This document shows, piece by piece, positions 1 through 64,000 of a DNA stretch of 64,000 nucleotides (within the stretch, counting starts at the first letter, position 1; each line of letters starts with the position of its first letter). This stretch comes from Thamnaconus septentrionalis. Its lineage: Eukaryota; Chordata; Actinopteri; Tetraodontiformes; Monacanthidae. The notes beneath the pieces are model-generated. The model made no database searches and had not been told where the DNA came from. It worked only from the letters and a program-made list of their open reading frames with translations. The stretch covers positions 22,534,501 through 22,598,500 of the forward strand of contig CM020506.1 of the NCBI GenBank assembly GCA_009823395.1. Reading direction: 5' to 3'. Position numbers and translations under genes: made by a program.

Positions 1-176
1 TTCTCAAGTCGAGTTAACATCTCGCTTGAACACTGACACCTGTTTAGTTTAGATAGAATTGATAATTCTGTCCTTACAGAGCCAGTGAGTCCCAGTCGAG
101 GCCTTCCAACAGGAGGAAAACACATGCCACACAGCCATTAAGCTCGCCAACACACACTCTCGTCACTGTAAACACG

Positions 177-180
<4 letters not shown>

Positions 181-252
<72 letters not shown>
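181..252. repeat. (CA)n microsatellite
   Basis: About 36 uninterrupted AC units. It lies in otherwise unremarkable non-coding DNA. Confidence 0.98.
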
Positions 253-256
<4 letters not shown>

Positions 257-1768
257 GGAAACAAATGCAGCATTCTTTTCTCTCACCAAGTGTAATTTAG
301 AGCCCAAACCCTCCCAATTTTCAGTCTGGGACGGCCAGGCGGCAGAGAGCGTAGCCTACAGTGCTGTTGGCTTTAGGTTTCCTTACACGCAGCAGGAATG
401 TCATCAACAATACACACATTCTTCAGAATCGGGCGCACGCCTCCCGCACATGCAAACACATGCACAGCAGTCAGACCTGCGCTGCGCTCTGCGGGGAAGT
501 GGTAGCGGCTATTGTAGGGACTGGCTGCTTGTGGGAACCCCTCTGCTGTCTCCTTTCAGAGGAGCTGCGAACACAGTCCTGATTCAGTGGCAGTGTTTCC
601 CAACAGGGTCCCCAAAAACACTTGCAGCCCTGTGGTGCAAAACTGGGAACTGCGAACGCGCGGAGTCGTGTGGAATCACGACTCAACAAGCCGCACTTTT
701 CCCTCCAGAGACTCGGGGGAGCCACTTATGCAACAAACAAGGCTCACAGAGCCAAACAAAATGTATGAATGTCAGCCGTGGAAAAGGAATGGAATCTTCT
801 TTTTTTTTTTTTACATCAGCATGACTAAGTCAGGAGTACAACTACAACACTAATAATAACTCTCAAAATTCAGTCATATTGCTCTAAGATGACTCTTAGA
901 TATTTTCACATAATAACTGTCAGACTGAAACATTAAAGCCATTTATCTTTTTTGATCAATTATGAAAAAAAATGATTCTATTTAACTTTTGCACTAAAAA
1001 GTCTCGATTATATGATGATCCAGGCAAACCCTGTGACCCTCAGTGCAGGAGGAAGCAGATTTAGAAGATTGGTGGATCTTGATCAGCTGCTCATGGAGCT
1101 CTGTATGCGAATCCCTGAAGACAGCTGTGAGAAAAGCATGAGGATCTACATCCCCTGGAAGATTCTGTCTGATTCCCCTCAAATTTAATATCACACAACG
1201 CCGCGGCAAACTACACCAGCATCACTCCAAAGCAAACGAACCGCAATCAGTGACCCACTTGGTTTGAGCCGCAACAGGTTGAGTTTCTGCTCCTGTCCAG
1301 CAGGTTGTAGCTGTGCCTGTTTGACCAAAGGTTTTGTCACTGTGTAATGTTGGGTTGGGTTCGGCTCGCAGCTGAGGGTGAATTCCTGCGGCTCGAGCTC
1401 CAACCAACACCCTGCTGCCACAGGTGATAATGTGTTAAAGCTTTAACACAGCCAGTGTGGCACCACTGTGGGTTGCTGGTTGCCAGGTTCACAAGCAGCT
1501 CAATGGAAATCTATTTGCAACGCACTTCGCAGCAGACCAACCAAACAAACAAAAACAATGCCTTGACTCATCAGGTCATACTGGCCAACTGGTTCAAACT
1601 TTCTTGAGGATGTTTGTCAACGACAATTTTAATGGAACATCTTGTGTGCAGCCATGATGCTGCACTGCAACTACTGGGTCAAGAGGTGAAGGTTTCTGCT
1701 CAAGGACACTGTTTCTCTGCTACATCCAGCTGTCAAAACACACGCATGCACGGGCACACGCACACACA

Positions 1769-1770
<2 letters not shown>
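253..1770. other. Non-coding stretch, nothing recognised
   Basis: Short accidental reading frames only, and no motif or repeat family recognised. There is an 11-base T run near 800. Confidence 0.6.

Positions 1771-1815
<45 letters not shown>
1771..1815. repeat. (CA)n microsatellite
   Basis: Uninterrupted CA units followed by a purine-rich GAGAGAGAGG stretch. Confidence 0.97.
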
Positions 1816-1818
<3 letters not shown>

Positions 1819-2046
1819 AGAGAGAGGGGGAGAGAGAGCAACATGGAGCCTGAGACAACCAGGTGTCTCTGTATGAATGAGTGTAGTGTAAGCCACCTGT
1901 ACACACACACTAATTAATCAAGCGTGCAGTCACGGCCCTGTTGACCTGAACTGCGGATCAGCATTGTTTATGCACGCCACCCTGCTCCTGGAGGGGGCGC
2001 TGCCTGCAAATTTGCCAACAAATTGTGCTCTCTGTTTCTCTCTCTC

Positions 2047-2049
<3 letters not shown>

Positions 2050-2077
<28 letters not shown>
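2050..2077. repeat. (GT)n microsatellite
   Basis: Fourteen GT units preceded by a pyrimidine-rich CTCTCT tract. Confidence 0.95.
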
Positions 2078-2080
<3 letters not shown>

Positions 2081-2217
2081 CATGTGTGTGTGGCACACTG
2101 TATATGTTGACTCAGTGAGATTGGCAGCTTGGTCTCAAGGGATCTGCGGCTAAACTGACGCCGGCACACTGTTAAAACTAAACAGTCTTAATTGAGGAAG
2201 ACGCTTACAAGACCCCG

Positions 2218-2221
<4 letters not shown>

Positions 2222-2277
<56 letters not shown>
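2222..2277. repeat. (GT)n microsatellite
   Basis: About 28 uninterrupted TG units. Confidence 0.97.
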
Positions 2278-2278
<1 letters not shown>

Positions 2279-2642
2279 TGGGAGGGCACCATTGGAGTGT
2301 AAGACGCAAAAAAAATTGAAGGAATGAGACGTACACACCAGTTTTGCCTGGTCTGTCTGCAAAACAAATGGATAACAGTCGTCCTCTTTTGTCCTCCGCG
2401 AGTACAAGCACAAGTAAATAAGTAAGTCAGCAAAAAAAAAAAAGGCCTCCCAGTTACTTCCAAATGATGTGTAGTAGTGTCACGTCCCATCATGCCACCG
2501 TAACTCCCATAAGGCATCAGGATGCAACAGCCAATCAAACCAACTTGAGATATGACATGCACACACTTTCTGCGTGCACGGACGTAGCCATGACGCTACT
2601 AGTGGACTGAAGCCTCTTCTACAAACGCTTTGTGGGTATTTT

Positions 2643-2725
2643 TGGACATAGACATAGACATAGACATAGATATAGACAGACTTTATTCATCCCCTTGGGA
2701 TGACTCCCTCAGGGAAATTAAAACT
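2643..2725 (-). repeat. LINE/SINE 3' tail with hexamer repeat
   Basis: A short (GACATA)n run is followed by a segment with the motif ACTTTATTCATCCCC and then TTGGGATGACTCCCTCAGGG. I know this motif from the 3' end of fish non-LTR retrotransposons of the RTE/Rex type. The simple repeat would be the tail, so the fragment is probably on the minus strand. Only the end is present, and the exact family is inferred. Confidence 0.5.
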
Positions 2726-5700
2726 TCCAGCAGCAATGAATTGAGGATTCAGACCAATGATAAATTTGAAAAACATATTGGAAGTCCTGTGTCCACTTCT
2801 TCTCTATAATAGACCCATGCAGCTTCTACACCAAACTGGAGAGTTTTAATACCGCGGGGTTAATGAAGATGGAGCAAGTGATGGAAAGATACTGAATCTA
2901 ATCAGGAAAAGTAAGTGGCTTCTGTTTGTAGCCATAGAAAGAATGAATTTGAACTATAGATGACAAAGAGGAATGACCTCAGCAGTCTTTAATCTTAATC
3001 TGTCTTTAATCAGCAAATACATTAAGAGTTGGACTTTTTTGAGTTTCTGTCCCTGTGCACTTCTTTTCTGGTCCCTTGAGTGGTCACCATGAACTAACCA
3101 TGGGTAATGACACCTGGTGTGTCAACTCTGACACATGTCAAAATGTTTTTTTTTCTTCCCAATTTCAAAAACTGTACAGTTTGATAACCTACATGTTGAG
3201 ATTTCACCATGAGGTGGCTGGAAAAATGTGTAGTTTCAACATCACTGCTCTCTGAAAGCTGAACTTTTATAAAGTTCAGATTTGAAATGCAGTGAATTGG
3301 AACTGACCTGGTAGGTCGATCTGGTACCAGCAGTGACACCCACATGGATGTGATTTCAAATGGGCAGGTGCTGCAGGTGTTGCAGATCTGCTTCGCGCTT
3401 GCTGGCTCTGCTCGCTCAGCCATCTTCAATGTGGGCGCTGCTAAGTGAGTGCGTGATTCCAGTGTTTTAGCAACTTGTCTGGCTGCCCCCTCACCCCTCC
3501 CTGGAAGATTGCGCCAGCAGGGTTTACTTAAGGATGGGAGCGTGACAGCTGCTGGAATGCCTCTGCTGTGCCCACAAAGAATGGAACACGGGTTACAGGA
3601 ACACAGGTCTGGGCAGCACAGCTCAAATGGACTGTGCATTAGAGAGCTGGCGCTTGTCTAACTTTCACAGAGACGGTTAATTATGAACGTGTAGCAGAGC
3701 AAGTACTTTTGTTAAAAAAAACTAATTAGAATCCATTGGTGATTAAAAGCAAAGCAGTTCAACTGTTTTGCTCACCACCTAAAGGTTCAGAGTGTAAAAT
3801 CTGGCCTGATTTATAAAAATCTGGCCTTATTTAATCAATGTATAAAGCATTTATGGGCAATGCTTAATATATGTATGAGCAGAGACCAACGGGTCCATCA
3901 TAAACAGGCAACAATTTTTATTTGTTATGGCGATAGTTTTGGGTGTTTTACAGATTTCCATTGAATGATACCTACAAGTCACTGGCCACCCACAAAACAC
4001 AAAAACAAACATAATCAAACTACAGAAAACTGATGCTGGTGTTGAAAGTAAGTTGGATTCCATTTTTATTCTTTGGGTTTCTACTTTTTTTTTTTTTTTT
4101 AAATGATGCGTACATTTCTGCGATAGGAGGGGCGAAATGAAGCTTTCCTCAATTCTAAACAGCTTTATGTTAGATCTTGAAAAGTCTTTGAGGATTTCAA
4201 AACATCGTAGGCAGAATGTGGATCTCGTCCATGCGGTTTGGCCAGATTTGAACAAATGGCATACGAACAACTTACAATGGTTTCAATAATTCCCCTCTCG
4301 CTCAAACCTTGTCCTTAGCAAGCAGTAGGAATTCTACTACAATATCAAATACAACTTCTTAGTCATATACATATTTATGCTTGTATGAGGTCACTGTTGA
4401 GTTGCTTATTAGTGTTTTATTTAGATTTTGAATGAAATGTAAATAAGTTTCCTTTCACCTTTCAACGCTGAAAATATCTCTGGTTTTGCTACCAAACAGA
4501 AAAAGGCTCGCTAGCATTCAAACTCACTCCACTGCTCATTAAATACATGTAATGCCAGGCATAAAGGCACACAAAAGTCTCAAGATAAACACACAAAATA
4601 ATGGAACCCCCCACACAAACTGTTGAGTGACTGATCACATGCTTTTCCAAGTCTTTACAGGTCAACTAGGGTCGTTATTTTGCCTCCATGTTCCATCCAC
4701 AGGTGTTTGAATAACTATGTTCAAATACAGCTGCTGACTGACCAAAATGTGTTTGAGGTCTCATAAGTTTGTGATGTTGATCCGCTACCTTCCCGTCCTC
4801 TGGAGGTTCAACTGGGACCAAACATTACTGGAAGGCGTGTGTGTGTTGGTGCGCAGCTACAGCTGTACTTATTTCCTGACTGGCAGCTCAGTGACGGTGA
4901 CGGTGGTTCATGTTAGTCACGGCCCAGATTCAGAGCCGCCACAGAGAGTTACTCTTGGCCCAGCATGAGGTTGGACCAGAGACCTGAGTGGATCTGGAGG
5001 TCACAAGCCGGATATCAAACCTTTGGACATGCATTCACCAAACCTAGATTTATTGGCCGCCCTCCCCCGCTGCTTGCTCATCTACGCATTAAATTTTTGT
5101 CGCTGCGAAAGGAATGGCAAAGTATAAAAGTATTTGTGTAAGAAACGGTTTTATAGGCACCTGCTGACGTTCACCACCTGAATGTCTTGCATTACTCTGT
5201 GCAAAACTAGGGCTGAAAGATCTTGTCCAAAAAAAAAAAAAAAACAAGCCTCCCTTGCTGACTGTTTGTTTCTCTGGGCCCTGAGAGGACAGAGTTGGCT
5301 GGTTGGGAGCCATGGAAAACAGCCCAACATCAAACGGTGAAAAAGGGCATTGGGGAAATTGACTGACAACATTTGGAGCGGGCTTTTGCGTGTAACTGGC
5401 GCAAGGAGATCATTCCGTGCAAGGCAGGAATGCCGCTCATTTCAAACAAGAAACGCACTAACACGCAAACACTCACACCAGTTCAGAGACTTGGCATACA
5501 ACTATGCCCTCAGCCTCTGGTGTCATGGTCTGGCTGCAAGAGATAAGAGCTGCTCAAACCAACAAATCCGCAGTAGTGACTGACTGCTACATGGTTGCTG
5601 AATGGCTTTTTAAAAAGGGGTGTAAGTAACTCCCTGGACTACATTTCAAACAAATAGATCAACTGTAATGTTGAAACCCATTCCATATCCTTGCAGTGAA

Positions 5701-6150
5701 TGGCCCTCATCACTGTCCTGCTGTGGTCAAAAGTCTTGTCTGGTTTGTATTGGTGCTCCCCCCATAAAATCTACCCATACACATACAGTAGTTACATCAA
5801 ACCTCTCATTTATCCCAATCACTTCAAGGCTCAAGGTTCAAGGTAGCTTTTTTTTTTTTTGTCAGTTCTGCAATATGTGTAAACACATGCAAGGTCTTGT
5901 AATAGCTTTTCTCAAGGGTGCACGGTGCTACAGTAAACACTTGGTGGTCACATTTACAAATACACCATTAGCACTTTAATTCCATAGAAGTGGCCAATGG
6001 GTTCTTCTACAATGGTGACTTTTCAATGTGGATGTTGGTGTTTATATTTTGGTGTATAATTACATCTGAGCAACACCACTGAATAGACTCTCAGATTTCT
6101 GATGTAATTAAAAGTTTTGGCCAACTTGTTGAAAAAAAAGAAATTGAAAT
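2726..6150. other. Non-coding stretch, nothing recognised
   Basis: Single-copy-looking DNA with poly-A/T runs near 4,085 and 5,230. The longest minus-strand frame (3,094-3,639) shows no family motif and I regard it as chance. I see no repeats of known type. Confidence 0.5.
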
Positions 6151-6158
6151 TAAACAGG

Positions 6159-6375
6159 TGACATGATGATACAGTGGTTAGACCTACCCCCTCACAGCGA
6201 GAACGTCACAAGTTCTATGAAGATGTTAGTTCTCTCCAGGTTCTAAGACATGGACATGAGGGCCATGGCCAACTGTAAATTGTTTGTTGCTGTGAATTTG
6301 AGCATTGATGGTTGTTTGTCTCTCTGTGTGGCCCTGTGATGACTTTGTCCAAGGTGCAACCCAGCTTAAGAGTCA
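6159..6375 (+). repeat. Diverged tRNA-derived SINE copy
   Basis: This is an old copy of the SINE family seen intact at 21,393-21,770. The A-box-like part (GATACAGTGGTTAGACC), the CCTCACAGCGAGAACGTC part, the GGTTGTTTGTCTCTCTGTGTGG part and the AACCCAGCTTAAG part occur in the same order. The middle has deletions and the copy has no clear target-site duplication. Confidence 0.7.
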
Positions 6376-6399
6376 CAAAAGGCTTTCCGGTCACACTGT

Positions 6400-7720
6400 T
6401 TTGCAACAAATTGACTCAATATAAAGATAGACCATTTCCAAAATGACTAAAATAACTGTCTGTCAACGTCATCAATTTCCTATTCAATTTTCTTCAAAAC
6501 CCTAAAGTTAATCCTAACTAATCGGAGACCAACCCTTGATGTGAAGGTGGATTTTTTGAGGTCTAAGTCAGGTAGCAAACCCATTCAAAAAAAACAAAAA
6601 AAAACCTATCCAGAGCCTTTCAGCATAAGCCAACCCAACCTATCAAAAATCAAGTGTCATTTTTTTTTAAAACTCCACACTGTGCCTTTTGTACTGTGTT
6701 TGACCCCTGGGTCAATGGAGGTAAAACATTTAAAAGTTGTGGCTCTGTGTTTGGTCTCTGCACCATGTTTCTATTTTGTTGCTCTGTTCTTTGCTCCTTT
6801 GTTCACAAGCCAGTCCCTAACTGTGTCAGTCTGTCATTTGATGCCTGGCAAGTACTGCAAGGTTGGTCCTTGAGTAGATGCCTGCTGTGGCTCAAATAAA
6901 TACTATGGGGGGCAAAAAAAAGCTGAAATGAAAAAAGTGGTTGTGACGACAGCAGCTGCTGCTTGATAAACGCACTATTCTTAAAACATGGAAATGGTCA
7001 CTTTGCTCTCATGTTTGTTCGTTTGTCGTCAATGCTGAGATAAAATTCTAAACTGCTTCATACCTGCTACACAGACATGCTGTAGCTGATTTGTAATGGT
7101 AACTGCATAATTACTGTAATGGACTGACTATCTTAAAAGAAAGGAGTCGCGTCAATTGTGGGATTCCATGAGAAAGTCAGCCTGGGCCTCGGTGTGTTGG
7201 AGCAAGCCCACTACCACAGCTGCATGTCATTTCTTTCCAAGCACGGATGGCCACCTGTTCTAAATAAAGAGCTCCGCTCCCCTCCCCTCTGCTCTTCTCT
7301 GCATCTATCATGTCGTTTACAGTAAAGCGATATGCAACATGAGGGCTCTGCCGCTCCCCGACTGCAGAGCATCTGATGAAGCAAGATAATTTACAAACCT
7401 GCGTCCATCTCACCTTTTTTTTTTTCTGCCAGTCGTTTCCTTGCCGCCGCTTTTCCAGCCGGCGTCGCACTGCTTCCCTTTGCCTGTTAAAACGCCAAGG
7501 GAAAGAAGCAGAGGTTGGTGGCTTCCTGGAAATCTCATCATCCCTTATCCACTGAGAATTTTCACAGGGCATATTTTGCCTTGCAAGAGGTTTCTTTTCC
7601 ACAGAAGCTGAAGAGTCGTCTTTACAATGTCATTTCGATCTCAGAACATCGTAAAACCTCCCCAACTTCCTCTCAGAAACTCAAGTGACTAAAGTAACTG
7701 TAACTTTTGCATTCTTTAAT
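6400..7720. other. Non-coding stretch, nothing recognised
   Basis: No gene, RNA or repeat family recognised. The minus-strand frame at 7,177-7,602 has basic composition but no identifiable domain. Confidence 0.5.
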
Positions 7721-7721
7721 G

Positions 7722-7723
<2 letters not shown>

Positions 7724-7788
<65 letters not shown>
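7724..7788. repeat. (CA)n-(TA)n compound microsatellite
   Basis: A long CA run passes directly into TATATATATATA. Confidence 0.97.
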
Positions 7789-8106
7789 GATGGTATTGAT
7801 GGACATTATTGAGCTGGTTTGGAGGAGAGGGCATATAATCATGAAATTATAGTGTTATAATATTATAGTCATCCTAAAGTAAGTAATTTAAGTCAGTCAG
7901 AGAGTACGTCAGTAATTTCTCCTTGCAATTTAGGGCCAACTCTCTCTCTCATCTGGTCCTGTTAGACTAAAACAGATCTTTGAACTAAGGTATCAGGGCT
8001 CCTCCTCCACCTGTGTGTTGCCTTCTGCTGGCACATCTATCAGAGAGAGGACAGTCCCATCAGATAACGAGAGTGCTGGAGCGTGCACCTTTATGCACAG
8101 GTGAGC

Positions 8107-8129
8107 TGTGTGTGTGTGTGTGTGTGTGT
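8107..8129. repeat. (GT)n microsatellite
   Basis: Eleven GT units. A shorter GT run follows near 8,263. Confidence 0.85.
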
Positions 8130-8283
8130 TTGTGTTGGTCATGCTGGAAGCGTAGCATGAAGAGAGCAGAGCAGAATAGTAGATGACCTAGATAAGAGGA
8201 TTAATAGTTTATAAAACATCTCTTCTATATATATCAGGGCCAGGCTGGTAGCCTGCAGTCACTGTGTGTGTGTGTTTGATATC

Positions 8284-8316
<33 letters not shown>

Positions 8317-8323
8317 CGATGAT
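8284..8323. repeat. (ATG)n trinucleotide repeat
   Basis: About twelve GAT/ATG triplets with one GAC interruption. The poly-methionine frame across it is an artefact of the repeat. Confidence 0.95.
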
Positions 8324-8329
8324 GGCCAC

Positions 8330-10580
8330 ATTTGTGAAAACTGTGTTTACTCCCAAACAAACCATGTTCTACCTATTTGCCAAAAAATGTTTCAGGTTTA
8401 CACTAAGTGTAACCGTGTTGCCTAAAACATGCCATGTGACTGTGATTACAGCGCATCACTTTACACATTGCGGTGAAACCAAAATAATGTCATACGTAAA
8501 CAACATTATAACCCCAAGAACTCAACTCAACAGAAGTGTTGCAGATTAGCATCAGCGCTTGGTTCATACTTTGTTACTGACTAAGTGACTTCAGAGCTCT
8601 TTGCAGTTTTATTTCCACCAAGTCATTGGTGTGCCTTTCCACATGCAAGCAAGCCATTATGTGCGTGTGCTTTGAGGCTTCCGGGAACTATTGGCCCTGA
8701 GCATGGCTTCCCTTGTAATCACTGAAGAGGCCAGTACCTAATCAATGGAATCACACAGATAGATGAAAAGATGCATTGCAATGTTACGCATGTGCACAAA
8801 CACACACACAGTTTCAATGTCAACATGTACTTAATGTGCACAACGTGACTGTGGTTTCCCTTATTTTTGAGGATCATGCATCCATTTTTTGTTATTCTTT
8901 TTGTTTAAATACATGTTTTTCTGTCACTGTTGAATCAAGACAGTGTAGTTTTGGAAGCAAGTCTGGAAAAACTGGTTTTGGAAAGTTTAAATGGTAGAAA
9001 TGACAATACTTTGTTCTGATCATTCATCATTCAGTTGTTTTTTGTCTGCATAATCAGGAGATAAATCCGCACTGCTCTCAGACTTGTTCATCAACTCAGC
9101 CCTTCCTCTACGCTTCTCATCTCTATTTTGTCTCATGCAGTTTCTCAGCCTGGGACGGTATACCATCTTAACACAGTGCACTTGGTGTGTGTGTGTGTGT
9201 GTGTGTGTGCAAGCGAAAAATGCAGAGATTGTTTGTGGCGCTGTGCCCGCAGCCTCTTTAGGGCAGGATATTACCGAGGTCTGGAACACTTCAAATGTAT
9301 GAGCAGGAAGTGGAGGCCGTAGTGATAGTGTTTGTTTGAGTAGTGAGTGAGCTGCTGATAGAGAGCGCACTGTGTTTATGTTGACTTCTGACATTTGAAG
9401 AAGTGTCCTTTCACTCTGCCTTCATTAAGGTTGATGAAATGGAAATAAACAAATACCTAATTTTATCTGTCACCCCTATTAATCAAGATTGTGCTCTGCA
9501 ACAGCTTTAGTTATCCAACTATGTAACTTGGGCAAAGTGAATAAATGGCATTTCTCTGTCAGAGTGGAGCAGCCCACTCTCTAGTCAGCTGACGGCAGTG
9601 AGGACAGTCGTTTTCCCACTGCTACACACTCTTCCTCACACACTGATATGAGTAGGATTTCTTGTGTTGTTGTTGTACTTGTTGTTGTCATTTCACCAAA
9701 TACAAATTTAATATCTGTCGAAGTGAAATTTCCAAAGAGGCAACGATAAGACTAAGATGTGAACTTGTAAATTTAAACTAACACAGTCAAATAAAATATT
9801 AGTGATCTTAGCATTAAATGTTAATTCATGTTTATTAATACAAATTTCTAATTCATTCGTTGCGAGTTCAGGCAAACGCAAAGTACAGTAAAATTGTCCT
9901 GCGCATTAGCAGCAACACAGTATGAGGCTGACTCTCAAACTCACAGCATCATAACATCACATCTCAGCTTCTTTTTCCTCTTTTTCTAAACTGGCCACCT
10001 GATGTCTTCTTTGGTCTTTTCTCGACCATTTAATGCTTCTGATCCTCAATCCTCAAATTACCCTTCATTCCCAACACCGTCAGCCCAGATTCAGTAATAC
10101 ATCACGTAAATCAATTTGATTTGATCAGAATTGTGCTTCACTATTTTTCCTCTCAGCACACACATAACAAAAAAACTACAACAGAACAAAAAAACGTTTG
10201 CGTAAATGAAATACATTTTTTTTAAAAATGCATGCTGTGGTGCTACAAATTCTAATTGCACTAGTGTCCAGGAGGTGAATGTACCCCCGCCCTCTCAGCC
10301 TTCCCCCAGAACAGTTTCTGTGTGCAAGAGGGTAGTGCAGAAAATAAAATAAAAAATAGACTTTCTCAGCAGCAGGCTTCTAAGAAATTACGAACTTGAG
10401 GTGAAAAAGAGTGGTAGCTCTTTTTCTGTTTATGTACCATTACAAAACATTTTTAAATACAATCATTTCAGTTTTATTGTCAAATGCACTTGTTGTGGAT
10501 CAAAACAGCTACTGGTCAAAGCTCCCCAGCACGGAAATATTGCCCACAGGCTTTGCACTGCTTTGTCGGTGGAGGCTGTT
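8330..10580. other. Non-coding stretch with one GT microsatellite
   Basis: It contains a (GT)13 run at about 9,185-9,210 and small TTG and poly-A runs. No coding domain or known repeat family recognised. Confidence 0.5.
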
Positions 10581-10584
10581 GCTG

Positions 10585-10830
10585 TTGCTTAGTGAATTAC
10601 TGCAGAAAGTTTTTGCTAGATCCCTCAACAGTACTTGCCCCAATCAACCAGCTCCTGCATAAAGACAGTTTGTGGAAGTGGCAGCAGGCTCAGGAGGAAG
10701 CTTTTCAGCATGTTCAGTGACAGTTGCACTCAGCATAACTGCTGGTGCACTTTGACCCCAAAAAGGACGTTATCCTGTCATGTCACACGTTCACTCATGG
10801 CTTGGGGGTGGTGCTCTCGCATCATGTATG
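10585..10830 (+). pseudogene. Gypsy (Ty3) pol scrap, RT/RNase H junction
   Basis: Translated in two frames, it matches the region just after Ty3/Gypsy reverse transcriptase. A KFLLDPSTVLAPINQLLHK stretch is followed by W.W...QEEAF, and after a stop or frameshift by LLVHFDPKKDVILSCHT and GLGVVLSHH. These correspond to the 'FLPNLSTLLAPL...W.W....EAF....L....LLVHFD' consensus that leads into the RNase H domain. Both flanks are unrelated, and a TA microsatellite abuts it. It is a dead fragment with no LTRs. Confidence 0.75.
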
Positions 10831-10833
10831 TGT

Positions 10834-10917
10834 GTGTATATATATATATATATATATACACATATATATATATATACACATATACACATATGTATAAATA
10901 TACATACATACATATAT
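10834..10917. repeat. (TA)n-rich microsatellite
   Basis: Imperfect TATATA with CA and GTA interruptions. Confidence 0.9.
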
Positions 10918-11132
10918 ATGCTGTACAATGTCAAAAAACAGGAGAAACACGCATAACACAGTATACATTAACTTATGGTACTTACATCACATGACATCTA
11001 CTTATTGATATCAGTATTATCGGTAGCTGGATTGGTGCATGCATCTCTATCGAGAATAAATAATATAAGAATTAGAACAGACTTGTTTTTCTTTTAACCA
11101 TAACTTGCAGAAGACGTGATGTTTGCCCCCCC

Positions 11133-11152
11133 ACACACACACACACACACAG
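11133..11152. repeat. (CA)n short microsatellite
   Basis: Ten CA units after a C run. Confidence 0.8.
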
Positions 11153-11238
11153 ACTACCTCACCATATTTGCACTACACGAACTACCTCACCTTACTGTGA
11201 ATACTTTGTATAGTTTAGCTTAGTTTAGTTTTAGTTAA

Positions 11239-11604
11239 TTCATTCATTCATTTTCTATACCCGCTTATTCCTGTTCAGGGTCACGGGGGTCTGCTGGAGC
11301 CTATCCCAGCTGTCTTAGGGCGAAGGCAGGGTACACCCTGGACAAGTCGCCAGTTCATCGCAGGGCCACATAGAGACAGACAACCATTCACACTCACATG
11401 CACACCTACGGACAATTTAGAGTGTTCAATTGACCTCACATGCATGTTTTTGGACTGTGGGAGGAAGCCGGAGAACCCGGAGAGAACCCACGCAGAACAT
11501 GCAAACTCCACACAGAAAGGTCACAGGTCCGGGCCCCGGAATCGAACCCACGACCTTCTTGCTGTGAGGCGGCAGCGCTAACCACTGCGCCACCATGTCG
11601 CCCC
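11239..11604 (-). mobile_element. tRNA-derived SINE, near-intact
   Basis: On the minus strand it starts GGGCGACATGGTGGCGCAG. It contains a pol III A box (TGGCGCAGTGG) and a B-box-like GGGTTCGATTCC, and it ends in an (ATGA)n tail. It is flanked by a perfect 12-bp target-site duplication AGTTTTAGTTAA at 11,227-11,238 and 11,605-11,616, which fixes both ends. It shows high identity to the copy at 21,393-21,770. It resembles abundant teleost tRNA-SINEs, and the Repbase family name is not certain. Confidence 0.93.
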
Positions 11605-11699
11605 AGTTTTAGTTAAGTTTATAGTAATTTATTCTACCAACAAGTGTTGTCCCCTGCCTTGTCTTTTGCTTATTTTAATTTAATCGATACGCTATAGTA

Positions 11700-12130
11700 T
11701 GTGTTTTTGTTTTTTTTTGTGGGCAAATAAATACTTTTAACAGCCCAAAACTCACTGAAAGGAACATCCTATCATAGTTTAGCATGAGAGGGAGTTGTAG
11801 AATGCAAAATGACAGCATGTCCGAAAACTAAAAAAATCAACATACCATATAGAGCGTGTTAATTTTTTTCAGGGGCAAAAAAACAAAACAAAAAAAAACT
11901 GTAAACAGGCCAAAACCCACCAAAATGACCGTCCTATGACATTTTAGCATGAGAGAAATTAGTAGAATGCAGAATCTCAAATCTCTAAAAAGTTTACATA
12001 CTATAGTAGGCCCCCTTTTTTTTTTTTTTAAGGGGTGAGGGGGGAATGCTTTAATCAGCCCAAAACTCACCAAAATCATCGTTCCATCGTAGTTCAGCAC
12101 AGAGATGAGGAATGCAAAATCTCAACTTGT
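11700..12130. repeat. Three-unit tandem repeat, 150-165 bp period
   Basis: Three successive diverged units each contain CAGCCCAAAACTCACC, then an ATCCTATCAT-like part, then TTTAGCATGAGAG, then GTAGAATGCAAAATCTCA. The units are anchored at about 11,741, 11,906 and 12,056, giving periods near 165 and 150 bp. Each unit is separated by a poly-T/A and GGGG-containing spacer. It does not encode protein. Confidence 0.85.
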
Positions 12131-12835
12131 CATTGTTGGAATCAGATATTTAACATCATGCATCATAGCATATTGTGCTATTATATTGGTAACATTACAT
12201 TTATATGTTGGAATGTATTGAATGTTACTATATGTAGTGCTTTTGGTGTATATTTGCTTATCATGACCAGTGCTCTGGGGGTGTTGAAAACCTTGTGACC
12301 AAAGACTGCGTAACTCATTAAGTCTCATAAACAGTGACCTGGGTGACCACAGGGTGGTCAGCTGAAGGAACAGCCTTTGCGACCCTCATAAAGTTTGCGA
12401 CCCATCCAGTCACAGGGATGGGAACTTGTGACCTGAGCTTGTCTTGCCGCAAATGGTTTCAACAGGTCACACCGGAAGGAAGGATGGACAATTTGGCTCA
12501 CGGCCAAATAAGGACCTGGTTCCTGATTCACAAACAATGACAGTAACACACAGGGACTGAAGGGGGGAGACTGGACAGCCAATCAAAGGACGACACTTGA
12601 GAGGACATTCAAATTAGGAGTCAGATTGTTTGTCTGTGTACTTAAGGACTTTCTAGGGAGAAAGGAGTCAGTCTGACTCTGGCGACAGCCAGGACTTGAC
12701 TCCAGAGATCTCTGTACCAAATGTCTTGTTCTTCTTTTCAGATGAAATTGATTAAGATTTACTTGTCTCCTTTTCTTCATTAAACAAACATGTGGTTTGG
12801 TGGCATGATATTAGATAAAGGAACCAAATCAACAT
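12131..12835. other. Non-coding stretch, possible LTR-like features
   Basis: It has a CCAATCAAAGG box near 12,580, a GTACTTAAGG box near 12,637 and a CATTAAACAAACA element near 12,778, in the order expected of a promoter and polyA region of an LTR. There is no matching second copy and no TG...CA border that I can prove, so this is only a suggestion. Confidence 0.25.
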
Positions 12836-12915
12836 CATCTGGTACCAAATGGGATTTGTGCCCACATCACCTGCACCGGTCAGAGGTTTAACCTATTGAG
12901 CTAATTGCCTTGTTA
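12836..12915 (-). repeat. tRNA-like segment, pseudogene or SINE head
   Basis: Read on the minus strand it has an A-box-like TAGCTCAATAGGTTAAAC and a T-arm-like GGGCACAAATCCCA. The spacing between them allows an anticodon-arm-like hairpin. The acceptor stem does not pair, so this is not a functional tRNA gene. Confidence 0.3.
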
Positions 12916-13059
12916 GCCTGATGACTATGGAAGTCAATAAGTCACCCTAAACCTCCATGTTGGCTCTACTTATGATAAAAACATTATAAACAGTTTTATT
13001 ATAGTACACAGTGACCTTTATGTTTTATATATCTACATTATTTGATATTCAATTTAGTA

Positions 13060-13810
13060 TAATTCAGGATGGCGCCGCAGGCGGCTGCGTCTGTGTGTTG
13101 GCCCGCACTGTTTTGTCTTTTTTTTTTGTTAATTGGGTTTTTTGCGACAATCTCCAGCGCTCTTTCAGCAAAGCAGAGCTCATAAACATCAGAGGAACAA
13201 CACGACCAGAATTTCCCCCCACTTTTCTGGCCTCAGCAGTGGATTTATTGGACACTTTAGTCAAAGGTGCTCTCACCTGCGCTCACGCAGTGAATCGCTG
13301 GAGGAGAGGTAAGCGCTTCGCAGCCGCGGTCACCGAACAAGTTGTACGGTACACCGGAATATTTCTCTCCAACGTGCGTTCACTGTGCAACAGACTGGAC
13401 AAACTTCGGTTACTGTTGTGGAAGAACATGGACTTTTCTTCGCCCTTCCACTCTGTGAAGTCGGAAACTTCACAGAGTGGATTGGAGCGCACCTCTCTGC
13501 GGCAAAATGAAAGGTGGATGTATTTGTTTTAACACAAACAGTAGCGGGTGCAACGATGTGACAGTGATGCAGCAGCACTGCTCTCCTGATCTGGAAACTG
13601 TTTTTATCAACTGCAAACCCTTCTACTCTCCTCGTGAGTTTGCTTCCTTCATTCTGGTCGGCGTCTACATTACACAACAAGCTAAAGTGCAAGATGTTTA
13701 CAGGGCTTCTACCAACTACCTGGATGGGTACACATAGGCTGTGACTTCTTCCATCAGCTTCTGTGAGGACTGCTGCATACCATCATCCGGTCACAGAGTG
13801 AACGCTGGAG
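13060..13810 (+). pseudogene. Jockey/Rex-like LINE endonuclease fragment
   Basis: The segment begins near the 5' end of a non-LTR retrotransposon. Readable parts are a leader up to FLSNVRSLCNRLDKLR (the N-X-R-S-L motif opening AP endonucleases), then KGGCICFNTNSSGCNDVTV, CSPDLETVFINCKPFYSPRE and FASFILVGVYI, then a jump to SFCEDCCIPS, which normally lies downstream of the endonuclease. The TETWL region is scrambled by a 15-bp perfect hairpin (13,447-13,481). No reverse transcriptase remains, so there has been an internal deletion and 3' loss. The automatic label used for this family in fish genomes is usually 'jockey-like'. The clade assignment is tentative. Confidence 0.8.
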
Positions 13811-13988
13811 CAATTTGCTGCCGCTGCTCTCCGTTTGTTTTTATAGATTTTTTTCTGGGTTTCTGCATTGCCTGCAGCAAATCACCCACTCTTGGCGAAC
13901 ATGGTATATTGTCGGTCTCGATTCTGGGCTTAATGTCTGACCAACTTCTTTGTCAGAATCCCGTGTCAGGCTGTTCAGGTGTTACCGG
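13811..13988. other. Short unassigned spacer
   Basis: Sequence between the LINE fragment and the Ginger left end. Nothing recognised. Confidence 0.4.
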
Positions 13989-14802
13989 TGTTGTGGCCCA
14001 ACTGGTTTCTGATTTAACTGGTTTCCTTGCCGAACAGCTGCAGATGTTCTGCGCCGCCGTCAGCAGATTCGACACAAATACACAAACATGCACAACATAT
14101 TACCGCCGATTTTAAAGTCGCAGCCGACATCTACCACAGCGAATATGCTTCTGGAAGTTAGCGCTACGCACTAGTTACATTAAAAAAATTTAATGAAGAA
14201 AATAAGAAATAAACAACTTTGCGTCGAGTTGGACTCGACCTCATGCCAACAAAAATCACAAAACGTATATCACCTGTCTACCTCCGTGAGCCACCGAGAC
14301 TCACAGCAAGCACGGCTTTCCTCGGGTATTAGTAAGTGACGTCAGCACCAGGTAACATTTTGATTTGGGCTGCCTGAGTCAACTGGTTACCTTCGTTTGC
14401 ATTGAAAAGAACCAAACTTATTTGTCAATGTTTCTTGTTCTTTTTCCTCGAGTCAGCAAACATTTTTCAATGCCACATTACAGTCTACACAACACTGCAC
14501 ACTATGACAGCCTGTCACGTTTTAAAAGTGACGAAGTAACTCGGAAAACGCTGTTAAAATGCGCTACTTAATATGTAAACAAAAGCCAAGCACAAAGCCA
14601 CTGGATCATTACAGAGGTGAGCAGCAAGGACTTACATTTACTAGGGATGTGCGTATCGATTCGCGAATATCGATACTTCCGATCTGGGGTCGATCTTTAC
14701 ATTTCGATTCCAAGAATCGATTTTTACATCAAAATATCGATTCAAGTCCACTTGTACAAGAAAGATTTAATACCGAAATAATGGTTTTTGTCTCTATTAA
14801 TA

Positions 14803-14920
14803 TGGCGACTTGTCCAGGGTGTCACCCTGCCTTTGCCCTAAGACAGCTGGGATAGGCTCCAGCAGACCCCGTGACCCTGAATTGGAATAAGCGGGTATAG
14901 AAATGAATGAATGAATGGAT
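14803..14920 (+). mobile_element. 5'-truncated SINE inside hAT
   Basis: It starts at the GGCGACTTGTCCAGGGTG part of the SINE and runs through the GATAGGCTCCAGCAGACC part to an (ATGA)n tail. It is the 3' third of the family at 21,393-21,770, younger than the hAT it sits in or carried along by it. Confidence 0.88.
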
Positions 14921-15072
14921 ATGAAATACTGTTTTCCTTGTGCGTCGGATATGGAACTGCTTCTGGATCGTGCATTGATATGCGGGTGCGCGCGTCGCAT
15001 GCCAGCCCAGCAGGCAGCAGCCGTCGTCTTAGACACACAGCGGAGCAGTGAAGGAGAGAAGCACATGATAGG

Positions 15073-17138
15073 ATGGCAGAAAGAAAGAGGAGCATCGTTT
15101 GGGCGTACTTCACAGCGGTCAGATCAAATGAAGCTACCTGTGATGTCTGCAAAAAAGGCATAAGGTATTGTGGTAATACCACAAATCTGACAAAACACCT
15201 AAGGGTGAACCACACCACACTGTGGAGCATAGTGATTTGCAGCGGAGGAGATTAGAGGAGAGTGAGAGAGAGAGAGAGTGTGCCCGGGGGGCCCCCACAC
15301 ATGCGGCCCGAATGAGGCAGACCTCGGTCATCGAAGCCCTGCAGAGAGGCAGGCAATATCCAGGTATAGTGAAAATACATCATACATTCAGTGCCCACCA
15401 TCACAGGCATATAGACGTAGATAAGAAATTTACATAAAATACCAGAATGTTTGTCAATTTTTCATTGAAAACACATTTTATTTATTTTAGTTCATTTATT
15501 TAGTTAGATAAAATGTTTCCGCCCAGCACAATATGTATTTGTTAATTTAACTCACATTCCTGCCATCATCTTAACACAATTCAGTATCACTTTTAAGTTA
15601 GAAAAGGATAATAATTAAACTATTACTTAAATGGCACGTTTCAAGTAAAACTGTAGCTATTTAGTCTATCTTTGGTGGTATGTGAGTTATACTTCCCATA
15701 CAAAGACTTCCTTTAACATCATTTTCACAGATGACTCCCAAAGAGCTGCAGAAATTACACAAAGTCTGGGAGAAATGATCGCCAAGGACCTACAGCCAAT
15801 ATCAATCGTAGACGACAGAGGGTTTAACGCATTTGTTAAGATTCTTGATCCAAACTACAGAATCCCAAGCCGCAAAAGTATGATGGAAGGCACAATTACA
15901 GACTTGTACAACAGCTGTAAAGAGAAAGTAAAGGCAGCTCTGCAACGTAATGCACACAGTGTCATTCTCACAGCAGATACTGTATGTGGACTTAAAGGAC
16001 CACAGAAGCATATTTGACTGTAACGTGTCATTTCATTGACAACTGGCAAATGCAAGAGTTTCTTCTGGAAACAAATGACTAGTTGTTTCCCTGGTCAGCA
16101 CACAGCAGACAACATCAATCTGGAGCTGAAAACAGATGAGTGGGCCATAACTCAGAAGGTGATAGCAGTTGTTACAGACAACGGTGCTAATATGGTCTCT
16201 GCAGTTCACAAGGCTGGGTGGATGCACTACCCTTGCATTGCTCACACCTTAAACCTACTGGTAAAAGATGGGATAAAAGCGGTCCCTGAAGTTGTTCAGC
16301 TCCTGACAAAATGCAGCAGCATAGTCTCCTTTTTCTACCATAGTACAAAAGCTACAGAGAAGCTGAAGCAGATTTAAAAACAATTGAAGGTTGCAGAGCA
16401 TAAACTGATCCAATCAGTGGAAACAAGGTGGAATTCAGTTTTCTACATGTTAAAGAGGCTGCATGAACAAAGGGAAGCAGTGACCACAGCCCTTTGTCTA
16501 CTTGGGAAGAGCTCCCTGTGCTTAAATAATGAAGAGTTCTCCGTGATCCACCTAACTGTTGAGGCCTTGAGACCCTTTGAAGACGTGACAAGAGAGGTTT
16601 CGGCAGAAAAATATGTCTCAATGTCAAAAGTAATCCCCTTGTATCACTACTTTCCTGGATATCAGGTTTAAAAACCTAGCATTCCGTGACAAAGACAATG
16701 TAAAAAACATGAAAAAGCGGCTCATCACTGAAATGCAGGAAACTTATCAGCTAACTTCAGAGTTGTCTTCTGCAGCCCCATAGGCAGCTGCCTCATCACC
16801 TGGGCCAAGCTCTGCCTCACCAGAGAGTCCTGCACCTACTTCCAGCTCTGCCCAAGTGAAAAAAGGGATATGGGCCGCTTTTGACACTTATTGAAATACG
16901 TCACTACATGGAGGAAAAGCCAGTTCCAAGAGACAGGGACCCATTAGTTTGGTGGAAAAGCCACGAGCAAGCCTTCCCATCCCTAAGCAGACTGGCAGCT
17001 AAGTACCTTGGAATCACCCCTTCATCTGTACCCTCAGAGAGGATATTTTCCAAGGCAGGAGAGTTAGTGAGCCAGAGAAGAAACAGACTGAAGGGGGATC
17101 ATGTCAACATTCTGTTGTTTCTTAACAAAAACATATAA
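15073..17138 (+). pseudogene. hAT transposase, BED finger to hATC, broken
   Basis: The N-terminal BED-type zinc finger shows CDVCKKGIRYCGNTTNL, then KHLRVNH, i.e. C-x2-C...H-x4-H, in a first exon ending at a GTATAG donor near 15,361. A second exon begins at about 15,731 after CACAG. Catalytic-core parts follow in changing frames: HSVILTADT and MWT...AYLTVTCHFID near 15,960-16,030, VVTDNGANMVSAV at about 16,170, and CIAHTLNLLVKD at about 16,240. The hATC dimerisation domain (16,881-17,138) has DPLVWWKSHEQAFPSLSRLA and SVPSERIFSKAGELV. At least three frame breaks and stops make it a pseudogene. It is ZBED1-like in overall architecture. Confidence 0.9.
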
Positions 17139-17884
17139 ATGGGAAATGAGAGACAATGTAGAATGTGACCTTTGTTGTCGTTCAAGTTCATATTTTGTCA
17201 AGTTCTAACCTGAAGACCACTCTGTCTGGTCCAAAAAGAATTATACTGAATTCAGAGCAGCTGTTCTTATTTTCTCTTTTATGAGACAGATTTTTTTTTA
17301 TTTGCTCAGTTGACCTGATTTCTCTGATTAAAATTAAAACAAAGTCTGATATTTGGAAGCTTGTTTAATTCTTATAAATTTTTCATAATCACATTCACGA
17401 GTTTTCGTTGTAAAAGTCATCATTTTCATATACACAAGTAGGACATCTAAAAGTATCGGATTGGTATCGGGATACTAGCCTTGGTATCACCTGGTATCGT
17501 ATCGAAAGGAAAAATAGTGGTATCGCACATCCTTAACATTTACTCAATGCCGCTGCAGTTTGTGTGCTCACACTTAATAATAACGAAAAAAAAAAAAACA
17601 AAAAAATAATAATTGAGTATTTTATCAATATTTTAAGAATTATGCTTTGTTACGTTGAACGCACAAATGCGTTCACGTACACAGGTCAGCGTCGGACAAG
17701 TCTGCACAACACTACATACTGATGAAGCTTGTCATGTTTTAAAAGTGACGATCTGACTTGGAAAATAAATCTCAAAATACGCCAAATACATGTATTGTAT
17801 TGTTTTTTTTTTTTTAGATTATTTCAGAACCCATGATTATCATTATTGAATTATTATTAATTATTATTATATATTATTAATTTT

Positions 17885-17965
17885 CATCTATCCATCCATC
17901 TATCTATACCCGCACTTTCTTGACCTCAGGGTTGCAGGGGTCTGCTTTCAGCTTATACCAGCTGT
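17885..17965 (-). repeat. Ancient SINE 3' fragment
   Basis: The ATCTATACCCGCACTTTC, CAGGGTTGCAGGGGTCTGC and CAGCTTATACCAGCTG parts mirror the 3' end of the SINE at 11,239-11,604 on the same strand. It is highly diverged and lies just upstream of the Ginger promoter. Confidence 0.65.
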
Positions 17966-17996
17966 TGTTAATGAAATATAATTAACAGACCAGTGC

Positions 17997-18008
17997 AAGT
18001 ATAAAAGA
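17997..18008 (+). promoter_or_regulatory. TATA box of the Ginger transcription unit
   Basis: AGTATAAAAGAAG lies about 115 bases before the first ATG at 18,117. It is a good match to TATAAAAG in the right place and orientation for the split integrase gene. No start site is proven. Confidence 0.5.
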
Positions 18009-18205
18009 AGAATGGACCAGGTGATAATAATTTTGTTTTGTCGCAGTTGAGTGGCTTGTGAGCAGTTGGCTTTGCAACTGCAGTTGTAACTGTGTTAACT
18101 GATTAAGGACATAACGATGGACCCTTGTAAAGTTGAACAAATTTTGAACTTGAAACTGAAGAACATCTATCCGCCGAATTTCACTAAAACTCAGCGTTAC
18201 ATCTT

Positions 18206-20478
18206 AAAATGAAGGGCAGACAGTTTCCAGTTTCTGAGTAAGTACCGACACAGCATTCAACACAGCATTGTTGAATGCATTGGATTCTTTCATTATAAAT
18301 GCAGAGGTGGAAGGTGAGTTACATTTACTCACTGTTTTACCATCATTCAAGTGTACAAAATTATGGGCCAACCGATTTTTGATGTCACCAATATAGTTGA
18401 CAAAGGAACTATGTGCAACATTACTGCCAAGCTTCACTTGCAATTCATCTGCGTAGCAGTGAAAAGAGAGGTAGTGCCTGGTAATTATTGACCCAAGTGG
18501 CAACATATAAAGTGAGAAAAGGATAGGGCCAAGGATAGAGCCTTGTGGGACTCCACAGGAAAGAGGGGCACTCGACGAAGACAGGTCGCCAATCATAACT
18601 GAGAAAGTTCTGCAGGACAAATAGGATGTGAACCACTTCAGTGCAGTGCCGCGGATACCAACAGGGTTTTTTTTAAGGGTGAGAGGAGGACTGAATGGTC
18701 CACCGTATCAAAAGCTGCTGTGAAATCAAGCAGAACTCAAACGACAGGACACTTGGCGTCCACAGGCAGCGCAATATCGTTGTGCACCTTTAACAGTGCA
18801 TATTCAGTGCTGTGGCAAGACCCTAAATCCAGACTGAAATTTCTCATAAATGGAGTTGTTCTCCAAAAAAGATTGCAATTGTATTAAAACTACCTTTTCT
18901 AAGACTTTTGAAAGAAAGGGCAAGAGTGACACCACTCTAAAATTTGACATCACTGTGGGGTCAAGATTTGTCTTTTTCAGAAAAGGCCTAACCACAGCAT
19001 GTTTGAAAGCAGCTGGGACAGTTCCAGAACTAAGGCAGGGTTCACAAAACCCAGAAGACTGGGACCCACAGTATTAAAAGCCTTTTTCAATATTTTGGAA
19101 GGGACAATGTCCAAAGGGCAATTTGTAGGTTTCAAAGGTTGCACTGTCACCGAGAGAAGAGAGAGAAACCAAATCAAGCTGGTCAAATGCAGCTGAGTTA
19201 GTTGGGGCAACAAGCAAAGCCTTATCAGCATTTAAGGTAGAATTCTTATTGCTGTCCCTTCTGGCTGACTCCACTTTGTCAACAAAAAAAGTTAAGAAAA
19301 TTTTCACATGCCACCATTGAAACATCAGTTACAGCAGAAGTACATGGATTTAGCACAGCATTAATTGTATCAGGAGGTTACTGAGAATTGGCTTTTCGGA
19401 CGGCTCTCTGATAGTCAGTAAGGCAATCCCTTAACATCTGTAGAGACACTTGAAGTTTATCCTTCCTCCATCGGCGTTCCGCCTGCCTGCAGCACTGCCT
19501 GATGACGCAGGTGGAGCCATCCAACCACGGGTCTGTTCTTGGTACTGCAGATTTTTGCCTAAAAGGCACAACAAAGTCTAGAATGCAAGTGCAGGTGGAG
19601 TGGAAGGTGGAAAGAAAATCCTCGGGACAGAGAGGAGAAACCTGGGCATTTTTACTCAAAAAGCTGTGAGTTCCTGTAAGCAGCAGCAAATTCACAGGTG
19701 TGGATGGAGTGATGATGTGCCGCTGACAGGATGGAGCAAGGGGTTTACTGACTACGTGGGGGTCAGCCAGTTCAAACACAATGGGGCAAATGGTATGAGA
19801 TTGTAGTCTCAATAATCTCTTTGAGGTAGACGGTCAGTCCAAGCTAGATGAAGAGATCCAAGGTGTGCCCGTGAAGGTGCGTTGGTTTATCCACAGTTTG
19901 AAAAAGACTGAAAATTGTAATCAGACTCTTGAACTCAGAGGCGAGTTGGTCAGATGGGCAACAAACATGGATATTAAAATCCCCACAGATCAAGAGCTTA
20001 TCATATTTGGAGATAATCTGCTAGAAACTCAGAAAATTCCTTGATAAAAACCTTATTATATTTCAGAGGTCGATAGACAAGAGCACACGCAGAAGACGAC
20101 ACTTAAAACTGTCATTAAAGACAGCAGCAAGCCCCCCGCCCCGCCCCGAAACACGAGGAGTACTGAAGAAGGACCAGCTGGGTGGGAGGAGCTCCGAGAA
20201 AGCGCTGATGTCACCTGGTTTCAACCAGGTTTCCGTCAACAGGAGAAAATCCAAGGAATGCGAAGTAAAAAAAGTTGTTTAGAATAAAAGTCTTATTTTT
20301 AACGGATCTGGTATTAATTAAAGCCAAGAAAACCAGGCGGCAAACCGAGTGGAGATTCTCCGTTACGCAGCCCCGTCAGCAGATCCTCGCTGGCCGGCGG
20401 TAAGGAAGAAGGTATCTGGCCACTGGTACAACCGGCAGCGATAGCGTGCTCCCCCACCCACGCTCCCCTGGCATCGAA
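18206..20478 (-). mobile_element. L2-type LINE fragment inside Ginger exon
   Basis: On the minus strand the order is a 5' region, then INTRSVKNKTFIL and LDFLLLTETWLKPGD (endonuclease opening motifs, about 20,270-20,180). A mid-domain follows at about 19,810-19,380. The reverse transcriptase has PFLKKTNLDPTVMSNFR (~18,990), ALSCGVPQGSILGPILFSLY (about 18,560-18,500) and FHCYADELQVKL (the YxDD-like box with E replacing the second D). Stops abound and the 3' end is missing. It splits the Ginger integrase first exon between ILK and MLGRERNF. Borders are estimated to within about 20 bases. Confidence 0.85.
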
Positions 20479-21392
20479 AAAATGCTGGGACGTGAGCGCA
20501 ATTTCCAAGCAGAAAAGGCAGACAACATATTTATGGAGTTCCATGCCAGCGCAATTGGAGCCAACTGTGGAGTGGAAAAGACAATGCATGCGATTGCTCA
20601 TCGATATTACTGGCCTGGCATGAAGGAAGACATCACAAAATTGGTGAGTGCACAATTGCTCTATTGCTATGGATTTCAAGAAAATATAAACAACTGTAAC
20701 ATGTCATATCTGAGTGTTCTGAATTAATTTGCTTTTAGATAGCCCAGTGTGATCACTGCCAAAAGAGGAGGGCATCTTTAAAGGAGAAAACTCAATACCA
20801 ACCCATTGAGGTGAATGGTCTTCATAAATGAAACATGCTGTTTAACATACACCAACAATGTTAATGTAGAACAGCCAATGTTGTGCTTTGGTTCACATAA
20901 GGTATCAGAGCCATTTCAACTTGTTGAAAGGGACCTTGTTGGCAAATTTAAGAGCTCAAAAAATGGATACACACACATATATATGTGTTATGGTGGACTA
21001 CTTCACTAAATGGCTGGAGGTATATCCTCTGAAAAGTAAAAAGGCTGATGAAGTAGCTGACTGTATACTCGACTTTTTCTATAAATACGGCGCACCCAAA
21101 CAAATTCTGACAGATCGCAGAAAAGAATTAAACAAAGTAAGTGAAAAGTGTGATTTTAAAAAAAATTGTATTATTCTTTACAGAAACCTCTGAGAGAACC
21201 AACTTTGTATGATATAAATATTTATGTTTTCAATTTGTAGATCAACCTAGATTTTTGTGCCAAGCTTGGCATTACAAGAAGCCTCTGTGCACCATACCAC
21301 CCACAAACGAATGGTTTGGCCGAAAGACTAAATGGCACCATTCAAGGGTGAAAACAAAACTGTCCACATTTTGTCTTCATATTATCTCCAAT

Positions 21393-21770
21393 GGGCGACA
21401 CGGTGGCGCAGTGGTTAGCGCTGCCGCCTCACAGCAAGAAGGTCGTGGGTTCGATTCCGGGGCCCGGACCTGTGACCTTTCTGTGTGGAGTTTGCATGTT
21501 CTCCCCGTGTCTGCGTGGGTTCTCTCCGGGTTCTCCGGCTTCCTCCCACACTCCAAAAACATGCATGTGAGGTCAATTGAACACTCTAAATTGTCCGTAG
21601 GTGTGCATGTGAGTGTGAATGGTTGTCTGTCTCTATGTGGCCCTGCGATGAACTGGCGACTTGTCCAGGGTGTACCCTGCCTTCGCCCTAAGACAGCTGG
21701 GATAGGCTCCAGCAGACCCCCGTGACCCTGAACAGGAATAAGCGGGTATAGAAAATGAATGAATGAATGA
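21393..21770 (+). mobile_element. tRNA-derived SINE, intact with TSD
   Basis: The 378-bp element starts GGGCGACACGGTGGCGCAG. It carries an A box (TGGCGCAGTGG) and B box (GGTTCGATTCC), a body and an (ATGA)n tail. The perfect 12-bp TSD ATTATCTCCAAT lies at 21,381-21,392 and 21,771-21,782. It sits in the intron between Ginger integrase exons 4 and 5. It is the best-preserved family member in the window and was used to recognise the others. Confidence 0.95.
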
Positions 21771-22552
21771 ATTATCTCCAATCATGTCTACATGGAAAAT
21801 TAACATGTTTTTGTTTTGTTTTCTCAGAGCTTTGAAAAAGATGGTGCTTGACAATACAAATGACTGGTACAGTTGGATAAAACCAACTGTATTTGGATTG
21901 CGTACAAAAAAACAAATCACAAAAAAAATCACCCTATTACCTGATGTACGGAAGAGAGGCCTGCTATCCATCTCAAATTCCAGACAAGTTGCAGGTATGT
22001 TAGCATTTTCATACAGTAGATGCTGATCAGGAAACCATATTTTTCAATCTAAGCTAATATTTTAGATAAGTGATGACAACCTACATGCCCTTATCTAAAA
22101 TGAGGAACCATGTAAACATGTGACGGACCTCAGAGATGTCTACACTAAAGTGGAGGCCAACATCACACAGGAGCAAGAAAAAGTGATGAAAAGGAAATTA
22201 TTAAAGGCGGAGGATGACAGCGTTGTGGTTGGTGACAAAGTACTCCATAAGAACATCAGACAAGAACAAAGAAAAGGAGGGAAATTAGAGGCTGGTTTAT
22301 TGGGTCCATATACAATCACCAACATTGAAGGGAAAAGTTTTGATCTTACCACCCAAAAAGGACTAATCCTTCAAAGGATAAATGTTGACCATTTAAAAAG
22401 ATATGTTGAGCCATAGGCAAGAATTCCTACAAAATGGATTGCCCCGACCACTCCTGAAGCCCTTCAGCCCAGTCCCTTGACCTCAACCACAGTAACACTT
22501 AGTCCACAAGACTCAGTGACATCTCAGTAATAGATAATATCTGTTCAGGGAA

Positions 22553-23488
22553 ATGGCAAGGAGTTCTCTGGAGCAAAATTGGACCAAATTGTTTGCCACA
22601 GACCTACAAAATCTAGCCCCTGGACGGGAAATTGAGAGTGAGGTAACAGCATAGATAATCTTTTATGTTTTAAATGTCTTTTATGACCAAACTGTAACTC
22701 CATACAATTGCCACTTAAAGGTTGTCTCTATGGTCATTGTGAAGATTGAAGAAGAAACTGGCAAGAAGGTTTATCTTATTGACTGATTCACAATGACTGC
22801 AATGTGGCAAGGGTCATTCAAAGGGTTACGCAAGGTTTTCATTAAATAAAAAACTGAATACATGACTACAGAAGAAACTTTATATATTCAATGTATTTAT
22901 TCTTTGACCCAATGGCCTGCGATGCCTTTGTTGGACCAGTGTGTGACAAACAGTACTGGACCCTTGTGGTGAGAATAAACCTAGAAAAGATTCATTAGAA
23001 TGGATTATACTTTATAGAGCAGATTATAGAGCTGTATGTAGGATTGTCTATAATTCTTTTTTTGTTTTGGCACGATTTTCATATGTATGAAGATCATTTA
23101 TCCAAAGGCGAAGCGGGCTGTTTACGTAAACCCTTTGGGTGAAACACCTGATCAAATAAAGAAATGCAGGGAAATAACAAGGTAAATTATAAATCAGTGG
23201 TAATGTTATCAAAGGCTTGATCACAAATTTTGAAAATATTTTACAATTCTTCAGAGCCTTCATGAGTAAAAAAAACAGTTCCACATTTCAAGATGGACTT
23301 GTGACGCCCTGAGCCATCCGTGCCAGCAGGATTCAACATCCTGTGGGGCCTTTATTTGCAAGGTATGAGTGCAACTAACCCTTTCAAGAAAGCTGTTAGA
23401 TGTTACTAATTGTACTATGTGTTGTGTAGTTTGCAGAGCTTCTCCTCACCACTGGGGTGCTGCATTTAAGCAGTTCCGTCACTGAGGT
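22553..23488 (+). pseudogene. Ulp1/C48 cysteine protease exons of Ginger
   Basis: Exons are 22,553-22,642 (MARSSLEQNWTKLF), 22,721-22,834, ~22,873-22,970, 23,092-23,180, 23,254-23,362 and 23,430-~23,488, each bordered by plausible AG/GT. Family landmarks are VYLID-stop-FTMTAMWQG, KQYWTLV, VYVNPLG and CQQDSTSCGAFICK. The last is the Q-x6-C active site of Ulp1/SENP peptidases. The usual catalytic His of the HW pair is Tyr here and the usual Asp of DPLG is Asn, each a single transition. There is also an in-frame TGA at about 22,779 and a frameshift near 23,300. It is therefore catalytically dead. It would have cleaved ubiquitin-like modifiers, with a role in transposition unknown. Confidence 0.82.
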
Positions 23489-23494
23489 TAGGGG

Positions 23495-24378
23495 GGAAAT
23501 GGTGTGTAGGTTGCTTGCTACTTCGACATTGAACCTAAGAAAACACACACAGTGGCCTAACGCCAGCAGATGACATAGCACCTCAAACCATCACTGACCG
23601 GAAACTTTACACTCGACCTCAAGACTCTGGGACCTTGATTTCCAAAGGACATGCAACATTTACTTTCATGAGAGAACATAACTTTGGACCACTCAGCAGC
23701 AGTCCAGTCCTTTTTGTCTCTAGCCCAGGTGAGACGCTTCTGATGCTGTCTCTTGTACAAGAGTGGCTTGACACAAGGAATGCCACAGCTGAAACCCATG
23801 TCTTGCATACGTCTGTGCGTAGTTGTTCTCTTTGTGAATTTCCCCCACATTTTTGAATGGGTTTTGTTTCACAATCCTCTCCAAGATGCGGTTATCCCTA
23901 TTGCTTGTACACTTTTTTCAACCACATCTTTTCCTTCCCTTTGCCTCTCTATTAGTGTATTTAGACACAGAGCTCTGTGAACAGCCAGCCTCTTTAGCAA
24001 TGACCTTTTGTGTCTTGCCCTCCTTGTGCAAGGTGTCAGTGCTCGTCTTTTGGACAACTGTCAGGTCAGTAGTCTTCCCCATGATTGTGTAGCCTACAGA
24101 ACTAGACTGAGAGACCATTTGAAGGCCTTTGCAGGTGTTTTGCGTTAATTAGCTGATTAGAGTGTGGCACCAGGTGTCTTCAATATTCTAATCTTCTGAG
24201 ATAGTGAATTTTTGCTTTTCATTAGTTGTCAGTTATAATCATCAAAATTCAAAGAAATAAACACTTGAACTATATCAGTCTGTGTGTAATGAATGGATAT
24301 AATATACAAATTTCACTTTTTGAATGGAATGACTGAAATAAACATTTTCATGATATTTTAATTATATGACCACCTGTA
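23495..24378 (-). mobile_element. Truncated Tc1-like transposon
   Basis: The minus-strand transposase begins MGKTTDLTVVQKTSTDTLHK, followed by a helix-turn-helix (VIAKEAGCSQSSVSKY). The DDE part YKRQHQKRLTWARDKKDW, SHESKCCMSFGNQGPRVLRS and SSVKFPVSDGLR follows to about 23,560. The transposon's 5' end lies at about 24,378 with TIR-like GACCACCTGTA and ATGATATTTTAATTATATG. The other end is lost. It interrupts the Ginger gene between the Ulp1 and PHD parts. Frameshifts and a 3' truncation make it inactive. Confidence 0.88.
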
Positions 24379-24379
24379 T

Positions 24380-24723
24380 GCAGGACTGGTGGAAATGCAT
24401 GCCAAAGTCCTGGGAGAAATGAAAATAAGCATGATTATTGTGTAAGCATAAGGTTACAATTCCATGTGGTTATATATATTATGCTTTACTAATTGACTAT
24501 TATGCTCTTCCTCAGGTCCAGTGTAGAGCTTGCAATCTGTGGTTCCACTGGATTTGTGCTGGGAGACCTAAAAGGGAAGGTGACAGTTGACAATCGTTTC
24601 ATAAAATGTTATCCATTGTTTATTCAGTTCAGTGTAACAGAGCTACTACTATTGATGCATGTCACTAAGTTTGTTTCTTCATTAGCTTTGTCCTTTCTCG
24701 TTTCACAGGCTACTATAGACTAG
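24380..24723 (+). pseudogene. Ginger 3' exons with PHD-finger half
   Basis: The exon at 24,516-24,579 encodes VQCRACNLWFHWICAGRPK. This is the second half of a PHD finger, with C-x2-C, an aromatic W, H and C at PHD spacing. An upstream coding-like bit (GLVEMHAKVLGEMKISMII) lies just after the Tc1 fragment, and a terminal exon starts at about 24,709. PHD fingers read histone H3 tails, so in the element this may direct targeting (inference). The first zinc ligands must have been in sequence lost or shifted by the Tc1 insertion. Confidence 0.65.
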
Positions 24724-24938
24724 ACGCAGGCCATGCCAGTTAAAAGTCTGAGCTCGCTTAGGTGTGGTTGCAGACCACCTGCTGGTGTGACCCTGATTAA
24801 TGCCAGTGGATATATTTTTATATTTATATTTTATTTTTCTAAACATGTCAAGGCAGATGGCCTTTCACCTAGAGCCTAGTTCTACCTGACCTACCTTACA
24901 GCTGTCACATGTACTTGCGAGGGGAATATTGGCTTTTT

Positions 24939-24946
24939 GTGAAATA
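24939..24946 (+). terminator. Polyadenylation signal of the Ginger unit
   Basis: GAAATAAAATT lies about 220 bases after the last exon and before the right TIR, consistent with the transcript end. Confidence 0.45.
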
Positions 24947-25071
24947 AAATTATTATTTTATTTCTAATGTCTGCCTTTCAATCAGCGTCAGTAGTTCATG
25001 AGCATTGCAGAATATGGGGATAGCCTATATCATCAACTCTAGCCCAAGCAATAAAAGTATGCCTTTACTCA

Positions 25072-25839
25072 TGTCTGACACTGACCTGTGTACGTGAACG
25101 CATCATACTCGCTAAGGCTTCAGCATGGAGCGAGAAATTAATAGTTACGTGTGTTCAACGTAACAAAGCATAATTCTTAAAATATTGATAAAATGCTCAT
25201 TATTATTTGTTTTTAATTGTTTTTTCGTTATTATTCATTAAGTGTGAGCACACAAACTACAGCGGCATTGAGTAAATGTAAGTCACTGCTGTTCACCTCT
25301 GTAATGATCCAGTGGCTTTGCGCTTGGCTTTGTGACAGGCTGTCATAGTGTGTAGCATTGTGTAGACTGTAATGTGACGTTGGAAAATGTTTGTTGACTC
25401 GAGGAAAAAGAACAAAAAATATCGACAAATAAGTTTGGTTATTTTCAATGCAAAGAAAGGTAATCAGTTGTCTCAGGCAGCCCAAATCAAAATGTTACCT
25501 GGTGCTGACGTCACTTACTAATACCCGAGGAAAGCTGTGCTTGCTGTAAGTCTCAGTGGCTCACGGAGGTAGACAGGTGATATACGTCGTATGATTTTTG
25601 TTGGCGTGAGGTTGAGTCCAACTCGACACAAAGTTGTTTATTTCATATTTTCTTCATTAAATTGTTTTTAATGTAACTAGTGCGTTGCGCTCACTTTCAG
25701 AAGCATTTTCGCTGTGGTAGATGTGGGCTGCGACTTTAAAATCGGCAGTAATATGTTGTGCATGTTTGTGTTTTTGCATCGAATCTGCAGCTGTTCGGCA
25801 AGGAAACCAGTTAAATCAGAAACCAGATGGGCCACAACA
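25072..25839 (-). repeat. Ginger right terminal inverted repeat
   Basis: This 768-bp inverted copy of the left arm lacks the hAT insertion. The hAT target octamer occurs here once (25,272-25,279, reverse complement ACATTTAC), so this arm preserves the empty site. Small indels separate the arms: the left has an extra ~20 bp at about 14,048, and the right has an extra ~35 bp near 25,100-25,140. Confidence 0.92.
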
Positions 25840-25867
25840 CCAGTAGCGTGCTAGCGTTACACTCACC

Positions 25868-26937
25868 TGGCCACTGCTGCAGTCTTGGTGAACGTTCACT
25901 TGCCTGTGCATCATGTGGATCTCCAACCTTGCTGTGAGCTTTGTACTCTGGTGGACTGTCCTGTCCATCATTATTTATCCAGCGCAAACCCTGATCCACT
26001 GCTTGCGTGCGGAGCTTCTCCAACTCTGACCCCACTGGTCTGCTCCCCGGCCTGCATTGCTCCACTTCCCGGATATCGCTCGCTCTCACCATCGGAGGTA
26101 CATCCACCGCGGATCCAGATGGAGATACCGCATCGATGACTCCACAGCGATAAACTCCATCTGGTCCTCCACCGACTCCACTCCGAGAAACACCTGTAGG
26201 AAGGTCGACCACAGCGCGTTAGCTACCCCTGCTAGGACGGCTAACATTGCTTTCTCCAACCAGAACCGCGGTCATCAACTCCACATGGGTTTGTTGACAC
26301 CTGTCAACCCCGTCTCAACCTCAACCGCCTCCGCCCTTCTCTCACTCCCCACAGCACTGCAATCCTGGTCCACTCTCTCATCATCTCCCGTCTGGACTAT
26401 TGTAACTCCCTTCTCTTTGGTCTCCCTCACAAACTTCTCCATAGGCTCCAACTGGTTCAGAACGCTGCTGCCTGTATCATCACCAGCAGCCCTGACATCA
26501 GTCACATCACCCCTGTTCTTCACCAACTCCACTGGCTCCCAATTAAACACCACATTGATTACAAGATCCTCCTCCATACATTCAACCTCGCCCCTCCATA
26601 CCTGTCCGACCTCCTCCACGTCTGCATTTCCTCCTGATCTTTCAGGTCAGCCTCCACTATCAACCTCTCTGTCCCCTCTTTCCGTCTGTCCTCAATGGTG
26701 GCTAGAGCCTTCAGCCACTGTGCCCCTCGCCTCTGGAACTCCCTCCCCCCCTGACACCATCTCCGTATTCAAAGCCCAACTCAAAATCCACCTCTTTAGG
26801 CAGGCATGTACCTAACTGCTGGTGTATTGTTTTGTTTTATATTGTATTATATTGTTTATACCTTGTGTTTTTATATCATTGTTTTTTAACCATTGTGCGG
26901 CAACCTTAAGTGAACTGAAAGGCGCCTAATAAATTAA

Positions 26938-26991
<54 letters not shown>

Positions 26992-26992
26992 A
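25868..26992 (+). mobile_element. L2/Maui-type LINE, internally deleted
   Basis: The 5' part (25,870-26,290) contains RRYIHRGSRWRYRIDDS, INSIWSSTDSTPRNTCRK and [18 protein letters not shown], a leader I associate with fish L2/Maui LINEs. It joins abruptly, near 26,290, to the extreme 3' end of the reverse-transcriptase ORF ([64 protein letters not shown]). A 3' UTR with AGGCGCCTAATAAATTAAAAG follows and then a (TTA)n tail at 26,938-26,992. About 2.5-3 kb of endonuclease and RT is missing. It lies just after the Ginger right end. Confidence 0.85.
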
Positions 26993-27035
26993 AGGGTGTG
27001 TTATAACAATCAGTACGTTCACATGCAGAGCTTAA

Positions 27036-27399
27036 AGCAGCTCTAGGTAACTTGAGCTTGCTACGAGTTTGCTACGACAATCACGTCGTAGTAAAAGTTT
27101 TTATTACTTTGTCTTTCATCGAGGTCACTTATTGGGTTCCATGCCATCATTTTACAATCTTATGTATTTGTAATAGTAGTATGTAAGACAGCCTCTAAAT
27201 AAACGTGTGACGTTGCCGTAAAGTGGTTCGACCGGCGTGTCAGGTCGCGCTTGAAAGTTACGCAGTGCAGTTACAGTTGGCACAACCCCCCTCTTGCTGC
27301 CGAGGCGACACCCTTCCCTTGATCCTATTAATCGTTTATCTACCGCTTTACTGAGTTTGGAATCATAATTTTATGGTCGAAAAGTTACCTAGAGCTGCT
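27036..27399. mobile_element. TTAA-flanked MITE, 22-bp perfect TIR
   Basis: The 364-bp element has ends AGCAGCTCTAGGTAACTT, perfectly inverted at the right, and is flanked on both sides by TTAA (27,032-27,035 and 27,400-27,403). TTAA duplication indicates piggyBac or Kolobok type. There is no coding capacity. Confidence 0.88.
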
Positions 27400-27403
27400 T
27401 TAA

Positions 27404-27526
27404 TCGGACTAATCTTATAACCTCCCCCACACTAGGGGGCGATATGAGTCTTTTCAGCGTGTTAGCTTCCGGTTAACCTCTTTCATTGCACAATAACAAA
27501 CAACTGGAACACGATACAACACAGTT
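27404..27526. other. Short unassigned spacer
   Basis: No recognised feature apart from ordinary sequence between two repeats. Confidence 0.3.
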
Positions 27527-27755
27527 GTTATGTCCAGACTGGTCTTCTATTTAACAAGTTTCCTCACCATACAGCTACAGATGTGCTGCGCCACCGTCAA
27601 CGGATTGGTCAGAAATTCACAAACGTACACAACATATTGCTGGCGATTTTACTGTTGATGCCCATATCTACCACAGCGAATATACTCTGCTACCGAGACT
27701 CACAGCAAACAGACTCCAGGCAATATTTTGATTTGGGCTGCCTGAGACAACTAGT
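27527..27755 (+). repeat. Partial third Ginger terminal repeat
   Basis: It starts TGTTATGTCCAGACTGG, aligning with the Ginger left terminus. It keeps CAGATGTGCTGCGCCACCGTC, CGTACACAACATATTG, CATATCTACCACAGCGAATA, CCGAGACTCACAGCAAAC and ATTTTGATTTGGGCTGCCTG, with an internal deletion of about 170 bp relative to 14,130-14,300. No partner end or coding part is visible nearby. It is likely a relic of a second, non-autonomous copy. Confidence 0.85.
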
Positions 27756-28180
27756 TTCCCCGCAGCTGCTGTTCGGTAAAACCAAAAGTGATTTGAAAAG
27801 GCAGACAACAATGCTGTGTACTGTTGGAGAGCTACAACAAAACCAAGTCTTCGATTCTACACTTTGTGCCATCACCATGGCGAGAGATCCAGACCCTTCG
27901 TTCTTGGTGCATGCCAGTTCGAAAAACAGACTGGTAGGAGAGAGTTTGGAATTGTAGTGTATGGGAGCATCAGTAAAGGCAATGAAACGTATCTACCGAC
28001 TCATTTTATTATGTTAATAAATAGAAGTGGAAAACACAACGTTGACGAAAGAGTTTTGAAACATTTCCGAATAACACACAGATAATTTGAGAAACTTTGT
28101 GGACTTGTGAAGCTGTTTAGAGCCTCCAGGAAGTAACTACAAGCACCCATTCCACTCCAGGTGAGAAGCGCTATTGTTTT
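27756..28180. other. Non-coding stretch, nothing recognised
   Basis: A 124-codon open frame (27,583-27,957) is mostly built on the Ginger end repeat and has no domain. Confidence 0.45.
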
Positions 28181-28184
28181 ATAT

Positions 28185-28450
28185 AATCCAGTCCCTCCAG
28201 AAAAACACGATTATGCGGTCACGTAATTCAACGCATTATCAGTCAAAGTCCGCGTAATCATGCGGGGGTTGCATTTATCCAAAGACGCCGCACTTTCGCC
28301 GCATAAATCTCCGATTTCCGCTCAAAATATGCGATGTTTGCGTCATTTTATAATCCCCGCATTGTTTGGATTTACTTCACTCAAGCGCAACCATTTTCCT
28401 CCCGTTCCTTTGGGAACGTTATTAACGTTCTCCATGCCGCTGCCATGGTG
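28185..28450 (+). repeat. Possible DNA-transposon terminal fragment
   Basis: It begins CAGTCCCTCCAGAAAAACACG and contains repeated ATTATGCGG, GCGTAATC and GCATTAT motifs. I associate this with a fish hAT-like element end, but no opposite end is found. The family is uncertain. Confidence 0.3.
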
Positions 28451-28780
28451 AACAGGTGACTATATTGGCATTCACTCAATCATTCAATCAACCTGCGTTC
28501 TTTGACCACAGCCCCCGTGATGTGTGTGACCGGCGACAAACAAACAGCTGATGCTCGCACAAATGAATGATATACCAGCATGTAGCACCTACAAGCCAGC
28601 CCCTAATTATTCACCCTGTAAAAATTATGTAACCCAGTTAAAACTATCTAAATAACCTCATACTATTTATATATTATAAAATAGGAATTGGGTTAAAAAG
28701 GTTGTTTTTCAGTTATTTTTGTTAAAATGTTTAGCAGGCGTTTTAACAATGTGTTTGTTTGTTTATTGTGCTGCATGGAA
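28451..28780. other. Non-coding stretch, nothing recognised
   Basis: AT-rich sequence without a known family. Confidence 0.4.
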
Positions 28781-29806
28781 TGAATGTAAACGGTCGGAAT
28801 CAGCAGTGAGAGGGTTAACCATCACCAGCCGGCATGGTTTTTAAGGAACAGGTGTGTTCGGCCGCGGGGGAATGAAGGAAAATGACTGAGACCAACGGTG
28901 CGGAGGAGGAAGCGACCTGCAGGAAGTGTCCAACCCAGACTCTCTCCCAAAACTTAAGGATTGTGTGCAGCCTGCATCGATTTTGTCCTGGGAAGGACGG
29001 AGATACCTTGCAGCTAACGCAGCAGCTGCGGCAGTTAGCCATCCGTTAACTGTGGAAGCGGAGACCATGGGACGAGAAGAGCAGCAGGCGGCGGGCGAGC
29101 GCCATGTACATCGTCGCTCTCAAGTCTTTCTGGCCGGTCGGTTTCCCCAACTCATCCACTCTGTCCATTGGTTCCAACTGTGGTGGACCCCGTTGATCTG
29201 GACCAAGGTACCATTTTCCATTTTTTCCATTGCCTAGTGGTGGGCTCCGACGCACCTGAGCTACGTTCCGGCTGACTGAAGGACCCGTTTTTATTTAGCG
29301 AGTGGTTATAAAAAGTGCCGGCTTAGTTGGTGTGTGGGCCCACAAGTGTGTGTGTTTTTTTTTTTTTTTAGTTTTTGAAGTGTTTTGGTTTGATTATAGC
29401 GTTTACCCTAATGGGAAAGGGGGCTTCTTCATTGAAAGACTTGCATAGAAAACATTCCTGTTTTAGTTTTATTCCTTGGTTTATTATCCTTAGTAAATAA
29501 TTGAGAATTTTATTTATAAAATATGTTGTGCTGTGTACTTTGTTCTTGTGTTTGCAGTGAACAGTGTGTTTCAGAGGTGTGCTTAACGAGTTTCAAATAG
29601 AGAACTAGGTTCTGTACATTCTGATTATACTGTAATATACAAGTAAAAGAGAATTAAATATTTAAATATAAATAAATAAATAGTTAAAACCCAATTAATT
29701 AAAGAGAGATCCAAAACATAACAAACCGAGTATATAAGAACATAGATATTAAAAGAACCCAAAAGCCCTGCCCTCATTGGTTTAACATATTGAGGGGAGC
29801 GCTACA
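28781..29806 (-). repeat. Possible BEL/Pao 3' LTR
   Basis: On the minus strand the block starts TGTAGCGCTCCCCTCAATAT at 29,806 and lies directly downstream of the BEL integrase end. It is about 1 kb, with AT-rich and GC-rich halves and an AATAAA-like element near 28,765. I found no second LTR and no clear polypurine tract, so the borders and the call are tentative. Confidence 0.35.
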
Positions 29807-29994
29807 ATTACATCAACAACAAGAGATAAACAAAAAACATGCAGTCACAAATCCACAATTGTTCTTGTTTATAGTTCATCGGCGCAGTTGATCAATGAGC
29901 TCTTCTTTATGGAACACAAGTCAAGTCTAGTCGAGTCCAAACACACAGTCAGTCAGTAATGTCAGCCTAACTGTCACAGTCTAATTGCCTTCTC

Positions 29995-30740
29995 AGTATT
30001 GGGGGTCAATCTTCTGCCTCCTGCAGAAGACAGATCTTGGTTATGGGCCTGTCCAAGGTGCTGGTCTTGGTCTTAATCAGCAGCTGTCGCACAAATCCTC
30101 TTCTGTCTGGAAAGGTGGATGACTCTTCCCATGACCCACGAGTTCCGAGGTGCTGTCTCATCCACAATGAGCACAACGTCCCCTACCACAAAGTTGAGCT
30201 TGATAACAGTCCACATCTGACGCTCCTGCAGCTGTGGTAAATATTCCTTGGTCCATCGCTTCCAAAATAGGTTGGACATGTACTGCACTTGTTTCCATCA
30301 TCGATGAGCGTAGATGTTATTCCACTTGAATTCTCCTGGTGGTAGTGAATCGGAAATCTTCAACAGCAATAGGTGATTGGGTGTTAAAGCCTCCAGATCA
30401 TTAGGGTCAGTCGAAGCCTTGGTGATGGGACGACCGTTAATGATAGCTTCCACCCCACTGAGGAAAGTATGCAGTCCCTTCTCATCAAGATTTTGCACTT
30501 TAAGGATGGCATACCTTGGGTACAGACCTGATCAACCTTTCCCAGGTACCACCATGGTGGAATCCGGCTGGAGGATTGAAAGCCCACTTTATTTCCTTCT
30601 GGAGAACGTAATTTATCTAAACTTGATTCCCACCCATGATTGCCTCTCTCAGCTCTCGCTCTCTTCCGATAAAGTTAGTTCCATTATCTGATCGAATTTC
30701 TCGGACTTGGCCACGCCTTGCAATGAATCATGTGCTTCGT
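29995..30740 (-). pseudogene. BEL/Pao integrase C-terminal region
   Basis: On the minus strand pieces in order are PSRWYHHGGTWERLIR-like (about 30,560-30,520), LHTFLSGVEAIINGRPITKA, DLEALTPNHLLLLK, FWKRWTKEYLPQLQERQMW and VGDVVLIVDETAPRNSWVMG. A frame shift then leads to the tail (STLDRPITKICLLQE). 'NGRP' and 'LTPNHLLL' plus 'VGDVVLI.D....R..W..G' define the integrase end of BEL/Pao polyproteins. At least two frame breaks are present. The upstream pol and gag are not visible. Confidence 0.88.
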
Positions 30741-31030
30741 CGATTTTGCACATGGGAGTGAAGGTGTTAGCACCTTCACTCCCATTGCTCTGAGTTGAAT
30801 CCTCTTTTTGCACACAGTGCAGTAAGCCTCAAAAACGTTGTCCGACATTGGTTTTCACCAATGCCGTAAAGACAATTTTATCCATCCACGTTGCATTAAA
30901 CTTACATTTCCACTTGTTCCCAGCATGAATTAGCTAGCCGCTTACCTTGTTGTTGTTGGTCTGTGTCTCTGTTGTGATGCTGTAGCGTGCTTCTTATTCT
31001 TATTCTTTTTTTTCTTGAACGGGCGGTTGC
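30741..31030. other. Spacer with perfect hairpin
   Basis: It contains the 15-bp inverted repeat at 30,752-30,785 with a 4-base loop. No gene recognised. Confidence 0.5.
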
Positions 31031-31049
31031 CATCCAGTGTATTGGTGCA

Positions 31050-31205
31050 TTGACGAGAATTGAGATACGGAGAAGTTACAAACAGCACAATTTTTAAGAC
31101 CCACATATCAAAATTCAAGATTTTTTCAAGTCTTTTTAAGGTATTATTTCCAAATTCATAAATTCAATGCTTTTAAGACTTTTTAAGACCCCCCGGGAAC
31201 CCTGC
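31050..31205 (-). repeat. Possible DNA-transposon end fragment
   Basis: The minus strand starts CAGGGTTCCCGGGGGGTC, followed by runs of TCTTAAAAAGTCTTAAAAG. This is a pattern seen at the ends of abundant fish hAT-like repeats. Only one end is found. Confidence 0.35.
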
Positions 31206-31585
31206 TGAGAAGACCCGTAGCCGACGAAACCCAGTACTGTCTGAATCAGGCTTGGAGTTTTTATCAAGCAGATCACCCACCGCTCAGAGGATGGCTTCAG
31301 TAGAGGGAAGAGTTTCAGCCACAGGTTGGGAAGGTGTAGTGATGAAAGACTGCAGGTCCGCTTCTGTCCTCCCCTCTGCATGCAGGAAGGCCCTCAATTT
31401 ACTATTGAAGTCTTCCACAATTGCTTCCTGCTCCCCTACGATAACAATGGTCTAAGCCTCATGTCCATCAATAGGTAGCACTTCGGGAGGGACGTTCCCA
31501 GGACTGAAACTCTCTTGGCACTCACACAACATCATGAGCTTTACCACCTTGGCGTTGAACCTTTTATCTCTCACTCGAATTCTTC
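31206..31585 (-). other. Unidentified decayed coding-like segment
   Basis: The minus strand reads RVRDKRFNAKVVKLMMLCEC, then SFSPGNVPPEVLPIDGHEA, then IVIVGEQEAIVEDFNSKLRA with stops. I cannot assign it. Its position next to BEL sequence could make it BEL gag or N-terminal pol. Confidence 0.3.
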
Positions 31586-31589
31586 CTGG

Positions 31590-33005
31590 ACAAGACATCA
31601 CAGACAAATGTAACAAATTACATCACAGAGCACCACCCCCTCACGAAGCCTGTCACAACACAAGAACTGCACTTGAAGAAAATGAAAAATAAAGCACCAG
31701 GAGAGGACACAATCAATACCATCCTAATAAAACAAGCACCAATCACTTATGTTTGGCATCTCGGACAGCTCTTCACCTCCTGCATCACTACCGGACACTT
31801 CCCTTCACCCTGGAAGACTGCACACCCCACAACGTCACCAGCTACCACCCCACAGCCTTCTCAGCCATATTGGAAAACTGTTTGAAAGAATACTCACTTC
31901 ACGTCTCAGTAAACACATTGAATCAATGGGCCTCATTGCAATCCACCAAGCCTGTTTCAGAAAAGGAAAAGCCACCACAGACAACATCCTCCGCTTATCA
32001 GAAGACATACATAGAAATTTCAACAAAAAATAAATAACCCTGGCAATATTTTTTGGTTTACATAGAAAAAGCATTTGAAGTATGGCATAACGGACTCATA
32101 TACAGAATACTGGACTCTAATATCAAACTCCCACAACCCACCTGGTCAATCATCGCAAGTTTCCTCAATAACCGACAAATGAGGTCAAAGTCGCATTAAA
32201 CATCTCAACATCCTTCACCCCCCAAGCAGGAGTCCCCCAATGGGGCAGTCCTAAGTCCCCTCCTATTCCTCCTCTATATTTCTGACATCTATTACCCCCC
32301 AGCCACCATAGCCCAAAGTCTCTGAATTTGCCGACGATCTCTGCTACTGGTCCAGCTCAAAAACTCCACAACTTGCACCCAAAAAACTCAAAACATGCAT
32401 AACTGAAAGAGAAAACTGGTCAAACCTCTGGAGAATCAAGCTAAACCCTGCCAAGACACAATGCATTCTCTTCACCAAAAATCAACACCTGCAACCAAAC
32501 ATCAACCTGTCACTTCACAATGAACAAATCCCCCTCAGTAAAGAAGCAACTTTCCTCGGAGTCACCTTCCAAAACAATATGACCTGGACCAAACACATCA
32601 ATAACCTGTAACAAAAAGCCAACAATAGACTCAATCACCTCAAAGCCTTCTGTGGAAAACATGGTGCCTCACCCTCAACAGTCATTAAAGTCTACTTGTC
32701 ATATATCAGACCACTCTTTGAATACTCCATTCCCACCTGGATCACCATCTCTGACAACCAACTACAGCGACTTCAAATCATTCAAAACAAAGCACTGAAA
32801 CTGGCCCACAGACTACCGTTTTTCATTAGTAACCACTACATACACACAATAACAGGAATCCAGACCATGCGACAACGTCACCAAGCCATAGCCCTCAGAT
32901 ACTTCAAGACTGCTAGAAACAACCCTGCCTTGAAGAAGAACATTAAGGAAGTCCAGTCACTATCAACACTCTCCCGTCGCACATCTTCCAGCTGGTGAAC
33001 CCTCG
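31590..33005 (+). pseudogene. Jockey/I-like LINE reverse transcriptase
   Basis: RT landmarks, in order across frames, are MKNKAPGEDTINTILIKQAP (31,682), FTSCITTGHFPSPWKTA, LFERILTSRLSKHIESMG, HQACFRKGKATTDNILRLSE, QAGVPQWGS (VPQGS motif, mutated), EFADDLCYWSS (the FADD catalytic box at about 32,322), LNPAKTQCILFTKN, EATFLGVTFQNNMTW, and the C-terminal LSYIRPLFEYSIPTW, LQIIQNKALKLAHRLP. A GxP.NRxN-like thumb region is present. Numerous indels make it inactive. The clade (Jockey, I or related) cannot be fixed by eye. Confidence 0.85.
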
Positions 33006-33770
33006 CACCCCCCAAAATGCCCCCACGACCGAGTAACTGAGCACCCAACACAGACCACTAAACACCCATATAAAGACATTAACACACAAGAACACATGTA
33101 AATTAGATTTAATGCACATACACTTAAGCCTGCACTAGGCACACATGAACACTTTTTCCACCCTTTCTCTTCTTTCTTCTTCCGCACCTCAATCTCTTTC
33201 TCCCGACCCCGCCCCCTCTCTCCTTGCTGCCTTGGCCCTTATGCGTCATGCGTCTTCTTCTCTCCAATGTACTGCTACTCCCACCCCTCCTGCTGCCAAC
33301 CACCAAGCTCCACTCACAATGGATAGAAAAGGGCAGAAGCCCTGAGCTGTCCTTCCAGGCTCTAGATTTATGTTACATTACGTCTTCCATGGTTTCCATA
33401 ACTTCTTCGATTTTGGCCACTTCGGTATCTTCAGGTGCTAGAACCATTGCAGCTCTGTCTTCAGGCAGGCTCTCACCTCGACACCGACAACGTTTTAGCT
33501 CTCCCACTAAATCCATTTTGATTTACTGTCTTGTCTGTTTATGTACACAAATGATAAATGACCCTAACCCTAATAACAATTGTAATCACAGGTCAACATA
33601 AAATAGAAATTTGAATAAAAATGAAAATAAAGATAGTTGTTTTCTTTCAACAAACCATTCACACGTATCAACAAACAAACAAAAACACTCTAAATTAACA
33701 GTCCCTTACCTATCTAAGCCAGCATAAACTGAAAGAAAGAAAATAAAATAAACCCCCATTGCAGGCCCTG
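33006..33770. other. 3' flank of LINE and unassigned DNA
   Basis: A pyrimidine-rich stretch (33,150-33,300) and A-rich DNA (33,600-33,770) are present. Part is probably the LINE 3' UTR. No gene seen. Confidence 0.4.
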
Positions 33771-33779
33771 TTTTAAAGG

Positions 33780-34964
33780 ATACGGTGTGGCCTCTTCACT
33801 CCCCCTGGGAGCCTGAACATCCCAACAGTACCTTGTGTCGGAGATCCTGTGTGGTTACCTGCTGTTTGTATACACCCTGCTGCTTGCAGCTTGCTGGCGG
33901 TGAATGTCGGACGTCCAGAAAAAGCCCGCACCGGCAAGAGAGGAAGAAGGACGGCTGATGCCAGCAGCCAAAGACTTGGCTTAAGAGGGAACGTACCGGC
34001 AGGAATTTGATGGTCATGTAGTAGGGTCGGTGCAGGCGGGTTGCCTTGACCTTGTTGAACACACCATTGAGGTCCAGATATTCGGGAGGAACACCAAGAA
34101 GCTCCAGGGGTTCTTCCGTGGCTGACAAGACAAAAGGTAGAAGCGCGAGAGTGTTTCAGAGATAGTGGGAGAGGCAGAAAGAACTCCATCCAAGGATGTT
34201 GTTATTACTCCAGTCGATGTGTGGATTTATGCTTAACCAACCAGGGGTGTCCAAGGACTATGGGCACTTCAGCAGAGTCGAGAATGTGAAAAATGAGTAG
34301 ACTCACTGGAACTAGAGTTTGAGTGGTTTGGAGACGATGAATCGGAGTGACGCTCACCAGTAACCTCCCCCCTACTGGCGACCTTGGGCTTTTGCTGGGT
34401 ACTGCAAGGCATAGTGGCTAGGTTCCCCACAATACAGGCACACGTTGGAATCCCTCCTTCTTCGCTTCTCCTCCTCCGACAGGTGAGTATGATTGACTTG
34501 CATTGGTTCAGGTGCTCTGGATTCTGTTGGAATGGGTCTGGGCAGGTGGAAAGTTTCGGACGAGGAGGTTCCCGGACCCCAGCTGAGTGAGTGTTCGGCT
34601 GCACGTAACCTCAGCCTTTTATCGATCCAGGTTGACAGGTCCACCAGCTCATCAAAGGTAGGAGGGAGCTCGGTTGGAGTTAGAACACCAGGGAACATTG
34701 AGAGACAAACAATCTACAGGTTCCGGACTAACCAGCATATGGTTCTGGCGTGGGAAGGAGGGGTTCTTGTACAGACTCATGCTGGAAGTCTGGGCGAGCT
34801 GACTGTTGTGGTAACAGAGCAGTGGAGGGAGGTCGTAAATCCGGTGTCATCCGCTGTAGTTGGGCAGTCATGTCGCCGATGTTGGCAATGATGACTTCCA
34901 GGGAGCAGTGGACTGTCTCGAACTGGGACTGATGTCGACCCAGGAGTGCTCCTTACCTCACCTG
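33780..34964 (-). pseudogene. Gypsy gag and start of pol (3' half of split element)
   Basis: The minus strand from 34,964 downward begins with gag, GALLGRHQSQFETVHCSLEV. It continues through FVSQCSLVFPGVLTPTELPP, LSTWIDKRLRLRAAE and a CCHC knuckle CLYCGEPSHYALQYP, in which the last Cys is replaced by Tyr. It then jumps into pol (VPPEYLDLNGVFNKVKATRL, the entry to reverse transcriptase). The rest is deleted and frames shift repeatedly. The N-terminal codons of gag lie across the Harbinger insertion at 42,923-42,938, so the element was whole before that event. Confidence 0.87.
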
Positions 34965-36039
34965 GGGCCTCATGGACAAAAACGATCGTGGCTTTCATCG
35001 ATAAATTCCACGGGTCTCTCTTCACCACCTTCATCCAGCTCGGCTTCCACTATGAGCAGAAGCCCAAATATGACACTCCAGCTTCCCACTCCACCAGCGT
35101 ATGTTGTGTATACCGACACAGAGCTAGAACAACTTAGGAAACACTATTTTGACATGGCTCGCACTGGCAGTCAGGGAGATGTTGAGATGTCAAAGGAGCT
35201 GAGATGCAGGTACACAGGTCATGGAAACAAGCCATAGGCTTTCTTTGGTTTAGATGTTCATAGCAGACCTTGCGTTGAATAGTATTGTCCTGCGCCTTTG
35301 CTGTAAACTGCTAATAAAGTATTCAATCGTTCAAAGGTTGGTGAGGAACACTGTGGTCAGCATGATTTCGGTCTTTCGCGCGAAAAAGCAACGACATTCT
35401 CATACCGCCCTGAAGTACCCCTCCAAGCAGGAACTCCTGGCCATGATAGAAAGATTGGTGGAATTCTACCCAATGCTGCTGGATAAGGAAGGGCCTGTTA
35501 ATCACGTAAGTGACTCGAATGTTTGAATGTCATATATGTGCAGTACAGGACTTTTGAGTGACACAGATCATCTGCTTGGGGTGGGTCCATTTTCATTTTG
35601 TTAATTGCTGGAATAATATTTACACAGCTGGGTATCTTCGGCTACCTTCAGAAGAGGCTTCAAAATGTGAAGTCCCCCCAAAAGAAACAGAAGCCCACCA
35701 AAGCCCCTGTTGAAAAGAAGAAACGTCGCCTAGTTTACAGTGACAGTGATGTGCTGGCCGATGTGGATGATGATAATTTAAATTAAGCATCCACCATCCT
35801 TTTGGATCACACCTCTGACACTTCAGAAGATTTGAGGAGCCCTGATGATGTCCCTGTCCCCTCATGTAAGTCGAAATGTAATTTTGCTGTAGGCTATGCC
35901 CTCGGAACAACTGGAACCATTTGGTTCATTTGTACACTTTTGAGTTACTAACTGTTGTGTTATCTATGGAGAGGTTAAGGTGGTTTGAAATATGTTTTGC
36001 ACTTTTATTTTTCTGTTTCAGAGTCCAGTTCCAGACAGG

Positions 36040-36222
36040 TTAACCACTTGAACCCCATATAAACCGGACTCCCTCAGGGCTCAGTACTAATGTATTTTCT
36101 GTTATTGTGGGGAAAGCTTCCACTGAGAAGAGCTTAGACAAACTTGCGTTGTGAGCTTGTCGGTCTGCTATTCTCAGTGGGAGCTTTCCTCACAATACCA
36201 ATGCTGGGGTTTAAGTGGTTAA
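36040..36222. mobile_element. TTAA MITE with nested hairpin
   Basis: The 183-bp element runs from TTAACCACTTGAACCCC to GGGGTTTAAGTGGTTAA. Inside, a second inverted pair of about 26 bp (AAAGCTTCCACTGAGAA and its inverse) leaves the whole unit foldable. TTAA borders suggest piggyBac or Kolobok type. It sits immediately after the splice donor of the 15-nt exon, in an intron. Confidence 0.88.
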
Positions 36223-36496
36223 AAATGTTACGACCATTCACTGACATATCTGATACTGATTTTGTCTGGCATTTTAGTGGAGAGACAGAATCTACCAACA
36301 TTGACGGCCCTTGAAGCAGCAGAGAAAAAAATTTCTCAAACGGCACAGAAACGGCGTCCTTCAGAAGCAGAGTGTCCAGCACCACCGGCCCTTGGAGGGA
36401 AGAGTCCACCACAGAAGCGTAAAGCACAGAAAAAGAGTTTTCGAGCTGCACAGAAACCGAGTCCTTCAGAAGCAGAGAGTCTACCAGCACCACAGG

Positions 36497-36886
36497 TAAG
36501 GGTGTGCATTGGTCCTGCCCTCACGATTCAATTCGATTACGATTCATCAGGTCACGATTCGATTCAATTTGATTCTACGATGCATTGCGATGCATTACGA
36601 TTACAGATGTTCCGATAGTTTTTTTTCCTCCCCTGGACAATAAACGCAAAAAAGGGCTTTATAAGTTATTTGGATAATTTGATTTCTAAATACAATAATT
36701 GCAATGTAAATGTGTGAGTATGAGAGTGTATGCCTGTCAATATATTGGCCATTGCGTATAGACTACTCAGTTAGGTCTATACATTTATCATTAGATAGAG
36801 GCCAGAAAAGAACCAAATCGATTTGATGCATTGCAAAGCCCTGCATTGCCAATCCATTGCCTAATCAATTATTGTTGCCACCCCTA
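36497..36886. mobile_element. hAT-type MITE with 8-bp TSD
   Basis: The left end is TAAGGGTGTGCATTGG and the right end inverts to TTAGGGGTGGCAAC. A perfect duplication ACCACAGG lies at 36,489-36,496 and 36,887-36,894. The interior has ACGATTCGATTC-type repeats. Removing it and one TSD copy joins ...LPAPQ to AVGVREDDR in frame, so it landed inside a coding exon. Confidence 0.92.
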
Positions 36887-36971
36887 ACCACAGGCCGTTG
36901 GAGTCAGAGAAGACGACCGAGCAGCAAAGATCTTTGAAGCCTACCCATGTTTCAAGGACCTTGATAATGTA

Positions 36972-39224
36972 TGGGGCTAATGTAGGCCCTCTCAAGGAGG
37001 TTTCCCCATTGCTTCATTGTGTCATTCTTAGAATTATCAATCATTCTCTATCAACAGGTTTTGTCCCTCATGCTTTCAAAGTGGCTGTAATCAAGCCTCT
37101 GATCAAAAAACCCAATTTGGACTCGAGTGTGCTTTCAAATTATAGGCCAATCTCGAACCTTCCGTTTCTCTCTAAGATCTTAAAAAAAGTTGTTGCTAGG
37201 CAGCTTGTGGACTTCGATGAACGACAGCAATCTATTTGAGGTTTGTCAGTCAGGCTTCAGAGTTGGACATAGCACTGAAACTGCATTGCTTAAGGTAAGT
37301 AATGATCTCTTGTGTGCATCTGACAGAGGTCTTCTCTCTGTTCTGGTCCTCCTAGATCTCAGTGCAGCATTTGATACAGTTGACCACAGCATTCTTTTTA
37401 GGAGATTAGAAAATGCTATTGGCATCAAGGATCGCGCCTTGGACTGGTTTGGATCTTACTTGTCTGACCGCTTTCAGTTTGTTCATGTTCATAATCATTC
37501 ATCATAACGTAGGAGGGTTAGTCATGGTGTCCCGCAAGGATCTGTACTTGGGCCACTCCTCTTCAACATCTACATGTCACCTCTTGGTGACATCATCAGA
37601 AAGCATAACATCAGTTTCCATTCCTATGCAGATGACACACAGCTGTACTTGTCTTTTAAGGCAAATGAGGCTCATCAGTTGGCCAAATTGGAATCTTGTC
37701 TTCGTGATGTCAGAACTTGGATGACACAGAATTTCTTGTTGCTTAATACCGATAAAACTGAGGTCATTATATTTGGTTCGCGAGAGAGTAGGGACAGAGC
37801 CTTTGATGGACAGGGTGGTCTATTTGGTACTACACCCAGTTCTACTGTGAGGAACCTTGGAGTCACTTTTGATCAGGACCCGACCTTTAATTCTCATATA
37901 CAGAATGTAGGGAGGTCAGCTTTCTTCCACTTAAGAAACATTGCCAAAATTCGAGGTTTTTTGTCCTTCAAAGACACTGAAAAAATAATCCATGCTTTTG
38001 TTACATCTAGGCTAGATTACTGTAACTCGGTACTAGCAGGATGCCCAAATTCGTCCCTTAGGACATTTAATTGCATTTAGGACAGTTAATCCAAAACTCT
38101 GCGGCACGATTGTTAACCGGAACTAGAAGGAGGCAGCATATTACTCCAATCTTAGCTTCCTTGCATTGGCTGCCTGTCAAATTTAGAATTGAATTTAAGA
38201 TTCTAGTTTTAACTTACAAAGCTCTTTATTTTCAGGCTCCTTCTTATATTAGGGGACTAATTGAACTTTATCATCCTCCAAGAGCCCTTCGCTCTGAGGA
38301 TTCAGGTCTTTTAGTTATCCCAAAAATTTCTAGAGTTAGGTCAGGAGGTAGGTGTTTCAGTTTCCTGGCACCTTTATTTTGGAATCATCTTCCAGCCTCG
38401 TGAGGGGGCAGACACAGTTAGTTTATTTAGGAGTAGACTTAAGACTTTCCTTTTTCTTAAAGCTTATAGTTAGATTCCATCCACTGTCAGTTAAGCTGCT
38501 ATAGGCTTACGCCGTGGAGGGAGATCTTTCGCTCCCATTACAGGGATTGTTGCTCTGTGCAGGCGGAGCTTCTATCACTCTCCTCACCCAATCAATCTTT
38601 GACTCTTCTGACTCTATCTACTCTGTCCAAACTAGCTCTCATTATGCTTTGTACAGTATGCTCGATATGCATGATACTGCCGCAGTCTCTGTGTCCGCGG
38701 CAGGTGATGACCACTGCGCCAGGAGCTGGATTGTGCTGTCCTGGGGGTCTTGGTGTCATCGCTTGTCCCACCACCACGCCTAGGACCTGGACTTGTCCTA
38801 TCGGCAGATTGTCCATCGAGCTAGGCTCTTGCCTTCCAAAGCATGGACACTTACAGCCCACGCGGACAGCAGCCTTGAATTATTTCCTATTCTTTGTGTT
38901 TATATCCGTTTTGTGAATGCCTGGTTGGTGTATCTGTTTTTCACTCTGTCCTGTCTGCCACCCTGGGTCACTCTGCTCCTTTCCCTCTTTCTCTGTATCT
39001 CCTCTATTTTTGTATTTCACCCCAACTATTCACAGGCAGATGATGGCCCTCTGGAGTCTGGTTCTGCCCTAGGTTTCTTCCCACAGGGGAGTTTTTCCCA
39101 GCCACTGTCGCATCTTGCTTGCTCCGGGGGCCCAGTTGGTTCTCTCTGATTGTATAAAGCGCTTTGAGACGCCTTTGGTTGTGATTTAGCGCTGTACAAA
39201 TAAAAGTTTATTATTATTATTATT
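36972..39224 (+). mobile_element. L2-clade LINE, 5'-truncated, with TSD
   Basis: The 2.25-kb insertion is flanked by ATAATGTA (36,964-36,971 and 39,225-39,232) and ends with an AATAAAAG and (TTA)n tail. The reverse transcriptase shows [74 protein letters not shown] and [14 protein letters not shown] (catalytic YADD near 37,630). Then [25 protein letters not shown] and [11 protein letters not shown] follow. The C-terminal LHWLPVKF and GGRCFSFLAPLFWNHLP precede a 3' UTR with the CGCTTTGAGACGCC element. A few stops and frameshifts inactivate it. Confidence 0.93.
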
Positions 39225-39234
39225 ATAATGTAAG

Positions 39235-39295
39235 CAATTAACCCCTTGAACCCTAGCATCCCTATTTAACCCTTTGAACCCTAACATCCTGAAAA
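39235..39295. repeat. Two 30-bp TTAA-type repeats
   Basis: TTAACCCCTTGAACCCTAGC and TTAACCCTTTGAACCCTAAC occur in tandem. They resemble the end of the TTAA MITE at 36,040, so this is probably the remnant of a related element. Confidence 0.5.
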
Positions 39296-39353
39296 CATCC
39301 AATCTACAAGCTCAGTGTGTCACAGCACGCTGCAAGGTTGTAGATTGGGTACA

Positions 39354-39622
39354 GGAACTGGGGCTTCGGTGGGCATCTGGTTCTTTTGGGGGGACTTCAC
39401 ATTTTGAATCCTCTTCTGAAGGTAGCTGAAGATACCCAGCTGTGTAAATATAATTCCATTAATTAACACAATGGAAATGATCCCACCCCAAGCAGATGAT
39501 CTGTGTCATTCAAAGGTCCTATACTGCACACATGAAATGCAAACATTCTAGTCACTTATATGTTTTAACAGGCCCTTATCTTGAAGCATTGGGTAAAACT
39601 TAACCAATCTTTCACTGCATTT
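39354..39622 (-). repeat. Inverted duplicate of exon 2-3 region
   Basis: In reverse complement this matches 35,448-35,712 at high identity, including the splice acceptor ATTTACACAG, GGGTATCTTC and CTTCAGAAGAGG, plus the AAGTCCCCCCAAAAGAA coding part. It lies in the intron before exon 6 of the same gene, in antisense orientation. Confidence 0.9.
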
Positions 39623-39769
39623 TAGGTGAAGGATGAGCTGAGGCGCATCCTCGACAAGGACAACCCAAGAGAAGTGAAGGAGCGGCTGGATGCCTTCTAT
39701 AGACTGGTGCAATTGTTCGCAGTGGTGAAGAAGGTCGTCAATCCACCAATGCCAACAGATAGAGGTATT

Positions 39770-40503
39770 TTATTTTGCTGTCTCTTACAATTCACAATTT
39801 GGGCATTGAGCAGATGCTTAATCCAGAGTGATTTACAGTAAGCAAGGGCAAAACAACGTATACATCCAAATGGTAATCTAGGATCATAAGTAAACCAAGA
39901 GTCTATACATCAGTCTACTCACATCTGTACATTGAAGCTATACACATACATACTGCAGCATTCTGGATCATCTGTAGAGGCTTAAAGGAGGAGTTCATAC
40001 ATTTTCAACCCATCTTCATATAATTGGTCCTCACAAATGTTCATGATAAAATGTCCCATTTTCCCCCCCACTTGGTCTGTCTCATAGAGGGCTTTGGACA
40101 TCATTGGAATTATAATTTCAATTTATATGTATGTATATATATATATATATGTGTGTGTGTATATATATATATATGTGTGTATATACATATGTATATATAT
40201 TTATATGTATATGTATATATACACTTTTTTTTGCGAGAATGATCGCTTTCAATATAAGATGGTAACTTTTCAGGAATTAAATGACTGGCATTTCTATTAG
40301 CTTGGATTCGCTATTTAGTTTCTGAACTGCCCACAGCCCTCCTATGAAACACAGACCAAGTGGGAAACAATGTGCTATTTTATCACGAACATTAGTGAAA
40401 ACCAATTATATGAAGATTTATTGGTCTGTCTCATAGAGGGCTTTGGACATCATCGTAATTATAATTTCAATTTATTAGATTTTATGTACATATGTATAAA
40501 TGT

Positions 40504-40584
<81 letters not shown>

Positions 40585-40660
40585 CTTGGCACAGCTGCAG
40601 CCTTAACTGCATATTCATACATATTTAAGCAGCTTTTCATTTGGTGTTTTCTTTAATATT
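39770..40660. other. Non-coding with two TA microsatellites
   Basis: (TA)n tracts lie at about 40,130-40,230 and 40,500-40,581. A repeated segment TTGGTCTGTCTCATAGAGGGCTTTGGACATCAT occurs at 40,073 and 40,421, each followed by TAATTATAATTTCAATTTA-like sequence and then a TA tract, suggesting a local duplication of about 350 bp. Confidence 0.75.
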
Positions 40661-40667
40661 AAAGACA

Positions 40668-41318
40668 ATGAAGAAGAGAAACTTCACCGAATGTGAGCTG
40701 GAAGCGCTTCTCTACGCTGTGGAAGCGCAAAAGACTATTTTATTTGGCACCCTGTTACCCGGGCTGACCAATAAGAGAAAACGTACGGAGTGGGAGAGTG
40801 TGTGTGAGTCCGTTAACGTCGCTAGATCCGAGGCTCGCACAATTTAAGACTTTAAAAAGAGGTGGTCAGATATCAAAATGGGCATCAAGCGGAGGACAGC
40901 TGCCTTTCGCAGAAGCGTGGCCCAACAGGATGAGGAAGAGGAGAGGGGAGACTCACCCCATTTTAGGAGAGGGTGGCATCCCTCATTGGGATGTCTGCCC
41001 TTTCTGGGGTGGTCGCAGCGCATTTGGGCAACTCAGACCACCCTCCAGGTAAAATTTTTATTTAATTTTAAATTCTATTGTTTTTATGGTTAAGGTAATA
41101 AAATAATGAACTGTTGGACATCGTTTACCAGGAGCAATGAAATATATTGACCAATATATTTGTTAAATTGATTTTATTATTTTGTTTTTGCAGTTGAATA
41201 CGACAAGACTGCTGCCTCCTCCAGCGCGTCCCTGCCACCGGGACTGAAAGAGCGCCTAGACAGTCTCACAAATGTTTTAATTTCAATTAATGAGAGCATT
41301 AAAGATTTGAAAAAGTGA
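40668..41318 (+). pseudogene. Myb/SANT-like (NAIF1-type) Harbinger partner protein
   Basis: The ATG at 40,668 begins MKKRNFTECELEALLYAVEA, followed by LFGTLLPGLTNKRKRTEWES and, after one in-frame TAA, DFKKRWSDIKMGIKRRTAA. These are the three helices with conserved Trp of the Myb/SANT-like DNA-binding domain found in Harbinger second ORFs and NAIF1. A frameshift near 40,975 is followed by SALSGVVAAHLG-like sequence. The second exon (41,194-41,318) encodes ASLPPGLKERLDSLTNVLIS and ends at TGA. In PIF/Harbinger elements this protein binds the transposase and brings it to the nucleus and transposon ends. It converges with the transposase gene. Confidence 0.82.
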
Positions 41319-41336
41319 ATCATGTGTCCTTGCCTT

Positions 41337-42600
41337 TTACATTGTTAAAATGACATTTTCCTGAGCTTGAATGGCCTCCCGGCCAGGAAACACGTGAATT
41401 GGGCCAGCTTTAGGCCCCTCGGGTTGGTAGGTGTGCTGCTGTGGTAGTGGTACGCCATGCTGGTGTGCCATATTGTGGAGGACGCCACATGCCATCACAA
41501 TACGACACACTTCGTCAGGTTGATAGAGCAGCACACCTTCAGCCCTATCAAGGCAGCACCACCGTGTCTTGACCGTGCCCGCTGTCCTCTCCATGACTGA
41601 CCGAGTCAATGAATGGGCTTCATTGTACCTTTCGGTCAGTCAGCGGTGTCATCAGCCATGTCCTCAAGGGGTAGCCACGGTCACTTGAGGTCGATTAACA
41701 TCGGCTTCCATTGAGTTATTTTAGCACTAAACCAACCAATGATACTGTAGCTGTACAAAGGCCACAATGCGAACTTCAAGTCACTAAACATAACGCACAT
41801 CTTTTATTGATTTGGGGCTACTTAACACAGAGAAAATCGGTGGCTTTAGAAAAAGGTCTGAAAGTTTGTCCCAAAAAAAAGCATGTTTTACAAAAAATAT
41901 TCATGATAGTTTTAAATAAGAGGCACACAAACATAGTGCACGTCAAGGGATTAATATAAGGACAATTCACTTCTTACACACCAGCCATCGTGCACCATGC
42001 CAGCTTGCAGTAGGTTGACCAGTCCACCTCGCCACAATATTGAGGAGTTTCATGCGCGTATCACAGATGATCTGTACATTGATCGAATGAAAATGCTTAT
42101 GGTTGACGTAAACATATCCATCCTGTGATGGTGCCTTTATTGCAATGTGCGTGCAGTCGTTAGCTCCGATTATATTTCGAAATCCAGCTTTCGCTTCAAA
42201 TTGCGTTTTAATTTTGGCCTGGCCAACTGCATTATATGGGAATTTGATGTACCTGGATGACATGCGGATGATTCCGTCCCACACAGCTGGCATGGTTTGG
42301 CTCAGGGTAGACTGGTTCAGCCCCGATCAGTCTGCCAGCTCTCGTTGGAAAGTCCCTGTTGCCAGGAACCCAAACGTGGTCAGCACCTGTGTGGGTACAG
42401 TAATGCATGGCTCCTCTTTGTATAACGCTCCAATAACGGATGCAGCTCGGCCCACAGTTCTAATAGAACTGCCCTGGGGAACCTGAAATGGCTTTGGAGC
42501 CAGTTGTCATCATTGGCCAGAAGATCCTGACGGTCTCTCTCTCTATATATATATATGTTCTCTCTCTACGGATTGCTCCGTTTGTCATGTCCTCCAAGAG
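41337..42600 (-). pseudogene. PIF/Harbinger transposase (HARBI1-like), broken
   Basis: On the minus strand the N-terminal part reads, across frames, FPRAVLLELWAELHPLLERY. It is followed by MPAVWDGIIRMSSRYIKFPY, FRNIIGANDCTHIAIKAPSQ (first catalytic Asp) and VNHKHFHSINVQIICDTRMK. The GSTHD region with the second Asp is scrambled. After an AT-rich gap (about 41,700-41,960) comes GYPLRTWLMTPL, then SVMERTAGTVKTRWCCLDRA (third acidic residue) and VCRIVMACGVLHNMAHQHG. It is a DDE nuclease of the DDE_Tnp_4 type and now inactive. Confidence 0.85.
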
Positions 42601-42922
42601 TGCCAATGACGCCATTATTAGCGTTATTTTCTATACTTCCCTGTGCATGCTTTTACACCCACAAATCTAATTGCAGACACGTGAATGTGATAACTGTTCA
42701 TCAAAGCCTATTTGATATAGCTTCAGAAATCCTTTCCCGACATAACCAGTTAGTGTCGCCAACGGACCACCAAGGGTAGAAATGTACTTACGCAAGTTAA
42801 AGACTTGACGTGAAGCACCGCACATTTCCATGGTCAAAAATGTTTTGTACATCTGAACATAAACGTGGAAACGGGCGTACAACGGGTTTTTGTGCGTACG
42901 TACTTTTAGTACATGAGGCCCC

Positions 42923-43050
42923 CGCTGGTTCCATCCTGGTCTGATCGTACTGTCACGTAGCGATTCAGGAACCAGAAGCCGGTCGGCAATTAAATGGTTT
43001 TATTAAAATAGTCAGATAAATCCGACAGGCAATTATCTGATTCTGAACAT
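42923..43050 (-). pseudogene. 5' end of split Gypsy: gag start, PBS region, LTR piece
   Basis: On the minus strand an LTR-like end (TCCTGAATCGCTACGTGACA) is followed by GTACGATCAGACCAGG and ATGGAACCAGCGG, i.e. the gag start MEPA. The gag continues across the Harbinger insertion at 34,964. The LTR is cut off near 43,050 by hAT sequence. Confidence 0.7.
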
Positions 43051-43059
43051 ATTATTATT

Positions 43060-44017
43060 AATAACAAAAATAATAATTAAGGTTTGCCAAATGCTTTGTC
43101 TTACAGGAGGATGCAGACAGGGGAATGCAGTCTGATGGTGACGGTGAGGAGGGAGGAAGCACCGAGGAGAGTGTTCCTGCTGATGACATCAGTGATGAGG
43201 ACAAACCACCACATACACCAAAAAAAAGGAGATCTGCACTTGTTAACCTCCTTGGAGAAACATTCAAGCACGCCAGATCTTCCCTGACCCCATCGTCACC
43301 TAGCTCCAAGGCTGAAAAGGAGGTCCAACGATATCGAGATTCCCCACCTCTACCACTGTCTGATGAACCGTTGGGTTGGTGGAAATCTGAGGCATGCAAG
43401 TACCCACACCTCGCTAAACTTGCCCAAAGGTACCTGTGTGTCCCAGGGACTAGTGTGCCATCAGAGAGAATTTTCTCCACTGCTGGTGACATAATCTCTG
43501 CCCAGAGCATCTGAGCATGCTGATCAGTTACTGTTCCTCAAGAAAAATATGCCTGCCTGATCTGTCCAGGTTAAAATAAAGCGCTCTATTTTTTTGTTGT
43601 TGTAAAATTGTAAAATGTGCCCAATATTTTATTTAATTCTGGTATTCTTATTTTTATTTCCTATTGTTAAACTAAAACGGGCCCAAGTTTAGATAAAACA
43701 AGTTGCTACTGTTTACGTTATCAGAAAGCACTGTCCTCGTTTACGTGAAAATTTTTGATGTTCATGCACTTTAATATGTTTGATTGTGCAGTGCAATTTT
43801 TTTGTACATTTTACGAAGTTTTGTAATAAATGCAAGATCACAGGCATTTTCCTTTTTATGGATATTTTTTTCTTTTTCAGTCACATATCGTGGGCAAAAT
43901 TTCTTGCAATATATTGAATATCGAAGATATCGTGTATCGTGATATTATCATTATCGTGGGCAAAATTTCGTCACAGTATCGAATCGTGGGTTACCCGTAT
44001 TGCCCCACCCCTACCAC
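43060..44017 (+). pseudogene. hAT transposase C-terminus and 3' end
   Basis: An acceptor (TCTTACAG) at 43,108 opens an exon with EDADRGMQSDGDGEEGG. An acidic linker and then the hATC dimerisation region follow (EVQRYRDSPPLPLSDEPLGW, WKSEACKYPHLAKLAQRYLC, SVPSERIFSTAGDIISAQS). One stop follows and then EHADQLLFLKKNM. The 3' end is rich in ATCGTGGGCAAAATTTCGTC repeats and closes with TATTGCCCCACCCCTA at about 44,017. The N-terminal exons and left terminus are missing. Confidence 0.83.
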
Positions 44018-44019
44018 AT

Positions 44020-44065
44020 ACTCTGAAGACTGACCACATATACACACAAGACTGACCACATCTTT
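44020..44065. repeat. Minisatellite-derived piece shared with 51.3 kb
   Basis: GACTGACCACATATACACACA and GACTGACCACATCTT also occur at 51,310-51,350 at the end of the 24-bp minisatellite, in the same order. Confidence 0.75.
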
Positions 44066-44557
44066 TAGGTTTTAGGAATAATCACAGCACTGAGACTGCG
44101 CTGCTGAAGGTGAGTAATGACCTCCTTATGGCATCTGACAGTGTTCTTCTTTAGTTCTTCTAGATCTCAGTGTTGCACTTCATGCAGTTGACCGCAGCAT
44201 TCTTTTTAGAAGACTAGAGGATGTTATTGGCATCAAAGATAAAGCCTTAAATTTGTTTATATCTTATTTGTCTCACCGCTCTATGTGTATTTGTGTATGT
44301 TCATTATCACTCATCAGAACGTAAGAGGGTTAGTCATGTAGTCCCTCAAGGGTCTGTTCTTGGACCACTCCCCTTGAACATTTATTTACATGTTACCTCT
44401 TGGTAATATCTTTAGCAGACATAACATCAGATTCCACTGTTATGTATTGTGAGAAAGTGAGCGATCTCCGCCTCCCCTTCTCACTGTCTCCCCCACGAGG
44501 ACGCGGCGGCGTGGCGTTGCCCACGCGGGAGAGCGAGCGGAAGAGACGCTGTTTTAC

Positions 44558-44589
<32 letters not shown>

Positions 44590-45430
44590 GCACACGTGGT
44601 TGGGTAGTAGATTTTTTTTATTGTGTTTAATACTGTTCTTGTGCCCGGCCGTGCTTTGGGGCAGGGGAATGTGTGGCAGGAGCAGGGTGTCGGCGTCGGG
44701 AGCGCGGAGCACCGCGACTCCCATTCTTTTTCATTAACCACCAGTAACAGTTAGTGCACTGCTCCATCATTTCCCACCATCATCTGTTCCACCCTAACCA
44801 CCATACTGCTCGCACACATCTCACCTGCATCCATTTGGTCCCGGTCGGCTCCGCTGCTCCTGGGCGGAAGCGCCGCTGCAGGGGTGGGTTTATGGAGCAC
44901 CGGGCTAAGTGGCATAGCCCATTGCTGTCAAGGGGTGTTGGTTTTGTTTGGATTAATGATTAAGGGATAATGTAAGGTTTATTTGTATTTAAGGGTTTGT
45001 GTGTTTAGGGGGAAGTAGGTTGTTTATTGAAGGGTGTATTTCTTTGGGTTATTGGTTTTGTTTGCACTGTTTTATTTTTTGGCAAGGTCCCCACAGTTAA
45101 TGGTGTGGCCCAATTGGCCACATGCTACTGGTGGATATAAAGAGGGCTCATTTTTGTGTGGGAAGTTGAGCTGGCTAGTCTGGTGTGAGACTAGGGAACT
45201 GAGAAACCTGTTGTCCTGTCGCTTTGCTTATGGATTTGTTCTTTTGGGTTAAAAGAATAAAAGTTTTTTTGTCCTGTATTTGACGCTGCCTGCCTCCTCC
45301 TTCGACTCCACCACCTCAATCCGGTCGGCCCAGATCCCCTTTTTCGTGGGGAGGCCACTTTGCCCCTCCACATGTATGTACAATTATATCTGTCATTTAA
45401 AGCCGATGAAGCACATCAGTTAGTTAAATC
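44066..45430 (+). mobile_element. L2-clade RT fragment split by a solo LTR
   Basis: 44,080-44,447 corresponds to CQSG..STETALL to ISFHSYADD of the LINE at 36,972-39,224 (readable: [29 protein letters not shown]), with many indels. The homology resumes at 45,373 with [20 protein letters not shown], exactly where the first part would continue. The LINE therefore pre-dates the LTR insertion. Confidence 0.88.
44448..45372 (+). mobile_element. Solo LTR, 925 bp, TSD TGTAT
   Basis: It starts TGTGAGAAAGTGAGCG and ends CCCCTCCACA. A perfect 5-bp duplication TGTAT lies at 44,443-44,447 and 45,373-45,377. It has a TATA-like GGATATAAAGAGG at about 45,130 and AATAAAAG at about 45,257, giving a U3-R-U5 order on the plus strand. 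No internal retroelement sequence lies between the borders. The superfamily (Gypsy, BEL or ERV) is not decidable from the LTR alone. Confidence 0.88.
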
Positions 45431-45620
45431 AGGTCCGTACCCATCATGATGTTGTGGTGTGGTCTTCCGAGGCAAGAGTAGTGCACCTGATCGAACTAAC
45501 AGCACTTTCAGAGGACAGTATTGATTCCACCTTCCAGCGCAAGAAGGCCAAGTACGCTGAGCTGGCAACTGGCAGGAGTGCCGGGAGATTGGCTGGAAGA
45601 CCACCATCTACCCAGTAGAT
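45431..45620 (+). pseudogene. Endonuclease-like tail of another retroelement
   Basis: HHDVVVWSSEARVVHLIELT, DSIDSTFQRKKAKYAELATG and, after a frame change, ECREIGWKTTIYPV match a fish retroelement C-terminal block I remember as 'PDIVLWS...LELTVPWE...K..KY..L'. It is possibly a restriction-like endonuclease. Family naming is uncertain. A hAT end follows at 45,621. Confidence 0.45.
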
Positions 45621-46440
45621 CAGGGGTGTCAAACTCATTTTCACCGAGGGCCACGTCAGCATAATGGCTGTCCTCAAAGGGCCAGATGTAACTTATAAAT
45701 GTAACTAAATGTAATGTAAAGTAAATGTAACTACTCCTTAATGTTAAATAATTCTGAATTTATTACTTATTCAAGTTATATCAGTTCTTGCACATTACAG
45801 TTGCATAGAAAAAATATGTTTGCTTGTTGCTTTGTTATAACATAAATCCTTTTGTCAGCTTATGAAACCCACATAACTCCATCAATCATGGATCAAACTA
45901 TCCAAGTGAATAAAGAAAAATAACATGAAAAAACTCAGAAAAATAACATAATTAATAACATAACTAAGCCCATTAAAATGGTCTTAATTAGTGTAAAATC
46001 AACAATTGTGAGATGCTAAGAACATTTATGACAGATGTAGCACTTAAAAAAAAGGCTGAACACAGCCTTGCATCCAACTGATAGTTTGATTAAAATAATT
46101 TGTCTGCATACACACATAAAACCTGCAAACACTAAATAATTGCAATGGCAGCTACACATAAATTATATGTAATCAACTACAAATAACAAAATAAAGGTTG
46201 ACTCAGTTGACAACTATATTGGTCAAGTTTTTAGGTTTTTGAAGAGGAGATGCTGCCTGTCCTTGAACACACCAAGTGGATCCCCACTCTACCATCCATT
46301 GATCATGTTCTGAAAATAACAAACACAAAACAAAATGCAAGCACAATCATTAAATTGCACACAGAGTTTAACTATTCTTTTTCTTGGTTGAATTACATTT
46401 TATTATATTCTAATTAGGTTTTTTAAATGCTTTTTGTGTG
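45621..46440 (+). repeat. hAT left-end-like sequence and AT-rich DNA
   Basis: It begins CAGGGGTGTCAAACTCATTT and GAGGGCCACG, a common fish hAT terminus. It may be the left end of the element whose transposase lies at 46,880-48,640. The right end there (inverse of CAGTGGTCCCCAACCTTATT) matches it only partly, so they may be different elements. Confidence 0.55.
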
Positions 46441-46448
46441 TTTTCCTG

Positions 46449-46761
<313 letters not shown>

Positions 46762-46879
46762 GTTTTTCCTTCCGGGTGTCTTATTTTGAAAGACAACCAC
46801 TTCCGCCCTTGCCTAATTTCCACGCTTGACTTTTGGGCGCGTCTTTTTCTTGCATCAGCAATACAAGCTAGCCCTCGCA

Positions 46880-48640
46880 AAATGAGCCAGAAACAGAGTT
46901 CACTGGAGAGTTTCTTTGGAAAGGGCAAACGAGACAACGATGAGACAACAGAGGGGTCACACACTGCCTGCTAAAAGAAAGCTGCATTTAAAAGAAAATA
47001 CCAAGATTCCTACCTGTGTTACGGGTTCATCGCAAAAGGTGATTCACAAGCCCCACACCCAGCTCTGTGTAATATGTGGTGACAGACTTGCTAATTAAGC
47101 CATGAAACCATCAAAACTGCCGGCACATGGAGACAAAACACCCAGCATTGAAAGAAAAGCCCTTAGAATATTTTGAAAGAAGAAAACGGGAACATGAAGG
47201 ACAGAAACAGTTATTGAAGGCCACTACTTCAGCAAATATGTCTGCGCTAAAAGCATCATTCCTGGTCGCGGACCACATTGCTAAAGCTAAGAAGCCCTTT
47301 ACTATTGGGGAAGAACTGATTTTGCCTGCTACAAAGGACATTTGCAGCAAACTTTTCGGAGAGGCTGCAGTAAAAAAGGTTGAAAACATCCCCCTTTCGG
47401 CGAGCACAATAACAAGAAGAATTAATGAAATAGCCAGAGGACATCGAGGCACAGTTACTTGAGAGGATTAATGAGTCACCATGGTACGCGACTCAGGTGG
47501 ATGAATCCACAAATGACAACAAAGAAATATTGCGCGTTTTTGTGGGATACGTTTTTCAGTAGGATGTACATGAGGATTTGCTATGTGCACTATTTCTGCC
47601 AACTAACACCACAGCTGCAGAGGTATTCAAGTCCTTGAACGAGTACATATCAGGGAGGCTTAATTGGTCGCACTGTGTCGCTGTATGCACGGAAGGAGCG
47701 GATGCGATGACTGGGCGGCTTTCAGGTCTGACAACGTGGATCAAGGAGGTCGCCTCTGAATGTGAGTCCACGCACTGTGTCATCCATAGGGAAAGCCACC
47801 TGAGCTTAACAGCGTTTTGCAAGATGTGATAAAAATTATTAATCACAGAAGAGCACATGCCCTGAATTCACGTCTGTTCGAACAGCTCTGTGAAGAGATG
47901 GATGCAGAACATGGACGCCTTCTCTTGTACACAGAAGTGAGATGGCTTTCAAGAGGTAAATTGCTGGCAAGAGTTTTTGAGTTACGAGAGTCACTGCAGA
48001 GATTTTTCCTGGAAAAACAGTCGCCACTGGCAGCATACTTCAGTGACGCTGATTGGATCTCGAAACTTGCTTACCTGTGTGACATTTTTAACCTGCTCAA
48101 TGAACTCAATCTCTCACTTCAGGGGAAAATGACAACCGTTTTCAAGTTGGCAGATAAGGTTGCTGCATTCAAAGGCAAATTAGAGTTATGGAGACAGACA
48201 GTGACCACAGGGACATTTGACATGTTTCACATAGTAGCAGGGATTATGGAGGAGACTGAGTTTGAACCTTCATTCACCCAGTTAGTGCATGATCACCTGT
48301 TGCAGCTTTCAAAAGAGTTTGAGCATTACTTCCCCATCACAAAAGACCCCAGGCTGGGGAAGGAATGGATCCGGAACCCATTTGTCAACAAGCCAGGGGA
48401 ATCAACTCTAACCCTACAGGAAGAGGAACAACTACTTGAGATTGCAAATGATGGTGGCCTTCAATCCATGTTTGAAACAACTTCAAATCTCTTTGCATTC
48501 TGGAGTAAAGTCAAAGCAGAACATCCTGACATTGCCACAAAAGCACTGACAGTCCTGACAGTCCTGCTTTTCAACCTCTTATCTTTGTGGGGGGGGGAGT
48601 TCTGCAGTAACAGCAACCAAAACAAGACTACGGAGTAGAC
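46880..48640 (+). pseudogene. hAT transposase (ZBED5/SCAND3-like), few breaks
   Basis: The ATG at 46,882 opens [20 protein letters not shown]. After a frame break comes a BED finger, CVICGDRLAN, KLPAHMETKHP (C-x2-C, H-x4-H). Helical region: ATTSANMSALKASFLVADHI and FTIGEELILPATKDICSKLF. Catalytic-core landmarks are ATQVDESTND (first Asp), VAVCTEGADAMTG (second Asp region, E-G in place of the usual D-G), CVIHRESHLSLT, EVRWLSRGKLLARVFELRES, and hATC-like NPFVNKPGESTLTLQEEEQL. The 273-codon stretch 47,817-48,638 is still open. About four frameshifts or stops disrupt the rest. The 3' terminus with GGTTGGGGACCACTG is at about 48,936. Confidence 0.9.
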
Positions 48641-48919
48641 TGGATATAAGGAATACAATCCGAGTATCACTGTCTCCATCATTCCCAGATGGGACCTTCT
48701 AGTTACAGGTAAACAACCCCAGGGCTCCCACTGATTCTACATTTTGGTGAATTGATATTATAGTGTAATAGTTCATGAAAGTGCCTAATATAAAATGTAA
48801 TTGTTGCTTTCAGATTACATACTAAATATAATGACTAAGGTTTTTGTTCTTGGAACCTTCATGCCCCTACCCGGTCCTTGAAAAAGTGTTTCTGCATGAA
48901 ACTGGTCTCTGGTACAAAT

Positions 48920-48936
48920 AAGGTTGGGGACCACTG
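48920..48936 (-). repeat. hAT right terminus
   Basis: On the minus strand it starts CAGTGGTCCCCAACCTTAT, a familiar hAT terminal sequence. No 8-bp duplication matching the 45,613-45,620 flank was found. Confidence 0.7.
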
Positions 48937-48944
48937 CCATAAGG

Positions 48945-49490
48945 AACACCATGGTATTTACCCCAGCCACAAATGGAGTCCCCTACAAGCTCTATAAGAA
49001 CTGCCCCAAGGTACTCGAAGTGGTTTAGTACCTAATGAGAACTGCCTGGAAAAAGCAACTCATTCCATCAGAGTGGCAAAGGGTGTAGCGGTCTTCATCC
49101 CAAAGGAAGCAAACTCCAAAGTGATTGGCCAGTTTCAAAACATTGCCCTCCAGAACTTCACCACCGGGTGGCAGCTGCAAGAAATGGGAAATTGCAATGG
49201 GCTGTGCCATTTCTCCAATCCTCTTCATAGATAATCTTCTACGAGATCATCCTCATTGGTGCAAGACAGGTGGTTGGAGGAATCAAGCTACCATCTGGGC
49301 AGAGATTACCCCCATTGAGGTGCTAAATGGACGATGTCACCGGCCTCCTCCAGACAGAAGCATGTACATCTCGACCGCTGAAAGGATGGATGAGTTGATG
49401 TCATGGGCCAGAATGAACATCAAACCCTCCAAATCCTGCAGCCTGTCACTGAGAAGGGAAGTCAGAAATCCCACTCTTGTCTGAAAAACC
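48945..49490 (+). pseudogene. Retroelement reverse-transcriptase fragments
   Basis: Frames give NTMVFTPATNGVPYKLYKNC, TAWKKQLIPSEWQRV, TTGWQ, EIAMGCAISPIL, TAERMDELMSWARMNIKPSK and SCSLSLRR. These fit RT blocks (NGVPYKLYK, WK...IP..W, GC.ISP., WA.M.IKPSKS..). It may belong to the same element as 45,431-45,620, with the hAT inserted or rearranged between. Central RT (including the catalytic box) is deleted. Confidence 0.6.
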
Positions 49491-50220
49491 CATCAACAAC
49501 CCGGGATAGCCAATATAAATAACTCTCCATGGAGGTCAGAAAGGTCCCGACAACCCCCTGACCGCTTTCACTACATTCAGTTGGGGAACCCCTAGCTGTC
49601 GTTTGCACTTTAGACTTTTATTGAGCGTTACCCAAGCATGAGACACCATTAGTAGATATGATAGCCCCCATGTGAAACAGAAACCAGTTCATGAAGGAAC
49701 TCATGCACATTTAGGAGGGGAAGGTGTAACCCATAAGGGTAACAAGCCCATTCAAATTATTTAAAATGTATACCAACTCCCACCACATGATTAGCTCATC
49801 TGCACCGATGCCAAAGGTTGTCGTTACTGACTGTGTTTTGCTGATCACCCATTGAGCATTGAAGTAGCAGAAAAGCAAGAGGAGTGATTGTTTTTTTAAT
49901 CCTTGCTGAACTCCTGTGAGTCAATGTCTAGATACCCCTTTAAAACCAGTCGGAGTTTGGGACATGTTGCCCAATGTTTTAGGGTACTGTGGTATTAATA
50001 TATCATCATAACAGTGGAGGAAGAAACTTCAAAAAGATCACTCGCTGTGTGCTAATGCTAATTGCTAGTAGTGCTGTTCAGCTAGCTGGGGATTAAACTG
50101 TGTCTAAAACTGTATGGACTAATAACGTAGTGTGAGGGTAAAAATTCATTTTAAAAAGAAAATACTTTAATAAACCACTTAAAGTAATATTACTCCTGCA
50201 GCAGCAGTCCTTCAGAACAC
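49491..50220. other. Non-coding stretch, nothing recognised
   Basis: No family motif. The start may be the tail of the retroelement. Confidence 0.4.
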
Positions 50221-50221
50221 T

Positions 50222-50351
50222 AGCCCTGCAGTGCAGCATTCTCTGCAGCACTGCAACTCATTAACAGGTGTTTGCAGGTAATAGCAGCCCTGCAGCGTGG
50301 CATGTCTTGCAGCACTGCAGATCATCAACAGGTGTCTGCAAGTAATAGGTG
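50222..50351. repeat. 64-bp tandem duplication
   Basis: Two adjacent diverged units begin AGCCCTGCAGTGCAGCATTC and AGCCCTGCAGCGTGGCATGT and end AACAGGTGTTTGCAGGTAAT and AACAGGTGTCTGCAAGTAAT. Confidence 0.85.
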
Positions 50352-50399
50352 AAGCACTCATGAGTCCAGACAGTGGTAAATAAAGCTATGGAAGACAGT

Positions 50400-51120
50400 G
50401 GCTAATAAAGTAAAGGAAGAGACTGTGGCCACTCAAACAGGGCACTTTTCTGAGTGCTGAATGTTTGAGATGAGTAAATGGTTAATCGAAGGGGACACTT
50501 CTTCCTTCTCCAACACATCCGTTGGCAGGGGAGTTTCTCCTTGAGTTTGTCCTTTTCCTGCCCATGTGTGCTTTCTTCCTCCTCCTTCCTCCTCATCACA
50601 CTCTTAGGGCGTCAACTATTTTGATTGGCCGCATCACAGGGAGGGTCCAGAAGAAGCCAACCAGAGGGGTTAAGTCTAAACCATGACCCTTCCCTGGAAA
50701 TAAATAATAGCCAATCGGACAGGAGTTCATCCCATATAAACTCCATATGGGTCCAGGATTTTCATTCTCCCTTGGGAGGTCACCTGGAGACGTTCCTTCT
50801 TGGTTCAACTGGGTCTGCTCCTCTGGCCAAACAACGGGGAATCCATGTACCCAGATTGCTTGTATTTTTAATATTAAACCCTCTAGAACTTTAATACGAC
50901 GTCTTCTTGGACAAATCAACACACCACAGTAGCCGGCTAGGATGCAATGCTGTTACCATTGCTTGGTGATAACCTTTCAATACTGTTTTTGTTTTTTTTT
51001 CTACTGGATCTGAGATTGACCTCAGTGATTCTGAACCTTTGTTCAGTGGCGAGCCAGGACATCTGAAAAGACGGAGACAAGGATCCACTCCGGAACTGCT
51101 GATTCTATCTACTTATTGAC
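50400..51120 (+). other. Possible LTR-like or promoter-like sequence
   Basis: It has a CCAAT box (GCCAATCGG at 50,711), CATATAAACTCC at 50,732 within the inverted repeat CCCATAT...ATATGGG, and ATTAAACC near 50,871, in the spacing of an LTR U3-R region. No TG...CA pair or second copy is confirmed. Confidence 0.3.
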
Positions 51121-51159
51121 TCAGATAAGACAATCCCTAGCTACGGCCCGCTGGGGTAG

Positions 51160-51350
51160 CAAGAAAGACTGAAACACATACACTGGAACGAGACTGAATA
51201 CATAGACTGGAGTGAGACTGACCACATAGGCTGGAGCTAGACTGAACACATACACTGAAGTGAGACTGAGCACATACACTGCAGCGAGGCTGAGCACATA
51301 CACTGAAGCAAGACTGACCACATATACACACAGGACTGACCACATCTTCT
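51160..51350. repeat. 24-bp minisatellite, ~7.5 units
   Basis: The unit is close to GAGACTGAGCACATACACTG plus AAGC. Adjacent copies differ by a few bases. The minus strand reads as an 8-residue repeat (YVLSLAAV-like), which is a by-product of the 24-base period. Confidence 0.93.
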
Positions 51351-51359
51351 CATACAAAG

Positions 51360-52261
51360 AGGAAGACACTTTTTTGACTTTTTTGTTTTATTTTATTTTA
51401 TTTCATTTCTATACTGAAGAGCTCTCAGTTGTTGTTTTTTTTTTCTCCCTTGTCTACTTGTCGACTAAAAATTGTTTGGTGAAATAAATGATCATTGCTC
51501 AACCTACAATCAGAGTCCAACTTTCGAACCTAAGGGATGTGGTTTGCTTCTTCCATTGAGATTAGGGGGGTTCCATTAATGAAGCCGAACTAGGAGTTGG
51601 CCTTTGATTTAATAAGGTTGGATGTTAGGTAAGGTAGGTGAGGTGAGGTTACCTCAGTACACTGCAGAACTCATTGTGCAGTATGTAATCTAAATGATAA
51701 TATGGAATGACAAGTAACATTGGAATTTGTCAGAAATAAAAAAAAAAGTGACTCGAGAGAAACCATTTAGGAAATTCAGTTGATTGGTGTTAGACTTATT
51801 ATTATATAATTACAGTTTTGTGGTTCTGCCCGCTATCTGAAGCTGAGCCAAACGCCCACAGATCAGCCAGAGACATATGGGCTTGCCTGGTTCTCATCAA
51901 GACAGTCTGTCACACACTTGCACACTGGGTAGTGGGCCGAGTATCTGGATGGAAGAGTTTACTAGTTCCTATTCTCCAAATGATGTGTTGCTGTGCAAAC
52001 CCCACTGCTCTCCCTTCAGTGGATAGAACTGGGAAACTCCTAATCTAATGAGTTTTCATTGCCAAGAGCTCTATATCACTTCTACATGCAAGACATGTGC
52101 ACACAGGCACACACACACGAGCACAATACAGGCTGCAGAGCCACAGAGGTGAATTGGATTTATTGTTATTGTGATAACCTGGGAGTCGAGCAGAATGTGA
52201 ATGTGGCTGACATAAGACTGTTTTAATAAGGCTTGATTTAAAGTGGAACTCCTGGACGAGC

Positions 52262-52295
<34 letters not shown>

Positions 52296-52347
52296 GTCTT
52301 GGAACAATCGCCTCTTCTGCTTTCAATGTGTTTCACCTTGCATATTT

Positions 52348-52389
<42 letters not shown>

Positions 52390-53040
52390 CGTGTGTGCAA
52401 GGGCAGACAGTGGTATTTATGAGGATTATTTAAAATCATCTGTCTTGAGTTGCTTGCATACTATGCCATTTCTGCTGGGATATGAATGTGAACAAGCGTG
52501 TGTGTGCCTGTCTGTAATTTCACTGTTAAGTCCCGATGGTATCAGGTCTCTGTACGTCTAAACTAAACAGGCAGCCATGGTCAAACATTAGTCTATTAAA
52601 TCATCACCTGAAGGCAAACTGCAGAGTTTGTATCCACAATGCAAATGTACATTAATTAATCTTTGTGCGGTTATGTGCAAATATTATTTATGGGTAAAGT
52701 CTATCCAAGTTGCCTACTACACTGTAACTCTAGCAGCATATTGAGGTTAAAAAAAAAAAAATGAGAGTAATGTTATCCATAGCATTTACACCTAGCTATT
52801 AGCGGCCGTTACTGGGATACCATGATATTTGGAAAACAAATAATAATACTGAGTGCGTAATAATATGTGTTCACTGGACAGAGAAGTTCACATTAGAATT
52901 TTTTTGAAAAAGGCATAATTTAAAGCGGCTTCCTCTAATTTGTTACAAGGATGTACGGTCCTGTGGTGCTAAAAATGTCTTTCTGATAAAGAAATCCATG
53001 TAATATATCCATAAATAAATGTAGGTCAAGGTTATTGATT
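51360..53040. other. Non-coding with CA/GT microsatellites
   Basis: (CA)n lies at 52,269-52,297 and (GT)n at 52,350-52,385. Nothing else recognised. Confidence 0.6.
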
Positions 53041-53046
53041 ACTCCT

Positions 53047-53305
53047 ACTTGACACCCATCCATCCTCTATCACTGCACTTCACAGGGGACAGGGGCCTAT
53101 CACAGGTGTCTTCAGGTAAAGGCAGGGTGACACCCTGTACAAATTGCTAATTTATTGCGCAAAATACACATCATATCACACGCATGACACAATAAAAGAC
53201 AAAAAAACCATTTGCACTTGCATTCAATTTCAATCAAGATCTCACGACCTTCCTGCTCTCTAAGTCTGATGTGCCATTGAGCCGGTCAAGCTGCTGTCCA
53301 GCTGA
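53047..53305 (-). repeat. Diverged SINE copy
   Basis: CACAGGGGACAGGGGCCTATC, CAGGTAAAGGCAGGGTGACACC and the distal CTCACGACCTTCCTGCTCTC, GATGTGCCATTGAGCC are degraded counterparts of the SINE at 11,239-11,604, in the same orientation. Confidence 0.7.
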
Positions 53306-54032
53306 TGCAGTTAAATAACATATTTGCTGTATCCGGATAACACATAATACAAAAAACAGACTTGATGCAAAAGAGACTTTTAATGTAATTTTTGAACAAG
53401 CATATTAGGATAAACTGTACTTAAAAAAAAAAAAAAAAAAATCATTTTAATTGTCTTAGTTTATTTTTCTTTTCAGCTCCTCCCTTTTCTCCCACGCAGT
53501 GATTCATAAGCAGCGCGATAAGATCCTGATCGTGGTGTCTCACAGCCTCGTTAATGACAATAAACCCGATGGATTGCATCCCTGCTTATTACACCAGCCT
53601 CATCCAAAGTTGTAAAAGAGTCCTCTCATTGTTATTATCTTGCCCGGAAGTATGCAAAAAGTTCACTTTTCCAGCTTGTTAAGAGTCAGGAATCCTGTAA
53701 AAAGTGATTCAAGGCCGTGTGAGTCAGACTGTGAGTCAAGCGTGAGTTGTGTGATATGACCGGGCCAGTCCTACCTGGCAAAGACACGCGGTGTGAAACG
53801 GAGTTGAAAGGAGGTTCATACTCAACACGTCCAGAAAGTGGATAGGGTAAATAACCTCTTGGTGATTGCCGTGAGTTTTATACCTCATGAAAACCAAGGC
53901 CACTCCCTGAGCGGTGGACCAGGAAGGGCCTACACTGGGACAACAGCCTGCTATTCTCACTCCTGTTTGACGAAACTATAGGAGGCAAAACATTTTGCTC
54001 TCTGTTCATTACATCCTGTGACAAACTCAGAA
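53306..54032. other. Non-coding stretch, nothing recognised
   Basis: It has an 18-base A run near 53,424. No gene or repeat family. Confidence 0.45.
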
Positions 54033-54036
54033 TTAA

Positions 54037-54493
54037 AGGTTCAGTGTGTAATATTTGGAGATTTTGAGAAGAAACAGCAACATCAAGTGGTTACATTGTA
54101 GATTGCAGCACTCATTCACTCGCCCTCCCTCTCCCAAGCTTGCCAGTGAAACACAGTGGCCTATTCACCCAAACCTGAATACATCGTCTTCCTTCTTCTT
54201 CATTGGTTTGAGGGCATCAAGCGTTCACCCTAAATACCAAACACGCTGTCAGGTGACCTGGATTGTCCACACCAGGCTTCCTTAGAAAATGGTGGCAGCT
54301 AACTGGGAGCAAGACCCTTGATCTATGAATATCCTCATATATATAAATATGGGAACCTTTCTTATGGTGGGGAAACCAAATGACTTTTATTTTACTGCCA
54401 GTATACACTTTTATTAATGTATTAACGGGCAGTATGTTAAGCTTTTCACAATATAAAAATCATAAATTCTGCCAAATTTTACACATTGAACCT
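54037..54493. mobile_element. TTAA MITE copy A
   Basis: The 457-bp element is bounded by TTAA (54,033-54,036 and 54,494-54,497). Its 22-base ends begin AGGTTCAGTGTGTAATATTT and, inverted, AGGTTCAATGTGTAAAATTT. The interior contains GGTGACCTGGATTGTCCACACC. It is non-coding. Confidence 0.9.
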
Positions 54494-54499
54494 TTAATG

Positions 54500-55540
54500 G
54501 CAACTGCATCATTTTAGCAGACTGCTGAAAATGTGCTCTGCCCAAGTTTGAGATGGGACAAAAACAAGACAGGCCCGAGGAGGTCGTTAAGGCCAAAACA
54601 AAACACACACACACTCCCCACATATTACTGAACCAGCAGACTAACAGATCTGTTCTTTTCTATGTAAATGAAAGACAGTTTTACCCTCGTGCTGCAAAAG
54701 GTGACTTGCAATCAATAATTAGACCTAATCTCAGAAAAGAAAGCCCTGCTGTTTTTCTTTTTTTTTTTGCTGGAGTTTCGCCAGTCTGGCTTCATAACAA
54801 CCTCACTCTCTCTGCCTCTTTTTTTTTTTTCCACGGCGATATGTTGAGAACCCTGATGGATGGGTGGTATGTATGAATGACTGTCTCTATTTATTGAAGG
54901 CGGAGGACACAGACGCAAGTGTTGTCGGGACAGGACTCAGACCCGTGACCTTGTGACCCTGCATCTCATGCACACAATTTCAGGTCGGTTCATAATGAGT
55001 TGTGTCATGCTCACAGCCGACCCCTTTCACCTGGCCAATCACAAACACACACACACGCAGAAACTAGTGTGTGCTGATCAGTCATCACGTCTCTGCTGCT
55101 TTTATAACTGAGAGCAGCTCTGATAAATACGCTTTAATGAGTGCAAGCAAGTTGGTTACTCGCGTTTAACTTTGTGAAAGTGATTAATTTTTTTTGCGTT
55201 AAACGCAATGTTTGGGTTTCGTGGTAGTGTTGTTGAAATACAATAGGAATGCTCTGTATTCTGTATTTTGTATTCTGCACCCAGTGGCAAGTGGTTGAAT
55301 GATTGTGCTTTTTTTTTGTCAAATATTTCAATGGATGAAAGGGCCATTAAACTGCAGATGCTGAATGATTAAAAAAAACAAACATGTTGCTATGAAGGTT
55401 TGCAAGGCTTGAAAATTTCAAGGACACCGCATTTTTCTTTCTCTACAATTTTTGAGAGCGATGATGTAATGGCACAGCGGTTTACATGCCCAAAACAAAC
55501 AAACAAATAAACAAAAATGAAACAAACCGTGTCAGAGAGT
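54500..55540. other. Non-coding stretch, nothing recognised
   Basis: T-rich runs near 54,760 and 54,825 and short CA runs. No gene. Confidence 0.5.
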
Positions 55541-55549
55541 ATATACTTA

Positions 55550-55964
55550 CTTGTATCTACTGTAATTTATGTATTTTATGTGGTCACATTAATAAAACTG
55601 TGTGATCGCAGAAAAAATAAAGTAATTTGGTTTTCCTATACTTACAAAAGGTTCTTATATAAATAAGAATATCCATAGATCAATAAGGGCCTTGCTCCCA
55701 GTTAGCTGCCACCTTGCACCCCCATGTTTCCAAGGAACCCTGGTGTGGACAATCCAGGTCGCTTGATAGTACGTTTCATATTTAGGGTGAACACTGGCAT
55801 CCTCAAAAAAACCAACGAAGAAGACGGTGGATGAGATGTCCAGGTTTGGGTGCGCAGGCCACCGTAGGTCACCGGCGAGCTCTGCAAGACGCTGTATTCT
55901 AAAATGTAACCGCTTGATGTTGCTGTTTCTCCTTCAAAATCTCCAAATATTACACACTTGACCT
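55550..55964. mobile_element. TTAA MITE copy B, inverted
   Basis: This is an inverted, more diverged copy of 54,037-54,493. It shares CATAGATCAATAAGGGCCTTGC-like, GTTAGCTGCCACC, GGTGTGGACAATCCAGG and GTTGCTGTTTCTCCTTC sequences, and it ends ACACACTTGACCT before TTAA at 55,965. The distal left end is degraded. Confidence 0.85.
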
Positions 55965-55969
55965 TTAAA

Positions 55970-57101
55970 AGGTAGAAGAGTTGTAGAAACGTGGCACAGT
56001 GCAGCAGCGAACCCGCTGCAAAGAAAGCTTTGCGTTTTTACTGCATTCTGGAGTGGAAATGAAACTCAAAGAACGTAAGACACAGTCTATGCATTTCTTA
56101 CACTGAAATTGTTCTGCGCTTGTCGACGAGTCTCAATGCAGTGACATTAAAACGTTCAGTCTATCGTAGTATAAAATATCTGGGGAGGAATGATGTTTCC
56201 TTCCCCCTAGTTCTCTCAGAAACTTTTGTAAAAGGTTCTGCAGAAGACTTGGCGGTCAAACAATTGGCAGGAGTGACACAAACAAGACGTTGGCTCCGTC
56301 TCTGCAAAGCTTTCAGTGATGATTAGAGTTGCTCACTGGCTAGACAAGACCTCAATGTGTTTGTCTTCAAAGTACTCCACTTGATGTACGTGTCTTTGGA
56401 CTACTTTGGTGAGTACTTTACTTAATGCTTTACTGTAGAGATATTACAGAATTGCTTGCAATTCTACATGCCACTAGTAATAAATGACCCCCGAACAAAC
56501 GGTGAAAAACTCAACAATGATTTTCATGAGTTGTGAGTCATGATTTCTTGTCTCTACCGACTGATTTGCTGACTTGTTCCAGCTAGTGCTGGCAAGCTAG
56601 GTGTGAAGAAATGACCAGATAACGTTGGCATTGTGCAGCTTGCCTTCTAATTGCATGTGTACAAATCTTTCAGGGTAATCGCTGTGTTAGCCCTGTGGTA
56701 AAAGCAACAGCTCCGGCTTCTTGTTGCGTAACTTGGCTGTTCCATCCTTGCAGAAGGACAATACAAACTACTCACTCAGTTATTCCCCTTTGAGCATTTT
56801 TCACTATTTTTCATAATGAAATTGATGACTTCCCCAAATTCAATTGAAAGGTTTTAGTGGTTTGAAATGGTGGGGAGTAGGTGCAGCTTGGGTGTGTATA
56901 TGGTGACACACTGCCTCAATGACTCAAATGTCTTAAAAACGGGATTCTCAATTGTGAGTCACTTGAACTTGAGTTCAAGTGAATCACAAGCATGACACAA
57001 GCATGACAACATGATACTCATTCTGTCTCTCTGGGTGAGTAATTCATTGCAGTTCATCACCTTATCTTTCTGTCTGTCTGTCTGTATATACAGTCAGCCA
57101 A

Positions 57102-57132
<31 letters not shown>

Positions 57133-57890
57133 TACATCACACCAGTCTGCACAAACATATCTTGAACGCTTACAGACACCCACAAGGTTTTTTGTGAGTA
57201 GTGACATGCAGCGAGTCCCAGATAGACACAACAAGTGGGAAAGGTCGTGTGCTGTCAGCGGAGAGAGAGATCCAGACTGCAGCGCACTCATAAACCCGCC
57301 ATTATAAGGCAGGCAGGGCACAACCTCAGCTCCCCGAGGACCTCCTCATGAATGAACCACTCAGCGTTCCCCCACCGGCCTTGTTTTGCGTGTGTGGATG
57401 TGTGTCTGCGAGTGGAGGGAGTCACACTAGTTTGAGATACTTTAAATAGCCCCTGGCTTTCAAGTAGGTGAAGTTATCTCGAATAATCAAATTTGACGCT
57501 GCTAGTTTTGAAGAGCGACATTGATAGGAATCTCCAGTCCCTGCATTCCATTTTTTTTAAATGCTAGCAACATACTGTGAGCCTTATCTCCCACAAACAC
57601 ATTCAAATCCCCACCACATAGCCAAACAAACAACCTCGGTTTGCCACGGTATGCTGAGCTATTTTCGATAAATGGCGAGAATACGATTACATCAAACTGC
57701 CCCACATGCAGTAGTGTATTCCACTATGACCCTAAGACTGATTCCTCTATCTATGTACAACTTTAGAAGAACCAAGACACCTACTGTGTAATGTCACTGG
57801 CAAACCTGCACATCTGTACAAGTGATTTTATTCAACTGGCTACTTTAAAGTTAATATCGGCTTGTGGGAGTTTGAGAAGCAACAACTTCT
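55970..57890. other. Non-coding with TA and TCTG microsatellites
   Basis: CTGTCTGTCTGTCTGT lies at about 57,070 and (TA)n at 57,110-57,131. No coding or known repeat family. Confidence 0.5.
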
Positions 57891-57895
57891 GATAC

Positions 57896-58155
57896 CAACT
57901 TTTCTCAACTGGTGGGTCGCAACTCAAAAGTGGGTGGCAGAGATGTTTTGATTGGGGTGCAATTTGATTGAGGCGCAATATATATATAGATCTATAAAAA
58001 AAATGTTGGTAATTTATTTTGCAGGACACAGTTCCATAATTTTATTAATCTATTTACTTGGCATGACAGAAAGTGGGCTCTAATAAATTTGGGTAATGAC
58101 TTCATTATAAGGAATAAAAGGTGGGTCCCGAGACTCTATCAGTTGAGAACCACTG
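57896..58155. mobile_element. hAT-like MITE (260 bp)
   Basis: The left end CAACTTTTCTCAACTGGTGG and the inverted right end CAGTGGTTCTCAACTGATAG share 12 of the first 15 positions. GGTGGGTCGCAACTC and GGTGGGTCCCGAGAC are the classic sub-terminal parts of Charlie-like hAT MITEs. The target duplication is not clean. Confidence 0.75.
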
Positions 58156-58304
58156 TGATAGAACTACCTGCAGTGTCACTGGTGTTGCGGGGATAGACAC
58201 AAATAGGACCAGTTATGCTAGCTACATACAAATTTGAGTTCCGATTTTTCAAAGGCATACACAAAAACCAAGTGTTGCAAGAAATCAGTTAGATCACCCA
58301 ATGA

Positions 58305-58400
58305 TTCCCGGGCGTGGCACCGCTGCTGGCCACCGCTCCCTCAGGGGATGGGCCAAATGCAGAGGACAAATTTCCCATCCTTCAGGATGTGACAATCAAT
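58305..58400 (+). repeat. SINE-type 3' tail fragment
   Basis: GGGCGTGGCACCGCTGCTGG, GATGGGCCAAATGCAGAGGA and CAAATTTC are typical of the 3' tail of HAmo/AFC-like fish SINEs and related L2 tails. The 5' tRNA part is missing. Confidence 0.6.
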
Positions 58401-59799
58401 GGGACTTTAACCTTTAACTTAGCACAGATTCAGAACACTCAAAGACAATTCACCAATAACAAAGATTAGCCACAATGCTAAGATCTTGGTTTACCATCGT
58501 TTACATTTTTCTCTACAATGCATCCAGAAATCCTTTGTCTTTGTGTCTCTTTGATCGGAAGCATAAAACTTTTATCACGTTGTTAGTTAGAGATTTCCAA
58601 AGGAACACAATCCCACACCACGCCTATTCAGGTAAACACCACGGGCCAATAAGTTATGACACATTGAAGTTGTTATTGCTCTTAATTATAGCAGCCAGAG
58701 AGGGACAAATGTTTTTAACTTTGGCGAAAATGAAAAAGAACAAGATTCAGTGCGCTAAGGTGACGTCAGGACATTTGTCACAGTAGATTGGATGCACACG
58801 CGCGCGCACACACACACACAGACACACACAAATCACCACTGCAATCCCAAAATGAGGTAGATAAATCTTCCCTTACTGTCATTTGCACCAGCAAGAGACT
58901 CTTAATTCATCACGAGTCAGCGACAGTAAGAGAACTGAGCAGCCAACAGAACCTCTTACGTCCATAATGTAAGAATGACTAACAAAACAGAGAGGACTGT
59001 AAATATAAAGTGGCCATCTGGGATCCTGATAAACGTTTCATTAAGTCATTGCATATTTAGATTTGTCTTGAGATATATATATATATATATATGAAAGAAA
59101 AGAGCCAATGGAAGTTTAGAATTTTGGTTCAGCTATATATGATAACTATGTGGACAGCAACATCTTTCCAATATTAATAGTGTGCATTACAGTAACCGCT
59201 TCAGTATCGTCAAAACATCTTGATGCTAAGAGGCTGTTCCATCAGCTCGGCCCAACAAAACCAAAACCTGTCACAACAAAATTTACTCATTACAAAACGT
59301 TCATACACTTTGTACATCATTGCAACAGTTTTGTTTACTTCAATATTACTACACATTAGATAACAATGCAATGGTGCACTTCTTTATTTTTACACAGTGT
59401 TCCAACAATGTTTTTCAAAAGCCCCATACTTTGTGCTTTGATGCATAGGCTCAGGTGAACCCTGTTGCTGATTGGTTAGAAAGCTGGTAGCCATCCAAAG
59501 TTCACCATATTCTGGTTCATTGACCAGGCATACGCATGGAGTTAAGCAAGGTGGTGTAACTCTTAGAACTTACTTTTTTAACTTTGACACACGCATTTTT
59601 TTTTACGCATGCTAGTCTCAATTATCTTAATATCTCATCTATCTACAGTATTTATTGGGGAGGAAATATCTAGAAACAAATAATATCTCCCCAATATGTA
59701 TTCTATCAATCCGGTGTTAAGAGGATTTCAAAGTAAAATAAATAATTATTAATTTAATCTGACTACATTTAAAAATAACTTTACTTTTATGTATTGACT
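58401..59799. other. Non-coding with small microsatellites
   Basis: (CG)n-(CA)n lies at 58,799-58,830 and (TA)n at 59,072-59,092. No gene recognised. Confidence 0.55.
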
Positions 59800-60047
59800 T
59801 GTAGGAGTGGGGGAACAAAAGCGGGTGGAGTCTGCGTTTGTGCTCAGAGAAAATCAACCTTTCTTTATTTCGCACACAAAAGTTCAAATGACAAGCCAAC
59901 ACACACTCTTAAGTCACAGCCCCCGCCCCCCAACACCGCTAAGGAACATGGGTAACCTAGTCTTCTTATGACGATAACAAACACCAGATGGCTGTGAATT
60001 CGAACCCACATGACCTACATATTTTTCACTAGTGAGTGGCCACTACA
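59800..60047 (-). repeat. 3' LTR of the Gypsy element
   Basis: On the minus strand it starts TGTAGTGGCCACTCACTAGTG-like and ends CCACTCCTACA. It aligns over its full length with 61,648-61,895. Confidence 0.93.
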
Positions 60048-60049
60048 CC

Positions 60050-61620
60050 CCCCGCCCCCAGAGTTCACAAGCACTGGCCCCAAATAACGACTAGGGACCC
60101 GAATAACCCGTCCAAAACGATTTCGAGGCTCCCCTGCAGGCACAGTTGGCCGAGTCAGGGGAGCCATGGGAGGAACAACAGGCAGGTGATGAACAGCTCC
60201 TTTACAGCCAGGCAGGAGGTCTGCAGGAGCCTGGCCAGGAAACTGGGACAGCCTACTAGCGGAACGGCCGCGCCGAGGAGGCTGGGCCACCACCACAGGA
60301 CAGTCCAAGTCCAGGTGAGCAGGTTTGAGGCGGTCCATCGAGATGCATTCCACCTCACCCCCCATGTCAATGACAAAGGCTTTGTCCCCGGGCTCCAGAA
60401 CCCGGTACGGTCCATCATAGGGTGGTCATAGCGGGCCCCTATGGGCGGCGTGACGAACAAACACATACTTTGATGCTCGCAGATTAGGTGGGACACGCCC
60501 TGGTCGGACACCATGGCATGAGGTAGGCAACTGCACGAAAGACATGGTCCTGTCCACCAAAACACACCGCTGTTCCAGTGCCGACCAGGGAACAGTAGTG
60601 CAGGGAAGGAAATCCCCCGGGACTCGGAGGGGTTGGCCGTAATCCAGTTCCGCAGAGGACGAGAGCAGGTCTTCTTTGGGTGCAGTCCAGAATCCCAGCA
60701 TCACCCAAAGGAATCTGTCAACCCAGGCATCGTCTCAAAAGCTGGCCCTGAGGGCAACCTTCATAGACCGGTGAAAACGTTCACACAGGCCATCAGCTTG
60801 CGGGTGATAAGCCGTAGTGCCGTGGAGGGAGACCCCCAACTGCCGGGAGACGGAAATCCAAAGCTCGGACGTGAACTGGGGCCCTCGGTCAGAGGAAAGG
60901 TCAGACGGGACCCCAAACCAGAAAACCCAGGTGCCAATGAAAGCGTGAGCTACATCAGCCGCAGTCATTGCAGACAGTGGAACAGCCTCCGGCCACCAGG
61001 TCGTCCTGTCCACCATCGTCAGGAGGTAAATGTAGCCCCTAGAGGGGGGTAGGGGCCCCACGAGGTCCACATTTACATGGTCGAAACGCCTTTCCAGGAC
61101 AGTAAACTGCTCCAGCGGGGCCTTTTCTTGACCTTGCCTTCCCTGGCCAACTGCCGATCCGGCACAGTCCGACTTGACCGAATTAGTCCCGGCCAAACAA
61201 ACGTAGTCTGGCAGTTGTTGCAGGAAGAGTTCCTTGAAAAGGAAACATGGCTGTTGGTCACCCAGCAATGCCAGCATTTGGTCCATCAGTTTGGAGGGCT
61301 TTGAATCACCGAGCCCCGGGAGGGACAGGAGCTGGCGGGCGCGCTCCGACTCAGACAATCCAAAAGTCTCTTTGAGATTTATCTTCAACGTGTCATACTT
61401 GTTGTCCACTGGCGGATTTTCAAGAAGACTCACGACCCTTCCCGCAGTTGAGTTGGACAGAGCTGCCACAACGTAGTAGTACTTGGTGCTGTAATATCCC
61501 TCAGTGCAAACTGCGCCTCAGCCTGAGCGAACCAAGCGTTGACAATCTGCTCCCAAAACTCTGGTAATTTCAGAGTAACTGCATTTGCTGCTATGCTGTT
61601 AATTGTCCAGTTCTCTGGAA
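60050..61620 (-). pseudogene. Gag-integrase fusion remnant of Gypsy
   Basis: The minus strand from about 61,600 has gag LPEFWEQIVNAWFAQAEAQF, then NKYDTLKINLKETFGLSESE, RQLLSLPGLGDSKPSKLMDQ and FKELFLQQLPDYVCLA. It runs without a stop into integrase: FDHVNVDLVGPLPPSRGYIY (first Asp), VPSDLSSDRGPQFTSE (second Asp), AYHPQADGLCERFHRSMK (Glu). After frame changes near 60,700 come LDYGQPLRVPGDFLP, FVRHAAHRGP, KPLSLTWGV and DRLKPAHLDLDCPVV. Protease, RT and RNase H are absent. Joining is at about 61,190. The catalytic D,D,E of integrase survive, but no RT means no autonomous movement. Confidence 0.9.
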
Positions 61621-61647
61621 ACGTCCAAAGAAAATCAGGGTCACCAG

Positions 61648-61895
61648 TGTAGGAGTGCGGGAACAAAAGCGGCTGGAGGCCGCGTTTGTGCTCAGAGGAA
61701 ATCAACCTCTTCTTTATTTTGCGCTCAAAAGTTCAAATGACAAGCCAACACACACTCTTAAGTCACACCCCCCACCCCCAACACCGCTAAGGAACATGGG
61801 TAACATAGTCTTGTTACGACGATAACAAACGCCAGATGGCTGTGAATTCGAACCCACATGACCCACATATTTCCCACTAGTGAGTGGCCACTACA
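61648..61895 (-). repeat. 5' LTR of the Gypsy element
   Basis: It is the same length as the 3' LTR, with a TGTAG...CTACA border. It differs by substitutions, and some CpG sites kept here (e.g. GGAGGCCGCG) are changed in the partner. Confidence 0.93.
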
Positions 61896-61899
61896 GACT

Positions 61900-62480
61900 G
61901 AAAATAAATACTTAACTAATAATTAAGAATATAGACCCTTTAATTATTAAGCGCTACTGTCAAGAGCTCTGACATCAGTTCAGGGATGGCATACATGAAT
62001 TAACAAAACCATTCATTTTGCTTGTTAACATGGAAGAATAGCCCTGATGTCTGGGTATGAGTATTCAGAGGTTATAAAACACGATACCCAATCTTGTCCA
62101 TCCAAGTCAGAGGTTAAGGATTTGAATAGTGCCCAGTGAAACTTACCATATAACTAAGGTGTTTCCTTATCCTAGTTCACTGATATCGACTAAAATTATT
62201 CAGTGACCTTTTTTACATAGATGAACAGCCCAGACATCCAAGTTGAGATATTCAGAGGTTATATAATATAACTTAATAGTTAAAGAACATGATACTCTCT
62301 TTTCTATTTGACTCAGAGGTAGAGAGTACAAGTGTTATTCAGATAAACTTACCTTATAACTGAAGACCAAATCAAAATCTGATGTCAAGTAATCCACCAC
62401 ATAGAAGAAAAGTCTCAACAAGTCAATAATAAAGAGAAATGGTTGACATACCAGTTTATTGCGACGTCCAAGTGAAAATG
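61900..62480. other. Non-coding with internal near-repeats
   Basis: Segments GATGTCTGGGTATGAGTATTCAGAGGTTATA (about 62,048) and GACATCCAAGTTGAGATATTCAGAGGTTATA (about 62,232), each followed by ACGATAC/ATGATACTCTCTT-like and AGTCAGAGGTT sequence, suggest an old duplication with a ~185-base period. No gene. Confidence 0.6.
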
Positions 62481-62496
62481 CAGCAAAAATGAAACG

Positions 62497-62524
62497 GAAG
62501 AAGAAGAAGAAGAAGAAGAAGAAG
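62497..62524. repeat. (GAA)n repeat
   Basis: About nine AGA triplets. Confidence 0.9.
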
Positions 62525-62714
62525 CAGGAGGAGAAGCTGGAGGACAATCAGAAGAATAGAAGCAGCCACGACGTTCTTGATCTTTCCCTTAAAGGGGTTC
62601 CTTTCCTGAGACATGTAAATCTTGTTAGTTAATTACAAATAAAAAAAAAAAAGAAAAAAAAAAAAAGTTGTTACCCCCAGTCTGGGGAAGAACTTCCAAC
62701 TAATTAGTTAATTA

Positions 62715-62715
<1 letters not shown>

Positions 62716-62764
<49 letters not shown>
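62716..62764. repeat. (TCTA)n tetranucleotide repeat
   Basis: About twelve perfect CTAT units. Confidence 0.98.
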
Positions 62765-62769
62765 GAAAA

Positions 62770-63110
62770 CATAAATAAAAATGTCCTTATTGCTGTCAAA
62801 CTCTATAAAAGCTGTGAAAAAATGTTTGAATTATTTCATGGCTTGCTGTAGAAAACCATATGTGTTTGAACACACCCGAGGACATGGTTTGGAGCCTGTT
62901 TGCCATTTCAGCGATCCTCAGGGAACCCATTAACAGAGATTGCATAAATCCATTTGGCCAGGCGTCATTTCACTCAAAACCTCCTCAGTTTTCCCATCTG
63001 AAGGAACAGGTTTGCTACGCCTATAAAGTGCAGCTTGTTTCCTTTAACTTACTTCTGTGTGAGGGTCAGCGCTAACGTTACCAAGCTCAACAGTCCCTGA
63101 CTGATTAGAT
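62770..63110. other. Non-coding stretch, nothing recognised
   Basis: Short open frame only. Confidence 0.4.
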
Positions 63111-63505
63111 CAGGAATGGGCAAACTACGGCCCGGGGGCCATATGCGGCCCGTTAAGCCTTTTAATCCAGCCCACCAAACTTGAAGAATTAATATTAATA
63201 GTCAGCAAGTCATAAAATGGATGTATTTCATCCAGTTTTTTCAGTGTTTTGAGACTCATTTCAATAAAGAGCTAAATACAGGAGGGGGGGGGGGTTCAAA
63301 GACACATACTGTATTTTGTTGTAACTTTGCTTTGGTTAGTTTTCAATTGACATTAAAGCACATGTTTTCTACATATGCCATGATATATTTTTCCTCCTAC
63401 GAAGTGGGTCACCAAAACACTCCATCCATCTGCTCCTGCTCCGGCCCCGCTGTCCAATTTCAGAACCCAGTATGGCCCACCAGTCAAACAGTTTGCCTAC
63501 CCCTT
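63111..63505. mobile_element. hAT-like MITE (~395 bp)
   Basis: The left end CAGGAATGGGCAAACTACGG, with GGCCCGGGGGCCATATGCGG next, is a familiar Charlie-like terminus. The right end inverts to CAAGGGGTAGGCAAACTG. Flanks GATTAGAT and TTTAGAAG share the core TTAGA. A poly-G run lies at about 63,284-63,293. Confidence 0.75.
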
Positions 63506-63574
63506 GTTTAGAAGTTTTCATTTTTGCTGTGTTCACATCCCAATGAGGTAAAAGCACAGTGGAGCCCTGCCCAA

Positions 63575-63618
63575 GCTGCATGGGCACCCAGGCAGCCAAG
63601 CCTGGGTGCCCATGCAGC
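63575..63618. repeat. Perfect 19-bp hairpin
   Basis: GCTGCATGGGCACCCAGGC, loop AGCCAA, then the exact reverse complement. GC-rich, so very stable as DNA cruciform or RNA stem. Confidence 0.95.
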
Positions 63619-64000
63619 ATTGTGCTTCCCTCCAGCGCTGGGGGGTCTCTGGCTGTCCGATTATCCTCGCAGTTGATCCTGTGGTCATGCATGAAGCAGT
63701 TTGTCAACCTTGGCAGCCAGTTTAACCAGGGTTTCAAATTTGGTGGGTCGATCCATGGCGGAGAGACCATCCTTCATTTTCTTGGAGGGGCTGAGGTAAG
63801 AAAAAAAAAAAAAAAACTTGTCCTGTAAGTGCCTCGTCATCCCAGTGACTCTCAACGGCCAGCAAATGAAAACGAATGAGGTTGGTGAGATCGCAGGCAG
63901 CCAAAAACACGAGTCAGAGAACACACACACACACACATGCACACACACACACAAATTTAGGAGGTGATTACCGAGAGAGCTATGTGCTGACTTTATGCAT
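63619..64000. other. Non-coding with CA microsatellite
   Basis: (CA)n lies at about 63,921-63,953 with a short interruption, and a 17-base A run near 63,800. No gene recognised. Confidence 0.6.

Follow-up and report, generated by a model that had tools for sequence, protein, structure and literature searches.

A Harbinger element of Thamnaconus septentrionalis holds an intron-containing fragment of a teleost gene, probably by capture

How an intron-rich gene comes to lie between the ends of a Harbinger transposon is the question raised by a 64,000-nt stretch of DNA from Thamnaconus septentrionalis, here called the window (contig C6, 22,534,501–22,598,500). A sequence-only reading had proposed six exons with matching splice phases and had offered two explanations, capture of a host gene or an accessory third gene of the element. 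We searched the genome (474 Mb, 132 contigs) for the ends and genes of the element and for relatives of the exons. Our reading is that a Harbinger present here in dozens of short copies probably holds, in one of them, a captured fragment, introns included, of a multi-exon gene of teleosts.

Both ends of the element are certain from its copies in the genome, although the evidence within the window alone is weak: allowing two mismatches, the terminal motif was found twice in the window against 1.05 expected, and 30 of 100 shuffles reached two; both matches in the window are exact. The last 123 nt of the right end (42800–42922) have at least 40 matches in the genome, the window's own included, with 80–100% identity, a lower bound with 40 of 75 candidates scored. 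In 20 extracted right ends, again including the window's own, the element starts with GGGGCCTCATG or with a one-base variant of it. On the other side, window positions 34961–34999 (the left end and three flanking bases) match the left end of the copy at C12:1108323 over 39 bp with 89.7% identity; conservation between copies thus extends over 39 nt at the left end and 123 nt or more at the right. Seventeen of the 40 listed right ends pair with one of 42 listed left-end matches, giving copies of 0.93–4.14 kb (median 1.86 kb) versus 7.96 kb in the window, and 23 are unpaired, the window's own among them. A transposase match lies within 1.5 kb of 22 of the 40, and the C12 copy, of ~1.27 kb, is without much of the coding part.

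The two genes of the element are a DDE_Tnp_4 type transposase (PF13359 on its two pieces, E 7.8e-10 and 2.5e-8 by Pfam) and a Myb/SANT-like second protein, the pair that marks PIF/Harbinger in the wide sense and that is also described for two-gene Harbinger elements of teleosts (PMC9179366); the extra gene fragment sets the window element apart from the latter. Stops and frame changes disrupt both genes, and relatives of the transposase are present in the genome. The Myb gene lies on the same (plus) strand as the exons, and the proposal that the two are transcribed together goes back to this shared orientation. Terminal inverted repeats of Harbinger are given as 25–50 bp (PMC9179366); the left and right ends of the window element have 17 of 19 nt in common and no likeness beyond, each being conserved by itself between copies. 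A further difference from the teleost elements (PMC9179366) is that a 3-bp target site duplication was found neither in the window nor in C12 and L045, the further copies for which both ends were read; the flanks of these two (CCT/AGG and ACA/TGG) are complementary rather than duplicated. Since Harbinger-related elements with 0-, 2- or 3-bp duplications are on record (PMC12730594), the element is filed as PIF/Harbinger in the wide sense only, the canonical 3-bp duplication not being seen.

Beyond the element, each side carries a part of a single Ty3-type gag start (minus strand), and 34964–42922 therefore seems to form one unit that comprises the fragment, the Myb gene and the DDE transposase, all broken. 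In minus-strand orientation, ATGGAACCAGCG (MEPA) closes the right flank, and VR*GALLGRH follows in the left flank; three gag proteins match this N-terminal piece with 52, 46 and 48% identity. When the flanks are joined without an added base, their spacing falls 1 nt below that of P0134, a protein whose true start may be missing, and 25 nt below that of P0135 and P0136. This shorter spacing, together with a target duplication not being seen, counts against our reading; the simplest account is nonetheless that the whole unit inserted once, either with minor loss of target sequence or into a gag that was damaged before. With both ends matching other copies and the flanks forming one gag start, the proposal that the gene is carried between Harbinger ends was borne out. 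The limited likeness of the two ends would also suit a composite, in which the left end and the right part derive from different Harbinger copies and enclose the fragment as old genomic DNA; the single gag start on the outside argues against this, as does the complete C12 copy, whose two ends differ from each other in the window's way, and we consider such a composite most improbable.

Five of the six proposed exons (E1, E2, E3, E5 and E6; table 1) match by tblastn a teleost protein family of ~520 residues, of the si:dkey-174c13.2 type, which has a SAM-like N-terminus, is without a Pfam family, and is widespread in fish yet unstudied. At a permissive cut-off of E <= 10, E1 matches 130, E2 132, E3 126, E5 122 and E6 121 of 133 family proteins, which were gathered with the window fragment and its relatives, so that the counts speak for family membership and not for independence. 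The best E values are 2e-33 to 8e-14 for E1, E2, E5 and E6, and 2e-11 for E3, and the best family matches show 41–45% identity over 90–99% of the read-through query. All five have GT/AG borders and joinable phases; what the matching phases conceal is an in-frame stop in E3, with family homology on both sides of it, and a LINE between E5 and E6. The remaining candidate, exon 4, was not accepted (best E 2.4; 8 of 133 family proteins at the same cut-off); it contains a 69-nt stretch twice, 81% alike. A copy on contig C12 is likewise interrupted near the E2/E3 border. The two helical modules of the sequence-only reading correspond to family residues ~88–208 and 313–383, which are mostly helical in the model of the family member P0002.

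Table 1. Features of the window and places of the family in the genome (window positions unless a contig is named).
Feature	Position	Strand	Basis
Apparent whole Harbinger unit, including the probably captured fragment, 7,959 bp	34964..42922	.	ends and gag flanks
Left end	34964..34999	+	match to copy C12:1108323
E1, family residues ~68–140	35004..35209	+	tblastn, family match
E2, family residues ~140–195	35338..35508	+	tblastn, family match
E3, family residues ~195–260, in-frame TAA 35784–35786	35628..35865	+	tblastn
Candidate exon 4, splice-like borders, without family homology	36278..36495	+	family comparison
E5, family residues ~313–335	36894..36968	+	tblastn, family match
L2-type LINE piece (RVT_1), at E5 donor	36972..39224	+	Pfam; 8-bp flanking duplication
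Inverted second copy of E2-intron-E3 piece (35449–35711), 86% identical	39356..39613	-	comparison with 35449–35711
E6, family residues ~335–383	39626..39766	+	tblastn, family match
Myb/SANT-like gene start, in-frame stop	40668..40847	+	PF13873, E 1.4e-8
DDE_Tnp_4 transposase, broken, two open pieces 41340–41639 and 41970–42326	41340..42326	-	PF13359
Right end	42705..42922	-	matches in genome
Family loci	window; C12 x3 (334–467 kb); C8 x2 (24–127 kb); C15 x1 (1.32 Mb)		P0002 search

The window copy is a fragment of a family member and not a member gene. Within the window, no convincing tblastn match was found for the SAM-like N-terminus, for the middle part TQARHYKTL...RRAFID (P0002 ~270–312) or for the C-terminus (the last ~140 residues), whereas full members of the family have both the SAM-like start and a C-terminal domain. 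The earlier idea that an intron-rich gene had been captured is thus kept as to capture and narrowed as to the gene, since the copy lacks its two terminal and its central coding parts and has a disrupted frame. The introns that the fragment retains indicate that its source was DNA and not a spliced copy.

From the stop in E3, the missing first, middle and last protein parts and the L2-type LINE at the E5 donor, we infer that the fragment is dead and makes no protein now. The LINE (2.25 kb) is bordered by an 8-bp duplication, ATAATGTA, at 36964–36971 and 39225–39232; since the sequence that it duplicated belongs to E5, it arrived after the exons, and a copy 96% identical to it is contained in another locus (L028). 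The inverted E2–E3 piece (258 bp) is placed before E6.

To which Harbinger sequences, if any, the rest of the family is tied can be read from its other loci. The P0002 query gave 23 exon matches at seven places in the genome, among the matches listed. Apart from the window, there are six loci, and the 10–20 kb around each gave neither a transposase nor a Myb match nor a Harbinger right end. Among the Harbinger matches listed, none is closer to these loci than 250 kb, the nearest being a right end at 251 kb, a left end at 252 kb and a transposase match at 353 kb. The C8 stretch and one of those on C12 hold reading frames that we take to resemble NACHT immune genes. Within the scope of these lists, no family member of this genome other than the window copy is tied to Harbinger.

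A fish Harbinger lineage that normally carries this gene as a third protein, with the window as a decayed member, would suit the place of the fragment inside the ends together with both Harbinger genes, and its sequence not being close to that of the other family copies in this genome. It would also suit the conflict between the family's protein tree and fish relationships, the passage of Harbinger elements between fish species, of which one moved between salmonids and carp (PMC9179366), and the third genes described in related elements of fungi and oomycetes (PMC12730594). We nevertheless hold it to be distinctly unlikely, because, among the matches listed, a single family locus out of seven and a single right end out of 40 show the link, the distance from the left end to E1 is too short for a promoter or a first exon, none of 120 listed family proteins carries a Harbinger domain in precomputed Pfam annotation, and an inspection by eye of the overhanging stretches in the 133 models recognised none. 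Of the two explanations first offered, capture is therefore supported, and an accessory role finds no support in this genome, where the six other loci are at least 250 kb from any listed Harbinger sequence. As the only Harbinger-tied family member among the matches listed, and pressed against the left end, the fragment is read as a captured piece, and a one-off capture seems to fit better than a regular third gene of this Harbinger. Weighing against capture, the source copy is not among the six other loci: they are 34–64% identical to the window exons and without clear DNA likeness, so none of them is the direct source.

The fragment occupies the place between the left end and the Myb gene where the C12 copy has a short leader; the distance from the left end inward to the Myb start is ~283 bp in that copy and 5.7 kb in the window. 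The leader of the C12 copy (~250 bp) has no match in window 35000–40667, an argument judged against this one copy. Alternatively, a normal Harbinger may have entered the gag first and the fragment may have reached its leader later, through a recombination or repair event, in which case the two would never have moved together. That only one fragment-bearing Harbinger copy was found in this genome among the matches listed counts for such a late arrival and against capture, and other mobile pieces, such as the L2, did enter the unit. However, the C12-type leader is absent and not split around the fragment, and family homology begins beside the left end (~5–30 nt from it, the low-complexity start of E1 being uncertain), so that we judge a late arrival to be unlikely. 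The earlier reading would have yielded to homologues never associated with Harbinger and to a later, independent insertion with its own borders; homologues far from any listed Harbinger match do occur in this genome, but the window copy shares the Harbinger's borders, and no insertion borders of its own were seen.

For the capture itself, the most likely route would be that excision left a gap and that faulty repair copied another locus into the Harbinger, that is, transduplication, in keeping with gene-derived sequence lying between the element's ends. The fragment would already have been aboard when the unit entered the gag, an order of capture and insertion that we infer.

The family proteins themselves show an uneven likeness. 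Within a genus, members are mostly 35–58% identical, with some recent pairs at 79–100%, counting proteins of named source that align over at least 200 residues. Between fish, counting aligned residue pairs without gaps, Alosa and Fundulus share 504/528 residues (95.5%; 88.1% in a local alignment with gaps), Alosa and Gasterosteus 485/521 (93.1%; 94.9%) and Fundulus and Gadus 503/541 (93.0%; 92.1%); five pairs of cichlid, cyprinid or characiform genera reach 92.3–97.2%, and Alosa and its order-mate Engraulis 77.3%. The disordered hinge follows suit, with 97/102 shared residues for Alosa–Fundulus and 96/106 with Gasterosteus, but 82/104 with Paralichthys. Fish orders are mixed in a quick tree built from 91 hand-chosen members of the 133 and from the window fragment, whose long branch is not firmly placed; some clades, the cyprinids for example, appear vertical. 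Three taxonomy-based groupings, named after the first tree was seen, were rejected for 24 chosen rows under a model without mixture (p-AU 1.6e-4, 5e-40 and 6e-9). Because they are oddly alike between distant fish, these near-identical proteins make horizontal transfer of the family likely, by whatever vehicle; hidden paralogy can explain the tree conflict, and less easily the near-identical hinges. That transposons, including a Harbinger lineage with a third gene, spread the family between distant fish and left the window as a decayed unit seems to us improbable.

Capture of gene pieces by Harbinger is already a known kind of event, since Turmoil-1 captured gene pieces and fungal and oomycete elements have third genes. 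Turmoil-1, a Caenorhabditis elegans Harbinger, took up pieces of protein-coding genes beside its ends, a process termed transduplication, with pieces of rsp-2 and cpg-3 inside long inverted ends and eight further element fragments (PMC2572040). The window element is likewise an animal Harbinger with probably captured coding gene pieces next to its ends; unlike Turmoil-1 (PMC2572040), it has a piece of several exons with introns and a short left end, was found in one copy and belongs to a fish. The third genes of related elements, TET/JBP in fungal and SET in oomycete Harbinger, also lie inside Harbinger-type elements, but they are whole and occur in several families, whereas the window has a broken fragment found once (PMC12730594). 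Coding gene-piece capture by DNA transposons was described as common in plants and, in 2008, as unknown in animals, in the account of Turmoil-1 (PMC2572040), and no vertebrate case of such capture was found among the open-licence papers listed.

A fish Harbinger holding several exons and their introns is a vertebrate case of the Turmoil-1 kind. If it were true that the family travels between fish on transposons, this would give a testable cause for its many unexplained copies and for the conflicts in its tree.

Copies of the Harbinger family, namely the unit in the window (34964-42922) and the copies in two stretches cut out elsewhere in the genome (L033 and L045), were considered with respect to their insertion sites. 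Complementary triplets flank the latter two copies on their two sides (CCT/AGG and ACA/TGG), and among 20 right ends the triplet preceding the end is frequently CCT or CCA; insertion in this family seems to proceed without target duplication.

The unit contains two stretches with inverted sequence, one of them in the intron preceding exon 4 of the sequence-only reading and the other directly before the Myb gene. The former looks like a small inverted-repeat element, and the latter is perhaps another. Reading frames at two places in the window resemble parts of hAT/ZBED-type transposases.

Repeat stretches and transposase-like frames in the window
Feature	Position	Details
Stretch opening with TTAACCACTTGAACCCC	36040-36222	closes with near reverse complement of TTAACCACTTGAACCCC; read by eye
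Palindromic stretch	39985-40595	rich in repeats, AT repeats present
Its inverted arms	40012-40100 / 40328-40417	80%
Reading frame	43077-43514	
Reading frame	47106-48638	

Other copies of the SAM-like family (L021, L026, L027, and L030; C12 at ~407-411 kb and C8 at ~33-36 kb) are situated in contig-end regions, which also contain reading frames that we take to be like fish NACHT/NLR genes. In three Collichthys gene models (P0007, P0027, and P0041), the family protein is fused to parts of a different fish protein that has no name (SVTGEILCIDGTRKVLKKIYGDG...) and may represent a neighboring mobile gene.

Outside the window, family proteins are almost the same between distantly related fish (P0054, P0066, P0070, P0098, P0102, P0020, P0087, P0002, and P0003), and the protein tree is at odds with fish taxonomy. 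Together, this near-identity and conflict constitute a signature of probable horizontal transfer in the SAM-like family.
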